Below, in pieces: positions 1 through 64,000 of a DNA stretch of 64,000 nucleotides. Made by a program: the position numbers and the translations under genes. Location of the stretch: the NCBI GenBank assembly GCA_036941025.1, contig JAYMNP010000001.1:2316501-2380500 (forward strand). The letters run 5' to 3'. The notes under the pieces are model-generated. The model worked only from the letters and a program-made list of their open reading frames with translations, was not told the DNA's origin and searched no databases. Source of the stretch: Lachnospiraceae bacterium JLR.KK002 (GTDB lineage: Bacteria; Bacillota; Clostridia; Lachnospirales; Lachnospiraceae). Position 1 is the stretch's first letter. Each line of letters starts with the position of its first letter.

Positions 1-1348
1 GCAGCTCCTGTATATGAATAATTCCGTAATCCCTTTCTTTCATTTCTCCTTCCAGCAAATCATAGGCGGCATTGCTGGAAAATTCTTTGTACTTTTCCAT
101 TTCGCCATCAGCAATATCATTTATAATCTTCTTAAATTTCCTTCTTGGAAATGAGCGCTTTACTCTGGGAATTTCTCTGCTCTGCCAAATCAATATGGAA
201 TTTCCGGGAATCTGCTCACCCAAAACCCGCCCGTTAGCCGCAGCACCCACAACAGAAGCCAACTCAGCTTCTCCATTTCCCTCAGAGCATACATACACTA
301 CCTTCAGCTTTTCTCCCATATCAGGCTGATAGCAGACATTACATATATCATCGTGCAGAACTTTTCCGATGAACATGGGCCAGATACGTCCGCTCCAATA
401 ATAATTACAATTCTTTCTGTTTCCGTCGCAAACAGGGATATCATAAAATTCTTCTTTTGCAAGCATCTGTTCCGGGGAAGATTCTCTGGCAATCTGACGT
501 ATGATTTTACATATCAGACGTTTTGTATCTGTATCCATACTTTTCAGATATGTATTATGGCATTCCAGCAATTCTTCATCACAAAATCCTGCAGGCGGCT
601 CTTCCTCGTCATATTCCTCCATAGTTTCCCACCCGATACTTTTGAGCCTTTCTGATATCTCCGTACTTCCTATGGCAAGAAACTGCTGATACATTTCGTT
701 AATATCACAGGCCACTAAAATACCCGCAAAAACTGAGCTGCCTTCATATTCTGCAACCAGTCCCGTTCCTGAAAATCCTCTCAGTCTTTCTGTAAATCCA
801 ATCGTCTCTATATTCCGTGCTTTACAGGTTATCAGCCTGTTTTCTGCTTCCCACCTGAGACAATCACCAAATATCTCCTCATAATTCTTTTTTTCATTTG
901 GAAAACCATATCCGGTAAAATTTATACCTCTTTTTATCTTTTCCTCTGACAGACGATATACAGGTAAAGCTCCCATATCACCACATGAAATTTCTTTCTT
1001 TTTGATTCTCAATACGGCAATATCATCATGACTCGCTCTCTCATCCTCATCCTCCAACCTGCCACATAATTTTTCCAGCTCCTTTTCATCCTCATAAAGG
1101 GTGCATAATTCAAACTGAGAAAGTTCATATTCTTTTGAATTGCTCAAATAATCAATCTGGACAGGTTTCCTGCTTTTCTTCACAAATGCTTTGAGAACAA
1201 CGTGACATACTGTAATAATATAAACATACGTACTGCCTTTCATTGTGTATAAAAACCCCGTTCCACACCCATATTCTGTTTCAATACGCACGGTATGCTG
1301 TTTTAATTTTCCCTTCTCTGCCAACTTTCTGTAAATTACATCATCCAT
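1..1348 (-). CDS. Trypsin-like serine protease, partial (Avs1b-like)
   Basis: An open frame of 449 codons starts at an ATG behind an AGGGGG ribosome site and runs off the left edge. The N-terminal ~210 residues have the S1 protease layout: His49 in VCHVV, Asp109 in HDDIAVLRI and Ser193 in GFSGTGLV, with spacing right for a chymotrypsin-fold catalytic triad. Residues ~210-449 match no domain I recognise. The gene lies 90 bp downstream of a metallo-beta-lactamase-fold gene on the same strand. In AVAST type 1 antiphage systems a metallo-beta-lactamase protein, a trypsin-like protease and a STAND NTPase are encoded in that order, so the third gene would be just outside the window. The protease call is firm; the Avs1b assignment is inferred from context. 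Confidence 0.8.
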   Translation of the reverse strand, partial: MDDVIYRKLAEKGKLKQHTVRIETEYGCGTGFLYTMKGSTYVYIITVCHVVLKAFVKKSRKPVQIDYLSNSKEYELSQFELCTLYEDEKELEKLCGRLEDEDERASHDDIAVLRIKKKEISCGDMGALPVYRLSEEKIKRGINFTGYGFPNEKKNYEEIFGDCLRWEAENRLITCKARNIETIGFTERLRGFSGTGLVAEYEGSSVFAGILVACDINEMYQQFLAIGSTEISERLKSIGWETMEEYDEEEPPAGFCDEELLECHNTYLKSMDTDTKRLICKIIRQIARESSPEQMLAKEEFYDIPVCDGNRKNCNYYWSGRIWPMFIGKVLHDDICNVCYQPDMGEKLKVVYVCSEGNGEAELASVVGAAANGRVLGEQIPGNSILIWQSREIPRVKRSFPRRKFKKIINDIADGEMEKYKEFSSNAAYDLLEGEMKERDYGIIHIQEL

Positions 1349-1438
1349 CTTATCCCCCTGTCATGTCTCCCATACGCTTCCGCACATGACAATTTCCGTT
1401 TCCTGAAATCACAGACTTATATTACTCTTCTGTTCCCA

Positions 1439-2731
1439 CTATCTTCTTACAAAAATATCTTTCCCAATTGCTACAGGTTCTGTTTCCAGCTTTTGAAAAT
1501 GCAGGTATTTTATATTTCCATCCGCATCCTTCAATGTGCACAAATCTCCTTCCTCGTTCCAGTTCCCTTTATATTTTTCACTTTTTCTGAATACCACATT
1601 ATTTTTCCACCAGGAGTAACTGCTGTAAATGTATGCAGTTTCCCCTTTCTTCAAACTGTCTGCTATCAGGGCCAGCATCACTTTTCCCGGATGCTTATAT
1701 TGCACATCTCCTTCTGTCGTCACAAAAAATGTTTTTGTCCTGAAAAACTCAAAAAACGCCCGGTTCACATTATGACTACTTCCATGATGAGGCAGTTTTA
1801 TAAAATCCACTTCCATATAATCCTGATGAATCTGCTTTCGTTCCAGATATTTCCTTCCGGCTTTTATCATTTCCTCCGGAGAGGCATCTCCTGCAAACAA
1901 ACCGCATCTTCCCTCATAAATCAACAGAAATGCGATACTTGCCTGATTTACATAGCTCGTCTTACTTTTATTTGCATAATTTTCAAGATTCAGCAGCCAA
2001 TACTGAACTGATCTGTCCCATTCACTCTGAGGTTTCTTCTCTCCTCCTTTTGCTAAAACATCTTTTTCCTGTAGTTTTTCCCATGCATGTTGAATATACT
2101 TCACCAATGCCTGCTTTTCAGGACTGAGAATTACAACCTCCAGACGCTCCCCTTCTGATTCCAGTTCTTTTTGATTTGGATGTCTGATTACCTTACTCTG
2201 TATATCCTGTCCTGCATTCTCCCATCTTAACTGTAGCAGATTAGAGTATGGAACCCCTGGTATCTCATCTGTATCTGAAAAAACAAATTTCAGATTCTGA
2301 ATATCCATTTCTCTAAAATTCTCAAACAACTCTTTTGCATCCCGAACGCCTAAAAGTGTTTCTGTCCCATTTCCCCCAAAATTAAACAGAACCCTGTCAT
2401 CTGTTAATCCTTCAAACAGATTTTTATATGTCTTCTCCGGCACTCCCACATCAAAAAATGAAGATATTCCAGCAGATTTTTTATTATTTTCTTCTCGATA
2501 CAATTTTCTCAGCAAATCTGACGCACCCTTTATATGGTCGTTATCATCATGAGTCAGAATAAGAACATCTATTTTTTCATCATTTTCTACAATCCGACCC
2601 AATGCTTTCAGAAAATAATCCTTTTTCATTCCTGAATCAATCAGTATATTTACCTTTTTGATTCCCATTCCACATCTGACCAGAATGCAATCCCCTTTTC
2701 CAGCCTGGAACAAATTTATTTCCATTGACAT
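1439..2731 (-). CDS. Metallo-beta-lactamase-fold hydrolase (Avs1a-like)
   Basis: A 430-residue protein of the ComEC/RNase J-like metallo-beta-lactamase superfamily. Metal-site motifs are visible: THDDNDH at residues 60-66 (a variant of HxHxDH), FAGDAS near residue 275, and LPHHGSSHN near residue 320. No membrane segments are seen, so it is cytosolic. The first ATG is favoured because an AGGGAG site lies about 10 bases upstream; a second ATG two codons later is too far from it. It precedes a trypsin-like protease gene on the same strand, which matches the first two genes of an Avs1 defence operon. The substrate is unknown. A stand-alone hydrolase is possible, but this gene pair is uncommon outside conflict systems. 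Confidence 0.8.
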   Translation of the reverse strand: MSMEINLFQAGKGDCILVRCGMGIKKVNILIDSGMKKDYFLKALGRIVENDEKIDVLILTHDDNDHIKGASDLLRKLYREENNKKSAGISSFFDVGVPEKTYKNLFEGLTDDRVLFNFGGNGTETLLGVRDAKELFENFREMDIQNLKFVFSDTDEIPGVPYSNLLQLRWENAGQDIQSKVIRHPNQKELESEGERLEVVILSPEKQALVKYIQHAWEKLQEKDVLAKGGEKKPQSEWDRSVQYWLLNLENYANKSKTSYVNQASIAFLLIYEGRCGLFAGDASPEEMIKAGRKYLERKQIHQDYMEVDFIKLPHHGSSHNVNRAFFEFFRTKTFFVTTEGDVQYKHPGKVMLALIADSLKKGETAYIYSSYSWWKNNVVFRKSEKYKGNWNEEGDLCTLKDADGNIKYLHFQKLETEPVAIGKDIFVRR

Positions 2732-2931
2732 TTTATTTTATCTCCCTCTGTTTTCTCACATAATTATAGCAAATAAACCGTCATATATAAATAAAAAATA
2801 ATTGTTGTATATCTGTTTCCAGAGATGAGGTATAGAAAATGCCACAGATTATACCAATGAAAGATTTGAAAAATACTTCAGAAATTTCAGATATGCGCCA
2901 CAAATCAGACGAACCTGTTTATATTACAAAC

Positions 2932-3030
2932 GGAGCTGTCGGAAAATGAAATTTACACACAATATATGGCTGTGAAACTCAGCAATTCACAGCTATAAAT
3001 TGTGGAAATTTGCCATTTCCCGACAGCCCC
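2932..3030. repeat. Imperfect 99-bp palindrome
   Basis: The arms begin GGAGCTGTCGG and end CCGACAGCCCC and pair almost throughout, with a short central loop around AACTCAGCAAT. It lies in the 348-bp gap between the defence-type genes and asnB, just upstream of the MBL gene. The length and near-full pairing suit a small palindromic repeat or MITE remnant. No T-tract typical of a terminator adjoins either arm. The rest of this gap (2732-2931) holds no gene that I can see. Confidence 0.6.
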
Positions 3031-3079
3031 ACCTTTTCACATAACTGATTTTCCCGGTATTACGGTTCCCTTCCCCTTC

Positions 3080-4939
3080 TCACAAATCCACCACCTGAAT
3101 CTGATACCGCTTCATCCACTCATCCACCTGCAGCAGATAAGCCAGCATCTGAGGCCCCGCCATCAGCTGACCGTACCAGGGCTTCCCATAATCGGAGGAA
3201 CGGTTTAAGAACTGTTCCACCTTTCTCACATCCACAAACTGCAGAACCGGAGAGTCTCCGTCGAGAATGATTTCCCGCACCATGTCTTTCAGAAGATTCT
3301 CATAGCGGGGATCGTAGGTTTTGGGATAAGGGGATTTCCTGCGGAATAATACTTCTTCCGGCAGCAGGCCCCTGCCGGACTCCCGGAGCAGGTGTTTTAC
3401 CACACCGTCCCTGGCTTTCCACTCCCAGGGTACATTCCACACATACTGAATAATCCTGGTATCTGCAAAGGGAACGCGGGCCTCCAGGCCGCTGTACATG
3501 CTGGTCCGGTCCATCCGGTTCAGGAGGGTCTGCATAAACCATCTCAGATTCAGCCAGGAAATTTCCCGGCGCCTTCTCTCCTCCTGACTGTCTCCCTCCC
3601 ATCGGGGCGTTTCCTCAACGGACTGGTGATAGCAGTCCAGAACATACTCATCCATCTTAAGATAATCCAGAAAATCCTCTGACAAAAGTTCTTTTCTGGG
3701 GGACAAATCCATGGTCCAGGGGAACATCTCCGCCTCCAGGCATTCCTGCTTATGAAACCAGGGATACCCGCCGAAAATCTCATCCGCACATTCTCCCGTC
3801 AGAGTCACCTTATACTTTTTGCTTACCTGGGAACAGAAATACAGCATGGAAGAATCCACGTCCGCCATGGCCGGAAGGTCATGGGCTTTTACCGAATCGT
3901 ACAGCATTGCAATCTGATGTTTATTATCGCATTCCAGAAACGTATGGTCTGAGCCGATATATGCCGCCATTTTCTCCACATAAGGTCTGTCCTGAGACGG
4001 CTGGAATGCATTTGCCTTAAAATTTTTCTGATTATCCACGAAATCAAAAGAAAAGGTAGCCAGCCTCTTTCCATGCTTTTTCAGTTCTGCAGCGCACACT
4101 GCAGATACCAGGCTGCTGTCCACGCCGCCGGACAAGAAAGTGCAGATGGGCACATCTGACACCATCTGGCGTCTGATGGAATCCTGCACCAGAAAAGATA
4201 CTGTTTCCAGGGTTTTCTCATAACTGTCCTCATGAGGATGGCTTTCCAGCCTCCAGTACAGGCTCTTTTGCAGTTCCCCTGCTCTGGTACAGGCCAGCAT
4301 TTCTCCCGGACATACTTCAAAGATATGTTTCAGAACGCCGCAGCCCGGACTTCTGGCAGGTCCGATTCCGAAAATCTCATTCAGTCCTTTCCGGTCAATC
4401 TCCGGTTTTACCGCAGGGTGAGCCAGAAGGCCTTTCAGCTCTGAGGCAAAAATCAGTTCTCCGTCGCAGATGGTATAAAACAGGGGTTTTACCCCTGCGG
4501 AATCCCGGAACAGATACAGTGCTTCCAGACTGGAATCATAGATTCCAAAGGCAAAAATACCGTTGAGCTGTTTTACAAACTCCGGCCCGAATTCCATGAA
4601 GCCCAGCAAAATCACTTCCGTATCGCAGGATGTTCCAAAAGTCCACCCCCGGTTCTGCAGCATTTTCCGCAGTTCTTTTCCATTGTAAAGCTCCCCGTTA
4701 TACACAATGCTGCAGGTCTTCCCTCCGGCGGTACGCACCATGGGCTGATGGCCGCCGGAGATATCAATAATGGAAAGGCGGCTGTGGGAAAACCCGCAGT
4801 GCTTCGCCAGATATATTCCCGCATCGTCCGGCCCTCTGCGCCACAGCTCCTGATGCATTCCCGTCAGTAAAGTACGGTAATAAGATTCGTTTTCTCCGTA
4901 ATCCTTTTCTCTATGATAAAATCCTGCAATTCCACACAT
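3080..4939 (-). CDS. asnB: Asparagine synthetase (glutamine-hydrolysing)
   Basis: This 619-residue cytosolic enzyme makes asparagine from aspartate, glutamine and ATP. It starts MCGIAGF, with the catalytic Cys2 of the class II glutamine amidotransferase domain (residues ~1-210). The synthetase domain follows, with the PP-loop SFSGGVDSS-type motif seen here as FLSGGVDSS near residue 267. The length is normal for AsnB. It is the last gene of a minus-strand run that includes the cobalamin genes, 57 bp after the unknown gene at 4997. No truncation or missing catalytic residue is seen. Confidence 0.95.
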   Translation of the reverse strand: MCGIAGFYHREKDYGENESYYRTLLTGMHQELWRRGPDDAGIYLAKHCGFSHSRLSIIDISGGHQPMVRTAGGKTCSIVYNGELYNGKELRKMLQNRGWTFGTSCDTEVILLGFMEFGPEFVKQLNGIFAFGIYDSSLEALYLFRDSAGVKPLFYTICDGELIFASELKGLLAHPAVKPEIDRKGLNEIFGIGPARSPGCGVLKHIFEVCPGEMLACTRAGELQKSLYWRLESHPHEDSYEKTLETVSFLVQDSIRRQMVSDVPICTFLSGGVDSSLVSAVCAAELKKHGKRLATFSFDFVDNQKNFKANAFQPSQDRPYVEKMAAYIGSDHTFLECDNKHQIAMLYDSVKAHDLPAMADVDSSMLYFCSQVSKKYKVTLTGECADEIFGGYPWFHKQECLEAEMFPWTMDLSPRKELLSEDFLDYLKMDEYVLDCYHQSVEETPRWEGDSQEERRRREISWLNLRWFMQTLLNRMDRTSMYSGLEARVPFADTRIIQYVWNVPWEWKARDGVVKHLLRESGRGLLPEEVLFRRKSPYPKTYDPRYENLLKDMVREIILDGDSPVLQFVDVRKVEQFLNRSSDYGKPWYGQLMAGPQMLAYLLQVDEWMKRYQIQVVDL

Positions 4940-4996
4940 AAGGCACGCTCCTGATTTCTACATACAATTCAGTATATCGTGGAATCCAAAAAAATA

Positions 4997-5722
4997 TTAC
5001 AGTTTTATCTGGTTACGACTCCCGTGAAGAATCAGATCCCGTTCCTGACTGCCGGGCCCCGTAATCATGCCTTTCCGGTCATACCGGGTCAGAAGCTCCG
5101 TGTTCCGGGCAAGCTGCTTTTCTCCGTGATGAGACAGAAAATCCTCTATCTCCTGCTGATTTCCCCGGCGGAATAACTGCCGGATTTCCTCCTGGGTATA
5201 GATAGACTCCGCAATCTGATTTGAAAACTTTATTCCGGAAGTATCCCCCGGCATTTCGCCCGCAGGCAACACAGAATCCGGCAGGGATAATCCGGTTTCT
5301 CCGGAAAATGCTTCCTGTTCTGATATTTGATTCTCCAGAACTTCAGGAAATTCCCCTTCCGCTGTTTTGGAATGGTCATTCCAGATTCTGTCCCAGACAG
5401 ATTTCAGAAAATCCACTGCCAGAGCGGTATATTTTTTCACTCCCTCCATCAGGGATATTTTTCGTTTCTCCCGGATGGATTTCTCATAGCCCTGATGGGA
5501 TATTTCCACCTTTACTCCATGACTGCCGGCGGTTCTCTTCTGTTCCTCCGGCTCCGGCGAAAGTTCCTGAGATTTCTCAGGCTTTTTCCGCTGGCTTTTC
5601 TCATAAGTAACTCCGTCTTTCCCCATATTCAGGTTAAATTCCGCCGCTTCTGTGGTTTCACGCTTCTGCTGGCTTACTTTGGAATAGTCGTAAAATCTCT
5701 GATTGTTGATTCTGTCTACCAT
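4997..5722 (-). CDS. Hypothetical protein in the cobalamin operon
   Basis: I do not recognise this 241-residue protein. It is charged and low in hydrophobic segments, has a Lys/Glu/Pro-rich linker at residues ~30-75, and ends in a short helical region containing EEIRQLFRRGNQQEIEDFL. No signal peptide or membrane helix is seen. It starts 7 bp after the cbiJET fusion with a GAGG site, so it is probably translated from the cobalamin operon mRNA. A link to corrin synthesis is suggested only by position; the residue pattern looks more like a scaffold or regulatory protein than an enzyme. Confidence 0.6.
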   Translation of the reverse strand: MVDRINNQRFYDYSKVSQQKRETTEAAEFNLNMGKDGVTYEKSQRKKPEKSQELSPEPEEQKRTAGSHGVKVEISHQGYEKSIREKRKISLMEGVKKYTALAVDFLKSVWDRIWNDHSKTAEGEFPEVLENQISEQEAFSGETGLSLPDSVLPAGEMPGDTSGIKFSNQIAESIYTQEEIRQLFRRGNQQEIEDFLSHHGEKQLARNTELLTRYDRKGMITGPGSQERDLILHGSRNQIKL

Positions 5723-5729
5723 AACAACC

Positions 5730-7898
5730 TCATTTCTGCAGAGTGATCACATACACAGGGTTCTGCCCCATCATCAGATGGTGGCGGCCCAGCTCTCTGG
5801 CCCTGGCCACCGTCACCTGTACGATTTCCTGATGAGCAAATCCGTGCTCCTCCATCACTTCCAGCACTTCTTTTAAGGTTTCCAGTGAAATTATATTCAG
5901 GACAATCCGCACTTTGGGAGATTTCCTCCACAGCGCTTCCAGAATATCCCGCAGCTTTCCGCTGCTTCCTCCGATAAATGCATGGGTGGGAGCAGGCAGC
6001 CCCTCCAGGGCTTCCGGCGCCTCTCCTGCGATGGTTTCCACATTCCATGCCCGGTGACACTGTTTGTTCCTTTCAATCAAATCCAGGGCTTCCGGATTTT
6101 TCTCTATGGCCCAGACCCTGCCCTGCAGGGCGATTCCTGCACATTCCACCGCAATGCTTCCGGTTCCGGCCCCGATATCACAGACAAGGGAATCCCGCTG
6201 CAATGCCAGTTTTGCCATGGAAACACTGCGCACTTCCTCTTTTGTCATGGGGACTTTGCCCCGCACAAAGGTTTCATCCGGAATCCCATGGGAAACAGGA
6301 GTTTCTTTCGCCTTTTCATGGACAAGCAGCACAGCCAGCAGCCCTTCCCGGTCAAAGTCCAGAAACTGCTCCGGCTTCCCGGAAATGATTTCTTCCTCCG
6401 GATAACTCAGCTGCCAGCCCACATGCATTTCCGCCATGCCCAGTCCATACTGCAAAAGTTCCTGACTCAGCTTTCGCACGCTCCCTGCCCCGTCCATAAG
6501 AACAAATACTTTTTCATGGATATTCAGGGTTCCAATCACATTCTGCTGTCTCCCGTGAAGGCTCATGAAAACCATATCTTCCCAGGGAATCCCAAGGCGC
6601 GAGGCCATATAGGGGGCGGAAGAAATTCCGCAAAGGGATTTCACTTCGTACCGGTGTTCTTCGGTAATTCCCGCTTCTCCGAAAGCCTGAAACAGACCCT
6701 TCGCGCCGCTGTAGAATCCCACATCCCCGGACAGCAGTACCACAACCTGCCCGTACTCCGGATGCTCCAGAATAAAATCTGCAATTTCCGAACTCTTATA
6801 CCTGTTTTCCATGGGTTTGCCAAACCCTTTCACTGTTTCCAGCATCCGGGCCGCGCCGATAATCACATCCGCATGTTCACAGGCGCTGTACACCTCGCCG
6901 GTCATATTGGAGATACTTCCCATGCCCATACCGGCAATAGTAACCCTTCTGCTGATTATATCGGATGAATCCGGGCTCTGCTCCATATACGGCTGCTGTA
7001 AATTTTTTCCTGCATGTCCCGGAACTGGCTTTTGCACAGGTTCTCTGGTATACTCCGGAACTGATTTTTGCACAGGTTCTCCGGCATGTCCCGGAACTGG
7101 CTCCTCTGCAGATTCTTCCACATACTCCAGGCCAAGTTTCTGCAAAACTTCTCCCATGGAATACCCCTGTTCTTTTGGGCGGCGTATCACCACAGTCTCC
7201 GCTCCCACCTGCCGGGCCGCCGCCAGTTTCTGAGGATATCCGCCGGTCTCCCCTGTTTCCTTTGTCACCTGAACGGAAATATTCAGTTCTTCCATCATGG
7301 CAATATTTAATTTTTCACTGAAGGGCCCCTGCATACAGATAATCTGCTTCCCTTTGAGGCCAAGATTTCTGCACTGCTCCACCTGCTGGCTGCCGGGCAG
7401 AAGCCGCACATAAATCCGGCTGATATCTGCAATTCCCTGCACGTATTCCCCCAGAGAATTGCCTCCGGTGGTGAGAAAAATATTTCCGATAGTCTGGTTC
7501 AGATAAGCGATGGCTTCCCGGTGGGTATCCACAAAAAGGATTTTATTTCTCCGGCAGTATTCCCTGTCCGGTTCCCTGTGACTGTCCTGCCGCAGCAGCC
7601 GCAGAGGCTTTCTTCCCTGACGGCTGCAGGCCGCCGCAATATTTTCCGAAACTTCCGTTGCAAAGGGATGGGTGGCGTCCACCACCGCCTGCCAGTCTTT
7701 TTCTGTCAGAAACAGTTCCATCTCCTCTTCGTCCATACGTCCCGTATGCACGGTGAGGAAATCGGAAAGGCTGTCATCCATCTGTTCCTCTCCGTATTCC
7801 GTAGCCACGCAGACGGTTACTTTCCGGTTCTGGCCCGCCAGCAGTTCCGCCAGATTCCTTCCCTCACCGGTTCCCGAAAAAATCAGTATTTCCCGCAT
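5730..7898 (-). CDS. CbiJ-CbiE-CbiT triple fusion
   Basis: A 722-residue fusion of three corrin-ring enzymes. Residues ~1-255 are precorrin-6A reductase (CbiJ/CobK; N-terminus MREILIFSGTGEGR). After a repetitive Pro/Glu/Val linker (~260-310), CbiE (SAM-dependent C5 methyltransferase; VTIAGMGMGS) and CbiT (C15 methyltransferase/decarboxylase; SAM loop VCDIGAGTGS) follow. CbiE-CbiT fusions are common; addition of the reductase is less so. The frame extends 15 codons upstream to a TTG inside cbiH, but the ATG at 7898 has a better site (AGGA). It completes the methylation and reduction steps of the anaerobic pathway to cobyrinate. Confidence 0.9.
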   Translation of the reverse strand: MREILIFSGTGEGRNLAELLAGQNRKVTVCVATEYGEEQMDDSLSDFLTVHTGRMDEEEMELFLTEKDWQAVVDATHPFATEVSENIAAACSRQGRKPLRLLRQDSHREPDREYCRRNKILFVDTHREAIAYLNQTIGNIFLTTGGNSLGEYVQGIADISRIYVRLLPGSQQVEQCRNLGLKGKQIICMQGPFSEKLNIAMMEELNISVQVTKETGETGGYPQKLAAARQVGAETVVIRRPKEQGYSMGEVLQKLGLEYVEESAEEPVPGHAGEPVQKSVPEYTREPVQKPVPGHAGKNLQQPYMEQSPDSSDIISRRVTIAGMGMGSISNMTGEVYSACEHADVIIGAARMLETVKGFGKPMENRYKSSEIADFILEHPEYGQVVVLLSGDVGFYSGAKGLFQAFGEAGITEEHRYEVKSLCGISSAPYMASRLGIPWEDMVFMSLHGRQQNVIGTLNIHEKVFVLMDGAGSVRKLSQELLQYGLGMAEMHVGWQLSYPEEEIISGKPEQFLDFDREGLLAVLLVHEKAKETPVSHGIPDETFVRGKVPMTKEEVRSVSMAKLALQRDSLVCDIGAGTGSIAVECAGIALQGRVWAIEKNPEALDLIERNKQCHRAWNVETIAGEAPEALEGLPAPTHAFIGGSSGKLRDILEALWRKSPKVRIVLNIISLETLKEVLEVMEEHGFAHQEIVQVTVARARELGRHHLMMGQNPVYVITLQK

Positions 7899-7929
7899 GT
7901 TTTTCCTGTTCTCCAAAACCTTCTGTCCC

Positions 7930-8676
7930 TCATTTCCTGCCAAGCTGATAACCTCTGGGCGTCACCATGGTTCCATTGACCAGTTTCGTCTGCGAATTGC
8001 CCACAAATACCGTGGTAAACATATCCGTCTCCACATCCTGCAGTTCTTTTAAGGTGCAGATACTGCTGCATTCTCCTTCCCGTCCAATATTGGAAACGGT
8101 TCCGCACACCGTATCGCCTCTTTTGTGCTTCAAAAGAATCTGGCAGGCACGCTTCAGATAATCCGCCCGCTTTTTGCTGGAAGGATTATACAGGCAAATG
8201 GAAAAATCCGCCTGAGCCGCCGCCTCCAGCCTTGCTTCAATCTGTTCCCAGGGCGTCATCAGATCACTGAGACTGATCACTGCAAAATCGTGCATCAGAG
8301 GCGCGCCCAGTACAGCCGCCCCGCTCATTGCCGCCGTCACTCCCGGAACAATCTCCACTTCCACCTGGGGATACTGGCTGCTCAGCTCCAGAATCACGCC
8401 GCCCATTCCATAAACGCCTGCGTCACCGCTGCAAATCATTGCAGTATCCTTGCCCTCCTGGGCTTTTTCAAAGGCAAGATGGCACCGCTCCACTTCCTGA
8501 CGCATGGGGGTGGTCAGAAATTCCTTATCCGGAAAATGTGCTTCTACCAGTTCCACATATACCGTATAACCTACAATCACCTGACAGCGCTTCAATGTCT
8601 CCGCTGCCCGCACCGTCATTTCTTCATAACTTCCGGGGCCAATGCCCACCACATATAATTTACTCAAATCCAACAC
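7930..8676 (-). CDS. cbiH: Precorrin-3B C17-methyltransferase
   Basis: A 248-residue SAM-dependent methyltransferase of the tetrapyrrole methylase family, with YVVGIGPGSYEEMT at the N-terminus and the GDAGVYGMGG motif near residue 88. In the anaerobic pathway CbiH methylates C17 and drives ring contraction. The start is uncertain: the frame opens with GTG then TTG, and a TTG a few codons on is also possible. It overlaps the end of cbiG by 17 bp, which indicates translational coupling. The aerobic name is CobJ. Confidence 0.92.
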   Translation of the reverse strand: MLDLSKLYVVGIGPGSYEEMTVRAAETLKRCQVIVGYTVYVELVEAHFPDKEFLTTPMRQEVERCHLAFEKAQEGKDTAMICSGDAGVYGMGGVILELSSQYPQVEVEIVPGVTAAMSGAAVLGAPLMHDFAVISLSDLMTPWEQIEARLEAAAQADFSICLYNPSSKKRADYLKRACQILLKHKRGDTVCGTVSNIGREGECSSICTLKELQDVETDMFTTVFVGNSQTKLVNGTMVTPRGYQLGRK

Positions 8677-9760
8677 TCCATTCCTGTTCTGCCAGTGCCA
8701 GCGTCATGCCATGTTCCGCAGTTTTTTTCCGGAGCAGGGCCGGCACATATTCTCTTCTGCTTCTTTCCATGGCGGCTTTTACCGCCGCCCGTTCGCATAT
8801 ATTGTCAATTCCCATGGTCTGTTCCACAAATTCCGAGGACGTGAAAGTTCCTGGCACCTGAGACAGCTCCTCCGCAGAAAAAGTATAAAAAGGAATCCGG
8901 TATTTTTCAGCAAATGCCAGAATTCCCTCTTCTTCTTTCTTCCGGTCTGCCGACGCCAGGCAGCAGACGCTCTCCGGAGCAATGTTCTCCTCTTTCAGCA
9001 CCCGTTTCACAAATCCTTCGATTTCTTCTGCTGCTTTTCCTTTTCTGCAGCCAATGCCCAGAACTACCGCCCTGGGAAACAGGCACAGGGTATGTTCCTG
9101 TTTCCTGAAATCATGAATCCCGGTGTAAATCCGGTATCCGCAGCTCTCCCGAATATCCCAGGACATCCACGTAAGTTCCTCCGGAAGATTTGCCGGAATC
9201 CCGGCAGAGGGCATTCCGGATGGTGCAATGCCATGGGGTTCACAATAATATCCAACTTTTTCTCCCCGCAGCACCGCACCGGAAATCTCCTTTGCCAGCC
9301 TGCGGTCAGCAAGTACAAGCCCCTGTCTGGCCGCAAATACATCCACAGCAAACTTTCCGTACAAATCCGTGGCGGTGGTAATCACCGGGACTGCCGGAAG
9401 TTCTTCTGCCAGAAAGGCGGCCCACTGGTTGCCGCCGCCCACATGGCCGGACAGAATGGGAATCACATAATTTCCCTGTTCATCCAGCACCAGTACCGCC
9501 GGGTCCGCAAATTTATCCCGGACAAAGGGCGCAATAGCCCGTACTGCAATGCCTGCAGCCCCCACAAACACCAGAAGCTGCGAATCCCCAAAAGCCACCC
9601 GGCACCACTCCTGCAGAGACTGTCCCGGCGTCCGGCCCATCCGAAGGGAGAGTCCCGGTCTGGCAGTCTGCAGCTTTTCCCCTATGTTTTCTGCAAGGGC
9701 TTTTCCGGTTTCTGTAAAATAAATCACAGAGGCCTGTCTCAAATCCATATACTGTTTCAT
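8660..9760 (-). CDS. cbiG: Cobalt-precorrin-5A hydrolase
   Basis: CbiG opens the delta-lactone of cobalt-precorrin-5A and releases acetaldehyde. The protein is 366 residues from the ATG at 9760, which has an AGGAAG site seven bases upstream and lies 4 bp after the cbiF stop; a longer frame would start inside cbiF. Family features are the SGHVGGGN motif in the central part and a C-terminal domain beginning near VLGIGCRKGK. It sits between cbiF and cbiH, the usual place in clostridial cbi operons. Confidence 0.92.
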   Translation of the reverse strand: MKQYMDLRQASVIYFTETGKALAENIGEKLQTARPGLSLRMGRTPGQSLQEWCRVAFGDSQLLVFVGAAGIAVRAIAPFVRDKFADPAVLVLDEQGNYVIPILSGHVGGGNQWAAFLAEELPAVPVITTATDLYGKFAVDVFAARQGLVLADRRLAKEISGAVLRGEKVGYYCEPHGIAPSGMPSAGIPANLPEELTWMSWDIRESCGYRIYTGIHDFRKQEHTLCLFPRAVVLGIGCRKGKAAEEIEGFVKRVLKEENIAPESVCCLASADRKKEEEGILAFAEKYRIPFYTFSAEELSQVPGTFTSSEFVEQTMGIDNICERAAVKAAMERSRREYVPALLRKKTAEHGMTLALAEQEWSVGFE

Positions 9761-9764
9761 GGAT

Positions 9765-10526
9765 TTACTTCCTGTCTGCCTTCCGGAATTCCGTCTCAAA
9801 CTCCGGGTGATACAGCCTGCTTCTCTGATAACTGCTGTGGGTTACCACATCTCCCACAATCACCAGGGCTGTTTTGGAAATCCCATGCTTCTTCCCGGTC
9901 TCCGCCAGAGTTCCCACAGTACAGACACGGGCTTCCTCCTCCGGCCAGGTAGCCTTGTATACAAGGGCTGCCGGGGTATCTTCCCGGTATCCTCCTTTTG
10001 TCAGACGTTCTGACAGTTCCTCCAGCATTCCGGCGCTCAGGAAAATAACCATAGTAGCCTGATGAGCTGCAAAACTTTCGATTTCTTCTTTTTCCGGTAC
10101 GGGAGTCCGTCCCGCCATTCTGGTAATAATCACGCTCTGGGACACATCCGGCAGGGTATATTCCAGATTCAGGGCAGCGGCCGCACCGCAGAAAGAACTT
10201 ACCCCCGGACAGCTCTCATAGGGAATTCCCTCCTGCTCCAGCAAATCCATCTGTTCCCGCACGGCCCCGTACACGCAGGGATCTCCCGTGTGAAGGCGCA
10301 CGGTCATTTTCCCGGCCTGCTCCGCCTCTTTCATCACCTTCATCACTTCTTCCAGTGTCATTTCCGCACTGTTAAAAACTTCACAGTCCGGCTTTTTTTC
10401 TTCCAGCAACGCCGGGTTTACCAGAGAACCCGCATAAATAATCACATCTGCCTGCTGCAGAAAACGCTGTCCCCGGACCGTAATCAAATCCGGCGCTCCG
10501 CTTCCGGCTCCTACAAAATAAATCAT
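9765..10526 (-). CDS. cbiF: Precorrin-4 C11-methyltransferase
   Basis: A 253-residue tetrapyrrole methylase. The N-terminus MIYFVGAGSGAPDLITVRG and the HTGDPCVYGA motif are characteristic of CbiF/CobM. It transfers a methyl group from S-adenosylmethionine to C11 of cobalt-precorrin-4. The start overlaps the end of cbiL by 4 bp, so the two are translationally coupled. Confidence 0.94.
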   Translation of the reverse strand: MIYFVGAGSGAPDLITVRGQRFLQQADVIIYAGSLVNPALLEEKKPDCEVFNSAEMTLEEVMKVMKEAEQAGKMTVRLHTGDPCVYGAVREQMDLLEQEGIPYESCPGVSSFCGAAAALNLEYTLPDVSQSVIITRMAGRTPVPEKEEIESFAAHQATMVIFLSAGMLEELSERLTKGGYREDTPAALVYKATWPEEEARVCTVGTLAETGKKHGISKTALVIVGDVVTHSSYQRSRLYHPEFETEFRKADRK

Positions 10527-11215
10527 ATGTCCTGCTCCTTTACAATCAAAAGAGAATAATACCCCGCCTGCTCCGGAATATCCTCTGCCTTCCGGTAAAT
10601 GTGTTCTTCCTCCATGCCGCAGTTCTCCACCATGGACACCTGACAGGAAGAAAGTCCGGAAAGTTCTTCCCGAATCTGTCCCAGCTTTCTGCCTGGTTTC
10701 ATCAGCACCTTCGTACCGGAAAGATGAATTCCTTCCTCAATTCCATAGGTGGAAGGGATGATGTGCAGCATCTGGGAATTTTCCACCAGCCCCTGATTCA
10801 GTTTTGCAGAAACTGCGCAGAAAGACGGAATCCCATTGATAATTTCCGTCTCATACCCCGCCGCTGCCGCCCGCTGGTGCATGTAAATGTAAGTAGAATA
10901 AATGCAGGGGTCTCCAAGGGTCAGAAAAGCAATATCTCTGCCCTCATCCAGCTCCTTTCGGATTTTTGCAAAAGCTGCCTCATGGCTCTGCTCCAGCTTC
11001 CCTTTGTCTTTTGTCATAGGCATTTCCAGTTCCAGACACATCTTCTCTGCAGCCTCCGGCACCGCCTGGCAGACAATTTTATAGGCCACTGTCTCCTCTT
11101 TCCTGAGTCCCGGTACCGCAAGGGCACCGCATGTCCGGATCATGCGGACTGCTTTCAGTGTCAGAAGCTCCGGATCCCCCGGACCCACGCCCACACCGTA
11201 TAATTTTCCTCTCAT
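10523..11215 (-). CDS. cbiL: Precorrin-2 C20-methyltransferase
   Basis: A 230-residue tetrapyrrole methylase with KLYGVGVGPGDPELLTLKA at the N-terminus and TLGDPCIYSTY in the middle, as in CbiL/CobI. It catalyses the first methylation after precorrin-2. The ATG at 11215 is chosen because GGAGG lies five bases upstream; the frame could begin four codons earlier, but that codon is part of the ribosome site. It follows cbiD by 15 bp. Confidence 0.94.
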   Translation of the reverse strand: MRGKLYGVGVGPGDPELLTLKAVRMIRTCGALAVPGLRKEETVAYKIVCQAVPEAAEKMCLELEMPMTKDKGKLEQSHEAAFAKIRKELDEGRDIAFLTLGDPCIYSTYIYMHQRAAAAGYETEIINGIPSFCAVSAKLNQGLVENSQMLHIIPSTYGIEEGIHLSGTKVLMKPGRKLGQIREELSGLSSCQVSMVENCGMEEEHIYRKAEDIPEQAGYYSLLIVKEQDI

Positions 11216-11230
11216 AAGTTCCTCCATATT

Positions 11231-12430
11231 TTATGTTCCGTATATTTTTTCCAGAATCAGCTCTGCATTCTCTGTGCGGCCCAGCTCTCCATGGGAATGA
11301 TTTCTCCTGCCATATTCGCTGGAAAAGACAATGGCCCCCACCATGGTTCTGCCCTGGCTCCTCCGGTTCAGATGGTACTGAATTCGCTCCATCACAGATT
11401 TCATAACAGCTTCCAGACAGTTTCCTTCTTCCAGAAGGCGCACCCCTTCTTCTGTGGTGACTGCCTGCATTACCTGCAACAGCAGAGGCCCCGGCACCCC
11501 GGCCAGCACCCCGTTGGCAGTCAGAATCTCCAGCCTGGCGTCCGCATTCCGGGAATGGGTCTGAAAGATTCCTCCGGCCACCTTGATGAATTTCCCGATA
11601 TGGGATACAAACAAAAGATGTTCCACTCCCAGTTCCGCCGCCATGTCGATGGTTTCTCCGATAAAATTGCTGCATTTTACCGCTTCTTCCAGAGACAGTA
11701 ATTCCGTCTGTTTTAAGAATTCCTGTCCGTAATTTCCCGGCGTTACCACCAGGCTCTTTCTCCCCAGCTCCACCTGCTGATTAATTTCCAGCCGGATACT
11801 GGAAATCAGCGCCGATTCGCTCATGGGCTCCACAATTCCCGTAGTGCCCAGAATAGAAATTCCTCCTTCAATGCCCAGTCTGGGATTAAAGGTATGCTCT
11901 GCCAGAGCCTGTCCTCCCGGCACGGAAAATTCCACCCTAAGGCCGCCTTCATACCCGCACTCCCGGCATAGCTGTTTCAGCGCCTGTTCTGTCATCTGTC
12001 TCGGCACAGAATTGATGGCATAAGAGCCCGGCGGCTGCTCAAGCCCCGGTTTTGTAACGATTCCAATGCCTTTCCCTCCGGTAATGACAATTTCCGACTC
12101 CCTGTTCCGGGAAACTCTGGCATACACACGCACCCTATGAGTCACGTCCGGGTCATCCCCCGCATCTTTTTCAATGGCGCAGGACACCGCTTCCGTTCCC
12201 TGCCGGATATCCAGTACTTCCAGGTGCAGGCGGATGCCTTTGGGCGTCAGCAAATCCACATAATCCGCCCGCTCTCCCGTAAGCAGCATAAAAGCTGCAG
12301 CTCTGGCCGCTCCGGCGGCACAGCTTCCGGTGGTATATCCAAACTGCAGCCTTTTTCCTTCTGAAATTTTGCAGTAATTCTCCAGTCCGGTTTCCTGCAC
12401 ATGGCCGGACTGCCTTGCATTCTGTTCCAT
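11231..12430 (-). CDS. cbiD: Cobalt-precorrin-5B C1-methyltransferase
   Basis: A 399-residue protein with the CbiD signature GYTTGSCAAGAARAA near residue 33 and conserved GGKGIGIVTKPGL and GTTGIVEPMSE motifs. It adds the C1 methyl group in the anaerobic route. It is the first gene of the cbi operon. The leader between the promoter at 12518-12546 and the start is only ~80 bases, too short for a cobalamin riboswitch. Confidence 0.95.
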   Translation of the reverse strand: MEQNARQSGHVQETGLENYCKISEGKRLQFGYTTGSCAAGAARAAAFMLLTGERADYVDLLTPKGIRLHLEVLDIRQGTEAVSCAIEKDAGDDPDVTHRVRVYARVSRNRESEIVITGGKGIGIVTKPGLEQPPGSYAINSVPRQMTEQALKQLCRECGYEGGLRVEFSVPGGQALAEHTFNPRLGIEGGISILGTTGIVEPMSESALISSIRLEINQQVELGRKSLVVTPGNYGQEFLKQTELLSLEEAVKCSNFIGETIDMAAELGVEHLLFVSHIGKFIKVAGGIFQTHSRNADARLEILTANGVLAGVPGPLLLQVMQAVTTEEGVRLLEEGNCLEAVMKSVMERIQYHLNRRSQGRTMVGAIVFSSEYGRRNHSHGELGRTENAELILEKIYGT

Positions 12431-12517
12431 AAATCTCCTGACAATGATACTGGCGTCTCTTCTGTTTCGGTTATTTACTGCTTATGAACGGTAAGCAGTC
12501 TCCGCAAATATATCCTA

Positions 12518-12546
12518 ATTATAATTTTCTTTTCCCAAAAATGCAA
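12518..12546 (-). promoter_or_regulatory. Promoter of the cbi operon
   Basis: TTGCAT (-35, at 12541-12546) and TATAAT (-10, at 12518-12523) are separated by 17 bp on the minus strand. The inferred transcript starts near 12511, about 80 bases before cbiD. The leader contains one small hairpin, CTGCTTA/TAAGCAG. Confidence 0.65.
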
Positions 12547-12566
12547 CTGTCCCCTGAAAATTTCTC

Positions 12567-12595
12567 TTGCAAATCCAAAAACAGTGTGCTAGAAT
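12567..12595 (+). promoter_or_regulatory. Promoter of the queuosine salvage operon
   Basis: TTGCAA (12567-12572) and TAGAAT (12590-12595) with a 17-bp spacer. The predicted start is near 12602, directly upstream of the riboswitch-like element. It is divergent from the cbi promoter. Confidence 0.6.
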
Positions 12596-12609
12596 AACTC
12601 CGCAAACAA

Positions 12610-12660
12610 CTGCATAAGACAGTTTGAAGCCATCCTGTCTCTAAACAAAACCAGGGATTT
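12610..12660 (+). ncRNA. Probable preQ1-I riboswitch
   Basis: A short hairpin GACAG/CTGTC (12618-12639) with a 12-nt loop is followed by the A-rich tail CTAAACAAAACCAGGGAT. The tail resembles the 3' strand of class I preQ1 aptamers, and its GGAT can pair with ATCC near the end of the loop to form the H-type pseudoknot. It is placed correctly: just after the promoter and upstream of a terminator and two queuosine salvage genes. The assignment is by eye. Confidence 0.6.
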
Positions 12661-12712
12661 GAAAACGAAAGGATTCTGCACAGGCGCCTGTGTGGAAAAG
12701 AGTCGTTTTTGC

Positions 12713-12735
12713 GGCACGCCTGGCGTGCCTTTTTT
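12713..12735 (+). terminator. Intrinsic terminator in the riboswitch leader
   Basis: GGCACGC/GCGTGCC with a 3-nt loop followed by six T residues. It lies between the aptamer and the first gene, so it probably serves as the expression platform. A 14-bp palindrome at 12679-12692 in the same leader could form an alternative structure. Confidence 0.8.
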
Positions 12736-12812
12736 ATTCTGCTGGAAAACACTTTCACGCGTCAGCGTGACGTCCAGGTCCGCTTTGTTCTTCTTAAAGA
12801 AAGGAACGATTT

Positions 12813-13547
12813 ATGAATGATTTTAATCCCAACCGCTATGCGGTAATCAACGAAAAAAATCCCCGCGAAATTGTCATGCTGCGGGGCCAGGGCTGTTCCT
12901 GGAGAAAATGCCGCTTCTGCGACTATCATCTGGATTTCTCCCCGGATTCCGGCGCAAATTTTGCCCTGAACCGGGAACAGCTGGAGAAGGTAACGGGAAT
13001 CCACGGAAAGCTGGAAGTCATCAATTCCGGCAGTTTCGTGGATTTGGATGAAGACACCGTTGCCCTGATTGAAACCGTCTGCCGGCGCTGTAATATCCGG
13101 CAGGTACATTTTGAATGCCACTGGAGGCACCGGGAAGCCATCGCCCCTTTCCGCCGGCGTTTTGGAGCATCAGGCGTGGAGCTGAAAATAAAAACCGGCG
13201 TGGAAACCTTCGACTCCCTGTTCCGGGAAAGCTATCTGGCAAAGGGCATTGACGCGTCCTCTCCGGAAGAAATTGCAACATACTTTGACGAAGTCTGCCT
13301 TCTGCAGGGCATTCCGGGCCAGACTGCGGAAAGCATGGATGGGGATATTCAGACAGGACTTACCTGTTTTGAACGGGTATGCGTCAATATCATGCAGGAA
13401 AACAAAAAGCCCGTGAAGCCGGATCCTCGTGTAATTGAAACTTTCACCAGAGAGATTTATCCGAAATATAAGGGCAATGACCGGGTAGATATTTTGATGG
13501 AAAATACTGCTTTCGGCGTAGGAGGTGTGGTAGAACATGCAGAATGA
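12813..13547 (+). CDS. Radical SAM protein, probable queuine lyase (QueL-like)
   Basis: A 244-residue protein with the cysteine cluster CSWRKCRFC (Cys28, Cys33, Cys36, spacing CX4CX2C), a radical SAM-type iron-sulfur site with a wider first gap than the usual CX3CX2C. The start has an AAAGGA site. The gene overlaps a queuosine-precursor transporter gene by 11 bp and sits behind a preQ1-type riboswitch. In Clostridioides difficile a radical SAM enzyme (QueL) releases queuine from queuosine products and is encoded with such a transporter, so this role is inferred. The radical SAM call is firm; the QueL name rests mainly on context. Confidence 0.7.
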   Translation: MNDFNPNRYAVINEKNPREIVMLRGQGCSWRKCRFCDYHLDFSPDSGANFALNREQLEKVTGIHGKLEVINSGSFVDLDEDTVALIETVCRRCNIRQVHFECHWRHREAIAPFRRRFGASGVELKIKTGVETFDSLFRESYLAKGIDASSPEEIATYFDEVCLLQGIPGQTAESMDGDIQTGLTCFERVCVNIMQENKKPVKPDPRVIETFTREIYPKYKGNDRVDILMENTAFGVGGVVEHAE

Positions 13548-14238
13548 AATTCTTTTACTGGTATCCCTGATTCTGACTTTTTCCGCGGTGCTGATTCTGT
13601 TTCGGCTGTTTCAGGAACAGGGACTGTATCTGTGGACAGTAATTGCCACCATCGCCGCAAACGTGGAGGTGCTGATTGTGGTAAATGCTTTCGGCATGGA
13701 AATGACGCTGGGCAACATCCTGTTTGCCTCCACTTTTCTGGTAACGGATATTTTAAGCGAGCTTTACAGCAAAAAATCTGCACAGCAGGCTGTTTACCTG
13801 GGCATTGCCACCTCGGTTATCTTTATTTTAATCAGCCAGTCCTGGATGCTGTATGTGCCCAATGAAAATGATTTCGCCTCTCCGGCCATCCGCACTGTTT
13901 TTTCCAACACGCCGAGGCTGATGATTGTGGGTATTGTGGTGTATGTTATTGTCCAGCTTTTCGACGTGTGGGCTTACCATAAATGGTGGGCCTATACCAA
14001 ACAGAAATTCGGCGACTCCAGGAAATTCCTGTGGCTTAGAAACAACGGTTCCACCATGGTATCCCAGCTTCTGAATACCCTGTTATTTACCTGGGGAGCA
14101 TTTCTCGGAACCCATAACACCGCCACTCTGATTTCCATTGCCATGTCCAGCTATATTATCTTCCTGGTGACAAGTATTGCAGATACCCCCTTTGTGTATC
14201 TGGCCAGGTATTTACACCGGAAAAAAGAAAGCGTGTAG
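13537..14238 (+). CDS. yhhQ: Queuosine precursor transporter (YhhQ/VUT family)
   Basis: A 233-residue integral membrane protein with about six hydrophobic helices. Family motifs include FGMEMTLGNILFASTFL, ILSELYSKKSAQQAVYLG and the C-terminal IADTPFVYLARY. YhhQ proteins import 7-deazaguanine precursors or queuine. It is co-transcribed with the radical SAM gene before it (11-bp overlap), giving a two-gene salvage operon. Confidence 0.9.
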   Translation: MQNEILLLVSLILTFSAVLILFRLFQEQGLYLWTVIATIAANVEVLIVVNAFGMEMTLGNILFASTFLVTDILSELYSKKSAQQAVYLGIATSVIFILISQSWMLYVPNENDFASPAIRTVFSNTPRLMIVGIVVYVIVQLFDVWAYHKWWAYTKQKFGDSRKFLWLRNNGSTMVSQLLNTLLFTWGAFLGTHNTATLISIAMSSYIIFLVTSIADTPFVYLARYLHRKKESV

Positions 14239-14242
14239 ATAT

Positions 14243-14414
14243 TCCTGTCAGATAAGATAAAAAGAATGCGCAGGCGCATTCTCCGCGCGCGAGCGGATTG
14301 CCTGGCAATAACTTCATCTCCGCGAGCTGCGCATCCCGCCCGGAGGGCTTTATCTTATAGGAAATCCATATTCTTTAACACTTCACAGCAACATAGTATT
14401 TCCTGTAAGATAAA
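14243..14414. repeat. Structured intergenic repeat with three ATTTCCTGTAAGATAAA-like boxes
   Basis: The 200-bp gap holds the box TTCCTGTCAGATAAGATAAA near 14246, an inverted copy TTTATCTTATAGGAAAT near 14350, and a third direct copy near 14399. A perfect hairpin GAATGCGC/GCGCATTC lies between the first two, followed by GC-rich sequence. No coding frame is convincing. It may be a small intergenic repeat family, or the decayed terminator region of the queuosine operon. Confidence 0.45.
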
Positions 14415-14467
14415 AACCGGGAGATGAAACACCTGCTCCTGCATTCAGTGTGTTTCATCTCCCGGTT
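14415..14467. terminator. Bidirectional terminator
   Basis: An 18-bp stem (AACCGGGAGATGAAACAC and its complement) with a 17-nt loop, flanked by T-rich tracts on both strands. It overlaps the last codons and stop of the tetR gene and would also stop read-through from the plus-strand queuosine operon. Confidence 0.8.
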
Positions 14468-15122
14468 CCTGTTTCTTTTTATCATAAATAGCTGCTAATT
14501 CCAGCAGCCTGTCCAGAAGTTCATCATCCACAACATCCAGGCCGAAGCCTTCCATCATCTGCCGGAATATCATGAACCTGCGATAAGATTCATCCGGCGT
14601 TTTGTCAAATATCATGGGATTCATCCAGACATTTGCCACAAGGATAATCAGTTCCGCCAGTTCTTCGGGATAATCGGTCCGTATGGAGCCGTCTTCCATT
14701 CCCTGCCGGATAATGGGCTGAATATAGTGTGGCGCCACCTCATTTACCGTATCTTCCAGAAGGCTGAGCAGTAATTTCGGATTGTTGCGGAAATTCGGAG
14801 CCACCGTAAAGATTTCATCCTGTACCGGCCGGCAGATGGACGCTCTGAAAATAGTTTTCATCTTTTCCCTGCCGTTCAGGTCAGAACGATCCCTGATTTC
14901 TGCCAGAAGACGATTGGACTCTGACGTCATCCTTTCTATCACTGCAATCAGAATATCTTCTTTTGATTTAAAATGATGATAAATGGCGCCTTTGCTGAGT
15001 CCTCCCAGATGATCTATAATATCCTGCACAGAAGTATATTCATAACCTTTTTCCATAAACAGCCTGGTGGACACGTCCAGAATAAGCTGTACGGTTTCTT
15101 CCGGATTCTTATTTCGAGCCAT
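14445..15122 (-). CDS. TetR family transcriptional regulator
   Basis: A 225-residue regulator. The N-terminal DNA-binding domain has the TetR pattern YTSVQDIIDHLGGLSKGAIY followed by HHFKSKEDIL (residues ~25-60); the rest is an all-helical ligand and dimer domain. The start at 15122 is chosen because GGGAG lies eight bases upstream; the frame continues 12 codons further. It follows nadA on the same strand but with a 74-bp gap. The ligand and target are unknown. Confidence 0.85.
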   Translation of the reverse strand: MARNKNPEETVQLILDVSTRLFMEKGYEYTSVQDIIDHLGGLSKGAIYHHFKSKEDILIAVIERMTSESNRLLAEIRDRSDLNGREKMKTIFRASICRPVQDEIFTVAPNFRNNPKLLLSLLEDTVNEVAPHYIQPIIRQGMEDGSIRTDYPEELAELIILVANVWMNPMIFDKTPDESYRRFMIFRQMMEGFGLDVVDDELLDRLLELAAIYDKKKQEPGDETH

Positions 15123-15196
15123 CTCCTGTTCTCCCTCTTTCCAAACAGCCCCAGACATGTTTCCTCTGGCATAACAACGGTATCCGTACCAGAGCC

Positions 15197-16096
15197 CTAC
15201 CCCAGTTCCAGCATACGCTCCAGAGGCTTTTTGGCACGCAGCCGCAGATCTTCATCCATTTCCACCACATTTGTCATCTGCTCCAGCGCTTCCGCCACAT
15301 TCTCCAGCGTAACCCGCTTCATATCCGAACATTTTTTCTGTCCTGCGTCGAAGAAAAGTTTTTTGGGCTTTTTCAGCTGCAGCTCATAGAGAACGCCCAT
15401 TTCCGTACATACAATAAATTCTTTCGCTTTACTCTCTGTCACATGCTTGATAATACCTGAGGTACTGCCCACGTAATCTGCCATGGCAATCACATCCATG
15501 GTACATTCCGGATGTACCAGAATCTCCGCTTTGGGATGGATATCCTTCACAATCTGCACATTTTTGGCCAGAATGCTGGTATGTACATGACAGTATCCGT
15601 CGTTGAAAATAAAATGTTTCTCCGGTACCTGGGAAGCCACATAACGTCCCAGATTCTCATCCGGAATAAAATAAATATGCTGATTCGGCAGCGCCTTCAC
15701 AATCTTCACCGCATTGGAGGAGGTAACGCATACATCGGAATACGTCTTCAGTTCTGCGGTAGAATTGATGTAGCAGACTACTGCCAGATCTTCATACTGT
15801 TTCCGGGCCTCATTGATTTTCTCAATATCTGCCATATGGGCCATGGGACAGTCCGCTCCCATATCCGGCATAATGACAGTCTTTTCCGGATTGAGAATTT
15901 TCGCACTTTCTCCCATAAAAGATACTCCGCAGAATAAAATAGTCTCTGCCTTTACCATTGTGGCAATTTTACTGAGGTAAAAAGAATCTCCCACATAGTC
16001 AGCAATTGCCTGCACTTCATCGTCCACATAATAATGGGCAAGAATCACAGCATTCCGCTCTTTTTTCAATTGGTTGATTTTGTCTGTAACTGACAT
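15197..16096 (-). CDS. nadA: Quinolinate synthase
   Basis: A 299-residue [4Fe-4S] enzyme that condenses iminoaspartate with dihydroxyacetone phosphate to quinolinate in NAD synthesis. Motifs seen are AHYYVDDEVQ near the start, FCGVSFMGESAK, HPECTMDV, and a C-terminal QKKCSDM; three of these carry the expected cluster cysteines. The ATG at 16096 has GGGAG five bases upstream. nadB and nadC are not next to it, so the gene is either separated from its usual operon or used with partners elsewhere. Confidence 0.93.
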   Translation of the reverse strand: MSVTDKINQLKKERNAVILAHYYVDDEVQAIADYVGDSFYLSKIATMVKAETILFCGVSFMGESAKILNPEKTVIMPDMGADCPMAHMADIEKINEARKQYEDLAVVCYINSTAELKTYSDVCVTSSNAVKIVKALPNQHIYFIPDENLGRYVASQVPEKHFIFNDGYCHVHTSILAKNVQIVKDIHPKAEILVHPECTMDVIAMADYVGSTSGIIKHVTESKAKEFIVCTEMGVLYELQLKKPKKLFFDAGQKKCSDMKRVTLENVAEALEQMTNVVEMDEDLRLRAKKPLERMLELG

Positions 16097-16167
16097 ATCT
16101 TCTCCCGCTTTCCTTTCCAAACTAACATTCCACCATGTTTTTCCTTTCTGCTTACTATCTCATAATA

Positions 16168-17313
16168 TTACTTTTCTGTCAAGAGATGAAATCGCGCACA
16201 GAACTGTTCTTTTAAGGAGCATTTCAGATTTATTCCCAGTTTTTTCATGGTCTGCTCCAGCGCTTCCATGGTTTCCTCCATGTCTGCAAAGGCTGCGTTG
16301 GTTCCCATATGTCCGATTCGGATGACCTGCCCGGCCAGACTGTCAAAAGAGCCGGCCAGCATAATGTTGTGCTCCTCACGCATGGTTGTGAGAATCTCCT
16401 GGGCTGTGGTTCCTTCCGGCACATCAAATACCGTCACCGTATTGGAAAATCCCTGTTTCAGATGAAGCTGCAGTCCCGCCTCCGTAAGAGCCTGCCTGCA
16501 GGCCGTTCCGATTGCGGCATGGCGGGCCAGCATATCACTGTCCTGTTCAATATTGTCAACAGCCGCCCGCAGGCCGTAGATATCGCTGATGGGCATGGTA
16601 TATGGAAACCATTTTTTCTCATAATAGCCTTCGAACACTTTCAGGCTGGCATAAAAGGATGCAATGGGGGTTTTTCGCTCTGCCATGGCTTTTTTGGCTT
16701 CCGGACTTACGGTCACAAAAGTCAGTCCGGGAGGCGCGGAAACTGCTTTCTGAGAACCGCCGCAGAGAATGTCAGCCTGTGCTTCTGTCACATCCACCCG
16801 TTCCCCGAACATGGCCGACACCGAATCCACCACTGTCAGAATCCCGTATTTTTTCAGCAGGGGACAGAGCGCATGAATGTCGTTCAGCATACCGCTGGGC
16901 GTATCGCAGTGTACCAGTGTGGCGTACTTGTAATCATGGTTTTTCTCCAGAAACTTTTTCAGAGCTTCCGGGTCTATGGGCATTGTATCATCCACCGTAT
17001 AAAGCTCTGGCCGGCCTCCGTATATGGATACAAAATCTGCAAATCCTTTTCCGTAAATTCCATTATCCAGCACCAGAACCCTGTCTCCCGGCTCTGTCAG
17101 GGAGGCGCAGGCGGCTTCCAGTCCCAGAATTCCTTCCCCGTCCAGAATCAGCGTTTCATGTTCCGTATGAAGCAGGCGGCTGATTTTTTCGCAGGTTTCT
17201 CTGTAAAATTCCACAAAAGTTTCATCCAAATCCGGGTTGGTGCACTCCCTGGCTCTGGCCAGACGGATGTTTTCTTTCACCTGGGTAGGCCCCGGCGTCA
17301 TAATCTTGTACAT
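16168..17313 (-). CDS. Class V aminotransferase (alanine-glyoxylate/serine-pyruvate type)
   Basis: A 381-residue PLP-dependent enzyme. The N-terminus MYKIMTPGPTQV is typical of the family; the PLP lysine is in GGSQKAVSAPPGL near residue 190. It probably uses an amino acid and glyoxylate or pyruvate; PucG-type or 2-aminoethylphosphonate-type substrates cannot be excluded. No catalytic residue appears lost. It stands alone between rubredoxin and nadA. Confidence 0.85.
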   Translation of the reverse strand: MYKIMTPGPTQVKENIRLARARECTNPDLDETFVEFYRETCEKISRLLHTEHETLILDGEGILGLEAACASLTEPGDRVLVLDNGIYGKGFADFVSIYGGRPELYTVDDTMPIDPEALKKFLEKNHDYKYATLVHCDTPSGMLNDIHALCPLLKKYGILTVVDSVSAMFGERVDVTEAQADILCGGSQKAVSAPPGLTFVTVSPEAKKAMAERKTPIASFYASLKVFEGYYEKKWFPYTMPISDIYGLRAAVDNIEQDSDMLARHAAIGTACRQALTEAGLQLHLKQGFSNTVTVFDVPEGTTAQEILTTMREEHNIMLAGSFDSLAGQVIRIGHMGTNAAFADMEETMEALEQTMKKLGINLKCSLKEQFCARFHLLTEK

Positions 17314-17437
17314 AATATTTCCTTCTTTCTGTCCGCAATGCAGGCTTTTGATTTTTCATCCGTATAATACGCCTTATGACGTCGATTTTATAGAGCCAGT
17401 TTCTTTCTTTTTTCTAATGCCAGAACCGGAATCAGGT

Positions 17438-17468
17438 GAAAAAAAGAACATAGCCAGGCACGGCTATG
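17438..17468 (-). terminator. Terminator after the rubredoxin gene
   Basis: CATAGCC/GGCTATG with a 6-nt loop followed on the minus strand by TTCTTTTTTT. It overlaps the rubredoxin stop codon. Confidence 0.8.
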
Positions 17469-17628
17469 CTCCTTCTTTCACAAACACATCTTTTCCCAGG
17501 CCGCACCAGGGACACACCCAGTCCTCCGGCAAATCTTCAAAAGAAGTACCCGGTGCAATTCCGTTGTCCGGATCTCCCACTTCGGGGTCGTAAACATAGC
17601 CGCATGGCTCACAAAGATATTTATCCAT
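17464..17628 (-). CDS. Rubredoxin (54 residues)
   Basis: A small cytosolic electron carrier with one iron bound by four cysteines: CEPCG (Cys6, Cys9) and CPWCG (Cys39, Cys42). The length, the [14 protein letters not shown] segment and the DLPEDWVCP motif are standard for the family. An AAGGAG site precedes the ATG and a terminator follows directly, so it is a single-gene transcript. It probably serves oxygen or peroxide detoxification. A MITE ends 26 bp upstream of its start, so its promoter may lie in or beyond that element. Confidence 0.95.
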
Positions 17629-17653
17629 ATTTCATTCTCCTTTTTCTGTCAGT

Positions 17654-17939
17654 CAGGCAAGTGCGAAACTATCCAGTTATCAAAATTTCATGTACAATTA
17701 GCACAATTTTTCTTAAATATTTTCTTCATACTAAAGGCCGAAATGCCAGACGCACCGGACATTCCAGCGAGCCTCTGAATACAAAGAATCATGTTCAGCA
17801 GAATCTTCCATGCTTCTTTGAGTCTCGCTTCCATGGTGCTGAAATGCATTTCTCACCTTTTGCATGAGAAAATATTTATATTTAAATTCTTTGAATTGTA
17901 CATGAAACCAGCACAATTACTGAGTTTCGCAAATGCCTG
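17654..17939. mobile_element. 286-bp MITE, copy 1
   Basis: Non-coding element with ~45-bp imperfect terminal inverted repeats that begin CAGGCAAGTGCGAAACT at one end and CAGGCATTTGCGAAACT at the other. It is flanked by an exact 11-bp direct repeat, TTTCTGTCAGT (17643-17653 and 17940-17950). The end sequence matches the ends of the IS at 27528-31050, so it is probably mobilised by that transposase. A copy of the same length is at 24463. Confidence 0.85.
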
Positions 17940-18011
17940 TTTCTGTCAGTATTTCCCATACGGAAAAAAATATACGCTCCGGGTCGTCTGTCTTTCCTCT
18001 TTCTTATTGAC

Positions 18012-18078
18012 AATCTCCATTCAGATATATATAATCATTTTATATAAACTATTTATATAAAATGATTATATGGAGATT
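18012..18078 (+). promoter_or_regulatory. Long palindrome covering the tetR leader and ribosome site
   Basis: Twenty-base perfect arms (18029-18048 and 18052-18071) with a 3-base centre form an AT-rich palindrome. Outside them ATCTCCAT (18013-18020) can pair with ATGGAGAT, which includes the ribosome site of the regulator at 18082. This fits a TetR operator for autoregulation and could also fold in the mRNA to hide the start. Confidence 0.65.
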
Positions 18079-18081
18079 AAT

Positions 18082-18666
18082 ATGCCAAAACAGAGAATCA
18101 CAAAAGAAATGGTTATTAACGCCGGATTTGAAATAGCCAGAAAAGAAGGCATGGAACATGTCATGGTCAAAACCATTGCCGATACCATCGGCTGTTCCGT
18201 GCAGCCAATTTACAGCTACTGTAAAAACATGGACAGTCTGCGGCAGGATGTGGCCGCAAAGACCAGCGACTTTATACAGAAGTATATTGCAGCCCATATT
18301 GATTCAAAAGACCTGTTCCGCAGTACCGGAAAAGCCTTTATTCAGCTGGCCGAGGAAGAACCCCATCTGTTTAAAATATTTGTTCTGCACAGAAGAGAGG
18401 GTATCTCCTCTCTGCAGGATTTATATCAGAAAGAAACCAGTCCGCAGGTTTCCGAATTTATTGCCAGGGAATTGAACATCAGTATCTCTCGGGCAAAACA
18501 ACTTCATTTGCATATGCTGATTTACACCATTGGAATCGGAACCATTTTTTCCATGACGAAGCCGGGTATCCCCCTGGAAGAAATTCACATGCAGCAGGAG
18601 CTGGCCTGCCAGGCATTTATAGCACAGGCATTAAATCAGAAGGAGGAAAATTTTCATGAAAGATAA
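18082..18666 (+). CDS. TetR/AcrR family regulator
   Basis: A 194-residue regulator starting MPKQRITKEMVINAGFEIA; an ATG four codons upstream is less likely because GGAG then lies inside the frame. The helix-turn-helix is TIADTIGCSVQPIYSYC at ~33-50. It overlaps the flavodoxin-like gene by 11 bp and is preceded by a 20-bp palindrome, so it probably controls itself and that partner. The C-terminal domain resembles the TetR C33-type used in many Firmicutes regulators paired with NADPH or flavin reductases. Confidence 0.85.
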   Translation: MPKQRITKEMVINAGFEIARKEGMEHVMVKTIADTIGCSVQPIYSYCKNMDSLRQDVAAKTSDFIQKYIAAHIDSKDLFRSTGKAFIQLAEEEPHLFKIFVLHRREGISSLQDLYQKETSPQVSEFIARELNISISRAKQLHLHMLIYTIGIGTIFSMTKPGIPLEEIHMQQELACQAFIAQALNQKEENFHER

Positions 18667-19198
18667 TATTATGATTATATACAAAAGCAGCACCGGATTT
18701 GCGAAGAAATATGCCAGACTGATTGCTCAGAAAACAGGAGGCCGGCTGGTGGATTATAAAGAGGCAACCCCGGAACTGATGTCCGGCTGTGACGTGATTA
18801 TTTTCGGAAGCCGGGCCCATGCGGGCAGGATTGACGGATATAAAAAAATAAGGGATATGTTTCGCAAAAGCACTGCCCAAAGATTCCTGCTGTTTGTCAC
18901 AGGAGCCATGCCTGCCACTGCTAAAGACACCATAAATGAATTCTGGACTCAGAACCTCACCGGAAAAGAACTGGAAGATATTCCTCATTTTTATATGCCC
19001 GGCGGCCTGTGCTATGAAAGAATGTCCCTGACAGACAGACTGATGATGAAGACCATGGCAAAGATGATGAAAAAGAAGAAAGACAAGACGCCCCAGGAGC
19101 TGGAAATGGAACGGGCCATCTCATCTTCCTATGATATTTCAGATAAAGCATATGCGGAACCGCTGATTGATTTTCTGAATCACAGTCCGGAATCCTGA
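18656..19198 (+). CDS. Flavodoxin-domain protein
   Basis: A 180-residue protein with the FMN phosphate loop IIYKSSTGFAKKYAR at the N-terminus and the IIFGSRAHAGRIDGYK region, as in the flavodoxin_5/HemG-like family. The C-terminal ~55 residues are rich in Lys and Met and lack a clear match. The ATG has a GGAGG site. Expression is coupled to the TetR gene upstream. It probably works as an FMN electron carrier or a protoporphyrinogen oxidase-like enzyme; the substrate is not evident. Confidence 0.8.
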   Translation: MKDNIMIIYKSSTGFAKKYARLIAQKTGGRLVDYKEATPELMSGCDVIIFGSRAHAGRIDGYKKIRDMFRKSTAQRFLLFVTGAMPATAKDTINEFWTQNLTGKELEDIPHFYMPGGLCYERMSLTDRLMMKTMAKMMKKKKDKTPQELEMERAISSSYDISDKAYAEPLIDFLNHSPES

Positions 19199-19268
19199 CA
19201 GACATACCGGACAGAAGCCCGGAATCCCGGCAGAACATACTACAGCAATCCCATCGGGATTTTCCCCT

Positions 19269-20048
19269 CTATCCCAGAGCCACATCCAGTACCATCATGA
19301 GCAGAAACCCAAAAGCAAATCCCAGGGTACCCACGTTGGAATGGGGGCCCTGAGAAGATTCCGGCAGAAGTTCTTCCACCACCACATAAATCATGGCGCC
19401 GGCCGCAAAGGAAAGCAGGTAAGGCAGAAGGGGCACCACAAGGCCTGTCACCAGAAGGGTAACCGCTGCTCCCACAGGCTCCACAATACCGGAAAGGAGT
19501 CCGTAGAGAAATGCTTTCCGGCGGCTTCCGCCTTCCTTTTTCAGAGGAAGGGAAATAATGGCTCCTTCCGGGAAATTCTGAATGGCAATGCCCAGTGACA
19601 ACGCCAGCGCCCCGGTCCGGGAAATGGTCTGCTCCCCGGAAAGGAGCCCTGCAAATACTACTCCTACCGCCATGCCTTCCGGAATATTGTGAAGGGTAAC
19701 AGCCAGTACCAGCATGGTGGTTTTCTTCAGCCTGCTTCTGGGGCCTTCCGGCTGCTCCGGATTCAGATGAAGATGGGGCACCATCCGGTCCATGCCCAGC
19801 AGAAAAGCGATTCCCAGGGCAAATCCCACTGCTGCAGGCAGAAAAGCCAGCTTTCCCATGGAAGAAGAAGCATCCATGGCAGGAATCAGAAGGGACCAGA
19901 CGGACGCCGCCACCATCACCCCGGAGGCAAACCCCGGCAGCGCCCGTTGTACCAGGGGATTCAGTTCATTATTTTTCAGGAAAAACACACTTCCCGCTCC
20001 CAGTGCTGTTCCCAGAAAAGGTATCAGTAAACCAGTGAAAATATACAT
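19269..20048 (-). CDS. ZIP family metal transporter
   Basis: A 259-residue membrane protein with about eight helices. The two metal-binding ZIP motifs are intact: LHNIPEGMAVG (helix 4) and IQNFPEGAIISL (helix 5), with a His-containing variable loop (HLHLNPE) between helices 3 and 4. It imports zinc or another divalent metal. The start at 20048 has AGGAG eight bases upstream; the frame opens 17 codons earlier. It lies downstream of feoB but in a separate unit. Confidence 0.9.
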   Translation of the reverse strand: MYIFTGLLIPFLGTALGAGSVFFLKNNELNPLVQRALPGFASGVMVAASVWSLLIPAMDASSSMGKLAFLPAAVGFALGIAFLLGMDRMVPHLHLNPEQPEGPRSRLKKTTMLVLAVTLHNIPEGMAVGVVFAGLLSGEQTISRTGALALSLGIAIQNFPEGAIISLPLKKEGGSRRKAFLYGLLSGIVEPVGAAVTLLVTGLVVPLLPYLLSFAAGAMIYVVVEELLPESSQGPHSNVGTLGFAFGFLLMMVLDVALG

Positions 20049-20160
20049 CTTTGTTGCTCCTGTCTCTGTAAAAATTTCAGCCTTGCAGATTTCGCACACC
20101 GTACGCTCATCCCGAACCGGCTGTTATGGTTTACCGTCAGTATTCCCTGAAAAACCTTTC

Positions 20161-22350
20161 TTACACTCTTTCTCCTGCCATACCTTTTATTTTCCGGAAA
20201 GATGTTTCTCTTCCAGGACGGAACAGCAGATATATAAATCCTGCAATCAGAACCATGGCCACAACGGTTCCGATGCCAAAGGTTCCCACAGTAATCCAGG
20301 TTCCAATCTGGTAAACGCACAATGCCACTATATAGGCCAAAAGACACTGATAGCCGATGGCAAACCAGAACCATTTTATGTTGTTCATTTCCCGTTTGAT
20401 AGCGCCCATGGCCGCAAAACAGGGAGCACACAGCAGATTAAACACCAGGAAAGAATAAGCTGCAACCCCTGTCATATGACCTGCCAGAGTTCCCCATATT
20501 TCGCTTCCGTCTTCCGCCACTTCTGCAAAACCAAAGAGAATTCCAAAGGTTCCCACCACATTTTCTTTTGCCACCAGTCCGGTAAGGGCAGCCACTGCAG
20601 ATTTCCAGTCGCCCCAGCCAAGGGGAATAAAGAACCATGCAAATACATTTCCGATGGAAGCCAGGATACTGTGGTCGATTTCCATATCATCCAGCATACG
20701 GAACTGTCCGTCCACCCAGCCGAAATAAGTGGTAAACCATACAAAAATCGTCGATAAAAGAATAATTGTCCCTGCTTTTTTGATAAAGGACCAGCCCCGC
20801 TCCCACATGCTTCTTAATACATTTCCAACCGTGGGCATATGATAGGCCGGAAGCTCCATCACAAAAGGAGCCGGTTCCCCTGCAAACATTTTTGTTTTCT
20901 TCAAAATAATCCCGGAACAGATTACCGCTGCAATTCCCACGAAAAACGCACTCCAGGAAACCCACCAGGCATTCCCGAAAAATGCTCCTGCAATCAGCGC
21001 GATAATGGGCAGCTTTGCACCGCAGGGAATAAACGTGGTGGTCATAATGGTCATTTTCCGGTCTCTGTCGTTTTCGATGGTGCGGGAGGCCATAATTCCC
21101 GGCACACCGCAGCCCGTTCCAATCAGCATGGGAATAAAGGATTTCCCGGAAAGACCGAATTTACGGAAAATACGGTCCATGATGAAAGCCACTCTGGCCA
21201 TGTATCCGCAGGCCTCCAGAAATGCCAGGAACAGAAACAGCACCAGCATCTGGGGCACAAATCCCAGCACAGCGCCCACACCTGCCACAATTCCGTCCAC
21301 AATCAGGCCCTGCAGCCAGGCAGCACAGCCAATGGCTTCCAGTCCGCCGGAAAGCAGTTCCGGAATTGCCGCCACATGCAGACTCTCCAGGCCAAACAGA
21401 TTCCATCCTTCGCCGAATACCCCGTCATTTACCCAGTCGGTGGCCCAGCTTCCCACTGTGGTAACGGAAACATAATACACAAGGGCCATCACCGCCGCAA
21501 AAACGGGCAGCGCCAGAATCCTGTTTGTTACAACTTTGTCAATCTTATCGGAAACTGTAATTTTTTCTTTCTGCTGTCTGGTATAACACCCCTTTATAAT
21601 AGAAGAAATATACACATACCGCTCATTGGTAATGATACTCTCCGCATCATCGTCCATTTCCTGTTCCAGAGCTGCTATTTCTGCTGTCACATCAGGCACA
21701 TGTTTCATGCTTTCTCCAATCCTGCTATCCTGCTCCAGCAGTTTAACAGCAAAGAAACGCTTCTGTTCCTCCGGTATTTCATTTCCCAGCTTACCTTCCA
21801 CAGCGTTTAAAATTCCTTCCAGCTCCGGTGAAAATTCATGTACTGCTTTTGCTGCTTTCTGATTCTTCGCCGCATGGAGCGCCTGTTCCGCCGCTGTTTT
21901 CACCCCATCGCCCTTCAGTGCGGAGATTTCCACCACCGGGCAGCCCATGCTCTCACTGAGCTTCCTGATATGTATCTGATCTCCGTTTTTCTGAACTACA
22001 TCCATCATATTCACAGCCAGAACCACAGGGATTCCCAGCTCCATCAACTGAGTGGAAAGATAGAGATTCCTTTCCAGATTGGTTCCGTCCACAATATTCA
22101 AAATCGCATCGGGACGCTCTCCAATCAGATAATTTCTGGCAACCACTTCCTCCAGCGTATAAGGGGACAGGGAATAAATACCTGGTAAATCCATAATGAC
22201 AACGTCTTTATGACCTTTCAGTTTCCCTTCCTTTTTCTCCACCGTTACACCGGGCCAGTTTCCCACAAACTGGCTGGAACCGGTCAGTACATTAAATAAC
22301 GTGGTTTTTCCGCAGTTTGGATTTCCTGCCAATGCTATTTTTACAGACAT
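20161..22350 (-). CDS. feoB: Ferrous iron transporter FeoB
   Basis: A 729-residue protein with an N-terminal GTPase domain (G1 loop GNPNCGKTT at residues 8-16, G3 DLPGIYSLS, G4 NMMD), a helical spacer, and a C-terminal membrane domain with the two Gate motifs (GTGCGVPGIM and APCFAAMGAI). It takes up Fe(II). The length and motif set are normal. It follows two feoA genes; a Fur-like box and strong promoter lie upstream of the first. Confidence 0.95.
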   Translation of the reverse strand: MSVKIALAGNPNCGKTTLFNVLTGSSQFVGNWPGVTVEKKEGKLKGHKDVVIMDLPGIYSLSPYTLEEVVARNYLIGERPDAILNIVDGTNLERNLYLSTQLMELGIPVVLAVNMMDVVQKNGDQIHIRKLSESMGCPVVEISALKGDGVKTAAEQALHAAKNQKAAKAVHEFSPELEGILNAVEGKLGNEIPEEQKRFFAVKLLEQDSRIGESMKHVPDVTAEIAALEQEMDDDAESIITNERYVYISSIIKGCYTRQQKEKITVSDKIDKVVTNRILALPVFAAVMALVYYVSVTTVGSWATDWVNDGVFGEGWNLFGLESLHVAAIPELLSGGLEAIGCAAWLQGLIVDGIVAGVGAVLGFVPQMLVLFLFLAFLEACGYMARVAFIMDRIFRKFGLSGKSFIPMLIGTGCGVPGIMASRTIENDRDRKMTIMTTTFIPCGAKLPIIALIAGAFFGNAWWVSWSAFFVGIAAVICSGIILKKTKMFAGEPAPFVMELPAYHMPTVGNVLRSMWERGWSFIKKAGTIILLSTIFVWFTTYFGWVDGQFRMLDDMEIDHSILASIGNVFAWFFIPLGWGDWKSAVAALTGLVAKENVVGTFGILFGFAEVAEDGSEIWGTLAGHMTGVAAYSFLVFNLLCAPCFAAMGAIKREMNNIKWFWFAIGYQCLLAYIVALCVYQIGTWITVGTFGIGTVVAMVLIAGFIYLLFRPGRETSFRKIKGMAGERV

Positions 22351-22496
22351 TTTCCGACCTCCTGTTTTCCTTTCGGCAATTTTTATATTTTCAGGTAAGT
22401 GTTTTTCAACGCTTACTGAAATTAGCTATTACTAACTATTTGTTAAAAAAAATAATTCTGCCGGTTTTACCTGAGATTTATTCCGGCAAAATCGTC

Positions 22497-22727
22497 TCAC
22501 TCTACTTCTATCATTTCCGCGTCTGCTTTCCGCAGTGACAGTTCATATCCGCGCACTGTCACTTCCAGTGGATCTCCCAGAGGCGCCACCTTCCGGACAA
22601 ATATTTCCACACCCCTGGTAATTCCCATATCCATAATCCGGCGCTTTACAGGGCCTTCTCCATGCAGCTTTGCCACCTTCACTGTGTTGCCGCATGAAAT
22701 CTGTTTTAATGTTTTCATGTTCTCCAT
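22497..22727 (-). CDS. feoA: FeoA domain protein
   Basis: A 76-residue SH3-like protein (KVAKLHGEGPVKRRIMDMGI, PLGDPLEVTVRGYELSLR) that supports FeoB. The start may be either of two Met codons three apart. It is the second of two adjacent feoA genes, 146 bp upstream of feoB. Confidence 0.92.
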   Translation of the reverse strand: MENMKTLKQISCGNTVKVAKLHGEGPVKRRIMDMGITRGVEIFVRKVAPLGDPLEVTVRGYELSLRKADAEMIEVE

Positions 22728-22778
22728 TTCCTTTCTTTCATTTCCCGTATTTTAATTCCCGTATCTCTTATCTGCAGG

Positions 22779-22994
22779 TTAAATCAGTATTTTATTCGCC
22801 ATATCTCTGTTCAGGGCAACTCTTGATTCCTTCACATTTACAATCATGCTGCCGCTGATTTGCGACACAACGGTCACCTGCCCGCCGGTCACAAATCCCA
22901 GATTTTCCAGAAATTTTCTGGTTTCTTCCTTTCCTCCCACTTTCCGGATGGTATTGACTTCTCCTGGTTTTGCCATTGTTAAGGGCATCCTCAT
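22779..22994 (-). CDS. feoA: FeoA domain protein, first copy
   Basis: A 71-residue FeoA-type SH3 protein; the core is TRKFLENLGFVTGGQVTVVSQ and it ends in RVALNRDMANKILI. The ATG at 22994 has AGGA eight bases upstream; a GTG one codon earlier is also possible. It is the first gene of the feo operon and diverges in sequence from the second copy, so the two are not a recent duplication. Confidence 0.9.
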   Translation of the reverse strand: MRMPLTMAKPGEVNTIRKVGGKEETRKFLENLGFVTGGQVTVVSQISGSMIVNVKESRVALNRDMANKILI

Positions 22995-23014
22995 CACTTC
23001 TTTCCTGATATTTT

Positions 23015-23073
23015 GATAATGACTCTCATTTGATTTCTTTTGTTAGTATACACTAACATTTGTTTTATGTCAA
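23015..23073 (-). promoter_or_regulatory. feo promoter with two overlapping metal-regulator sites
   Basis: On the minus strand TTGACA (23068-23073) and TATACT (23045-23050) are 17 bp apart. The -10 box lies inside a palindrome, TGTTAGT-n4-ACTAACA (23041-23058), which resembles DtxR/MntR-type operators. A Fur-box-like GATAATGACTCTCATTTGA follows at 23015-23033, over the transcription start region. Both sites would let iron block transcription. Confidence 0.7.
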
Positions 23074-23168
23074 TAACCCCATGGAAATTTTTATCAGGAT
23101 CCGGAAGGATTCATATATAAAGCAAAACCCGACTCTGTCGTTTACTGTGCTTTATCTGTTTCCTGCCA

Positions 23169-24431
23169 TCAGGATTCCGTTTCAAAATTCATGGTAACTG
23201 ACAGATACCCAATAACGATGATCAGAAAAATACCTGCGCAGAGAAACACCATTTCTGTTGAGATTACAGACACCACCGCACTGATCAGAAATGAAACAAG
23301 GGGAACAGCACTGGCTCCCGCTGCGTTCATAATGGCCGCTGACCGGGCAAGATACTCCTGCTCTACAGATTTCAGAAAAGCAACATTTATGTAGGTGGAT
23401 AACTGAGTTACCAGAAAACCTGCTATAAAAGTGAATACAAACACAGCCACATACCGATACAGCTCATTCGTAATAAATCTGCCGATACCTGTAAGGGCTG
23501 CATAATACACCCCAAAAGACATACCGCCCAGCGCAACCAGAGATTTTCCGGACATTTTCGCAGCTATATAGGGGAACATTACGGATGCACAGAGCATTCC
23601 TGCTGACAATGCAATGCTGAGCACGGAAATCATGGTTTCTCCGGAACCCAGTATTTCTTTTGCCAGAGGCGCCTGCAAACTGTTAAATGGTACAAACATG
23701 GCATTGGCCAGCACTGCCAGTACAATAAAATTCAGCACAATCCGTCTGGTTTTCACATAATCGGCCCCTTCCTTTACCAGACGAAAGCAGCCTGCAACAT
23801 CCACTTTTTTCCTCTCACCGACTCCCTCTCCGGTTTTTATAGCGGCAATCAGGAGTGAAGAACCAAAAAAAGTGGCTGCATCAATTAAAATAGCAGTAAC
23901 AATACCAAATCTGGCTATGATAAATCCCGCCATACCAAGACCGATCAGTTCTACAATATTGGAAGCACTGGCATTCAAAGAAATTCCAAACTCAAAGTAT
24001 TCTTTTTTCAGAATACGCGGAATCACCGCACTGGAAGCCGGCAGGCAAAAAGCCTCCACACTGGAAATAATCAATGTGGTTATAATCAGCATCCAGGGCT
24101 TAAGAATTCCGGCCCAATAAGCCGCCGCTATACAGGTCACACAAATTCCCCGCACAATATTGGTCTGAATCATAATGCTTTTTTTATTTCTGTGTTCCAC
24201 CACTGCTCCCGCAATGGGCTGCAAAAATATGGTGGGCAGTTTATTAACACCAAAAATAATCGCGGACCATGCGGCATTATTTGTAATAGCATAAACCAGC
24301 CAGGTAAATGCTATACTGTCAATGGAATCCCCAAAACGATTAATCAGGTTGGACAAAATCAGTTTGCAGTATTCTTTCTGAGTGAGCACAGAACGGTAAC
24401 CTGTCTTTTTCTCTGATACGGGGCTGCTCAT
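23169..24431 (-). CDS. Major facilitator superfamily exporter
   Basis: A 420-residue MFS protein with 12 predicted helices and the loop EHRNKKSIMI in the 2-3 position, most like the MFS_3 (enterobactin/macrolide exporter) group. The ATG has an AGGAGG site. A MITE lies 31 bp upstream, so its promoter may derive from that element. It sits between the feo operon and an ABC exporter; the substrate is unknown. Confidence 0.85.
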   Translation of the reverse strand: MSSPVSEKKTGYRSVLTQKEYCKLILSNLINRFGDSIDSIAFTWLVYAITNNAAWSAIIFGVNKLPTIFLQPIAGAVVEHRNKKSIMIQTNIVRGICVTCIAAAYWAGILKPWMLIITTLIISSVEAFCLPASSAVIPRILKKEYFEFGISLNASASNIVELIGLGMAGFIIARFGIVTAILIDAATFFGSSLLIAAIKTGEGVGERKKVDVAGCFRLVKEGADYVKTRRIVLNFIVLAVLANAMFVPFNSLQAPLAKEILGSGETMISVLSIALSAGMLCASVMFPYIAAKMSGKSLVALGGMSFGVYYAALTGIGRFITNELYRYVAVFVFTFIAGFLVTQLSTYINVAFLKSVEQEYLARSAAIMNAAGASAVPLVSFLISAVVSVISTEMVFLCAGIFLIIVIGYLSVTMNFETES

Positions 24432-24462
24432 GGTAAATCCTCCTTACAATATTTATCAATAT

Positions 24463-24748
24463 CAGGCAATTGCAAAACTATTAAATTATCAAAATTTCAT
24501 GTACAATTTCTACACTTTCTATGAAATATTTTCATCATACAAAAAGGCCGAAATGCCGGACGCACCGAACATTCCAGCGAGCCTTTGACTACGAAAGAGC
24601 ATGTCAGCAAAGGCTTCCATTCTCTTTTAAGTCTCGCTTCCATGGCGCTAAAATGCATTTCTCACCTTTTGCATGAGAAAATATTTGCATTCAAATTTTT
24701 TGAATTGCACATGAAATTGGTACAATTATTGAGTTTCGCAATTACCTG
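24463..24748. mobile_element. 286-bp MITE, copy 2
   Basis: Same length and structure as the element at 17654, with ends CAGGCAATTGCAAAACT and CAGGTAATTGCGAAACT. The flanking direct repeat is TTTATCAATAT (24452-24462 and 24749-24759), again 11 bp. No open frame. Differences from copy 1 are scattered, so the copies are not very recent. Confidence 0.85.
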
Positions 24749-24812
24749 TTTATCAATATCATTCCATCTTATTTTATCTTTTTCATTTCTTCGGTCAGCT
24801 CAATTTCACAAA

Positions 24813-26420
24813 TCAAATTTTTCCAATACAAAACACCTGGTCGAATTGCTGTTTTCGTTCCTCTGTCAGATGATGGCTGATTAGCAAAAGAGTCAGATTC
24901 CTGTTTTTCAGCAGACATTCTTCCACAACAGCCGCATTCTCCATATCCAGAGCAGAGGTTCCCTCATCCACGAACAGAATTTTTCTGCCATTTATCAGAG
25001 CTCTTGCCAGGGCAATTCTCTGCCGCTGGCCGCCGGACAGGTTTTTCCCGTTCTCTCCCACAGGAGTGTCCAGTCCCTGAGGAAATTTACATATTTCTTC
25101 ATACAGAGCACTTTCCCGGAGTGCACATTCCATTTCTTCCTCAGAATACGTCTTCCAGAGCGTGATATTATTCCGAATGGTGGTATCAAACAGGTATACC
25201 TGCTGTTCAATATAGGCAATTTTTCCTGCAATTTCCTCCGAACTGTAACCTCCCGCTTCTTCTCCGTCAAACAGTACCTGTCCCTCATAATCTCTCAGCT
25301 GCCCCATCAGTATTTTCATAAGTGTTGTCTTTCCGCCTCCGCTGGAGCCTGTCAGCGCATACTTTTTCCCGATATTTATTTTGATATTCAAATTTTCAAA
25401 TACCTGTTTTTCTCCATATTTATAACTGAGCTGACAGGTTTCAATTGCCCTGCTGGCAGAAGGGAACTTTCCTGCGCCCGTTCCTTCTGCTGCATACTCA
25501 GCCCTCTCCTTCTCAAATTTTTCCACATAAGGACGGATGGCCACCATGGAATTTTTATGGCAAAGGGTTTCCGTCATCCCTTCAAACACTTTCGGCAGGA
25601 AACTCCCGATGCCCACAACCGCACCGACCTGCAGCTTTCCCTGTAAAATGAAAAACACGCAGACTGCGAGAATAACAACCTGAAAAAATGCATTCCAGAA
25701 TAAAAGCCATCCATTAGACAGCACCTGTATTTTTGTGTACTGAAATACGCTTTCCGCCCTTTTCTCACTTTCTTCATCCGCCTGTTTCGTAAATTCATCC
25801 AAAATCCGAAAGTTTTTCATAACGCCGAACCCGCTCAGCAGATTTTTCATATTACTGCTGAATATTTCACTGCTTTTGGAAACATAATGAGCTTTCTCTG
25901 TAATTCTGCTTTCAAAATACATGGAAATTCCTGCCAGCGTCAGTGCACCTGCCACCGCTGCCGCAGAAATACTCCAATGGAGGGCCAGCAGGGATGCGGC
26001 AGATACTACAGTCTGGAAACCGGATGTTACCAGAGCGTAAAAGGAATTTCCGCCCAGATAAAGCATCTGTCCCACATCATGAGAATACCAGGAAATATAA
26101 TCTCCGATGGCGTGTTTCTCATATTGCTGGTAACTTTTCTTCGCTAAAATCATGGTCAGATCATGGCGCATATCATTTTCCATTGCCTGCTGGGCTTTTC
26201 CCATAAGAATATTCCCGGCATAATACGTAATTGCTGTCAAAAGCCAGCACAATGCCTGCAACACCAGATAAACCTGCACGTTTTCCTGATTTCCTGCTGT
26301 AAGATTATCCACAATTTTCATCAGGGTAAACGCACACAGCACTGACATCAAAATATTCAGACACTGTATGCTGCAGGCTGCAAAGTTTTCTTTCCATCTG
26401 TTCAGAATATATTTTTTCAT
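24813..26420 (-). CDS. ABC exporter, fused permease and ATPase
   Basis: A 535-residue half-transporter. Residues 1-~300 carry six membrane helices; the ATPase domain has Walker A GSSGGGKTT, the Q-loop YIEQQ, signature LSGGQRQR, Walker B ILFVDEGTSALD and H-loop ISHH, all intact. The start codon overlaps the stop of a degenerate radical SAM gene (ATGA), so it was translationally coupled to it and probably exported a modified peptide. It appears functional itself although its partner is broken. Confidence 0.88.
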   Translation of the reverse strand: MKKYILNRWKENFAACSIQCLNILMSVLCAFTLMKIVDNLTAGNQENVQVYLVLQALCWLLTAITYYAGNILMGKAQQAMENDMRHDLTMILAKKSYQQYEKHAIGDYISWYSHDVGQMLYLGGNSFYALVTSGFQTVVSAASLLALHWSISAAAVAGALTLAGISMYFESRITEKAHYVSKSSEIFSSNMKNLLSGFGVMKNFRILDEFTKQADEESEKRAESVFQYTKIQVLSNGWLLFWNAFFQVVILAVCVFFILQGKLQVGAVVGIGSFLPKVFEGMTETLCHKNSMVAIRPYVEKFEKERAEYAAEGTGAGKFPSASRAIETCQLSYKYGEKQVFENLNIKINIGKKYALTGSSGGGKTTLMKILMGQLRDYEGQVLFDGEEAGGYSSEEIAGKIAYIEQQVYLFDTTIRNNITLWKTYSEEEMECALRESALYEEICKFPQGLDTPVGENGKNLSGGQRQRIALARALINGRKILFVDEGTSALDMENAAVVEECLLKNRNLTLLLISHHLTEERKQQFDQVFCIGKI

Positions 26421-26742
26421 TGCTTCTCTTCCGGACTCCTTTCATGGGGCATAAAACAGCCATCTGATGGCATTTTGTCTACAACCATCAGTTTGGGACA
26501 TGCCTTATGAAGACAGCTTATCAGATAATCACAGTTTCCACAATTATCTATTGTAGTAAACCTGATATTTCTTTTAAATTTTCAACCTAAAGTAATCTGA
26601 TAAGAATTGATACCCAGAACATATAATTTTTTAAACAATTCCCGATTCAGTAAGTATCCGTTCGTGGTAATTCCGGAGAAAAATGCTTCATATGATTTAA
26701 CGTTGTGTCAGACATTTCTATGCTTTTTCCAATTTTATACAT
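26417..26742 (-). pseudogene. Remnant of a radical SAM/SPASM peptide maturase
   Basis: Three pieces of one protein can be read in shifted frames. A start at 26742 behind AAGGAG gives MYKIGKSIEMSDTTLNHMK; a second piece reads GITTNGYLLNRELFKKLY and NSYQITLG, typical of the mid-part of radical SAM maturases; the end reads CGNCDYLISCLHKACP, a SPASM cysteine cluster, and stops at 26417. About 1 kb of the normal gene, including the CX3CX2C site, is gone. Its stop overlaps the ABC exporter start. Confidence 0.75.
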
Positions 26743-26944
26743 ATTTACTCCTTCCGCATAATATAAGAGAACGAAAATATATCTTTCATACCCCGTTCCC
26801 TTACCTTATAAGCTCATTACAATATAATGACGTTTACACGTTATGCCTGTCTGTTATCAGGCATACTTAATATGTACTGCTTTTCCCTTTTCATTGATTT
26901 TCGAAACTCACTTTTCATTCCAAAGCTATTATATTTCTGTTGTG

Positions 26945-27005
26945 AAAAAAACACCATGACGAAACCGGAAAAATATGTTTTCCGGTTTCGTCATGGTGTT
27001 TTTTT
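26945..27005. terminator. Perfect 28-bp hairpin, terminator-like
   Basis: Arms of 28 bp (core ACCATGACGAAACCGG) with a 5-base loop end in A7/T8 tracts on both strands. It lies in the 310-bp gap between the divergent radical SAM remnant and the peptide gene. A bidirectional terminator is the simplest reading. A regulator-binding site or a mobile-element relic is also possible, because terminators are unexpected between divergent genes. Confidence 0.6.
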
Positions 27006-27052
27006 TCCGTTATTATCTTATTCAAAATATATTACAGGAGGAAACTTTTATT

Positions 27053-27202
27053 ATGAAAAAATTCAGAAAAGCACTTTTTACATCCACTTTTTGTCTGCTT
27101 ATAATGGTATCCCTATCATTTTCTGACAAAACGCTTACTCATTCAAATTTATTTGACGTTATGCCATTGGACATCCATCATCCCACTGATGATATGTATT
27201 GA
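27053..27202 (+). CDS. Small secreted peptide, candidate signalling pheromone
   Basis: A 49-residue peptide with a GGAGG site at good spacing. Residues 1-~24 form a signal peptide (MKKFRKALF, then a hydrophobic core ending LSFS); the rest is a polar tail ending in IHHPTDDMY. The gene converges on an RRNPP-like HTH/TPR regulator and overlaps its last codons by 44 bp. This layout is seen for Rgg/SHP and PlcR/PapR-type pheromone pairs, where the C-terminal few residues become the signal. Function is inferred from size, export signal and position. Confidence 0.65.
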   Translation: MKKFRKALFTSTFCLLIMVSLSFSDKTLTHSNLFDVMPLDIHHPTDDMY

Positions 27203-27527
27203 AATCAACGCCCCAGTTCATCTTTACATAATCACTTACTGTTTTCTGATTTCGGAAATCTTCAAACAATCCACACATATAATATGCCTGCTCATATGTT
27301 GTCAGGCATATTTTTTCTTCTTTCCGCTCCTGAATATATGCTTTTGTTATCAAATTTCCCCCCAGCTTAATACCCTTTCTTATTTTTATTCCCTGAGTTA
27401 TGGCCTCATTTGTATACTCCAGTGCCTGTTCCAACTCATTAATTTCTTCTGTACTGGAAGCAAGATTACTTAAAATCATTATATATTTTTTATCCCGCTC
27501 CACTCCTTTCAATTTTCCTCTGTGATA
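27159..27527 (-). pseudogene. 3' fragment of the HTH/TPR regulator
   Basis: This frame is the C-terminal ~120 residues of the regulator whose 5' part is at 31019-32581. The two parts join at the sequence encoding YHRG, which lies in the 11-13-bp target duplication of the inserted IS pair. It contains a TPR-like helical repeat (QALEYTNEAITQG) and ends HQWDDGCPMA. The fragment has no start of its own and is silent unless transcribed from the IS. Confidence 0.8.
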
Positions 27528-29283
27528 TAGGCGTTTGCGAAACGCCAGAACCCACATAAATACGGGATTCTTTTTGTTACAAAATAAAACAACTCCTCAC
27601 TGGTTTGTGGTAAAATTGAGATGTCGAGTAACAATCAACCATCCACCAGAAAGGAGTTGTACCTACATGATACCATACAAACAGCTCTCTTTGGCAGATA
27701 TTTTTACCGATTGCCAAAATAAATTTGATAATGATAAATATCAGTTCCTTGCACTTCTCGAAAATACCATCAACTTAGATGAAATGGTCCCAGTGTCCTT
27801 TATTTCTCATTTCCATGCTGCCACTGGCAGGCCCCGTAAGCATCTGCTTTATCCGATGCTCAGGGCTCTGTTATTACAGCTCATCTTCTCAATCCCAACA
27901 ACATCCCTGCTGATCGTATTCCTGAAATACTCCCAGGAACTGCGGGACTTCTGCGGCTTTGATGTTGTCCCGGATGCCTCTAAATTCACCCGCTTCAAAC
28001 AGGAGTTTTTATCGGACTTACAATCCATGTTCGACCATCTTGTTGACTTGACCGAACCGATATGCCATTCTATTGATACACAGAAAGCTTCCATGCTTCT
28101 CTTTGACACCTCCGGCATTGAGGCATGGGTTACAGAAAACAATCCCAAATATGCCAACCGTATCATCAAACAGCTGAAAGCCTTCAAAAAAGCAAAAGGG
28201 ATGGACGATTCCTTTGACCCTTATAAAGCCGCCTACGGCTCCATGCCTTCCCATGCTGCCGCCAGTCCAGCCATTCAGCAGATGTACATTAACGGGCATT
28301 TCTGTTATGCTTATAAATTCGGTATTATTACCAACGGACTCGGCATTGTCCGGGATATTTCCTTTTATAACAAGGACTTTCTTGCGGCTCATCCTGACAT
28401 CATTGTTGGAAAAAAATCTGATTCCCCGGATGAAGATAAGAGTCTTGCCGATTCCAGGGCATTGATTCCCACTTTAAAGGATTTCTTTCGCAAGCATCCG
28501 CTTATCAATCCGAAAACTTTTCTGGGAGACGCCGCATTTGATTCCATTGAAATCTACAAATACCTGTTACAGGAAGCTTCCTTTGAGCAGGCTTACATTC
28601 CCCTCAACGGCAGAATCTCCCTTCCAAAATCCGACTGCCCGCTGAATAAGGACGGCATCCCCTGCTGCCCCAAAGACCCATCCCTTCCAATGAAACGGGA
28701 AGGAAGCAAATCCCATCTCCGCTGCGGACTGCCAACCATGAAGTTTGTATGCCCGAAAATGAAATGGGAGTGGAACAAACTTACAAAGAAATCAAAACGT
28801 GTCTGCCACTGTGAAAATCCCTGTACTGAATCCCCCTGCGGCAGGATGTTTTATATTTATCCCGAGAAAAACCTGCGCGCCTATCCTGGTACGCTTCGTG
28901 GTACGGCCGAATGGGATTCCACCTATAAGCTCAGGGTAAACGTTGAGAAATCAATCAACCATTTCAAGGACAGCTTCTGTGTTGCCGGACGTAAAACGCA
29001 GAATGAAAAAACGCTTCATGCTGACCTGCTTCTCGCCGGGATTACCCAGCTTATTACTGTAATGGTGGCTGATAAACTGCACAGGCATGAATATATCCGC
29101 AGTTTAAAACCTCTGATTGCATAACCTTACATACCGCATACCATTTCACGGGCAGATATCCTTATCTGCTTTGTTTTCATGTCTTAAAATCCTTGTTATC
29201 CACATCCACCTCCTGTAAGTCCGGCTCAACCGGGCCTTTGCCCTATTGGAATCAAGATTTTGAACTTGTTTCGCAATTACCTA
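27528..29283 (+). mobile_element. IS element (DDE, IS1182-like), tandem copy 1
   Basis: A 1756-bp element with ends TAGGCGTTTGCGAAAC and TAGGTAATTGCGAAAC (inverted). TTCCTCTGTGA flanks it on both sides. It is followed directly by a second identical copy with only these 11 bases between. The ends match those of the two 286-bp MITEs. Confidence 0.88.
27667..29124 (+). CDS. Transposase (DDE, IS1182-like)
   Basis: A 485-residue transposase. The N-terminal domain (FISHFHAATGRPRKHLLYP) is of the DUF772 type. Candidate acidic residues lie in LLFDTSGIEAW, FLGDAAFDSIE and NVEKSINHFKD, and a Cys-rich segment near residues 330-400 contains repeated CP motifs. The ATG is chosen for its AAGGAG site; the frame continues 44 codons upstream to the IS end. 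The gene is intact. Confidence 0.88.
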   Translation: MIPYKQLSLADIFTDCQNKFDNDKYQFLALLENTINLDEMVPVSFISHFHAATGRPRKHLLYPMLRALLLQLIFSIPTTSLLIVFLKYSQELRDFCGFDVVPDASKFTRFKQEFLSDLQSMFDHLVDLTEPICHSIDTQKASMLLFDTSGIEAWVTENNPKYANRIIKQLKAFKKAKGMDDSFDPYKAAYGSMPSHAAASPAIQQMYINGHFCYAYKFGIITNGLGIVRDISFYNKDFLAAHPDIIVGKKSDSPDEDKSLADSRALIPTLKDFFRKHPLINPKTFLGDAAFDSIEIYKYLLQEASFEQAYIPLNGRISLPKSDCPLNKDGIPCCPKDPSLPMKREGSKSHLRCGLPTMKFVCPKMKWEWNKLTKKSKRVCHCENPCTESPCGRMFYIYPEKNLRAYPGTLRGTAEWDSTYKLRVNVEKSINHFKDSFCVAGRKTQNEKTLHADLLLAGITQLITVMVADKLHRHEYIRSLKPLIA

Positions 29284-29294
29284 TTCCTCTGTGA

Positions 29295-31050
29295 TAGGCG
29301 TTTGCGAAACGCCAGAACCCACATAAATACGGGATTCTTTTTGTTACAAAATAAAACAACTCCTCACTGGTTTGTGGTAAAATTGAGATGTCGAGTAACA
29401 ATCAACCATCCACCAGAAAGGAGTTGTACCTACATGATACCATACAAACAGCTCTCTTTGGCAGATATTTTTACCGATTGCCAAAATAAATTTGATAATG
29501 ATAAATATCAGTTCCTTGCACTTCTCGAAAATACCATCAACTTAGATGAAATGGTCCCAGTGTCCTTTATTTCTCATTTCCATGCTGCCACTGGCAGGCC
29601 CCGTAAGCATCTGCTTTATCCGATGCTCAGGGCTCTGTTATTACAGCTCATCTTCTCAATCCCAACAACATCCCTGCTGATCGTATTCCTGAAATACTCC
29701 CAGGAACTGCGGGACTTCTGCGGCTTTGATGTTGTCCCGGATGCCTCTAAATTCACCCGCTTCAAACAGGAGTTTTTATCGGACTTACAATCCATGTTCG
29801 ACCATCTTGTTGACTTGACCGAACCGATATGCCATTCTATTGATACACAGAAAGCTTCCATGCTTCTCTTTGACACCTCCGGCATTGAGGCATGGGTTAC
29901 AGAAAACAATCCCAAATATGCCAACCGTATCATCAAACAGCTGAAAGCCTTCAAAAAAGCAAAAGGGATGGACGATTCCTTTGACCCTTATAAAGCCGCC
30001 TACGGCTCCATGCCTTCCCATGCTGCCGCCAGTCCAGCCATTCAGCAGATGTACATTAACGGGCATTTCTGTTATGCTTATAAATTCGGTATTATTACCA
30101 ACGGACTCGGCATTGTCCGGGATATTTCCTTTTATAACAAGGACTTTCTTGCGGCTCATCCTGACATCATTGTTGGAAAAAAATCTGATTCCCCGGATGA
30201 AGATAAGAGTCTTGCCGATTCCAGGGCATTGATTCCCACTTTAAAGGATTTCTTTCGCAAGCATCCGCTTATCAATCCGAAAACTTTTCTGGGAGACGCC
30301 GCATTTGATTCCATTGAAATCTACAAATACCTGTTACAGGAAGCTTCCTTTGAGCAGGCTTACATTCCCCTCAACGGCAGAATCTCCCTTCCAAAATCCG
30401 ACTGCCCGCTGAATAAGGACGGCATCCCCTGCTGCCCCAAAGACCCATCCCTTCCAATGAAACGGGAAGGAAGCAAATCCCATCTCCGCTGCGGACTGCC
30501 AACCATGAAGTTTGTATGCCCGAAAATGAAATGGGAGTGGAACAAACTTACAAAGAAATCAAAACGTGTCTGCCACTGTGAAAATCCCTGTACTGAATCC
30601 CCCTGCGGCAGGATGTTTTATATTTATCCCGAGAAAAACCTGCGCGCCTATCCTGGTACGCTTCGTGGTACGGCCGAATGGGATTCCACCTATAAGCTCA
30701 GGGTAAACGTTGAGAAATCAATCAACCATTTCAAGGACAGCTTCTGTGTTGCCGGACGTAAAACGCAGAATGAAAAAACGCTTCATGCTGACCTGCTTCT
30801 CGCCGGGATTACCCAGCTTATTACTGTAATGGTGGCTGATAAACTGCACAGGCATGAATATATCCGCAGTTTAAAACCTCTGATTGCATAACCTTACATA
30901 CCGCATACCATTTCACGGGCAGATATCCTTATCTGCTTTGTTTTCATGTCTTAAAATCCTTGTTATCCACATCCACCTCCTGTAAGTCCGGCTCAACCGG
31001 GCCTTTGCCCTATTGGAATCAAGATTTTGAACTTGTTTCGCAATTACCTA
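29295..31050 (+). mobile_element. IS element (DDE, IS1182-like), tandem copy 2
   Basis: Identical, as far as I can compare, to the copy at 27528, with the period exactly 1767 bp (1756 bp of IS plus the 11-bp target). The right flank is TTCCTCTGTGA followed by the interrupted regulator gene. The first copy has an extra TA before its left end. Confidence 0.88.
29434..30891 (+). CDS. Transposase (DDE, IS1182-like), second copy
   Basis: Same 485-residue protein as at 27667, with the same start and ribosome site and no differences that I can see. Identity of both copies indicates a recent duplication or an assembly-sensitive tandem. Confidence 0.88.
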   Translation: MIPYKQLSLADIFTDCQNKFDNDKYQFLALLENTINLDEMVPVSFISHFHAATGRPRKHLLYPMLRALLLQLIFSIPTTSLLIVFLKYSQELRDFCGFDVVPDASKFTRFKQEFLSDLQSMFDHLVDLTEPICHSIDTQKASMLLFDTSGIEAWVTENNPKYANRIIKQLKAFKKAKGMDDSFDPYKAAYGSMPSHAAASPAIQQMYINGHFCYAYKFGIITNGLGIVRDISFYNKDFLAAHPDIIVGKKSDSPDEDKSLADSRALIPTLKDFFRKHPLINPKTFLGDAAFDSIEIYKYLLQEASFEQAYIPLNGRISLPKSDCPLNKDGIPCCPKDPSLPMKREGSKSHLRCGLPTMKFVCPKMKWEWNKLTKKSKRVCHCENPCTESPCGRMFYIYPEKNLRAYPGTLRGTAEWDSTYKLRVNVEKSINHFKDSFCVAGRKTQNEKTLHADLLLAGITQLITVMVADKLHRHEYIRSLKPLIA

Positions 31051-32581
31051 TTCCTCTGTGATAATATTCATACAAAGACTCCAAAATCTTTACGGATTCC
31101 TGCTGGTTTCCCATCAAACGATATAATACAGCCTGTTGATTTAACAAAGAAATCTCAATCTGAGTGGGCTGATAATAAATTCGGAAACGTTCCTCTTTCC
31201 GGTCAAGGGTCAGTTCCAGTGCCTGTTCTATCCTGTGGGCCAGTTCCTCCAGATTTCCATGATACAGTTCGCGTTCCAGAACAGCATGGTTAAATGTCAG
31301 ATACTGCATGTTTCTTACTTTCGTTCTATCTATTTCGGTTTCAATTTCCCGCAGCTTCTCCTCTGCCTGACGAAATTCTCCCAGTACAAGCAATCGCTGC
31401 AGCTGCCTGCCCTTTTCCAGAGTCTCGAATCTCTCCACATCAAAATATGTATTGTAATACCCCAGTTCCAGCCCCAGCTTCTGCATCAGTCCATAGAAAT
31501 GTTTTACCGTAGGATTCCGCTTCCCGGTTTCAATCCGTGACAGAGTTTCCGGTGCGCATATGCCTTCGCTTAATGTCTCCTGAGACAGTTCCTTTCGTAT
31601 TCTGGCATAATGGAGCAGTTCATCCACCATCTGTTTCTCCTGAAAACTGCTGCGAAACAGGAACAAAGAAGTTTCTTCTGCCATTTCCCCGCCATATTCC
31701 TGCAACACAGACTGCAAGACCTGATACTGTTTCTTTCTCAGGTTCTGGTTTTTACAGAACACTCCATGGTCCAGGCAGCACAGTTCCAACGCCAGCGCCC
31801 GTTCCATCAGTCCAGGGGAACCTGTTTTTCCTTCTGCTGCAATCACTGTCTCACAGAATTCCAGACATTCCTGCCATTGTCCCCGTTTCCCGCTGTTTTT
31901 TGCCAGCAGATACATCGCCTGCGCCATCTGGCGATTTTGGGATTCCGAATCCGTTACCTTCCACTGAATATAATCCCGAATACATTCCAGCAAATCCCGG
32001 CTTTCTTCTCCCTCTTTTTCCCTGAGATAACCATACAGCAGCAAAAGTCCTGTCTCCGTCTCACTCAGCCACAGCCGCGTCATCAGCTTTTTCCGAAAAT
32101 CAGAAGCGAATACTGTAAAATCCCGCCGGGCCGTCTCCCGGAAATCCGGGATGGTTGACGTGACCGCCTCCAGAATATGTTCTTTTACTTTCCGCTCATC
32201 CTGTTTCCACAGCAGATAAAGCATGGCATACTGCCTGTGAAGCTCCTGCCTTTTCAGGGGATGGTCTCCCACACGTCTCTCCTGTTCCTGCAATTCCCGT
32301 TCTCCGCGCTCATACTCTTTCAGGGAAAGGGAAATCTCAATATTTCTCTGCTCCACCACATATTCAAATTCTTCCAGCGTCAGAGTAATGCCGATATTGT
32401 CCATGGTTTTGCCCAGACGCTGGCATAATGCATTGAAAATAAGAATGTCCGGCCGCCGCTCCCCGGACTCCAGCCGGCACAGAGTCGCCACAGAGCAGAT
32501 TCCTCTGCACAGGTCCTCCTGAGAAATCTCTTTTTCGGTTCTCAGCGTGTATATCATTCTCCCGATTTCCCTTATCTTCAT
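31019..32581 (-). pseudogene. 5' part of a double-HTH, TPR-type regulator (RRNPP-like)
   Basis: About 510 residues of host sequence remain, followed by ten IS-encoded codons and a stop. Two Cro/CI-type helix-turn-helix domains are seen: residues ~5-60 (EISQEDLCRGICSVATLCRL) and ~330-385 (ELSQETLSEGICAPETLSRI). The rest is helical repeats. With the fragment at 27159 the intact protein would have had ~630 residues. This is the layout of peptide-sensing RRNPP regulators, but two HTH domains are unusual. The ATG at 32581 has GGGAG at good spacing. The truncated protein may retain DNA binding. Confidence 0.8.
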
Positions 32582-32630
32582 GGTATCTCCCCCTTGTATC
32601 ATTTAAAATCTGTCCGGAATGATTTTAATC

Positions 32631-32659
32631 ATTATAAGCGGTGTCAGATAAAGTGTCAA
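32631..32659 (-). promoter_or_regulatory. Promoter of the HTH/TPR regulator
   Basis: Consensus TTGACA (32654-32659) and TATAAT (32631-32636) with a 17-bp spacer on the minus strand. The spacer and flanks are nearly repeated at 33580-33608. Confidence 0.75.
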
Positions 32660-32712
32660 TCAGATTCTGCATTCTGTTTTTCCACTGCATTTACCGAGAT
32701 TTCAAAAAAATG

Positions 32713-32741
32713 TTGATTTTCAAGTTCAGAAATGTTATATT
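32713..32741 (+). promoter_or_regulatory. Promoter of the antitoxin RNA
   Basis: TTGATT (32713-32718) and TATATT (32736-32741) with a 17-bp spacer, reading toward the 3' end of the small toxin gene on the opposite strand. Confidence 0.6.
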
Positions 32742-32747
32742 ATAGAA

Positions 32748-32840
32748 AAGGAGCAACCGCCCACAAGGTGGGTTGACCGAATAATAAAGTAGAAAAACCA
32801 CCTTGCTACTCGTCAAAGTTTAAAGGTGGTTTTTCTATGT
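32748..32840 (+). ncRNA. Predicted antisense antitoxin RNA (type I TA)
   Basis: A short transcript from the promoter at 32713 would end in the hairpin AGAAAAACCACC (32791) / GGTGGTTTTTCT (32825-32836). It overlaps the 3' untranslated part of the toxin mRNA, whose own terminator is the same hairpin read on the other strand. A second hairpin, CCCAC/GTGGG, lies near its 5' end. This shared-terminator layout matches TxpA/RatA- and Fst-type systems. Confidence 0.6.
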
Positions 32841-32844
32841 ATGG

Positions 32845-32940
32845 CTACTTACAAAACGTAAAAACGAACGTAAGCAATGCCAAAAGGAACAGACCAAAAG
32901 TCATTACGTCCTTAAAATCAAAATGATTTTTCACAGGCAT
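32845..32940 (-). CDS. Holin-like type I toxin peptide
   Basis: A 31-residue peptide: polar N-terminus (MPVKNHFDFKD), one hydrophobic helix (VMTFGLFLLALLTFVFTF), and a final CK. A GGGGGTG ribosome site precedes; GTG two codons later is an alternative start with better spacing. Such peptides insert in the membrane and are toxic when the antisense RNA is lost. It is too short for standard gene calling. The context and antisense promoter support the call. Confidence 0.7.
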   Translation of the reverse strand: MPVKNHFDFKDVMTFGLFLLALLTFVFTFCK

Positions 32941-33139
32941 CACCCCCATTCTGTAAAAATGGAAGGTCAGCCCGCCCTGCAACACGATTACTCCATTTAC
33001 AAATTATAGTATACCTTATCCCATCCGGCAATCTGCTTTTTCCACTCTTTGGTTTTCTCCGTAAATATTTTCCTCATGAACAACAGTAAAAAAAGAACAC
33101 GGGTGCATTTGTGAAATAAACCACCGAAAGGAGACGCAA

Positions 33140-33172
33140 ATGAATAAGCTGAAGAATGATGTATGCCCTTAA
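33140..33172 (+). CDS. Ten-residue leader peptide of an orphan attenuator
   Basis: AAAGGAG and an ATG open a frame of ten codons (MNKLKNDVCP). Hairpins able to pair in alternative ways follow. This looks like a translation-coupled attenuator, but no gene lies downstream on this strand, so the regulated gene has been lost. Confidence 0.5.
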   Translation: MNKLKNDVCP

Positions 33173-33183
33173 GCACGGCTTTG

Positions 33184-33266
33184 GAGCCAGCCGTAAAACA
33201 GGCTCTTTTTTGCTGCCCGAAAACGAACCGTAAAGAAAGGAGCAGCCATAAACCACTCCTTTTTTG
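33184..33266 (+). terminator. Two terminators after the leader peptide
   Basis: GAGCC/GGCTC followed by six T (33184-33211) and AGGAG/CTCCT followed by a T run (33238-33266). An overlapping alternative stem ACGGCT/AGCCGT could prevent the first. Confidence 0.55.
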
Positions 33267-33292
33267 CGTCCTCCGCATTGCTTACTGCTGAT

Positions 33293-33418
33293 TCAAGAGT
33301 TGCCCCCGCAGGTCATGCACCCCGGCAGTTCCGGGAATGTTACGGCATATCCCCCTTCTTCCTTATCAGGTATAACCTCCATACGGTAAGGCAGTTCCAT
33401 ATATTCATTCAGTGTCAT
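33293..33418 (-). pseudogene. Truncated hicB antitoxin
   Basis: Only 41 codons remain: MTLNEYMELPYRMEVIPDKE, then GGYAVTFPELPGCMTCGGN and a stop. This is the conserved N-terminal part of HicB antitoxins, which are normally 110-140 residues. The C-terminal dimer and DNA-binding part is absent. It overlaps the hicA remnant by 14 bp, as in intact operons. Confidence 0.75.
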
Positions 33419-33579
33419 CCGTATCCACCTCACTCTCTGTTATTTTCTTAACCATTTCCACATATGCTTTCTTTATCGGCTCATGCTTTGGAATTGTAAC
33501 CGGCCTTCCCCCTCTTCCCGAAAGGTACAATGGCTGCTGCCGCCTTTCGGCTGGTACACCAGAATACCTCCCTGCCATT
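33405..33579 (-). pseudogene. Frameshifted, 5'-truncated hicA toxin
   Basis: One frame gives KGGSSHCTFREEGEG, which carries the HicA catalytic Ser-His region (GSSH). The continuation PVTIPKHEPIKKAYVEM lies in another frame and runs to the stop at 33405. HicA proteins read G-S-H...VTIPKHEPIKK without a break, so a frameshift is present and the N-terminus is missing. Its promoter (33580-33608) has an almost identical copy upstream of the HTH/TPR regulator. Confidence 0.6.
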
Positions 33580-33820
33580 ATTATAAGTGGTGTCATATAC
33601 GGTGCCAATCAAATTTTATTTCCCTGCATTTCCTCGCTGCCATCCATTCAGGATTCTTCCTGTCTTCTTTTGCAGACAGGGTGTTAATCGCCCTGTGGCG
33701 TTGGTCTGAATGTTGCCGTTCATTGTTCTTCCCTTAATGGCAAAAAAACAGAGCATACAGACTTCAGTTCCTATATGCTCTAACCCCGTTACTATATTTG
33801 GTTTTGATTGATACGATTGA

Positions 33821-34132
33821 TTATGCAAACTGCATTGACTGGCCTGCTAATTCTTTTATTGTATCAAAATCGTTGCCCCTGTATTTCCCATTAACATATA
33901 TAATATGCGAATCATCGCCAAATAATACTTTATTTTCCCCGATAGCGACATATCTCTCTACTGGACAGGTCGGCTGGTTTCCTTTCATTACATCATTTTC
34001 TGTTATGCATTGCCCTACGCCTGCTCCTGCATCTTTCCTCTGAATTTCCACATCAGATTCCTTATCGGTGCTGTCACATAAACATCTAAAACAGTCGAAC
34101 GTCCCTGCAAATAAATCTGTTTTATATATCAT
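33821..34132 (-). CDS. Hypothetical protein
   Basis: A 103-residue frame that I do not recognise. It overlaps the lipoprotein gene by 11 bp and has a weak ribosome site, so it would depend on translational coupling. It contains four cysteines in the first half (FDCFRCLCD) and no membrane helix. Coding status is plausible but not certain. The 210 bp between it and hicA hold no gene that I can see. Confidence 0.4.
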   Translation of the reverse strand: MIYKTDLFAGTFDCFRCLCDSTDKESDVEIQRKDAGAGVGQCITENDVMKGNQPTCPVERYVAIGENKVLFGDDSHIIYVNGKYRGNDFDTIKELAGQSMQFA

Positions 34133-34814
34133 TTTTATTAGTCAATCGTTCTTCTTTTAACCAGTTAATATCATCTTCCGTCGGGATTTCGTAGGAAGCT
34201 GCAATTTTCAGACAGGCCGGGGTATCTCCACAACAATATCCAAAACTGATTCTTAACGTCCACTCACCCTCCGTAACAGAAATTTGTTCCTGTATGGAAG
34301 TATCCCTGGTAATTTCATCTCCCATTTTTTCAAAACGGTATACGGTTTCATCTTCCGGTGAAATTACTTCAACTTTAACCTGTTCACCTGTCGGGAAAAT
34401 ACTTTCTTTTGATTTCATAAGTAAATTAGAAAAACTAATTTCCAGATTGACAGTATTTTTCTCATGCACATAAAAAGACCAATTTCCCTGTGTAACAAAT
34501 GGTGCATAATCTTTTTTAAGTGCTGTATCTAAACGAAAGATATAACCCTGTTCAATATCTGAGATAAGTTCTTCCCCTGTAAGATAATATTCATAACCGT
34601 CCTGGCTACTGTCAAAATCAGCAACTGTATCATCACTTTTTAATGGAATGATTGCATTGTTGGCTTCTGATGCATCAGTAGTGACAATATTTACACTTTC
34701 AGTATTGTCAACACTACTGGAATCCTCCTGTTTTGCAGACCTGCCACATCCGCTTAATGACAATAAAACAGATATTGATAAAAATACGATTCCTAATCCT
34801 TGTTTTTTTGACAT
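34122..34814 (-). CDS. Predicted lipoprotein
   Basis: A 230-residue secreted protein. The signal peptide ends in a lipobox LSGCG, so Cys23 would carry the lipid anchor. A Ser/Asp-rich linker follows, then a globular domain with no match that I recognise (GNWSFYVHEKNTVNLEISF, SFGYCCGDTPACLKIA). An AGGAGG-like site precedes the ATG. It lies next to a truncated sortase gene. Confidence 0.7.
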   Translation of the reverse strand: MSKKQGLGIVFLSISVLLSLSGCGRSAKQEDSSSVDNTESVNIVTTDASEANNAIIPLKSDDTVADFDSSQDGYEYYLTGEELISDIEQGYIFRLDTALKKDYAPFVTQGNWSFYVHEKNTVNLEISFSNLLMKSKESIFPTGEQVKVEVISPEDETVYRFEKMGDEITRDTSIQEQISVTEGEWTLRISFGYCCGDTPACLKIAASYEIPTEDDINWLKEERLTNKNDI

Positions 34815-34965
34815 AACTATACCTCCTACGGAATGAAATCATCTGATAGCTTTACTTTACCACAAATGAATACGCAATTCTACTAAATATTCCTTAAACT
34901 TTTTACCCTGTTCCGTTCAGTCATCATCTGCCTTACCCTGTCAGTTTATAAGTATCGGAAAAGTT

Positions 34966-35391
34966 TCATAATGCCTGTTCCACTCCCACAAGAACCAGCC
35001 TGCTGTCTGTATCATGCCCGTTACAGGTAGAAAGCATTACAAAAAATTCTCCATATACAAACTGGTAACCTGTATCATAAAGCCGATTTTTTCTGATAAA
35101 ATCCATACATTTCTGAAACTCCTGCTCATCGTAATTATGAAAATCGTAGTAACAGAAGTCCTGTATATCTGACACGTCCGTTACCAGCACTGCTGCAATC
35201 TGATACATGGATTTCTCATAAAGGGTGTCAAATTCAAAATTGGGGTGTTTCTCGTAAAAGGTTCTGTCTTTATATTTTTTTAATTCTCCAAACATACTCC
35301 CATCGCTCATATTATGTCCATATAACACAATATCCAACAATAAAACAGCCGTAAGAAACGCCAGAATTCCAATCTGCCATCTGCTCCACAA
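34966..35391 (-). pseudogene. N-terminally truncated class B sortase
   Basis: 141 residues with the sortase catalytic set: His26 in LYGHNMSDGSMFG, Cys123 in LSTCNGH and Arg131 in SRLVLVG. The 100 or so residues that normally precede YGHN (membrane anchor and first strands) are replaced by a short hydrophobic segment. Class B sortases cut a NPQTN-like motif and anchor proteins to the wall. Without its N-terminal half the enzyme is unlikely to fold. Confidence 0.7.
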
Positions 35392-35528
35392 GACTGTCCA
35401 TCATCTCATTGCATTCGTGAGATTTTGGAAAATTGATTTTCGTATATGTTGCGATAAGTGATTGCTATTTTCCCTGCTTTTCAGTATACTGGAGATATCA
35501 GCATACATCAGGCCATGGAGGATATTTT

Positions 35529-35906
35529 ATGATGAAAACCAGTGAATCTGCAGAAAATTATCTGGAAACCATTTTAATTCTGAGCCGGAAACTGCCCGTG
35601 GTCCGTTCCATAGACGTATCGGTGGAACTGGGCTTTAAGAAATCCAGCGTCAGCGTAGCCATGAAGAATCTGCGGGAAAAAGGTCATATTACCGTTTCTG
35701 ATGCAGGCTATATCACCTTAACGGAATCGGGACGTGACATTGCAGAAATGATTTACGAACGCCACCGTTTTCTCTCCGGCTGGCTCACCAGCCTGGGCGT
35801 GGACGAAAAAATTGCGGCAGAAGACGCCTGCCGCATGGAACATGTTATCAGCCGGGAGAGCTTTGCAGCTATCAAGAAAGCTGTGGAACATAATTTTTCT
35901 TTGTGA
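35529..35906 (+). CDS. DtxR/MntR family metal-dependent regulator
   Basis: A 125-residue repressor starting MMKTSESAENYLETI; the ATG has GGAGG seven bases upstream. The winged helix spans ~10-70 (SSVSVAMKNLREKG recognition helix). Metal ligands expected of MntR are present in the dimer domain (Glu12, the His in YERHRFL, and the Glu/His of AEDACRMEH). It lacks the SH3-like third domain of long DtxR proteins. It could act on sites such as the palindrome in the feo promoter. Confidence 0.85.
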   Translation: MMKTSESAENYLETILILSRKLPVVRSIDVSVELGFKKSSVSVAMKNLREKGHITVSDAGYITLTESGRDIAEMIYERHRFLSGWLTSLGVDEKIAAEDACRMEHVISRESFAAIKKAVEHNFSL

Positions 35907-35914
35907 AATTCCTG

Positions 35915-37573
35915 TTATGAAAGGGGTACGGCCTGCTGCTTCATGACAAATTTTTCATGATACATCATTTTATCCGCCCTGCGCAGGGTATCGCCCAAAT
36001 CGTAATCTATCTCATTGTCATATAGTTTGTAACCACAGGCAATCTGAATGGGATATTCCTCCGGATTGCTCTGATTACATCTGTCCACCTCTGTTTTCAG
36101 CTTCTGAACCCGTTTTCCGCATTCTTCCAGCGAAACGCCTTTCAGGAGCACGCAGAATTCGTCGCCGCCCATACGGTAACACTTCCCAATATCGCCGAAC
36201 ACCTTTTCTATCAGCTTTGCACTGCATTGGATATAGCGGTCGCCCTTTTCATGGCCCAGGGTATCGTTGCATTTTTTCAGATTATTCAAATCAAACATAA
36301 CCACAATGCTGTTCTCCGGAGAAAAATCCTTCTGCTCAATATATTCGGCATAGGCGGTACGGTTTAAAATCCCTGTAAGCTGATCGTGATACGCCATCTC
36401 CTCGTATTTCCGGGCCTGCAGGCCAATGGCCATCAGCCGCCGGGTTTCTTTGACCGAACGGACGCCCAGCACAATAATATAGGTGAGAAATCCCACCATA
36501 CCCAGAACCATCATGGAAGTTCCGTTGGATATATAATAGACCACAATATCTACCGCCATCCCCAGGATACAGGCACAGGCGCATCCCAGCAGTGTCTGCA
36601 GCTTCTTATTCCATCCCACGGTACGCAGTTCCCGCACGGACATAACAAGAAACACCAGCACCAGAAAAACCATGGTTGCATGGGTCATCCACAGGGTCTG
36701 CCTCAGGTCTGCAATTCCTTTTACCTGCAATATCAGGGACAGCACCGTTACCGCCATGCTCAGAATACAGGGCAGGTACCATATCAGACTGTCTCTGGTG
36801 GAAAACAGTTCCTTCACATACAGAATAAAGGGAACCACTACCAGCATCAGGCACAGAAAAGGCAGATTGGCCAGCGGAATGGAAAATGGAAAAATCAGAG
36901 ACATGGAAGCCATATCCGTAATTTTCCACAGACCGATATTCAGAGAAAACATCCCCAGCATAATCAGGCTCTTGTCCACTTCGGCAGTGTGATAAATGGA
37001 CATGGTAAAAAAGATAAACACCAGCCCTATCACAATCGCCACAAAACTTAACACAAAGGCCAGAAAATCCTCTTTTAAAATATGTCCCCATATACCGTAC
37101 TTTGAACCCACATAAAAATCCGGTACAATATTCCTGGAGCTCTCATAAACCGGCGTCAGTATTACCCGGACTTCCTTCCCCGCATCCGCAAAATTAATCA
37201 GAATCGTATTCCAGTTACTTCCCGGCGTTTTCCCAAATCCATTGGTTTCTTCCGGCCGGAGGGTATAGATACACTCCCCTTCCAGATATGCTTCCACATT
37301 TTGATGAATACTGTAAAAGGCCAGGCTGCTTCCTCCCTCAGATACATCGGAAATTTCCATGGTGTACACATCTCTCACCCCCAGAGGGGCGCTTTCATCT
37401 TCCATATGAACCAAATCATAATTTTCAAATTTAAAGAAACTGGTGTCCATCTGGTTATGTACTGCATGGTTGGTAATATTTGCACACAAATACAGAAAAA
37501 AGAAAAACACCATCACAACACAGGCTGCATAAAATCCCGGTATTATACGCCTCATCTTCTTTTTCCATTCCAT
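35915..37573 (-). CDS. Membrane-bound diguanylate cyclase
   Basis: A 552-residue protein: one N-terminal membrane helix, an extracytoplasmic sensory domain (~40-180), seven helices (~185-400) as in 7TM receptors with diverse intracellular modules, then a GGDEF domain with the intact motif RMGGDEFC. It makes cyclic di-GMP. No RxxD inhibitory site is seen before the motif. The HD-GYP gene upstream is 32 bp away on the same strand, so synthesis and breakdown enzymes may be co-expressed. Confidence 0.9.
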   Translation of the reverse strand: MEWKKKMRRIIPGFYAACVVMVFFFFLYLCANITNHAVHNQMDTSFFKFENYDLVHMEDESAPLGVRDVYTMEISDVSEGGSSLAFYSIHQNVEAYLEGECIYTLRPEETNGFGKTPGSNWNTILINFADAGKEVRVILTPVYESSRNIVPDFYVGSKYGIWGHILKEDFLAFVLSFVAIVIGLVFIFFTMSIYHTAEVDKSLIMLGMFSLNIGLWKITDMASMSLIFPFSIPLANLPFLCLMLVVVPFILYVKELFSTRDSLIWYLPCILSMAVTVLSLILQVKGIADLRQTLWMTHATMVFLVLVFLVMSVRELRTVGWNKKLQTLLGCACACILGMAVDIVVYYISNGTSMMVLGMVGFLTYIIVLGVRSVKETRRLMAIGLQARKYEEMAYHDQLTGILNRTAYAEYIEQKDFSPENSIVVMFDLNNLKKCNDTLGHEKGDRYIQCSAKLIEKVFGDIGKCYRMGGDEFCVLLKGVSLEECGKRVQKLKTEVDRCNQSNPEEYPIQIACGYKLYDNEIDYDLGDTLRRADKMMYHEKFVMKQQAVPLS

Positions 37574-37604
37574 ATCAAATTCACCGTATCCTTACAAACA
37601 GTTA

Positions 37605-38711
37605 CTATTTTATGATGATACTGGCACAGCTCATATCTTCTGCCAGATTGTAAATTCTGCCGGATTTCAGCCCTACGACCGTAGGTCTTAAAATATAGCC
37701 GGATTTATTGGCCACCACTTTTGCTTTCTCCCCGTTACTCAACTCCACAATACAGTCCACCGGATACAGAATTACGCTTTCCATGAAACTTTTCATCACA
37801 TTGATGTCCAGTTCCCCGGTCATAGACATAATCATTTCCACCGCGTCCCGCTGGGAATATGCTTTCTTGTAGACGCGTTCCGTCACCAGCGCATCGTAGA
37901 TATCTGCTACTGACAGGATTTTGGCAAAAAGATGGATTTTTTCTTCGGGCAGCCCCATGGGATATCCTCTGCCGCTGATTTTCTCATGGTGCTGCAGCAC
38001 TCCCATGGCAATAGGCTCTGAAATGGCCTCTTTGTCTTTCAGTATGGTATAGCCGAACAGGGAATGCTTTTTCATCACGGCAAATTCTTCGTCTGTGAGT
38101 TTGCCCGCTTTATTCAGAATCTCATTGGGAATTCTTGATTTACCCACATCATGAAGCAGGCCGGAAATCCCGATATCGTACACCTGCCTGTCCGACAGTC
38201 CATGCTTCTTTCCCACAATCATGGCCATGGTAGCCACATCCACGCTGTGCTTAAAGGTATATTCGTCGCTCACTTTCAGGGCGCTGATGTCCACCGCAAT
38301 GGCCTGATTGTCTGTAATGGCCTTCATCAGGTTCTGGGTAATTGCGTCGGTGGTATCTGCAAAGTTTTCCGCATCCGTATTGTTGTACAGATACTGAATT
38401 CCCGCAGATACCCGCTGTTTCACGCTCTCGGATAATTTTACTTTGGCAGGGTCCGATTTCCGGGTCTTCTCGATGGTTTTCTGAATGGATTCCGGTATTT
38501 CCGGTTCCTGACTGCCCGGCTCCTCCGGATCTTCTTCCCCTTCTCTGATATACACACCCATAACGCCCATTTTCAACAGGGATTCTATCAGATAATCATC
38601 CAAAGGAGCGCCTCTTGCAATCAATACTCTGCCTGACCGGTCCACAATGGCCTGGTCTATCCTCATTCCTTCTTTTAATCTTCTCGTACTTGTATAAATT
38701 CTTCTGACCAA
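37605..38711 (-). CDS. HD-GYP cyclic di-GMP phosphodiesterase
   Basis: A 368-residue cytosolic protein. The HD-GYP domain spans ~150-330 with GLLHDVGKSRIPNEIL, HHEKISGRGYPMGL and ADIYDALVTER; metal ligands appear intact. The N-terminal ~100 residues resemble the domain found before HD-GYP in many clostridial proteins. It degrades cyclic di-GMP and precedes a diguanylate cyclase gene. Confidence 0.9.
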   Translation of the reverse strand: MVRRIYTSTRRLKEGMRIDQAIVDRSGRVLIARGAPLDDYLIESLLKMGVMGVYIREGEEDPEEPGSQEPEIPESIQKTIEKTRKSDPAKVKLSESVKQRVSAGIQYLYNNTDAENFADTTDAITQNLMKAITDNQAIAVDISALKVSDEYTFKHSVDVATMAMIVGKKHGLSDRQVYDIGISGLLHDVGKSRIPNEILNKAGKLTDEEFAVMKKHSLFGYTILKDKEAISEPIAMGVLQHHEKISGRGYPMGLPEEKIHLFAKILSVADIYDALVTERVYKKAYSQRDAVEMIMSMTGELDINVMKSFMESVILYPVDCIVELSNGEKAKVVANKSGYILRPTVVGLKSGRIYNLAEDMSCASIIIK

Positions 38712-38790
38712 CTGACTTTACCGCCTCACTGTCCATTTTTCGTGCATATTATAACACAATTACCGTGCAATTCCAACAGAAACCTGTATG

Positions 38791-41313
38791 TTATCTGGCT
38801 CTGACAGACTTTACTTTAGACCAGCCGGAATAAATTTTCATCTGTTTCCCGCCTGATTTTACTGTTTTGTACGTGCGGATTCTGACGTAATACTTTTTCC
38901 CGGCTTTCTGACCGGAAATGGTTTTGGATGTGGTTCTGCTGCTTTTCACCGTCACTTTTTTCGTGGATTTTCCGGTAAATTTACTGCTGGTGGAATACTG
39001 GATTTCATATCCGCTGGTCTGGGTACTCTGTTTTTTCCATTTCACGGTAAATCCCCTGGATTTTGCTGTCAGTCCGGTAAGGGATGTTTTCCCAGGTTCA
39101 ATCACAAAGTTCTTTTTCAGGGTTCCGCTGTAATCTCCGATGAGCCGGACTGTTACCTCTGCCTGCCCCACCAGCACATTATTCCGGTAAGAAATCTGAT
39201 ACTGTCTGCTGTTGATATTCCTGCCTGTCCGATCCCTCACCCATACCTGAGGCTTCTTGCTTTTTCCGCTGTATACGGTGCGTTCCATGGACAGTACGAC
39301 TTTTTCCGGCCGGTAAATGATTTCCTGTGACGCCACTTTTCCGCAGCTGCATTCCTCCATTCTGGAGCCGTCCTGCCGGGGTGTAGCCGGCTGCACCACA
39401 GTCTCAAAATCATGAATATGCACTTCTTCCGGTACTTCTTCCGGAGACTCAGGTTCCGGCGAAATAACCGGAGGGGTTACCGGCATTTCTTCCGGCGGGG
39501 TAACGGGCGGAGTTACCGGTATTTCTTCCGGCGGAGTAACGGGCGGAGTTACCGGTATTTCTTCCGGCGGGGTGACTGATGTTCCATCCTGAAACAGCAC
39601 AGGCTTCTGAGCCAGTATCCTGTCTTTCAGATTCTTTACGTCTGCCACCGTATTCAGGTCTTCCGTATAATACTCAGACAAAAACAGGAAGGTATAGTCT
39701 CCCGGTTTTGCATCCGGCTCCGCCTGCAGATAATACCGTCCCGGATGTTCCTGAGCGGTGATCAGTGCAATGCTGTTGCCCCAGTCGGTTTTTGCAGAAA
39801 TATCTGCCCCGCTGCCTTCCCAGTATTCCGTCTTTATCTTAATTACATAATCTGCTTCATACAGTCCCAGTTCATCGGCTTCTTCACTGGTAAAAGGCGT
39901 TCCGTCTTCATCGTACCACACCAGCTCAAAAAAGACGTTTTCATCCGGTATGGCTCCGTCCGGAGTTCTTCTGATTTTATTCAAATCCACTTCCCTGGGA
40001 GCAGAGGCAATGGAAATACTCCTCACCTGTGGTTCGTCTGCCACAGTTCCTCTCACCACGCTCCACACGCCTCTGTCATATTTCAGACTGAAACCATTCT
40101 CAATACTTCTCTCCGCCAGCACGAAATTACTCCGCACCGCATTGGAAGGATCCGCTGTGATATAGTCTCTCCCCGGTATAATGGAACCTGTAGCCATACG
40201 GTTTCCCGGACAGATTACGGTGGTACCGGTAACCTGCCCCCGAATCGCTGCCTGCGTTGTCCCATCCAGTATCAGAACGCCCCGTTCTCCATCCTGAATA
40301 CCTGTACCTCTGAAATTCCCTTTAATTTCCGCATTCACTCCGCTTAAGTCCAGGCCGCCGCCATTGCGCAGCGTGACGTTCTCCAGGGTTCCCGCCTTAA
40401 ATTTCAGAGTTCCTCCGTCTGCAATTACAATATTTCCGATATTTTCCACTTCTGCATCTGACATCAGACTGGCCCTCAGAGTCAGCGTCGTAGTTCCGTT
40501 ACCGCGGAATTTGTTTATCCACATGGTACTGCCTGCCGCACCTGCAGCCTGAATTTCCGCCTGGCTGGTCAGACTGGTATCCACATAATCCCGCACCCTT
40601 ACTCTGGTATCCAGATTCACCGTTGCTTTGCCTCTGTACGGCACATTTCCATCTATTGCCTCATGGCCCATAAGGACTGCCTGAAGGATGGTTTTGTCAT
40701 TGGAATTCTGAACCGTCAGGGAAGCATTGCTGCCAACTGCTGTTCCCGGATAACCGCCGGCACAGATGGTGGGCAGCAGTTCTTTTTCCGTACCGCCCAT
40801 ACCTCCTGAGCCGCCGTCCAGATAAGTATCCACATTGTCCAGTGTCAGGCTGTGGCCTGCCAGAAAGATTTCCCGGTGAGGAACACTGTTCAGCGCATTG
40901 GAAGATTCCATGGTCAGTTTCATATTCCGAAAGACCACATTATCCCCTTCCAGCTGCAGGGGACTTCTGCAGTTTAAAGTACTCTGGCTGACAGAAATAC
41001 CCTGAATCACCGTTCCTGCCGGAATTTTCACCGGAATCATCCGGCCGCCTGGCTCTGCCTCCTGGCCAATGGTAATCAGATTGTTTATGGTAATGGGGCT
41101 CTGTTTCTGCTGCAGCGCCGCCATAAATTCTTCTCTTGTGTAAACGGTAACTCCGCCTTCTCTGGCGGTTCCCCGAACTTCCGTATGCTGCCGCACCGCT
41201 TCCGTGCCCTGTGCCGGAACTATCTGCGTATTCTGTGCCAGAGCTGTCTCAGACAGGCTCATAAGCAGAATGGCTGCCGCAAGTAACATACGAAAAGACC
41301 TGTTTTTTCTCAT
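38791..41313 (-). CDS. Large secreted protein, beta-helix-like with Fn3-type C-terminus
   Basis: An 840-residue exported protein. Residues 1-26 are a signal peptide. A region of ~50-380 with repeated V/L-x-N patterns (LTLDNVDTYLDGG, NLITIGQE) looks like a pectate-lyase-type beta-helix. A proline-rich stalk with repeated TPPEEIPV units lies at ~580-635. The end carries a Fn3-like domain (YRNNVLVGQAEVTV, GYEIQYSTSSKF, YYVRIRTYK). No LPXTG motif is seen. It may bind or act on polysaccharide. The nearby cyclic di-GMP enzymes make a surface role plausible, but no direct link is shown. Confidence 0.8.
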   Translation of the reverse strand: MRKNRSFRMLLAAAILLMSLSETALAQNTQIVPAQGTEAVRQHTEVRGTAREGGVTVYTREEFMAALQQKQSPITINNLITIGQEAEPGGRMIPVKIPAGTVIQGISVSQSTLNCRSPLQLEGDNVVFRNMKLTMESSNALNSVPHREIFLAGHSLTLDNVDTYLDGGSGGMGGTEKELLPTICAGGYPGTAVGSNASLTVQNSNDKTILQAVLMGHEAIDGNVPYRGKATVNLDTRVRVRDYVDTSLTSQAEIQAAGAAGSTMWINKFRGNGTTTLTLRASLMSDAEVENIGNIVIADGGTLKFKAGTLENVTLRNGGGLDLSGVNAEIKGNFRGTGIQDGERGVLILDGTTQAAIRGQVTGTTVICPGNRMATGSIIPGRDYITADPSNAVRSNFVLAERSIENGFSLKYDRGVWSVVRGTVADEPQVRSISIASAPREVDLNKIRRTPDGAIPDENVFFELVWYDEDGTPFTSEEADELGLYEADYVIKIKTEYWEGSGADISAKTDWGNSIALITAQEHPGRYYLQAEPDAKPGDYTFLFLSEYYTEDLNTVADVKNLKDRILAQKPVLFQDGTSVTPPEEIPVTPPVTPPEEIPVTPPVTPPEEMPVTPPVISPEPESPEEVPEEVHIHDFETVVQPATPRQDGSRMEECSCGKVASQEIIYRPEKVVLSMERTVYSGKSKKPQVWVRDRTGRNINSRQYQISYRNNVLVGQAEVTVRLIGDYSGTLKKNFVIEPGKTSLTGLTAKSRGFTVKWKKQSTQTSGYEIQYSTSSKFTGKSTKKVTVKSSRTTSKTISGQKAGKKYYVRIRTYKTVKSGGKQMKIYSGWSKVKSVRAR

Positions 41314-41418
41314 TGCTCATCTCCTTTTCCGGAGGGACGCAGGACACCGACAGGCGCCCTGCTCCCCTGAGTTTTAAAGTATCGCTGAAACATTGCCTGT
41401 TTTCCGTCAGCAGACGCC

Positions 41419-41763
41419 CTAAGATACTTCTATTTCTTTAATCTGATGTTCATTTCCCTGTATCAGATATGTATGCTCGCTGCCGCAGTAAGGGCAGATT
41501 TTTCCATGCTCCACCGTAGGGTAGGTTTCCTGACAGTCTTCGCAGTAAGTAATGGCCGGGATGGTCTCTATTACCAGCTCGCATCCGTCCATCCGCTGGC
41601 TTTTGGAGCATTTCCATTTCCAGCAGTCCTTCAGATAATAAGGAATGATGGTGGAAACTTCTCCAATCTGAAGGGTTACTTTTGTAATTTTGTCTGCCTG
41701 GTTTTCCTCTGCCACACGCTCTACGGTTTTCACAATATGAAACACGATTCCTAATTCATGCAC
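41419..41763 (-). CDS. hypA: Nickel metallochaperone HypA
   Basis: A 114-residue HypA/HybF family protein. MHE at the N-terminus supplies the nickel ligands, and two CXXC pairs (Cys74/77 in CEDC and Cys90/93 in CPYC) bind structural zinc. There are no hydrogenase or urease genes nearby. It ends the operon of a CooC-type ATPase and an ACS-like protein, which suggests that it delivers nickel to that system. Confidence 0.88.
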   Translation of the reverse strand: MHELGIVFHIVKTVERVAEENQADKITKVTLQIGEVSTIIPYYLKDCWKWKCSKSQRMDGCELVIETIPAITYCEDCQETYPTVEHGKICPYCGSEHTYLIQGNEHQIKEIEVS

Positions 41764-41787
41764 GGCTGCTCTCCATTCTGTGTCCCG

Positions 41788-44685
41788 CTATTTTATATGA
41801 GCCTGTTTTCTTCCTGTCTTCCGCTTTTCCGCAGTTTTCCCAGGTCTCCCGGTCTTTTTCCCGGCTTTTTTCACTGCCGGCTTATTGGCGAAAATGCTCT
41901 TAAATGCCTTTCCTGCCGCATAGGCTCCGATTTCCTTAAATTTGTCCTCGGATCTGCTCATCTTTGAGCATTCAGGATGATCCCGGTGGAGTCTGATAGC
42001 GTCAAATTCGCATTTGGTGGTACATACGCCGCAGCCAATACACTTGTTCTCATCCACAATGGACACGCCGCAGCTTAAGCAGCGTCCTGCTTCCAGATGT
42101 ACCTGTTCTTCCGTCAGTGTCTTATGGGCATCCCGGAAGGAATGTTTATGGTCAATCTTTTCATCCATGCCTGCTTCCTGACGTCCGATGGTGTCATAAC
42201 CTTCCACCTTAATATTCTTCTTGTTCAGTTCATGGAAATCCCGGCGGTTCCGGCCAATGGTCATGCTGGTGCCCGGATGTACATAACGGTGCAGGGATAC
42301 GGCCGCATTCTTGCCGGCTTCAATGGCGTCAATGACAAACTGAGGCCCTGTATATACATCTCCGCCCACGAAAATATCGGGCTCTGCAGTCTGATACGTC
42401 AGAGCATCCGCTACCGGGTAATTGCCATGCCAGAATTCCACTTTGCTTCCGTCCAGCAGACCGCCCCATTCAATGCCCTGTCCGATGGCAAAGATGACCT
42501 GAGCACAGTCCACGGTTATCAGCTCGTCTTCGTCGTACTGAGGATTGAATTTTCCTTCTTCATCCAGTGTGGCGGTACATTTCTTAAATACCACGGACTG
42601 TACCTTTCCGCCGGAATCTTTGACAATCTCTTTCGGCCCCCAGCCGTTGTTGATTTTAATTTCTTCTTCCAGTGTTTCCTGAATCTCTTCATCGGAGGCG
42701 GGCATGGTCTCTCTGGATTCCAGACAGAACATTTCCACATCTTTTCCGCCGAAACGGTATGCGGTTCTGGCACAGTCGATGGCTACGTTTCCGCCGCCAA
42801 TCACAATTACTTTGCCCTCCAGCTTCTGCTCCTGGTCTTCCGTTGCATGATGGAGGAAGTTCACTGCAATGTCAATGCCTTTCGCGTCATTTCCGGGAAT
42901 AGGCGGAATCTTGCCGCCCTGGCAGCCGATGGCGATGTAGAATGCCTGGTATCCTTCCCTGCGCAGTTCATCCAATGTTACATCTTTGCCCACTTCCACG
43001 CTGCATTTTATCTCAACGCCAAGTGCACGAATCACGTCAATTTCTGCTTCAATCACGTCTTTTTCCAGTTTGTAGGAAGGAATGCCGTAGGTCATCATTC
43101 CGCCCGGCCTTGCATGTTTCTCAAATACCGTGGGCTTATAGCCTTTTGTCGCCAGATAATAAGCGCAGGATAATCCGGCAGGGCCTGCTCCGATAATGGC
43201 AATTTTCTGCTCCCACTGAGTCAGGCGGTTAGAGGCAATCACCACCGGAGGAATGTATCTGGTTTCTTCATGGAGATCCTGTTCTGCAATGAATTTCTTA
43301 ATATCGTCAATGGCCACCGGAGCGTCAATGGTGCCTCTGGTACATGCCATCTCGCATCGTTTGTTGCAGACACGTCCGCAGATGGCCGGGAATGGGTTGT
43401 CTTTTTTAATCAGCGCCAGTGCTTCCTGATATTTTCCCTCTTTTGCCTTGCGGATGTAGCCCTGTACTGCAATATGGGCCGGACAGGCTGCTTTACAGGG
43501 CGCAGTACCTGTTTTGTAACAGTTAATCCGGTTGTTGTCCCGGTAATCTTCGTCGTATTTGTCTTTGCCCCATACCAGTTTGTCGGGCAATTCGTGTTTG
43601 GGATAACGCACTTCTTTCCCGTTTTTCTTACAGAGCTTCTGTCCCAGCTTCACTGCGCCTGCCGGACAGTATTCCACACATTTTCCGCAGGCCACGCATT
43701 TTTCTTTTTCCACCTTTGCGGTAAATGCGCTGCGGCTCATATTTGGGGTGTTAAACAACTGGGAGGTTCTCAGGGCGTTGCAGATATTCACATTACAGTT
43801 GCAGATTCCGAAAATTTTGTTTTCTCCGTCAATATTGGTAATCTGATGTACGAATCCGTTGTCCTCGGCTTTGCGGAAAATTTCCATGGCTTCTTCGTAT
43901 GTAATATCATGGCCTTTGCCTGTCTCACGGCAGTAGTCTGCAAAGTCTCCCACACCGATACACCAGTTCATCTCGTCGTCGCCGCAGCCTTCTCCCAGTA
44001 TCTGGCGGCTGACGCGGCAGGAACACTGGCCCACGCCGATATGGCCCTCATATTTTTTCAGCCAGTAGGAGATATGCTCCAGGTCAATGGTGCCGTTTTC
44101 CATGGAAATGGCTTTTTCCACCGGAATAACATGCATACCGATACCTGCGCCTCCCGGAGGTACCATGTGGGTAATCCCGTCCAGAGGAATAAAGGTCATG
44201 CGCTCAAAGAAGCTGGCCAGAGCCGGATGTTCCCTGAGACGTTTGTTGCCTTCCGGCCCTTCTTCCATATTAAAGAGTTCTGCGGAACCGGGTACAAACA
44301 TGGGCAGGCAGTATCTGCGGTCTGTGGGCCCCGGAATGGAGCCGTAATGGTCGTAGTTATTGCCATAGTCATATTCCAGAAGGCCGATATAACTCATTTC
44401 ATCCAGCACTTCCTGGAAATGCTCTTTCTCCTCTTCCTTCACATCGTTCATTTTCCAGAGTTCTTCAATTTTGTAATGGTGGCGGACTTTCATGGTCAGG
44501 GCAATGTCCGCCATTTCCTCTGTGACGATTTCCGCCAGCCCCCAGTATTCCGGGTCGGCCACCGTCAGTCCTTTCAGTTTGTGTTTGGCCACATCTGTAA
44601 TCTTTCTTCCAAGTTTCAGTATTTTTTCACTGGGTACCTTGTCTCCCATGTGAGGCGGAATAACCGCTTTGCTCATTTCCGGCAT
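41788..44685 (-). CDS. FAD-dependent oxidoreductase with multiple iron-sulfur domains
   Basis: A 965-residue cytosolic protein. Domains in order: an N-terminal region of ~300 residues with several cysteine motifs (GQCSCRVSRQ, ICNCNVNICN); a ferredoxin motif CVACGKCVEYCPAG; a GltD-type N-terminal iron-sulfur domain (CKAACPAHIAVQGYI, ICGRVCNKRCE); an FAD/NAD(P) domain with AIIGAGPAGLS and VIGGGNVAIDCA; and a C-terminal ferredoxin (CIGCGVCTTKCEF). It resembles GltD or NfnB fused to extra ferredoxins. It could feed electrons to the dehydratase-type activase. Translation follows the ACS-like gene by 19 bp. Confidence 0.85.
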   Translation of the reverse strand: MPEMSKAVIPPHMGDKVPSEKILKLGRKITDVAKHKLKGLTVADPEYWGLAEIVTEEMADIALTMKVRHHYKIEELWKMNDVKEEEKEHFQEVLDEMSYIGLLEYDYGNNYDHYGSIPGPTDRRYCLPMFVPGSAELFNMEEGPEGNKRLREHPALASFFERMTFIPLDGITHMVPPGGAGIGMHVIPVEKAISMENGTIDLEHISYWLKKYEGHIGVGQCSCRVSRQILGEGCGDDEMNWCIGVGDFADYCRETGKGHDITYEEAMEIFRKAEDNGFVHQITNIDGENKIFGICNCNVNICNALRTSQLFNTPNMSRSAFTAKVEKEKCVACGKCVEYCPAGAVKLGQKLCKKNGKEVRYPKHELPDKLVWGKDKYDEDYRDNNRINCYKTGTAPCKAACPAHIAVQGYIRKAKEGKYQEALALIKKDNPFPAICGRVCNKRCEMACTRGTIDAPVAIDDIKKFIAEQDLHEETRYIPPVVIASNRLTQWEQKIAIIGAGPAGLSCAYYLATKGYKPTVFEKHARPGGMMTYGIPSYKLEKDVIEAEIDVIRALGVEIKCSVEVGKDVTLDELRREGYQAFYIAIGCQGGKIPPIPGNDAKGIDIAVNFLHHATEDQEQKLEGKVIVIGGGNVAIDCARTAYRFGGKDVEMFCLESRETMPASDEEIQETLEEEIKINNGWGPKEIVKDSGGKVQSVVFKKCTATLDEEGKFNPQYDEDELITVDCAQVIFAIGQGIEWGGLLDGSKVEFWHGNYPVADALTYQTAEPDIFVGGDVYTGPQFVIDAIEAGKNAAVSLHRYVHPGTSMTIGRNRRDFHELNKKNIKVEGYDTIGRQEAGMDEKIDHKHSFRDAHKTLTEEQVHLEAGRCLSCGVSIVDENKCIGCGVCTTKCEFDAIRLHRDHPECSKMSRSEDKFKEIGAYAAGKAFKSIFANKPAVKKAGKKTGRPGKTAEKRKTGRKQAHIK

Positions 44686-44704
44686 AATGTTCTCCTTTCT
44701 TTTC

Positions 44705-45427
44705 TCATCCGCTGTAACTGTTTCGGTGTAATTCCTTCAGTCCTTCCACTTCATCGCAAATCTGCTTCAAACTGCAGGCGTTGCAGTCCATGGAAAGATT
44801 TTTCAGTACATGATCTATTGCTTTTGTAATCTGTTCTGATTTTTTTAACCGGGCTTCCAGCTCTGCCCAGGGAAATTCCGGTCTGGTGACAAACATTAAT
44901 TTTACCGCTTCCACATCCCTGTTCTTATGATATGCTGCCAGAAACATACTGCCCACCTGGGCAAAGCCCAGTCCTTTCCGGAGGGCCTGTCTGCCCACCC
45001 GCACCGCCTCCCGCTCCTGCGCGGCGGAAACCCGCATCATAAACCCTTCGGGAAACAGGCGGTATCTGATGTACTCCAGGTTCCGTATACGGTTGTACAG
45101 CTCATTGCCTTCTCCCAGGCTGCCCTGTTTCATGCGTACCGCCGCAATTCTGGCATAAGGCCAGTCTTTACGGATTTCTCCCAGGTCTTTTCCGTACAGC
45201 AGGATTTCATCCTCCGGCACCAGTTCCTGATTCGTGGTAAGTATGGTGCTCCCCAGGGCCGGAAGTGTGCCTCCGCCCAGTTCATAAGCCATATCGCTGC
45301 GAAGAATCATGGCCTCTTTGCCCGTATTTTTCCAGCAGCTCTCTCCATGCTTATTCAGCCTCCGGGCCGGATATGCTTCCAGTCCTGCCAGTACTTCCCG
45401 CAGCACGTCGTCATACAGTTTCATCAT
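44705..45427 (-). CDS. Protein resembling a part of acetyl-CoA synthase (CdhC-like)
   Basis: A 240-residue protein. The central stretch (YELGGGTLPALGSTI, VPEDEILLYGKDLGEI, FMMRVSAAQEREA) is similar in pattern to the beta-subunit of CO dehydrogenase/acetyl-CoA synthase. The C-terminus has a cysteine cluster, Cys215-X2-Cys218-X5-Cys224. The known A-cluster spacing is different, so it is not simply an ACS. The start overlaps the stop of the small membrane protein gene by one base (TAATG). With CooC and HypA around it, a nickel site is plausible. The match is by eye. Confidence 0.55.
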   Translation of the reverse strand: MMKLYDDVLREVLAGLEAYPARRLNKHGESCWKNTGKEAMILRSDMAYELGGGTLPALGSTILTTNQELVPEDEILLYGKDLGEIRKDWPYARIAAVRMKQGSLGEGNELYNRIRNLEYIRYRLFPEGFMMRVSAAQEREAVRVGRQALRKGLGFAQVGSMFLAAYHKNRDVEAVKLMFVTRPEFPWAELEARLKKSEQITKAIDHVLKNLSMDCNACSLKQICDEVEGLKELHRNSYSG

Positions 45428-45606
45428 TACAGCCTGCGCTCCCGTTTCACCCGGTCATGCCATTTTTCCAGGTAAGGCTCCAGGGCTGCTGTCAGCTTCA
45501 TATCCAGGTTGAAAAAATAAACGGTAAAGGAAATCACAAAAAACGCAACTGCTGACAGGCTCACCACTTTCAGCACTTTTTTCACTGCTTTTCCGGTTTT
45601 CTTCAT
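45427..45606 (-). CDS. Small single-pass membrane protein
   Basis: A 59-residue peptide: a Lys-rich N-terminus (MKKTGKAVKKVLK), one hydrophobic helix (VVSLSAVAFFVISFTVYFF), and an amphipathic tail ending RVKRERRL. It overlaps the activase gene by 4 bp (ATGA) and the ACS-like gene by 1 bp, so it is coupled at both ends and clearly belongs to the operon. It may tether the complex to the membrane. No homologue is recognised. Confidence 0.75.
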   Translation of the reverse strand: MKKTGKAVKKVLKVVSLSAVAFFVISFTVYFFNLDMKLTAALEPYLEKWHDRVKRERRL

Positions 45607-46409
45607 ATTCTGTCCCCCTTACCCATTCCCTTTTGTCTGGCAAATTCTGCCGCTCCAAGGGCTCCGATTAACTGAGGGTCCACGGGGAGTTCAATGACCT
45701 TCAGCTTCAGTACTTTTTCAATGGCGGCTTTCAGCCCTTCGTTCTTGGCACATCCGCCTGTCAGGGTGATTCTGTCCACCGCTCCCGCCTTTTTGGACAT
45801 AACGAAGCACCGTTTTGCCACGGACAGCTCAATGCCCGCCGCAATCTCGTCCATGGGCTTTCCTTCCCCTACCAGGGAAATTACTTCACTTTCGGCAAAC
45901 ACCGTGCACTGGGAGGTAATGGGAATGACGTTTTTCGCCTTCAGGGCCAGTTTTGAAAATTCCGGCAAATCCATCTCAAAGGCCTTTGCCATGGCTTCAA
46001 AGAACCGCCCGGTTCCTGCCGCACATTTGTCGTTCATGGCAAAATTCTGTACGGTTCCGTCGGTATCCACAGCAATTCCCTTTACATCCTGTCCTCCAAT
46101 ATCAATAATGGATCTGACCGTAGGGTCTGCCACATGGACGCCCATGGCATGACAGCTAATCTCTGAAATATTTTCATCAGCAAACGGAACTTTATTTCTT
46201 CCGTATCCGGTTCCCACCAGATAAGCCAGATCTTTGGCGCTCTCAAGTTCTTCTACCTGTTCTATGGCTTCATCCAGGGCCGCCTGTGCGCTCAGCACAG
46301 AATTGATACGGCTTTTCAGGGTGACATTTGCCGCCATTTTTCCGGTTTCATCTATAATCACACATTTGGTATAGGTACTGCCTGAATCGCAGCCTCCAAA
46401 ATATCTCAT
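45603..46409 (-). CDS. ATP-dependent activase of the 2-hydroxyacyl-CoA dehydratase type (HgdC-like)
   Basis: A 268-residue homodimeric ATPase of the ASKHA fold. The ATP loops GGCDSGSTYTK (residues 5-15) and IIDIGGQDVKG are present, with Cys129 (NDKCAAGTGRF) and Cys168 (TSQCTVFAES), which ligate the inter-subunit [4Fe-4S] cluster. It injects an electron at very low potential into a partner, here presumably the proteins at 46657 and 48210. The partners of known homologues are dehydratases, benzoyl-CoA reductases or double-cubane cluster proteins. Confidence 0.9.
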   Translation of the reverse strand: MRYFGGCDSGSTYTKCVIIDETGKMAANVTLKSRINSVLSAQAALDEAIEQVEELESAKDLAYLVGTGYGRNKVPFADENISEISCHAMGVHVADPTVRSIIDIGGQDVKGIAVDTDGTVQNFAMNDKCAAGTGRFFEAMAKAFEMDLPEFSKLALKAKNVIPITSQCTVFAESEVISLVGEGKPMDEIAAGIELSVAKRCFVMSKKAGAVDRITLTGGCAKNEGLKAAIEKVLKLKVIELPVDPQLIGALGAAEFARQKGMGKGDRI

Positions 46410-46462
46410 ACTTTCGTCCTTTCTGTCTCATGTTTGTTCCTCGGTCTGTGATACGCATCCTG

Positions 46463-46616
46463 CTGTGAAAGCCGGAGGGTTTCACAGTACGTAACTATTC
46501 AGCCTTCGGCTTCATAGTTACTGAACCCGGCCTGTTCCAGTTTGCCTTCGGCAAAGAGGCCGGATTCTTCTCAACCATTACACATTCTCACGGACTTTGC
46601 AGCAAGTGCAAAGTCC
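46463..46616. other. Intergenic region with four strong hairpins
   Basis: The 247-bp gap before the activase gene contains stems CTGTGAAA/TTTCACAG (46463-46487), GTAACTAT/ATAGTTAC (46491-46521), CCGGCCT/AGGCCGG enclosing TTTGCC/GGCAAA (46527-46563), and GGACTTTGC/GCAAAGTCC (46592-46616). No coding frame or T-tract terminator is apparent. It could set the ratio of upstream to downstream operon products, or be a structured leader. Confidence 0.55.
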
Positions 46617-46656
46617 TGGGCTGAACTGTTACCACAGTACAGCAGCTCCTGACATT

Positions 46657-48210
46657 TTACCAGGAGGCGGCATCGTCGATTTCTTCCAGGCTTGGGTCCA
46701 GCGGTTCTTCCCGCAGCACGCTTCGCATATAACGGTTTACGTCCTGTCTGAGACTCGCCCTTGGCACCACGCGGGGATCCATCAAATCGTGTACCGCCCA
46801 GATTAACCGGATACCGTGTTCTCTGGCCTGTTCTTCAAACAGCCCGTGCATTCCGTCCAGGGCTTTACAGCTCATGTGCTCCCACAGGATAACCATATCC
46901 GCATGGAACTGCTCGCAGAATCTCCACAGATCATCCAGCAGCACCTTATATCCTCCGTGGGTACGGTTGCGCATAATCATATTTTCGTAGAGATGGGCCA
47001 TATCGTAAATGGCCTGCTCCGGGTCGTCCTCGGAAATCATTTTCGTGGACACCAGACTCAGCATATCCACCAGGGGCAGAATTCCCCAGCAGTTCTGCAG
47101 CCAGGGCAGGAAATCCGTATAATACTGGGCCTGCACGCCCCATATAATGGCCCGGTGGCGGTACTCCGGCACAATCATTTCTTTCTTCCTGTAAGACTCC
47201 ATGGCCAGCCGGGTAATCTTTTTGTCTGCCTCCAGAAAGGCCGGCACTTTTCCGCCGATGGCCATGTACACCGTCTCCGTATACAAGGCCAGATTTGCCC
47301 CGATGACCTGGGGATATTCCGTGGTACTTAAATCCAGCCATTCCATCCGTTCTCTTGTCTCCGCATTAAATCGTTTCGCACATGCAAAATATGCGTCCCA
47401 GTCCCAGGTCTCCCCGGTACAGTCTTCAATAAATTTAATGGCATTGCGGATTTCCTGAGCCGCATATTCCTGCACGCCTTCTTCCGTATGGCGGATAGGG
47501 GCCGCTAACTGGAAACAGGGAATGCCATGTTCTCCTTCCAGTCTTCTGGCTATTACGCCGTTTCCCATCAGACTGCCGTCGCAGGTGGTGTTGCACTGGA
47601 TGGCGCAGGCGCCGAAAATGGGATAATCATCGTCAATGGACACGCCCACTTCCGCCTCCGGCATGGGGCATACATCCCCGGAAAGACCGTATTCCTGCGC
47701 CACATCTATGTAAGGACACACTGCGTCCTGCTGCAGCAGCACACTTACATACACTGCGGGAATCTCCCGGCCCACGCCGATAAGATTGGGAAAACCGCAC
47801 AGCAGATGGGACATTTCATTTTCATCCAGGATAACCAGTTTTTTTGAAAATTCCTCATCGTTTCCAGTATTTTTATCGGCACGGAACATGTTTGCCATCA
47901 GCTTTGCAATATCTTCTACCACCAGATCATATTCCGTGTGGGCAATCCGGAGCTGATTTCCCCGAAGGCCCGCCGTGTGCCGGTCCACCATCATGGGAAC
48001 AGCCAGATAATTCAGCATCCAGCGGTACCGGAAAAATGCTTTCACATTGTTTTTATTCAGCATGAATTTCCCCAGGACGCCCATGGTATGAAGCCAGCGG
48101 CTGTAATCGTAAAGGGTGTCTTTCACGCCCCGCCATTCCCGGCGCCTGCGGACCTTTTTCCCTGGCCGGTACAAATCTCCCAGCCGTTCACTTCCGATTT
48201 TCCTGCCCAT
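46657..48210 (-). CDS. 2-hydroxyacyl-CoA dehydratase family protein (HgdA-like)
   Basis: A 517-residue protein of the HgdAB/BcrBC family, longer than the usual ~430. Cysteines likely to hold iron-sulfur clusters are in HLLCGFPN, FGACAIQCNTTCDGS and EHMSCKALDGM. It starts one base before the stop of the gene upstream (48210), so the two are coupled. These pairs normally remove water from 2-hydroxyacyl-CoA or reduce difficult bonds. The CoA substrate is not evident. Confidence 0.85.
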   Translation of the reverse strand: MGRKIGSERLGDLYRPGKKVRRRREWRGVKDTLYDYSRWLHTMGVLGKFMLNKNNVKAFFRYRWMLNYLAVPMMVDRHTAGLRGNQLRIAHTEYDLVVEDIAKLMANMFRADKNTGNDEEFSKKLVILDENEMSHLLCGFPNLIGVGREIPAVYVSVLLQQDAVCPYIDVAQEYGLSGDVCPMPEAEVGVSIDDDYPIFGACAIQCNTTCDGSLMGNGVIARRLEGEHGIPCFQLAAPIRHTEEGVQEYAAQEIRNAIKFIEDCTGETWDWDAYFACAKRFNAETRERMEWLDLSTTEYPQVIGANLALYTETVYMAIGGKVPAFLEADKKITRLAMESYRKKEMIVPEYRHRAIIWGVQAQYYTDFLPWLQNCWGILPLVDMLSLVSTKMISEDDPEQAIYDMAHLYENMIMRNRTHGGYKVLLDDLWRFCEQFHADMVILWEHMSCKALDGMHGLFEEQAREHGIRLIWAVHDLMDPRVVPRASLRQDVNRYMRSVLREEPLDPSLEEIDDAASW

Positions 48211-49409
48211 TACTTCTCACCTCCCCTGCTTTTCCGCAGCTTTTTGATTTCGATACTTTCCACAAAGGCCTGTACCCGTGTCCGAAGCTGGCCGGAACTG
48301 CCTACCGCATAAGGCCGGTCTACGGAAAGTACCGGATATCCGTATTCCTCCCGCAGTACATGGGTGCCCACCATCCGCTCGTAGGCCCAGTAATCGCAGA
48401 ATTTCATCTGCTCATAAATGATTCCGTCCGCATGGTATTCTTCGGCAAGCTGATTTACATAGAGACGCCTTCCCTGAATCTTCTCCCGGTTCATGTAACG
48501 GGCGCACTGGCTGGCATACATGTAATGGCGGCACACCTGTGTCAGCACATCTTCTTTCTGATTCAGGGGAATCTCCTCCCGGCCCGGCAGTGCTCCGAAA
48601 CAGAACCGGTCTGCCACCACCAGCGCTCCCGCTTCTTCTATGAGCTTTATCATATCCACATCGTCAATCTCCGAACCTGCCACCATCACTCTGGCCCGGA
48701 ACTGTTTCCGGTCGTCGGGCTCTCTGGCCTTTAACTCCTCCAGGGTTTCTTCCAGCATATCCATCAGCATGTCTTTGGGGCATACATAGGAAGCCAGTGT
48801 GAGCATGTGGTATTCATATCCTGTAATCCGGGGATTTTCTTCTTTCCGGAAATCTCCGATTTCCGTGAGCAGCCGGCAGATCTTATTGTGATTCTCCACT
48901 GCCTGCTCCAGGGCTTCTTCTGAAATATCAATGCCGTATATCTCATGAAGGGGCTCAAGAATCTTACTCCTGCATTCCGACACATACACAGACAGTCCGT
49001 TATCGTCGGCTTTCATGGGAATCTCCATATAACGGTAGAAAAACTTTTCTTTGGACATGGTGTTCAGAAGTTCCATGTTCTCCACCGCCCGATTAATCAT
49101 GGAGCAGGCGTCCGGCGCAATCAGACCGTCCAGGAACTGATAACCGCCCTCAATGGCCCGCTCCAGCAGGGCCCTGCTGTATTCGCACAGAAAACTGGTC
49201 ATATAATAGGTACCCATATCCATGGAACCTGTTCTGGGCGCCCGAAGCCGGACGGTAAAGACTCCCGGAAGCTCCAGCAGCACTTCCGGCACCAGGCTGC
49301 ATACAGTTCCAATACAGATTTTCCCCTCTTCCTGGGCTTTGCGAACCAAATCGTTATTGGCCTCCTCCAGCAACCGTTCAAACTCATATAAATGTTTTAA
49401 ATCTTTCAT
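48210..49409 (-). CDS. 2-hydroxyacyl-CoA dehydratase family protein (HgdB-like)
   Basis: A 399-residue protein of the same superfamily. Relevant parts are IGTVCSLVPEVLL at the N-terminus, LIAPDACSMINRAVEN, MVAGSEIDDVDMIKLIE, and EQMKFCDYWAYER, the usual cluster-binding positions. It follows the CooC-type gene by 12 bp and overlaps the HgdA-like gene. It should form a heterodimer with that protein and be reduced by the activase. Confidence 0.87.
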   Translation of the reverse strand: MKDLKHLYEFERLLEEANNDLVRKAQEEGKICIGTVCSLVPEVLLELPGVFTVRLRAPRTGSMDMGTYYMTSFLCEYSRALLERAIEGGYQFLDGLIAPDACSMINRAVENMELLNTMSKEKFFYRYMEIPMKADDNGLSVYVSECRSKILEPLHEIYGIDISEEALEQAVENHNKICRLLTEIGDFRKEENPRITGYEYHMLTLASYVCPKDMLMDMLEETLEELKAREPDDRKQFRARVMVAGSEIDDVDMIKLIEEAGALVVADRFCFGALPGREEIPLNQKEDVLTQVCRHYMYASQCARYMNREKIQGRRLYVNQLAEEYHADGIIYEQMKFCDYWAYERMVGTHVLREEYGYPVLSVDRPYAVGSSGQLRTRVQAFVESIEIKKLRKSRGGEK

Positions 49410-49421
49410 GTATCCTCCTTT

Positions 49422-50189
49422 TCAAACACGCTCCAGGATATGTATCTTCTCCAGGGCCGCCCGGACGCCCCGGACAATGGGCGCATCCTCCGGCAGGTAA
49501 AATACGTTTTCTCCTTTTAAATCAAATTCTGTCAGTGCCCTGTCATCCTGTATTCTGGCCAGAACCGGAAGATTTCCCACATCCATATAAGAGGCTGCTT
49601 CCGGAGAAGGCAGGCGGTTGAAAATCACCCCGGCTTCCTCGTACATCACCAGTTCATCCGCTACTTTCCGTATAGTCTGCACCACCTGGGTCCCTTTTCT
49701 GCTGGAATCCGTAATCAGAAGCAAATGGGTCACCTTTTCCATTACACGCCGGTTAATCTGTTCAATCCCGGCTTCTCCGTCAATCACAATATAGTCAAAA
49801 TTTCCGGAAAGAATCCCGATTACTTCTTTCAGATAACTGTTAATCTTACAGTAGCACCCTGCCGCTTCCGGTCTTCCTACTGCGATAAAAGAAAACCCGT
49901 CCTGCTCCACCAGTGCGTCAAAAATCCGGTACCTTGCTTCTCCCAGGAGTTCAATGGCTCCTGCGGCGTCCCCGCGTTCCGCCTGAGCCACTACCTCTCT
50001 GCGGATATCGTCCACCGTCACTTTTGTCTCCAGACCCAGGGCAGTGGAAAGTCCCACTGCCGGATCCGCGTCAATAGCCAGTATCTTTTTTTCAGGAAAA
50101 GAAGACACCAGCACTTTCACCATTGCAGCCGCCAGGGACGTTTTTCCCACGCCTCCTTTCCCGGCTACTGCCAGAATTTTCGCAGCCAT
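49422..50189 (-). CDS. CooC-type nickel-inserting ATPase
   Basis: A 255-residue P-loop ATPase of the MinD/CooC group. The deviant Walker A is AGKGGVGKTS, followed by AIDADPA. The CXC motif GCYC carries Cys112 and Cys114, the same positions as the nickel-binding cysteines of CooC1. It is the first gene of the operon. In CO dehydrogenase systems CooC loads nickel in the active cluster, but no CO dehydrogenase catalytic subunit gene is in the window. Confidence 0.87.
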   Translation of the reverse strand: MAAKILAVAGKGGVGKTSLAAAMVKVLVSSFPEKKILAIDADPAVGLSTALGLETKVTVDDIRREVVAQAERGDAAGAIELLGEARYRIFDALVEQDGFSFIAVGRPEAAGCYCKINSYLKEVIGILSGNFDYIVIDGEAGIEQINRRVMEKVTHLLLITDSSRKGTQVVQTIRKVADELVMYEEAGVIFNRLPSPEAASYMDVGNLPVLARIQDDRALTEFDLKGENVFYLPEDAPIVRGVRAALEKIHILERV

Positions 50190-50302
50190 AGCACCCCTCC
50201 TTTTCTGAAAATTTTCCCTTCAGAGTATAATAATCTACTCTTATTTTACCAGGTAACTTCTCCTTATGTAAATTGACATAATCGCAGAAATGTACAAATT
50301 AT

Positions 50303-50352
50303 GTTTCAAAAATGACCGTAGTGTACATTTGCTGCACAATACGGTCATTTTC
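50303..50352. terminator. Terminator-like hairpin
   Basis: AAAATGACCGTA pairs with TACGGTCATTTT around an 18-nt loop. It is downstream of the Fic remnant on the minus strand and upstream of the CooC promoter region. Confidence 0.6.
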
Positions 50353-50382
50353 CTGTTCTTTATACTATCCGTGTTTCAATTA

Positions 50383-50931
50383 TTATTTATCTTTCAAACG
50401 TCTTAATGGCATTTCAAAATCACAAATTGTTCTGTAGATATTACTATCTCCATCTGCCCAGCTTGCAAAAGAAGGATACTCATCCGAAAGGGAAAGTGCA
50501 TTTGCTGTATCTCTGGCCATCTTCACTTGCACAGGTCTGGTCCAACCATAGAAATTAATGGTATATGTAAGTTTTTTACTTTTCAAAAATCCTCTGACAT
50601 ATCTGACAAATTTTATTTTTTGCCCTTCCAGGTTCCATTCTACTCCAGTATTCTCCAGCATTTTACAAAATTCCTTTGTCGTTATATTCATATGAAAAGA
50701 ATTATTCTTCTTAACAACCAAACGTTTCAAAATATAGGAGATTGTTTTCACTTCCGGGTCTTCCATTTTATCAAACTTTTTCCACACTTTTTTATACGCA
50801 ACAGGAAGCCTGTTATCTGCAATTGATACAACCAGGTTTTCAAACTCATGAAATTTTTGTTGAGGAAAATATCCATATTGCTGCAATTGATAAAGTAATA
50901 TTAATAATGCTGTTCTTTTATTGCCATCAGC
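50383..50931 (-). pseudogene. 5'-truncated Fic/Doc family protein
   Basis: Reading upstream of the nominal TTG start, the frame continues as DGNKRTALLILLYQLQQYGY, the Fic motif core (HPFxDGNKRT) with its leading His-Pro-Phe removed, and then meets a stop. The 167 residues after it form a C-terminal extension with no match that I recognise. The break near 50931 coincides with the start of AT-rich foreign sequence, so the N-terminus was probably lost by an insertion or deletion there. Confidence 0.75.
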
Positions 50932-50970
50932 TTATGTCAAGTATGGGACAAAAATTTTTTCAACTTTTTA

Positions 50971-51361
50971 TCACTTCATATTATGATACTCTCTTCGCTC
51001 AAACCTTGCTTCTTTTAACAGTGTACTTACAATACTTCCTCCTGCCAAACCAATTGTTGAAACAAGTATATTTTCTTCTCTTATATCAATCGCACAATAT
51101 ATTATCCAAAAACAGGATACCGTCAAAATTATAGGGACAATAAATGTTACAATTATTTTCCACGCTTTTTCGCCGATTTTCAAATAGTACTTTCTTACTA
51201 TCCCTTCACGCATTGACATAAAAATATATCCTTCCCTACCAAGAAAGAAAACCAAGAACTCAGATACACCATAGCAGATAGGCGCAATCGTTATCATTAT
51301 TCTGTCATATGTATGTAATAAAAATATACTTGTTCCTAAAAATACAGCCATTGCAATCAAA
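50971..51361 (-). pseudogene. C-terminal piece of the interrupted membrane protein
   Basis: Three or four hydrophobic helices and the soluble tail (LLKEARFERREYHNMK). Joined in frame with 51989-52444 and 53910-54055 once the IS200-like and IS701-like elements are removed. Confidence 0.8.
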
Positions 51362-51988
51362 CTGAACCACTACCGGCTAAAGCCGGTAGGTTCAACATGC
51401 TGCTAAAGCAGCCTAAAGTTGTGCATGCTGCAAGTTATCGGTATCCCATTACTTTTATCCTATCTCAAAGTTATCAGAATTGCTCCTCTCTTGCAGATCT
51501 TGATTCTTGATATACTCCTTGATGATTTCATCTGTTACATTTCCACTGCTTGCTACAAAATAGCCTCTTGCCCACAAGTGTTGACCCCAGAATTGCTTAT
51601 TTAATTCTTTATATTCCATCTGCAATTTTCGCGACGTATTCCCTTTTATATACTGTACCAACTTACTCGCTGACAAATGCGGCGGAACGGATACCAACAG
51701 ATGGATATGGTCATTTCCAACATGTCCTGCCAGTATTTCTACTTCATTGCTCTGGCAGATGATTCTGATGAGTTCTCTTGTTCTTATCGCTATTTTTCCT
51801 GTTATCACTGGTTTTCGATATTTTGTTATCCAGACTAAATGGTACTTGATATCGTATGTGCAATGTGCTGACTTTCTGTAATTTTCCATTTCTTTCACCT
51901 CAAGTTTAGTATCTCTGTTTTCACCTTTTCTAAACTTGAAGCTATGGGGTTTACCTAAAGGTTTCGCCTAAAGGCGAGGGTTTTAACC
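51362..51988 (-). mobile_element. IS200-like element
   Basis: About 627 bp without target duplication. A stem CTACCGGC/GCCGGTAG lies at one end and further small stems (CGCCTAAAGGCG) at the other, as expected for subterminal hairpins of IS200/IS605 elements. Removing it restores the host frame as ...CIMGLIAMAVFLG.... The ends are accurate to about 3 bp. Confidence 0.8.
51455..51889 (-). CDS. tnpA: IS200/IS605 family transposase TnpA
   Basis: A 144-residue Y1 HUH transposase. The HUH motif is NDHIHLLVSV and the catalytic Tyr is probably in KEYIKNQ near the C-terminus. The start MENYRKSAHCTYDIKYH is typical; the frame extends three codons further. The length is normal and it appears intact. 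Confidence 0.92.
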   Translation of the reverse strand: MENYRKSAHCTYDIKYHLVWITKYRKPVITGKIAIRTRELIRIICQSNEVEILAGHVGNDHIHLLVSVPPHLSASKLVQYIKGNTSRKLQMEYKELNKQFWGQHLWARGYFVASSGNVTDEIIKEYIKNQDLQERSNSDNFEIG

Positions 51989-52444
51989 CCATTATACAGA
52001 CAATAAAAGCAATGCTATTTAGACATCTCACACAAATCTTCTGTACTTCTATAATTTTTTTGTTTATACCCGAAACCTCATTATGGATATCATCTAATTT
52101 CTTATCATCCCGAATAAGAATATCGTTCATCAACTTTAATTTTTCTAACGTAACAAATCCCGTTGACAAAATATATAAATTACTAAGATGATGTCTTTTA
52201 GATATCTCATCCCTGAAAAACATTTCAAACATATTAAGGATTTCTTTAACATCCGATTCAGTACAATAATGAATCTGGTAAGCCTCCGTCTTTTTTATTA
52301 ATTCACTCAAACTATCCGGCTCAACTTCCATTTCACAAAGTTCCTCTAATATCTTGTGTTTAGCACTTGATGATAAACTCTCTCTTGTACGCTCTAAAGC
52401 AGTTTCTACTGCATCATCAAATTCTTCAATATTAGATTCTTTAC
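51989..52444 (-). pseudogene. Middle piece of the interrupted membrane protein
   Basis: Encodes SNIEEFDDAVETALERTRES, a soluble helical region of ~120 residues with coiled-coil character (DDKKLDDIHNEVSGINKKI), then the start of the membrane part (NSIAFIVCIMGL). Intact protein ~325 residues. Confidence 0.8.
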
Positions 52445-53909
52445 ACCACTTTACAACTTTTCCATAAAAAAAATGTCATACAGGACTTTCTGATGTATAA
52501 TAAGTTTGCAAACAAAAAAATACGAAAGAAAGTGATCCTGTACGACAGACTTATTATACAACGAAAAAACTATAATTGGTAGACTTTATCATTATTTTTA
52601 CATTTATTTTGAGGCTTGTTCCATTCCTACAGCCGAGACATTGGTCCTGCTCCTGCTGTCCATACTGACACTGGAGTCAGCGGATTCCATCCGTTTCCTT
52701 TACAGACATTTCCTGTCAAAGCTAACAGATAAATCCCTGAATGCCTTTTACTATGCCTGCTCCTATGCCAAAGTGGATTATTCCAGGTTTATGAATGCAA
52801 CAGCATCTATGGCATTGAAACTAATCCCGAAATCCTTAGAGACGCAGCCCGTTTTTTTATGCATGGATGATACCATTGTTCCCAAATATGGAAAGAAATT
52901 TGAGGATGTCTCAAAACTCTTTGACCATTCCGCGCACAACGGCAGCGGCTACCTGAATGGGCACTGCTTTGTAAGTGTCATGCTCTGTGTGCCAATGTGG
53001 GATAAAGGCAAGATTGTTTACCAGGCGTTTCCGCTTTCCTACCGTATGTGGCAGAAAGAAGAGTCAAAATTAAAGCTGGCTGCTTCCATGGTACGCCAGG
53101 CCATGCCTGAATTACAGGAAAAGGCGAATGTCATTATCCTATGCGACAGCTGGTATACAAAAGGGGATCTGGTTTCTGTCGTGGATGAATACCCAAACCT
53201 TGGCCTAATCGGAAATGCAAGGTATGACTCTGTCCTTTATGACCTTGCCCCGCAGCCGACCGGAAAAAGGGGCAGGCCTGCAAAACATGGGAAACGTCTT
53301 TCGGCGGAAAAAGATTTTACACTTTCGGATGAAAAAATAGGCGGTTATTATATTGGGATGCGCCGTGTCCTTACAAATATTTTCGGCACAAGGGAAGTTT
53401 TTGCCTATGTGACAGCCACAGAGAAGGAAGGCGGTTCCAGGCGCCTGTTCTTCAGTACGGTTTTCCCCACACAGCTGCAGATTTTTTGTGCATGGCAGGA
53501 AAAGACCCCCCTGAACCAGACGGGGAGTGCATGGATGGATTACATCCCCTTGTTCCTGTACTCATTCAGATGGAAGATAGAAGTCAGCTATTACGAACAG
53601 AAAACCTTCTGGTCACTATGCAGCTATATGGTGCGCAGCCGGAAAGGGATTGAAATGCTGGTTAATCTGATCAACATAGCTTATTGTGCGATGAAACTGC
53701 TGCCATATCAGGATGAAGCATTTTCAAAGTACCGTAGGGAAAGCGCACAGGATTTCAGGTTTGTGCTCAGCGAGCGGATCAGGCAGGAGGTATTTTTTGC
53801 CACTTTCGTGAAAAAGAGCGAAAGTATAATAAAATCATCTGCCCTTATGAGAGCCTTAAAATACCTTGTTCAGCAAAAGGAGCGCTATTTATAATAGTTG
53901 TAAAGTGGT
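52445..53909 (+). mobile_element. IS701/IS4-like element
   Basis: 1465 bp with 14-bp perfect terminal inverted repeats ACCACTTTACAACT. It is flanked by the 10-bp duplication GATTCTTTAC (52435-52444 and 53910-53919). It interrupts a membrane protein gene on the other strand. Confidence 0.9.
52641..53894 (+). CDS. IS701/IS4-like transposase
   Basis: A DDE transposase of ~417 residues: first Asp in FLCMDDTIVPKYG, second in IILCDSWYTKGD, and the Glu in WKIEVSYYEQKTFW. The same frame is open upstream to 52536 but without ATG, so the true start is unclear; TTG at 52641 or a non-standard start further up are options. The catalytic region is intact. Confidence 0.85.
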   Translation: MVLLLLSILTLESADSIRFLYRHFLSKLTDKSLNAFYYACSYAKVDYSRFMNATASMALKLIPKSLETQPVFLCMDDTIVPKYGKKFEDVSKLFDHSAHNGSGYLNGHCFVSVMLCVPMWDKGKIVYQAFPLSYRMWQKEESKLKLAASMVRQAMPELQEKANVIILCDSWYTKGDLVSVVDEYPNLGLIGNARYDSVLYDLAPQPTGKRGRPAKHGKRLSAEKDFTLSDEKIGGYYIGMRRVLTNIFGTREVFAYVTATEKEGGSRRLFFSTVFPTQLQIFCAWQEKTPLNQTGSAWMDYIPLFLYSFRWKIEVSYYEQKTFWSLCSYMVRSRKGIEMLVNLINIAYCAMKLLPYQDEAFSKYRRESAQDFRFVLSERIRQEVFFATFVKKSESIIKSSALMRALKYLVQQKERYL

Positions 53910-54055
53910 GATTCTTTACTATCCTCAGTTAAATTCACCGCAAGCCCCAATGCTGCACCAAAAGGTGCCAGCCAACCATATGCTCCTGATGCTGCACTAA
54001 ACACAGCAGATGAAACCATATAAATTTTCCTAAGTTGCTTTGGATGTTCAATCAT
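53910..54055 (-). pseudogene. N-terminal piece of a membrane protein broken by two IS elements
   Basis: Starts MIEHPKQLRKIYMVSSAVF behind a GAGG site, has a hydrophobic stretch (AASGAYGWLAPFGAALGLAV) and runs NLTEDSKES into the duplicated target. With the two other pieces it forms a ~325-residue protein: N-terminal hydrophobic hairpin, ~150-residue soluble domain, and 4-5 C-terminal helices. I do not recognise the family. It is AT-rich compared with the adjacent phosphoesterase and phage genes, which suggests separate acquisition; an immunity or exclusion role is possible but unproven. Confidence 0.75.
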
Positions 54056-54084
54056 AACCCCACCTCTTCTGTCTACTAATAATC

Positions 54085-54789
54085 TTACCCATGCTTACCA
54101 CAAAACACCCCAAAATTCTCAAACATTATCTCCACCCTGTCAATCTTCTTCTCCGTATGATAATGCCCACAATACCACTTCCCATAATCCAATCTATCCT
54201 CAATCCCATCCAGCCATTCCTCCGTAGACTTATCCACCTTACTCTGGTCCACCCCGGCCATAAACACCTCCACCGGCTCATATTTCAGCGGCACCGTATG
54301 GCTCAACACCACATCCACCTTCCACCCCAGCTTATCCAGCCGGCGCTCCACATACCTCTTAACCTCCTCCGAAGGCTGCTCATCCGGCCACCACCCATAC
54401 CCATACATAAGCCGGACCATCTTATCAATACTATAAGCCCCGCCCATGACAATGGCCTGCTTCCCGTCTAGGTCAAACACTTCCCCATCCTTCGCAAACA
54501 GCAGATTCGGATACTCTTCTTCCTGGTACACCACACCCCCGCGCCACACCTTCTCCTGATATCCTTCAATGGCCTGCGGTCTCCGCTCATGGTTCCCATG
54601 GATCGCAAAAACCGTAATCGGCAGAGCTTCCAAAAACTCCTTCTTCCTCATATCCCGGATTCCCCCGCTGAAATTAATCCCGGCGTCCCCCAGAATAACC
54701 ATCACATCCTCCCTGCAGGTCCCGAACCGCCTGCAGAAAGCCTCAATCCGCCCAAACTCCCCATGGGTATCCCCCGTTATGTAGATCAT
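54085..54789 (-). CDS. Metallophosphoesterase
   Basis: A 234-residue calcineurin-like phosphoesterase. Motifs seen: GDTHGEF (residue ~6), LGDAGIN, GNHERR, VLSHTVP and CGHYHTEKK, so all five metal-binding blocks are present. The ATG at 54789 has AAGGA seven bases upstream. Its GC-rich codon use matches the phage genes to the right, and it lies next to the recombinase remnant, so it is probably prophage cargo. The substrate is unknown. Confidence 0.88.
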   Translation of the reverse strand: MIYITGDTHGEFGRIEAFCRRFGTCREDVMVILGDAGINFSGGIRDMRKKEFLEALPITVFAIHGNHERRPQAIEGYQEKVWRGGVVYQEEEYPNLLFAKDGEVFDLDGKQAIVMGGAYSIDKMVRLMYGYGWWPDEQPSEEVKRYVERRLDKLGWKVDVVLSHTVPLKYEPVEVFMAGVDQSKVDKSTEEWLDGIEDRLDYGKWYCGHYHTEKKIDRVEIMFENFGVFCGKHG

Positions 54790-54846
54790 ACAACCATCCT
54801 TTCCGGATGCCCGCCTCCCGGCAGGCACCCTAATTATACCATATCC

Positions 54847-55334
54847 TCACCGCATTTCACCTAAAATCTTTTCATAAACATCCCCAAATTTCCAGACCAC
54901 CTCCAGCCTGTCCTCCCCCATCACCTTCGCGCTCTCAATCAGAGAAGCTATCACCCGCTTATCATACCCCTCCAGATGCAGATACTCCCGAATCCCCAGG
55001 GCCTCCCGGTACTCCCTCTTCCCGGATTCCTCCACGGCCTCCCGCGCCTCCGCCTCCGAAACCGCCGCAGACACTTCCTGCCTCCTGATATCCAGCTCCC
55101 TCTTCCTCTCCACAAACCGCTCCCTTGACATCCTCCCCGCCTTATAATCCTCATACCCGGAAATCTTCGCCTCGTCCAGCCTCCGCAGCTCCGCCCGCAA
55201 GCTCCCCGCATCCGCCCCAGGCTCCTTCCCCTTCCGCCCTTTCAGAACCTTCTCCGCCTCCAGAAGCAGCTCCGCCTGCTTCCTCACCATCCGAACCAGC
55301 GTATCCTCCGCCAAAGCCTTCCGCATCCTCACCC
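54847..55334 (-). pseudogene. C-terminal fragment of a large serine recombinase
   Basis: About 160 residues: a charged coiled-coil region (LLLEAEKVLKG, YKAGRMSRERFVERKRELD) and a C-terminus (LHLEGYDKRVIASLIESAKV, DVYEKILGEM) typical of phage and ICE serine integrases. The catalytic N-terminal domain is missing; the fragment ends at an IS3 remnant. It marks the integration-module end of the prophage. Confidence 0.75.
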
Positions 55335-55520
55335 TGGATTGTCAACATTTTTTTAGACAACTTTTTTAAGGTTGTTTTCCCTGTATTGTACCGGTGTTTG
55401 ATATCCTAAAGCGGAATGTATTCTGTGATGGTTATACCAGTTCACATAATCCCATAACTTCAATTTCAGTTCCTTCAGATCTGCAAATGTTTCATTCCAT
55501 ACAAATTCTGTTTTTATAAT
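55335..55520 (-). mobile_element. Truncated IS3 family end
   Basis: 186 bp identical in order to the orfB end of the IS3 copies at 55521 and 62864, beginning TGGATTGTCAAC. Its variants (ATTGTACCGGTG) match the 62864 copy rather than the adjacent one, so it is a remnant of an earlier insertion into which the next copy jumped. Confidence 0.85.
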
Positions 55521-55538
55521 TGGATTGTCAACACTTTT

Positions 55539-56372
55539 TTAGACAACTTTTTTAAGGTTGTTTTCCCTGTACTGTACAGGGGTCTGATATCCTAAAGCGG
55601 AATGTATTCTGTGATGGTTATACCAGTTCACATAATCCCATAACTTCAGTTTCAGTTCCTTCAGATCTGCAAATGTTTCATTCCATACAAATTCTGTTTT
55701 TATAATCTTAAATGTCGCTTCTGCCACCGCATTATCATAAGGGCATCCCTTATGGCTCAGGGAACGCTCTATATCAAATGCCTCCAGCAGTTCTTCGATT
55801 GTCTGGTTTTTGAATTCGTTTCCACGGTCTGTATGGAACAGGCGGATATCTGAAAGGCTTCCTTCCACACCCTGGAATGCTTCTTTTACAAGTTCTCCTG
55901 TTTTATGCTCTCCCGCACTATAACCTGTGATTTCCCGATTAAACAGGTCAACAAGTACACATATGTAATTCCACTGCGTCCCCACTCTTACATATGTTAA
56001 ATCGCTTACCACAACGTTCCTGTATTCCCTTCCCTGGAATTGGCGGTTCAGAACATTTTCTGTTTTAGATTCGTTGCAGGTGGCTTTGTGTGGCTTGAAT
56101 TGTGCGGTTGTGTAATTGGAAACAAGCCCTTCCTGCTTCATGATCCGTCCGATCCTGCGTCTGGATACCTGTTTCCCTGCGTCCATCAACTCCTTCTTTA
56201 TTTTGCGTGTGCCGTAATTATTGCGGCTCGCCTGAAATATTTGTGTAATTTCAGATGCAAGCTCTGATTCGTCGGGTTTTTGTTTTGCTTCGTAATAATA
56301 AGTGCTTCTGTTTACCTGCAGGACGCGGCACATTGCTGATACAGAGTATTTGTGGGCATTTGCCCTGATCAC
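55539..56372 (-). CDS. IS3 family transposase OrfB
   Basis: A 277-residue integrase-core protein with the DDE set: Asp in VVVSDLTYV, Asp in LFHTDRGNEF, and Glu in AVAEATFKIIKTE; it also has the HTH-like domain (SVSAMCRVLQVNRSTYYY). It starts with GTG three bases after orfA and can be fused to it by a -1 shift at A-AAG, as in other IS3 elements. Confidence 0.93.
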   Translation of the reverse strand: MIRANAHKYSVSAMCRVLQVNRSTYYYEAKQKPDESELASEITQIFQASRNNYGTRKIKKELMDAGKQVSRRRIGRIMKQEGLVSNYTTAQFKPHKATCNESKTENVLNRQFQGREYRNVVVSDLTYVRVGTQWNYICVLVDLFNREITGYSAGEHKTGELVKEAFQGVEGSLSDIRLFHTDRGNEFKNQTIEELLEAFDIERSLSHKGCPYDNAVAEATFKIIKTEFVWNETFADLKELKLKLWDYVNWYNHHRIHSALGYQTPVQYRENNLKKVV

Positions 56373-56374
56373 AT

Positions 56375-56671
56375 TTACTTTCGTCCCAGGATCAGCGCCG
56401 CCTGTTTTAAAATATCGTTCTCCATTTTCAGCTGCTGGTTTTCCTTACGAAGTTTCAGCAGTTCTTCCTGCTCTGGGGTGCGGTTGTCCTTTTCGTGGAA
56501 AGAGCCGGAGTTTTCCGCCTGCTTTACCCATTTGTCAGACAGGGAATGGGCAATATCGTATTCCCTGCAGATATCACATCTGCGTTTGCCAGAATGGTAT
56601 AAATCTACCAGCTGCTGCTTAAATTCATCTGTATACTTACGAGGTTTTCTTTTCTGTTTTGTTTCGGTCAT
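56375..56671 (-). CDS. IS3 family OrfA
   Basis: A 98-residue protein with a helix-turn-helix (FKQQLVDLYHSGKRRCDIC) and a leucine-zipper tail (LLKLRKENQQLKMENDILKQ). It supplies DNA binding for the transposase. Confidence 0.92.
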   Translation of the reverse strand: MTETKQKRKPRKYTDEFKQQLVDLYHSGKRRCDICREYDIAHSLSDKWVKQAENSGSFHEKDNRTPEQEELLKLRKENQQLKMENDILKQAALILGRK

Positions 56672-56747
56672 ATTGGCTGCTCCTTTGCTTATTGGTTTTA
56701 TATTATATGACCTTAAAAAATCTGTCCAGTTTATTGTAACCTATCCA

Positions 56748-57099
56748 CCGCCTGCCTCTCCAAGTCCCGCAGGGCCTGCTCCGTCTCCACAATCTCCCTC
56801 TACAGGGCATCATACTGGCTCTGGGAAATCTCCCCCTTCGCCAGAGCCTCATTCGCCTGCTGCCCCGCCAGCCTCAATGCCTCCAGCTTCTCCCTGGTCT
56901 CCCCCACAGCCTGGGCCAGAAGCCGCTGCTTCTGCGCCATCAGCTCCCCATTGCCTGGGTCCAGCTTCAACAGCTTGTTCACGTCCTTCAACTGCGCCTG
57001 CGTGTCCCGGATCTCCTTATTCACCTTTGAAAGAGCCGTGGAGAGCTTCGTAGTATCCCCGCCAATCTCCACCGTAATCCCCTGAATCCTGGATGCCAC
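56748..57099 (-). pseudogene. Phage tail tape measure protein, 5' fragment
   Basis: GTG start at 57099 with a GAGG site. The N-terminal motif VASRIQGITVEIGGDTTKL and the coiled coil that follows (NKEIRDTQAQLKDVNKLLKL) are standard for siphovirus tape measures. A TAG at 56800-56802 replaces the expected Gln codon (YDAL-stop-REIV), and the gene is then cut by an IS3 element at 56747. Most of the gene (normally >2 kb) is gone. Confidence 0.8.
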
Positions 57100-57124
57100 A
57101 ACCCTCACCCGCCTTTCTCCAACG

Positions 57125-57149
57125 AAAAAAGGAGCCACCACGGCTCCCG
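57125..57149 (-). terminator. Terminator upstream of the tape measure gene
   Basis: GGGAGCC/GGCTCC around a 5-base loop, followed on the minus strand by six T. Confidence 0.75.
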
Positions 57150-57159
57150 TAAAAATGTA

Positions 57160-57808
57160 ATCGAGTAGGAGGGGGTGACTAACCCCCGTCCTCTCACACC
57201 ACCGCTCATGCGGTTCCGCAAGCGGCGGTTCGGTTGTTCAAAGATGTGCCTATGCCTTGCACTATCTATTCCTAACTCTAAGCGTTCTTATCATTTACTC
57301 TCGGTTTCCAACCTACCCTCAAATAAGTAACCTCTTTCGAGCAACTGCTATCTTCAAGTATCAGATAAATAGCGTCTGTCTTATCCCAACCGTCAAGTCC
57401 TTTCCTCCACCTACTTTCATAGACTTCTTCGGTACTACGACTTGAACTGACTTCTGTATGTTCAGCCATGCCTTACAGCATGGGTTACTAAGGAGTAAAT
57501 ATGGTATCACTCTGCAAAGCGTACCATACAGACCTCCCCAGTTAAGGTGTGTAATCTTTCCCTCCACCTATCTGCCACATTTACCCAGTATACCTTCGGA
57601 TAGTTATAGGGCTTCAGTTTGTTTGGCAACCTTACCCGATATACCAAGCCTTATATGTGATTTCTGTCCGTCAGACCAGAGGTTTGCCATCCGGCTTCCT
57701 TCAGATTCCACCTCGCGATGGGCACCCTTGCCATTGGCTGTAAGTTTCCCACTATCAGGGCACTTTACGGACTTACACCGATTAGATTACGCCCATGCTG
57801 GGCGAACC
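57160..57808 (-). ncRNA. ORF-less group II intron (IIC-like)
   Basis: About 650 nt on the minus strand. The 5' end GGTTCGCCCAGCATGGGCG and the next part (GGTGTAAGTCCGTAAAG, GATAGTGGGAAACTTACAG) are typical intron domain I sequence. Near the 3' end ACCGCCGCTTGCGGAACCG and its pairing partner form a domain V hairpin, followed by a domain VI stem (GGGGGTTAGTCACCCCC) and the end CTACTCGAT. No reverse transcriptase frame remains. The 5' exon is a terminator hairpin and T-tract (57809-57841), the preferred site of class C introns. Confidence 0.75.
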
Positions 57809-57841
57809 AAAAAAAGACACCTGCTGTTATAGCAAGTGCCT
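57809..57841 (-). terminator. Terminator forming the intron 5' exon
   Basis: AGGCACTTGCT pairs with AGCAGGTGTCT and is followed by T7 on the minus strand; the group II intron begins right after the T-tract. Confidence 0.8.
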
Positions 57842-57877
57842 ATGTATATATCTTTTCATCTCGAAAATATTATCTGA

Positions 57878-58160
57878 TTATAAATTTATCTTCTTTGCTA
57901 ATTCTTTTATCTTTAAAACGTCTTTACGAATTTCATCATATTCCGTCTTTCCTTTTATAAATACAAAATGTGGAACTCTCGTCTTTCCTGGAGCAACACG
58001 ATATATGCTCATCATTGCATAATTATCTGTTAAGATCATAGCTAATGTATTATAATTTTGGTTTAAATACACTGAAAGCGTATGATTCTTATTACATCTT
58101 TTGTTTAAATCTTTCATATGATACTCTATTAAATTTTTAATTTTATTTTTATAATAATTA
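57878..58160 (-). pseudogene. C-terminal piece of the interrupted cargo protein
   Basis: Reads in frame from NYYKNKIKNLIEYHMKDLN to ELAKKINL and a stop. It joins the piece at 59766-60268 through the duplicated TAATTA target. Confidence 0.8.
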
Positions 58161-59765
58161 GTGTCTGCTGATTAAGTAGCTATCTGCAACTTCCAACTCT
58201 TACATCTGCTCCGGTCATGCCAGAATCGGAACAGATGCAAAAGAGCGCAAAGTATTCGCCTCTGAATCCTGAACAGATTCGTCACGAATACAGATAATGC
58301 AATAGAAGTCAGCTGCGTTTCTTCCAGTTTTGTGGTAATGCAGCTCATACCATAGCAGCGTTTGCTCAGGCTGAAGGTGCGCTCCACTTCGATTCTATCG
58401 GTATTATCCTGATACTCTTGCTTTTTATCAACTTTTGCTGTGGCACTTGGTCTGCCCAGCTTTGGACCTGATAACCGGATCCCATGCTCCTTGCAATAAC
58501 TCCTGTTTTCCCTGGTCCGATATATCTGATCTGCCAGAACACGTTCCGGATAATAACCAGTACGTTCTTTGAAACGCTCTATTGCTTCAATCAGGCAGGT
58601 ACTCTCGTTGTATGCCTCAAAAGATATTTTTTCGATACGCCCGTAACCTTCGCTGTCAAGACTGAGATCAAATTTTGCACCAAATTCAACAGGTGCTTTG
58701 ACCTTACCTCTGACAATCGGTCGAAGCCATGGCTGCGCAATGCTTACAATGCGATGCTCCACAGAATGGACTCTGTTATCATACATATACTGTTGCTGTT
58801 CATGCAGCTTGATGATGGTAAGATACAAGTCGATATCCTTACCTGCCATGGCGTATCCATCACTCATGAACTGTTCCAAATAGCCAAGATCTCTTTTCAC
58901 ATAGCCAAGCTGTCTGCGGATTGCGCTGCGGATTTTCTTTGCCGTGTGCTTTCTGCTCTTGGCAAATGCAAGATACTCTTTTCTGGCGCGTTTGCGGTAT
59001 CTTCTGGGCAGCTTAAGACCATAACATTTACAAAATCGGTAAATGATGTTTTCCAGCTTCTCTCTTGCTTCGTTCAAAAGCGAGATGTCCTGCGGATAAC
59101 GTATGTTTGCAGGTGCACAGGTTGCATCAAGGGTCAGCGTTCCTTTGTTTGTATCTTCTTTTGCAGTACCATCATCACCGGATTTTCCTACGGATGGAGG
59201 AGTATGGTCATCTTTGTCATCATCCTTATGGGAAAGAAGATACTCGTTTACTTCCATCAGCATCTCTGCGGAAATGCGTTTACGGAAGAGAACCAGTGTA
59301 CTTGCATCAAACGGAGCTTCTTCCCGAAATCCAGGAAGCCCGATAAAGTATTGCAGATACGGATTCTCTGCGATCTGTTCTACAAGCTCACGGTCGGAAT
59401 ACTGGAACTTGGTCTGGATGATCAGAGCTCCTAATGCCATACGAAGAGGCTTGGCAACATTGCCCGTATCACTTGGAAACAGCTTGGCATATTTTACTTC
59501 AAACTCGTCCCATGGGATGCGGTCAGCCAGTTTGATCCAACGGTTATCCGGATTCATGTGGAGTCCCATAGGCTGGTTGAAATCGAGGAATGAATGCTGT
59601 AACTTGTCAATCGGTTTGTACATTGTTTTAGCTCCTTTATACTCAAAATCTGTAAAAAACTGCAAGAAAAACGATTTGTTTTCGTCAAAATCCTTGCAAT
59701 TATTGTACCAGAAAACGGGGCAAAAGTCAGTAAAATCAAGTGTTTGCAACCTAATCAGCAGACAC
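58161..59765 (-). mobile_element. IS1182/IS5-like element
   Basis: 1605 bp with 14-bp perfect terminal repeats GTGTCTGCTGATTA and the target duplication TAATTA (58155-58160, 59766-59771). It is distinct in ends and protein sequence from the tandem pair at 27528. Confidence 0.88.
58172..59623 (-). CDS. IS1182/IS5-like transposase
   Basis: A 483-residue DDE transposase: N-terminal DUF772-type domain (KPLRMALGALIIQTKFQYSD, FIGLPGFREEAPFDASTLV), Asp in TLTLDATCAPANI, Asp in RVLADQIYRTREN, and Glu in RIEVERTFSLSKR. The ATG at 59623 has GGAG eight bases upstream; the frame continues 42 codons further. The gene is intact. Confidence 0.9.
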   Translation of the reverse strand: MYKPIDKLQHSFLDFNQPMGLHMNPDNRWIKLADRIPWDEFEVKYAKLFPSDTGNVAKPLRMALGALIIQTKFQYSDRELVEQIAENPYLQYFIGLPGFREEAPFDASTLVLFRKRISAEMLMEVNEYLLSHKDDDKDDHTPPSVGKSGDDGTAKEDTNKGTLTLDATCAPANIRYPQDISLLNEAREKLENIIYRFCKCYGLKLPRRYRKRARKEYLAFAKSRKHTAKKIRSAIRRQLGYVKRDLGYLEQFMSDGYAMAGKDIDLYLTIIKLHEQQQYMYDNRVHSVEHRIVSIAQPWLRPIVRGKVKAPVEFGAKFDLSLDSEGYGRIEKISFEAYNESTCLIEAIERFKERTGYYPERVLADQIYRTRENRSYCKEHGIRLSGPKLGRPSATAKVDKKQEYQDNTDRIEVERTFSLSKRCYGMSCITTKLEETQLTSIALSVFVTNLFRIQRRILCALLHLFRFWHDRSRCKSWKLQIAT

Positions 59766-60268
59766 TAATTAGGATCTTCAATATGTCCATTTTTTCGCGT
59801 CAATGCGCTCATTATATCATTTACTTCATAATCCTGTAATATAAAGACAGTAGAATGACCTTTACCCTCTATTCGCTTTTCTAGTAATGGCATATTTGAA
59901 GATATAAACGCTTTTGCATCATTCATTACAATATATAGTTCTTTACTATCAATAAAATCCTTTTCTATTTCTTGTATTTCTAAAGGGAATTTTTCATAAA
60001 TACCTTGCAGTCCATATTCCTGACAGAATTTCAATACAGAAAAATTCTGATAGGCTACTTTTTCTACATCATTAGAAGAAAACAAATCTGAAAAAAATGA
60101 AAAAATAGCCGTAGTAAGTAAAGTTATTGCCACTGTCATTATCAAATTGTAAATCATAATATCTACTGGTTTTATATAACGTTCATTAATAAGTAATACA
60201 ATTACAGCAATAATTCCACATAAAAGCAAAACCAATGTTTTAGATTTGATTTTTCTCATAGCATTCAC
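59766..60268 (-). pseudogene. N-terminal piece of an AT-rich membrane protein in the tail operon, broken by an IS
   Basis: Starts MNAMRKIKSK or at the second Met, with two membrane helices (LVLLLCGIIAVIVLL and MTVAITLLTTAIFSFF). The soluble domain continues in the piece at 57878; the intact protein would have ~259 residues. It lies between the tail chaperone and tape measure genes, where no such gene is normally found, and is AT-rich against GC-rich phage neighbours, so it is probably cargo with its own expression. I do not recognise the soluble domain. Confidence 0.75.
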
Positions 60269-60356
60269 CTCAACAATTTGACTGGCAAAACTCGCTTTCT
60301 ATATTTATAAGCCTTTTCCTGCCATTTACTATAGCAGAAAAAGGCCAAATTATCAA

Positions 60357-60894
60357 TCAGAACCGATCCATATCCTCCTGCGTCCCCAGCTCACAGTACC
60401 GATACCCGTCATTCACCTGCTCCGTATACATATCATTCACCAGCCCAATAGACAAAAGCTCCATATCCGCCATAGAAATCCCAAGCTGCACACACCGAAG
60501 CAGAAACAGCGGCGTAGTCATCTCCCGCTCTGTTGGCCGAAGTTTTTTTAGCCTCCGCATCCGTCTTCACATTCAGCCCCCACAGCTTGATAAGCTCCGG
60601 CAGCACCTGATAAATCGAAAACGTATTAAACCCGTCTAGCCATTCCTCCACATCGTCCGGGATAGCCGGGTCTGCGTGCTTCGCCATCGTATAAGCGATA
60701 TTCTCAAACATCTCCAAAGAAAACAGATCCAGATTGGAACGCTCCTCATCCCCCTCCCCAATGCTCTTCTCCAGAATCCGCAGGTCCTTATAAATATCCC
60801 TCTGGAACTTCAACCGGTAAATCCTCGGAATCGCCGCAGATGCCTTAAACAGCACCTCCTTCCCGTCAATCCCGACCTTCCTCAAAATACTCAT
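60357..60894 (-). CDS. Phage tail assembly chaperone (gpG/gpGT-like)
   Basis: The first frame (MSILRKVGIDGKEVLF to KTDAEAKK, ~117 residues) is a tail assembly chaperone. The expected C-terminal extension (LRPTEREMTTPLFLLRCVQL to MDRF) lies in a different frame and begins at an A7 run near 60545 (GCTAAAAAAACTTCGG). Such proteins are normally made by a programmed frameshift; a +1 or -2 move is needed here, whereas -1 is usual, so a homopolymer mutation is the alternative. The upstream frame without shift runs on for ~35 residues that look random. Confidence 0.7.
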
Positions 60895-60910
60895 ACCCTT
60901 TCAGCTTCCT

Positions 60911-61508
60911 TCAACCCTGTCCCTCTTCCTCGACACCGCCGCCGGCCTCCGCCCTCGGAACCGGCAGATATACACTCTTATACCACCCCTCATACGTCTC
61001 CGCCGAAGTCTTATTCCCCGTCTTCGCCTTCACATACCCGCTTGCCAGCGGCCTGGCCTTCACCGTCAGCGTCTCCGTCTGCACCTCCCGGATCTCCTCA
61101 TTGGTCTTCCCCTCAATCTTCGGCCTGCTGGCAGAACAATTATACAGCACATGCCGGATCTTCCTGATATCCCCGTCAAACTCAAACAGCAGCGCGAAAG
61201 CCCCCGTCTCCGAATTGGCGTTCTCCACCAGCACCTCATTCCCGTCCGCTTCCTCCTTCAAAACATCCGTCCGGAAACTCTCCGGGATCAACGCCAGCTC
61301 CAAGTCCCCGTCATACCCCATTGTTGGCAATAATATAATACTCAATCCCGTCCGCATAAAACGACTCCGGCTCCCCATTGGGGTCCAGCGCCAGCGAAAC
61401 CGCCCCAGGCATCGCCACCGGCGCGTCAAACGTCATCTCCCCGTCCTCCGCCACCCTCTGCAGCGCATAATGACAATTACAGATATTAAACTTCACCTTA
61501 TTATTCAT
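60911..61508 (-). pseudogene. Phage major tail protein with a frameshift
   Basis: The first part (MNNKVKFNICNCHYALQR to YYIIANNG) and second part (YDGDLELALIPESFRTD onward) form one phi13-family major tail protein of ~199 residues. A G4 run near 61318 where three would keep the frame (AATGGGGTATGACGG) shifts reading and causes an early stop. Upstream and downstream tail genes are in normal order. Confidence 0.8.
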
Positions 61509-61513
61509 CCGCC

Positions 61514-61831
61514 CTAAACCTCCATCTCATACAAAACCTCATACAGCCGCTCCGACTCGATCCAGACCTCACTCTTCCCATAGAAGATCCCATGCCTCAA
61601 CAGCACCGCCTCTATGCCCTCCTCCAGCTCCGGGTCCTTCAAGTCCGTATACACCTCAATATCCAGCGCATTCCTCTTAAAATACGCCACCCCGTCCGCA
61701 GAAAAATTATCCGCCCTGGGATAAAGGAACACCGCAAAAGGTGGCTCCGGCGCCTCCCCTTCCACAAAATGGTCATAAGCAAAAGGAAGCCCCAGTTCCT
61801 CCATCATTTTCAGCACATCCTCATGGCTCAC
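61514..61831 (-). CDS. Phage tail completion-type protein
   Basis: A 105-residue protein (MSHEDVLKMMEELGLPFAY; VFLYPRADNFSADG; ALDIEVYTDLKDPE). Its size, position between the gp10-like and major tail genes, and 4-bp overlap with the former fit tail terminator/completion proteins of siphoviruses. Confidence 0.75.
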   Translation of the reverse strand: MSHEDVLKMMEELGLPFAYDHFVEGEAPEPPFAVFLYPRADNFSADGVAYFKRNALDIEVYTDLKDPELEEGIEAVLLRHGIFYGKSEVWIESERLYEVLYEMEV

Positions 61832-62214
61832 TTAGACAGCCCCCTTTTTATCCCCTCCTCCAGCTCCCGGACACCCTTTTCCTCCGCCGGGGCAATATGC
61901 GGGACAGCCTTCACCCGCCCGCCGCCCCGCTTCGCATGGCCCTTCTCCAGAAGATGGGTAAGCTGATACCGGTCCCTGCTATGCACCACCACCTCCAAAA
62001 CATTGGAAGTCTCCCTCTGCCGCCTCACCGCCCAGCTCTTCTTATACCTCCCGGTCTTCACCGGCGCACCCGCCTTCGTCTCCCTCTTCACCGTATCCCC
62101 GGCCTTCCTCACACAGTCCTTCATCACGTCCGCGGCAAGCTCCGCATACTCCGTAAGCCCCTCCATGATGACATCCGCCATCCGGTCCACAGACACCCTC
62201 TGATCCTCCGACAC
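61828..62214 (-). CDS. HK97 gp10-like head-tail protein
   Basis: A 128-residue protein with the gp10 family pattern (KAGAPVKTGRYKKSWAVR; HLLEKGHAKRGGGRVKAVPH). It links head and tail. Four bp overlap with the next gene; its length is normal. Confidence 0.85.
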   Translation of the reverse strand: MSEDQRVSVDRMADVIMEGLTEYAELAADVMKDCVRKAGDTVKRETKAGAPVKTGRYKKSWAVRRQRETSNVLEVVVHSRDRYQLTHLLEKGHAKRGGGRVKAVPHIAPAEEKGVRELEEGIKRGLSK

Positions 62215-62218
62215 CCAA

Positions 62219-62599
62219 TCACCTCTTCACCAAAGAAGCCCGCAGCTTCAGCATCTTGTTCTGATACCGCACATTGTCAATAAACACAAGATCATAAACC
62301 TGCCCCCGAAACAAAATCCGGTAATGCTCCGTGTCCATGCCGGCCACCTCCGAACAATACCGGATAATGAAATAGACATCCCTCTGCGCGTTCACCTGCG
62401 CCGCCTCCCAATACTCCTTCCCGGAAAGACCGTTCACAAAAGCCGAACAGCAGAAATAATCCTCCCAGACCAGCACATGGTTCCCGACCTTATCATTCCC
62501 CAGAGAACTTCTCTGGATCGTGACCCGCTCCTTCCACTCCCCCAGAGGATACCCCTTCCGGAAACCTCCGCCGTCCCTGCTGCCGCTGCCCCGCTCCAT
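62219..62599 (-). CDS. Phage head closure protein
   Basis: A 126-residue protein from the ATG at 62599. The KERVTIQRSSLGNDKVGNH and YFIIRYCSEVAGMDTEHYRI segments are typical of SPP1 gp16-like head closure proteins. It follows the connector gene by a few bases. Confidence 0.8.
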   Translation of the reverse strand: MERGSGSRDGGGFRKGYPLGEWKERVTIQRSSLGNDKVGNHVLVWEDYFCCSAFVNGLSGKEYWEAAQVNAQRDVYFIIRYCSEVAGMDTEHYRILFRGQVYDLVFIDNVRYQNKMLKLRASLVKR

Positions 62600-62606
62600 T
62601 CCGCCA

Positions 62607-62863
62607 TCAGAACACTTCCCTCCTGATACCGAACAACAGAGAGCGCAGCGTCTGTACCAGTTCCTCACGGTCCGCCTGCTCCCTGTGCTCATACAGATAA
62701 GCAGTGATATACAGAACAGCAATCCGCGCCATGGGAAGATACCTTTCCAGCTCTTCCACTTCCATCCGCGCCATATCCGCGCACATACTCTCCCCAGTCT
62801 CCAACAGCCCGGAAATAAACCCGTCCTCATCCCCGCTGTCCACCCGGAGATACCGCTTCGCCT
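62607..62863 (-). pseudogene. Head-tail connector protein, 5' end lost to IS3
   Basis: Reading continues upstream of the first Met as KAKRYLRVDSGDEDGFISG, the usual beginning of gp6-like connectors, and then meets the IS3 end at 62864. Only about the first 5-8 codons are missing. The remaining ~85 residues look sound. Confidence 0.75.
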
Positions 62864-62881
62864 TGGATTGTCAACATTTTT

Positions 62882-63715
62882 TTAGACAACTTTTTTAAGG
62901 TTGTTTTCCCTGTATTGTACCGGTGTTTGATATCCTAAAGCGGAATGTATTCTGTGATGGTTATACCAGTTCACATAATCCCATAACTTCAGTTTCAGTT
63001 CCTTCAGATCTGCAAATGTTTCATTCCATACAAATTCTGTTTTTATAATCTTAAATGTCGCTTCTGCCACCGCATTATCATAAGGGCATCCCTTATGGCT
63101 CAGGGAACGCTCTATATCAAATGCCTCCAGCAGTTCTTCGATTGTCTGGTTTTTGAATTCGTTTCCACGGTCTGTATGGAACAGGCGGATATCTGAAAGG
63201 CTTCCTTCCACACCCTGGAATGCTTCTTTTACAAGTTCTCCTGTTTTATGCTCTCCCGCACTATAACCTGTGATTTCCCGATTAAACAGGTCAACAAGTA
63301 CACATATGTAATTCCACTGCGTCCCCACTCTTACATATGTTAAATCGCTTACCACAACGTTCCTGTATTCCCTTCCCTGGAATTGGCGGTTCAGAACATT
63401 TTCTGTTTTAGATTCGTTGCAGGTGGCTTTGTGTGGCTTGAATTGTGCGGTTGTGTAATTGGAAACAAGCCCTTCCTGCTTCATGATCCGTCCGATCCTG
63501 CGTCTGGATACCTGTTTCCCTGCGTCCATCAACTCCTTCTTTATTTTGCGTGTGCCGTAATTATTGCGGCTCGCCTGAAATATTTGTGTAATTTCAGATG
63601 CAAGCTCTGATTCGTCGGATTTTTGTTTTGCTTCGTAATAATAAGTGCTTCTGTTTACCTGCAGGACGCGGCACATTGCTGATACAGAGTATTTGTGGGC
63701 ATTTGCCCTGATCAC
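62882..63715 (-). CDS. IS3 family transposase OrfB, second copy
   Basis: 277 residues, differing from the copy at 55539 by a Pro-to-Ser change (KQKSDESE). All DDE motifs are the same. Confidence 0.93.
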   Translation of the reverse strand: MIRANAHKYSVSAMCRVLQVNRSTYYYEAKQKSDESELASEITQIFQASRNNYGTRKIKKELMDAGKQVSRRRIGRIMKQEGLVSNYTTAQFKPHKATCNESKTENVLNRQFQGREYRNVVVSDLTYVRVGTQWNYICVLVDLFNREITGYSAGEHKTGELVKEAFQGVEGSLSDIRLFHTDRGNEFKNQTIEELLEAFDIERSLSHKGCPYDNAVAEATFKIIKTEFVWNETFADLKELKLKLWDYVNWYNHHRIHSALGYQTPVQYRENNLKKVV

Positions 63716-63717
63716 AT

Positions 63718-64000
63718 TTACTTTCGTCCCAGGATCAGCGCCGCCTGTTTTAAAATATCGTTCTCCATTTTCAGCTGCTGGTTTTCCTTACGAAGTTTCA
63801 GCAGTTCTTTCTGCTCTGGGGTGCGGTTGTCCTTTTCGTGGAAAGAGCCGGAGTTTTCCGCCTGCTTTACCCATTTGTCAGACAGGGAATGGGCAATATC
63901 GTATTCCCTGCAGATATCACATCTGCGTTTGCCAGAATGGTATAAATCTACCAGCTGCTGCTTAAATTCATCTGTATACTTACGAGGTTTTCTTTTCTGT
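63718..64000 (-). CDS. IS3 family OrfA, partial
   Basis: Same protein as at 56375; the start codon lies 14 bp beyond the window. Confidence 0.88.
   Translation of the reverse strand, partial: QKRKPRKYTDEFKQQLVDLYHSGKRRCDICREYDIAHSLSDKWVKQAENSGSFHEKDNRTPEQKELLKLRKENQQLKMENDILKQAALILGRK

Follow-up and report, generated by a model that had tools for sequence, protein, structure and literature searches.

Acetyl-CoA synthase (ACS) is tied to the acetyl-CoA pathway, and AcsF is its nickel chaperone. Few nickel enzymes are known; a 2018 review counts nine, ACS among them, and describes Cys112 and Cys114 of CooC-1 (PMC6006190). ATP-dependent activases serve several PF06050 proteins: DCCP/DCCP-R (6eno, 7yyl) is one PF06050 protein, and BzdNO/MbdON and HadBC each have two PF06050 subunits. 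The IsrA-type (clade 9) oxidoreductases are proteins of about 900 aa with a Cys6 site, FAD, [4Fe-4S] motifs and HypA nearby (Kronen 2023, PMC10134865; acsF is also mentioned there). An ATP-driven iron-sulphur complex reduces the nickel of methyl-CoM reductase (PMC12176620). The system described below would resemble that complex in directing ATP-driven low-potential electrons towards nickel; the proteins and clusters differ, and the comparison is an analogy with no homology claimed. A search of the open-licence literature, which leaves most subscription papers outside, returned no paper joining hydroxyglutaryl-CoA dehydratase, CooC and nickel, and passages of PMC10418091, PMC7306483 and PMC13056359 contained nothing bearing on the gene set.

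The window analysed here is a 64,000-nt stretch of the genome of Lachnospiraceae bacterium JLR.KK002. As shown in Table 1, it contains a minus-strand operon of eight genes (41419-50189) in the order CooC-HgdB-HgdA-activase-59aa-ACSL-oxidoreductase-HypA, beginning with the CooC-like ATPase and ending with HypA. Every gene named in an earlier note on this DNA was found on the minus strand where that note had placed it. A further gene, which brings the total to eight, is the TM59 ORF.

Table 1. Gene set and conserved motifs in the window.
Feature	Positions	Strand	Basis
COOC, AcsF/CooC-type ATPase, 255 aa	49422..50189	-	best solved relative CooC 3kje, E 5e-16
COOC Cys112-Tyr-Cys114 codons	49848..49856	-	metal-site motif of CooC proteins; residues 112-114
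HGDB, HgdB-like / double-cubane type subunit, 399 aa	48210..49409	-	PF06050 303.4 bits
HGDA, HgdA-like subunit, 517 aa	46657..48210	-	PF06050 122.9 bits
ACT, ATP-dependent activase, 268 aa	45603..46409	-	TIGR00241 222.6 bits
TM59, 59-aa protein, one hydrophobic stretch	45427..45606	-	ORF recurring on ACSL loci
ACSL, ACS-like protein, 240 aa	44705..45427	-	kinship to ACS in sequence profile and predicted fold
ACSL motif C215-x2-C218-x5-C224-x9-H234	44726..44785	-	row conservation; alignment with A-cluster
OX965, IsrA-type FAD/multi-[4Fe-4S] oxidoreductase, 965 aa	41788..44685	-	PF07992, PF14691, Fer4
HypA nickel metallochaperone, 114 aa	41419..41763	-	PF01155 E 2.2e-32

ACSL was present in 24 of 299 genomes of the family, and HGDA in the identical 24. 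On the 80 named ACSL loci kept, which include some contigs that are cut, the partners were the activase (76), the 59-aa ORF (73), HgdA (68), CooC (63), HgdB (62), the oxidoreductase (43) and HypA (39). The six genes CooC-HgdB-HgdA-activase-59aa-ACSL form a conserved core; the earlier note had proposed all eight as a unit, and this holds for the core and more weakly for the last two. A search of 398 genomes of the phylum gave 71 with a match, and ACSL was clear only in G462 and the genome of the window; the frames of the other matches, mostly 700-800 aa long, look like those of ordinary ACS. A scan of one species-level collection yielded 494 confirmed stretches, so the function is a common one. 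Carriers are gut, rumen and other anaerobic bacteria and some spirochaete MAGs, and the cultured ones include Pseudobutyrivibrio ruminis DSM 9787 and Clostridium gasigenes DSM 12272.

COOC has the P-loop and the CxC that AcsF requires, and the CxC is kept in 72/72 rows. It was nearer to acsF-position than to cooC-position proteins by blastp bits in 24/24 rows, the positions following the acs gene order. In the tree, with 13 acsF and 14 cooC rows, operon COOC, acsF and cooC formed three groups (supports 99/99, 100/100 and 74/82); the NifH-like outgroup sat on a very long branch and the tool warned of long-branch joins, so the tree is in effect unrooted. Judged by sequence, the operon 'CooC' is closer to AcsF than to the CooC of CO dehydrogenase (CODH), and nickel insertion is predicted as its role. 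Of the description in the earlier note, a CooC with Cys112-X-Cys114, the motif stands and the identity shifts towards AcsF.

No prismane/CODH match (PF03063) was found in 14 of the 24 carriers, among them JLR.KK002, nor in 12 of the 20 carriers that are at least 90% complete; some absences in the 4 genomes below 90% may be gaps. In those 14 carriers COOC is unlikely to serve a CODH. NiFe-hydrogenase large-subunit matches were absent from 18 of the 24, again including JLR.KK002. Full-length CdhD occurred in a single carrier; in the JLR.KK002 genome the one CdhD match, in a frame of 803 aa, stayed below the cut-off, and the CODH and corrinoid protein that a CODH/ACS complex requires were not found there.

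These counts bear on the idea that the set is an alternative CODH/ACS, making acetyl-CoA from CO2 in Lachnospiraceae without the canonical enzymes. PMC7000372 describes a Lachnospiraceae enrichment with 13C-bicarbonate-labelled acetate and no ACS gene, and names Pseudobutyrivibrio xylanivorans and Butyrivibrio fibrisolvens as lacking CODH/ACS; strains of both carry ACSL (L056, L058). However, full-length CdhD is lacking in 23 of the 24 carriers, and in G144, the genome matched to the organism of that paper, Ca. Galacturonibacter, neither ACSL (E<=1) nor HGDA (E<=1e-20) gave a match. We consider the idea most improbable. The narrower proposal that the set is the missing ACS of the acetogenic Ca. 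Galacturonibacter soehngenii was rejected because G144 has no ACSL match.

Both subunits scored above the PF06050 HGD-D cut-off of 28.4, and the activase above that of TIGR00241 (125.4), which places them in the activase/HGD-D superfamily. HGDB residues C37, C75, C102, C270, C302 and C338 are kept in 78-79 of 79 rows, and all six align with cysteines of DCCP (7yyl/6eno) and BzdN (8s02). C270 has no counterpart in HadC (3o3m_B) or MbdN, so HGDB departs from the HadC-type beta set. Against NF040772, the double-cubane equivalog model, HGDB scored 151.4 bits, under the cut-off of 350. Its cluster is probably [8Fe-9S], as the cysteine pattern suggests, and the double-cubane guess of the earlier note fits this subunit.

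HGDA residues C181, C210 and C448 each occur in 79/80 rows. All three coincide with cysteines in the alignments to BzdO and MbdO, and C181 and C210 also with cysteines of HadB. The HGDA model (pLDDT 86.5) matched HadB best in fold, followed by BzdO and MbdO. The nearest sequence profile was that of DCCP (E 2e-15), three of whose six cysteines are retained, and then those of BzdO, MbdO and HadB (3e-7 to 3e-6); HGDA as active-site subunit is thus a reading based on fold and cysteines. The activase matches MbdQ (9gai_D, E 4e-60) and the activator 1hux (E 4e-55), and its C129 and C168 are found in 84/85 rows. TM59 has N33, L34, D35 and K37 in 66/66 rows, M36 in 65/66 and a 19-residue hydropathy peak of 2.24; it is probably a membrane anchor.

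Like DCCP, the set has an ATP-dependent activase; unlike DCCP, it comprises two different PF06050 proteins and is linked with ACSL and a chaperone of nickel type. From BzdNO/MbdON and HadBC it differs in its nickel-related partners, in roughly 70-100 extra N-terminal residues of HGDA (from alignment offsets) and in that no known pathway genes recur alongside; no gene pointing to a substrate recurs beside the set. One rival is an ordinary enzyme, a 2-hydroxyacyl-CoA dehydratase or an acyl-CoA reductase, together with its activase. ACSL would then be a helper that either has a nickel-free [4Fe-4S] cluster or binds CoA, and CooC and HypA would have another purpose. The known architecture of a PF06050 pair plus activase and the HadB-like fold of HGDA agree with this, as do a BaiCD/bilirubin-reductase-like flavoprotein found on seven loci and the ORFs of L043, which by eye look like GlcD, an acyl-CoA dehydrogenase, EtfBA and a LarA-like protein. 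Yet CooC recurs with ACSL although most carriers have no CODH-family match, HGDB has the six double-cubane cysteines in place of the HadC set, and outside L043 no hydroxyacid or CoA-transferase genes were recognised by eye in 26 neighbourhoods, most of them without a family scan. An enzyme of this ordinary kind is quite unlikely.

ACSL scored 21.9 bits against PF03598 (CdhC), below the curated cut-off of 24. ACS in the PDB was not retrieved by phmmer from the single ACSL sequence, but was retrieved with an ACSL profile. By profile and predicted fold, ACSL is a true relative of ACS. The earlier note had called the 240-residue protein ACS-like, and this was borne out: the fold of ACS domain 2 was found, and the lack of similarity that would speak against it did not occur. 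ACS has about 730 aa and includes domain 1, which ACSL lacks; domain 2 and the first A-cluster cysteines are kept, and the remainder of domain 3 is absent. No CODH gene lies in this operon.

The ACSL motif cysteines are present in 93/93 rows and the motif His in at least 97%. C215 and C218 align with the first two A-cluster cysteines in global hhalign and MAFFT alignments, and in a HMMER alignment for L156; local hhalign against ACS stopped ahead of them. C224 and H234 are conserved, with spacing and residue differing from the third and fourth [4Fe-4S] cysteines, and the alignments disagree there; H234 lies near the place of the fourth A-cluster Cys. The Ni-d CxC (C596/C598), Cys in 18/18 ACS aligned, is absent from ACSL, which ends before it. 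The model is weak around the C-terminal ligands, with block means of about 55-73 pLDDT. Only the front of the A-cluster motif is retained in the ACS-like protein, and the Ni-d part is lacking.

For five loci without HGDAB beside ACSL the rest of the genome was searched, and in all five HGDA lay elsewhere; HGDB adjoins it in four, and in the fifth one 435-aa ORF separates them. In about 7 of the 24 carrier genomes there are more HGDA than ACSL copies: eight have more than one HGDA match, and G034 was discounted because a fragment of a second ACSL adjoins its second HGDA. This excess fits ACSL being shared. Of the three HGDA matches in G234, two are fragments from separate contigs that probably belong to one gene.

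Alternatively, the nickel site of ACSL might itself be catalytic. A mini A-cluster would then form the product by acyl or C1 chemistry, and ACT-HGDAB would use ATP either to activate the nickel site reductively or to supply it with electrons. ACSL retains domain 2 of ACS together with the CxxC of the A-cluster, which would agree with this, as would an AcsF-like operon CooC, AcsF being the ACS chaperone, and two adjacent ORFs of one locus (L041) that by eye resemble Fhs and FolD. Reductive activation of a nickel enzyme at the expense of ATP has a precedent (PMC12176620). However, ACSL is without the Ni-d motif and the rest of domain 3, an excess of HGDA is odd for a dedicated activator, and nearly all carriers (23/24) are without the full-length CdhD corrinoid protein. 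We regard catalysis by ACSL as unlikely.

The FAD multi-cluster oxidoreductase of the earlier note was recovered by its PF07992, PF14691 and Fer4 domains. OX965 has C221, C223, C242, C295, C297 and C302 in 41/41 rows, resembling the Cys6 site of IsrA with its two CxC, and shows the other IsrA-type features, including further cluster motifs and an adjoining HypA. HypA exceeds the PF01155 cut-off and has the MHE start (M1-H2-E3 in at least 97%) and two CxxC (C74, C77, C90 and C93 in 34/34 rows); it falls below TIGR00100 (80.8 bits, cut-off 88.1). By its features, OX965 with HypA matches the IsrA-type module already reported (PMC10134865), here joined to CooC-HgdBA-ACT-ACSL. HypB-IsrA-like-HypA also stands as a separate locus elsewhere in the same genome, so HypA counts for less as a sign, or as proof, of nickel on the HgdAB side. 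HypA above cut-off was enriched in carriers (20/24 vs 66/275, Fisher p 1e-8, kinship ignored). Among 102 loci scanned, a few of which are copies of one contig, HypB lay within the cluster on 9 distinct loci and a small His-rich ORF with a similar tail on 7, out of 15 raw matches, the tails being partly visible and judged by eye. The ORF of L049 is His-rich without a similar tail, and the remaining His-rich matches look like chance frames.

Our preferred reading, with a probability of about 0.42, is a nickel-dependent, ATP-driven reductase of the HgdAB/benzoyl-CoA reductase/double-cubane kind, with ACSL as its nickel-iron-sulphur partner or carrier. The IsrA-type flavoprotein would supply electrons to ACT, and ACT with ATP would push them, at very low potential, into the six-cysteine HGDB cluster. 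From there they would pass to HGDA and its open [4Fe-4S] site with three cysteines, and a small substrate, possibly a C1 or acyl compound, would be reduced at that site. ACSL would be a stripped-down acetyl-CoA synthase common to one or more HGDAB pairs, loaded with nickel by the AcsF-type ATPase, and HypA, HypB or the His-rich protein may help in some lineages. TM59 would hold the complex at the membrane. Against this reading stand the missing Ni-d CxC, the His in place of Cys and the weak model there; a locus, L191, with HGDB-HGDA-ACT-TM59 and neither ACSL nor CooC within the visible 19.5 kb; and the fact that HypA and HypB belong to a stand-alone IsrA-type module. The earlier note had read the whole as one hybrid machine. 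The ACS fold, the core unit and the double-cubane cysteines uphold this, and the separate IsrA-type module and the AcsF-like 'CooC' do not.

The oxidoreductase and HypA module was already known; here ACSL and a nickel-type chaperone are joined to HgdAB and the activase. The conserved gene set suggests a reaction that has yet to be described and that probably depends on nickel. It is possible, if somewhat doubtful, that it represents a new nickel enzyme class, an ATP-driven double-cubane reductase with a nickel active site, matured or partnered by a relic ACS and carried by Lachnospiraceae that are mostly non-acetogenic and by some other anaerobes. If so, this conserved stand-alone ACS relative, linked to a low-potential reductase driven by ATP, would be a further nickel enzyme and would extend double-cubane chemistry beyond iron. 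It would also give a clue to the evolution of the A-cluster, in carriers that are mostly without the acetyl-CoA pathway.

In the 41419-50189 operon, read along the minus strand from 50189, the gene order is COOC (an AcsF/CooC-type ATPase), HGDB, HGDA, ACT (an ATP-dependent activase), TM59 (a 59-residue protein), ACSL (a 240-residue ACS-like protein), OX965 (an IsrA-type oxidoreductase) and HypA, eight genes in all. Their junctions were mainly short or overlapping, and the sole wide gap contains a dispersed repeat, of whose genome matches seven (own copy counted) were 95–100% identical over query bases 25–166. By eye, ORFs resembling an IS200-type and another transposase adjoin the operon. The gene names proposed in the earlier note agree with family scans, except that of ACSL, which at 21.9 bits falls below the Pfam cut-off of 24. 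The same note suggested that all eight genes form one undescribed nickel- and ATP-dependent reductive machine. The system is real, but its scope was drawn too wide, and the core of interest is the ACSL–AcsF–HGDAB–activase unit, a combination not found in the open-licence literature searched.

Locations of the features discussed.
Feature	Location	Remark
Dispersed repeat	window 46410-46656	between HGDA and ACT; 18 genome matches
TM59	window 45427-45606	
Transposase-like ORFs	window 51455-51898, 52641-53894	
Second hypB–IsrA-like–hypA locus	L170:9781-13599	window genome contig 1, ~3.07 Mb; IsrA-like protein 912 aa
IsrA-like gene adjoining hypA	L202:6228-9264	genome G144
His-rich ORF	L047:8866-9138	near cluster also in L043, L048, L120, L123, L128, L130
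DtxR-type regulator	L029:12318-12758	PF01325, PF02742
FolD- and Fhs-like ORFs	L041:1443-3985	
Lactate-utilisation-like ORFs	L043:632-6345	
Nif-like ORFs	L141:12684-16423	

ACSL was present in 24 of the 299 genomes of the family sample (E ≤ 1e-3) and HGDA (E ≤ 1e-20) in the identical 24, a coincidence expected by chance at 10^-35 if descent is ignored. These carriers are spread over different genera, and the only further genome sampled from the window's genus lacked both genes. Of the 494 confirmed ACSL loci the 80 best were named, and HGDA was found at 68 of these. Among the 12 loci with no adjacent HGDA, five were searched and all five had it elsewhere in the genome; six of the remaining seven are cut off by the end of the contig, which lies no more than ~310 bases from ACT or ACSL. 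At L127 the ~870 bases visible upstream of ACT held no HGDA. Since the oxidoreductase was found at 43 and HypA at 39 of the best 80 loci, conservation is weaker for the eight genes together than for the six-gene core.

In an excerpt of Kronen et al. 2023 (PMC10134865), IsrA is described as a FAD oxidoreductase of 901 residues that carries four canonical [4Fe-4S] sites along with a Cys6 site containing two CxC motifs, and HypA and HypB lie within five genes of 73% and 56%, respectively, of 988 IsrA homologues. OX965 has the same architecture, with C221, C223, C242, C295, C297 and C302 in 41/41 rows. The second IsrA-like protein of the window genome is 46% identical to OX965, and neither HgdAB nor ACSL is found beside its locus. 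The window thus unites two modules, CooC-HGDB-HGDA-ACT-TM59-ACSL and IsrA-HypA, of which the IsrA-type part is already described. In a second group of seven loci, a BaiCD/bilirubin-reductase-like flavoprotein with FMN and FAD/NAD domains lies near the core (the others 56–97% identical to the L120 copy), and therefore the flavoprotein partner may vary.

HGDB, HGDA and ACT together are built like a low-potential reductase driven by ATP. HGDB cysteines 37, 75, 102, 270, 302 and 338 are kept in 78–79 of 79 rows, and all six align with cysteines of the double-cubane cluster protein DCCP (7yyl, 6eno) and of BzdN (8s02), whereas the C270 position holds no cysteine in HadC (3o3m_B) or MbdN; from these cysteines we infer a putative [8Fe-9S] cluster in HGDB. 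HGDA cysteines 181, 210 and 448, each in 79/80 rows, all align with cysteines of MbdO and match three of DCCP's. With BzdO all three align, the last within a weak second stretch, and with HadB the first two align before the alignment stops ahead of the third. The HGDA sequence profile ranked DCCP best (E 2e-15) and BzdO, MbdO and HadB lower (3e-7 to 3e-6), while the fold ranking placed HadB, BzdO and MbdO first with DCCP close after. Activase C129 and C168 are kept in 84/85 rows. TM59 has a nearly invariant NLDMK motif and one hydrophobic stretch; it stands after HGDA in L046 and ahead of it, in the same strand order, in L047, and therefore may belong with HGDAB. A NifH-like ORF and two NifD/NifK-looking ORFs were seen by eye near a relocated HGDB–HGDA pair in L141.

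The CooC-like protein has C112-x-C114 in 72/72 rows. Two CooC kinds occur in acetyl-CoA pathway clusters (three clusters, by eye), the first next to a gene of CODH size, the second flanked by AcsV-like and AcsD-like genes; by the usual gene order these would be cooC and acsF, respectively. Window-type rows were closer to acsF in 24/24 cases (131–161 bits versus 80–99 bits against cooC), and a tree separates the three kinds. Of 102 loci scanned, HypB is in the cluster at nine distinct ones (its L097 copy scores 249.9 bits against TIGR00073), and seven carry a small His-rich ORF whose tails look alike by eye (roughly LLxYMxxHN); the L047 copy of this ORF had no match in a Pfam search. This ORF resembles CooJ in composition only; an excerpt of PMC6006190 gives CooJ as a nickel protein of 12.6 kDa containing 16 histidines. 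The DtxR-type metal regulator of L029 and 12 further hits fall within the sequence flanking 13 clusters, a pair of which are copies of one contig; many of these loci are from Pseudobutyrivibrio, and therefore the association may reflect shared descent.

No prismane/CODH-family match was found in 14 of the 24 carriers, the window genome among them (12 of the 20 more complete carriers), and the window genome had no NiFe-hydrogenase large-subunit match; the search for other nickel enzymes covered these two families. This argues that the chaperone's client is probably something within the gene set, for which ACSL would be the obvious candidate.

According to an excerpt of PMC7000372, a Lachnospiraceae enrichment forms acetate from bicarbonate with no recognisable ACS. 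The genome G144, which was matched to that study's Ca. Galacturonibacter soehngenii, had no ACSL match even at E ≤ 1 and is not among the HGDA-bearing genomes; the gene set is therefore ruled out as the missing ACS of that organism. G144 also carries an IsrA-like gene that shares 46% identity with OX965. Full-length CdhD was found in one of the 24 carriers (G026), and therefore the usual route to acetyl-CoA is unlikely.

No recurring substrate clue was found in the neighbourhoods examined. By eye, ORFs resembling FolD and Fhs stand beside the ACSL cluster in L041, and look-alikes of GlcD, acyl-CoA dehydrogenase, EtfBA and a LarA-like nickel racemase in L043. We tentatively favour, at a probability of about 0.4, a nickel-dependent ATP-driven reductase in which ACSL would be a nickel-iron-sulphur carrier or partner. 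The main rival, in which a mini A-cluster is itself catalytic and fed by HGDAB, we consider rather unlikely, and so too a plain nickel-free system. HGDA copies outnumber ACSL copies in ~7 of 24 genomes, several HGDB–HGDA pairs stand alone, and L191 carries HGDB-HGDA-ACT-TM59 in one region with no ACSL; therefore ACSL, the AcsF-type ATPase and the activase look like helpers common to one or more HGDAB enzymes.
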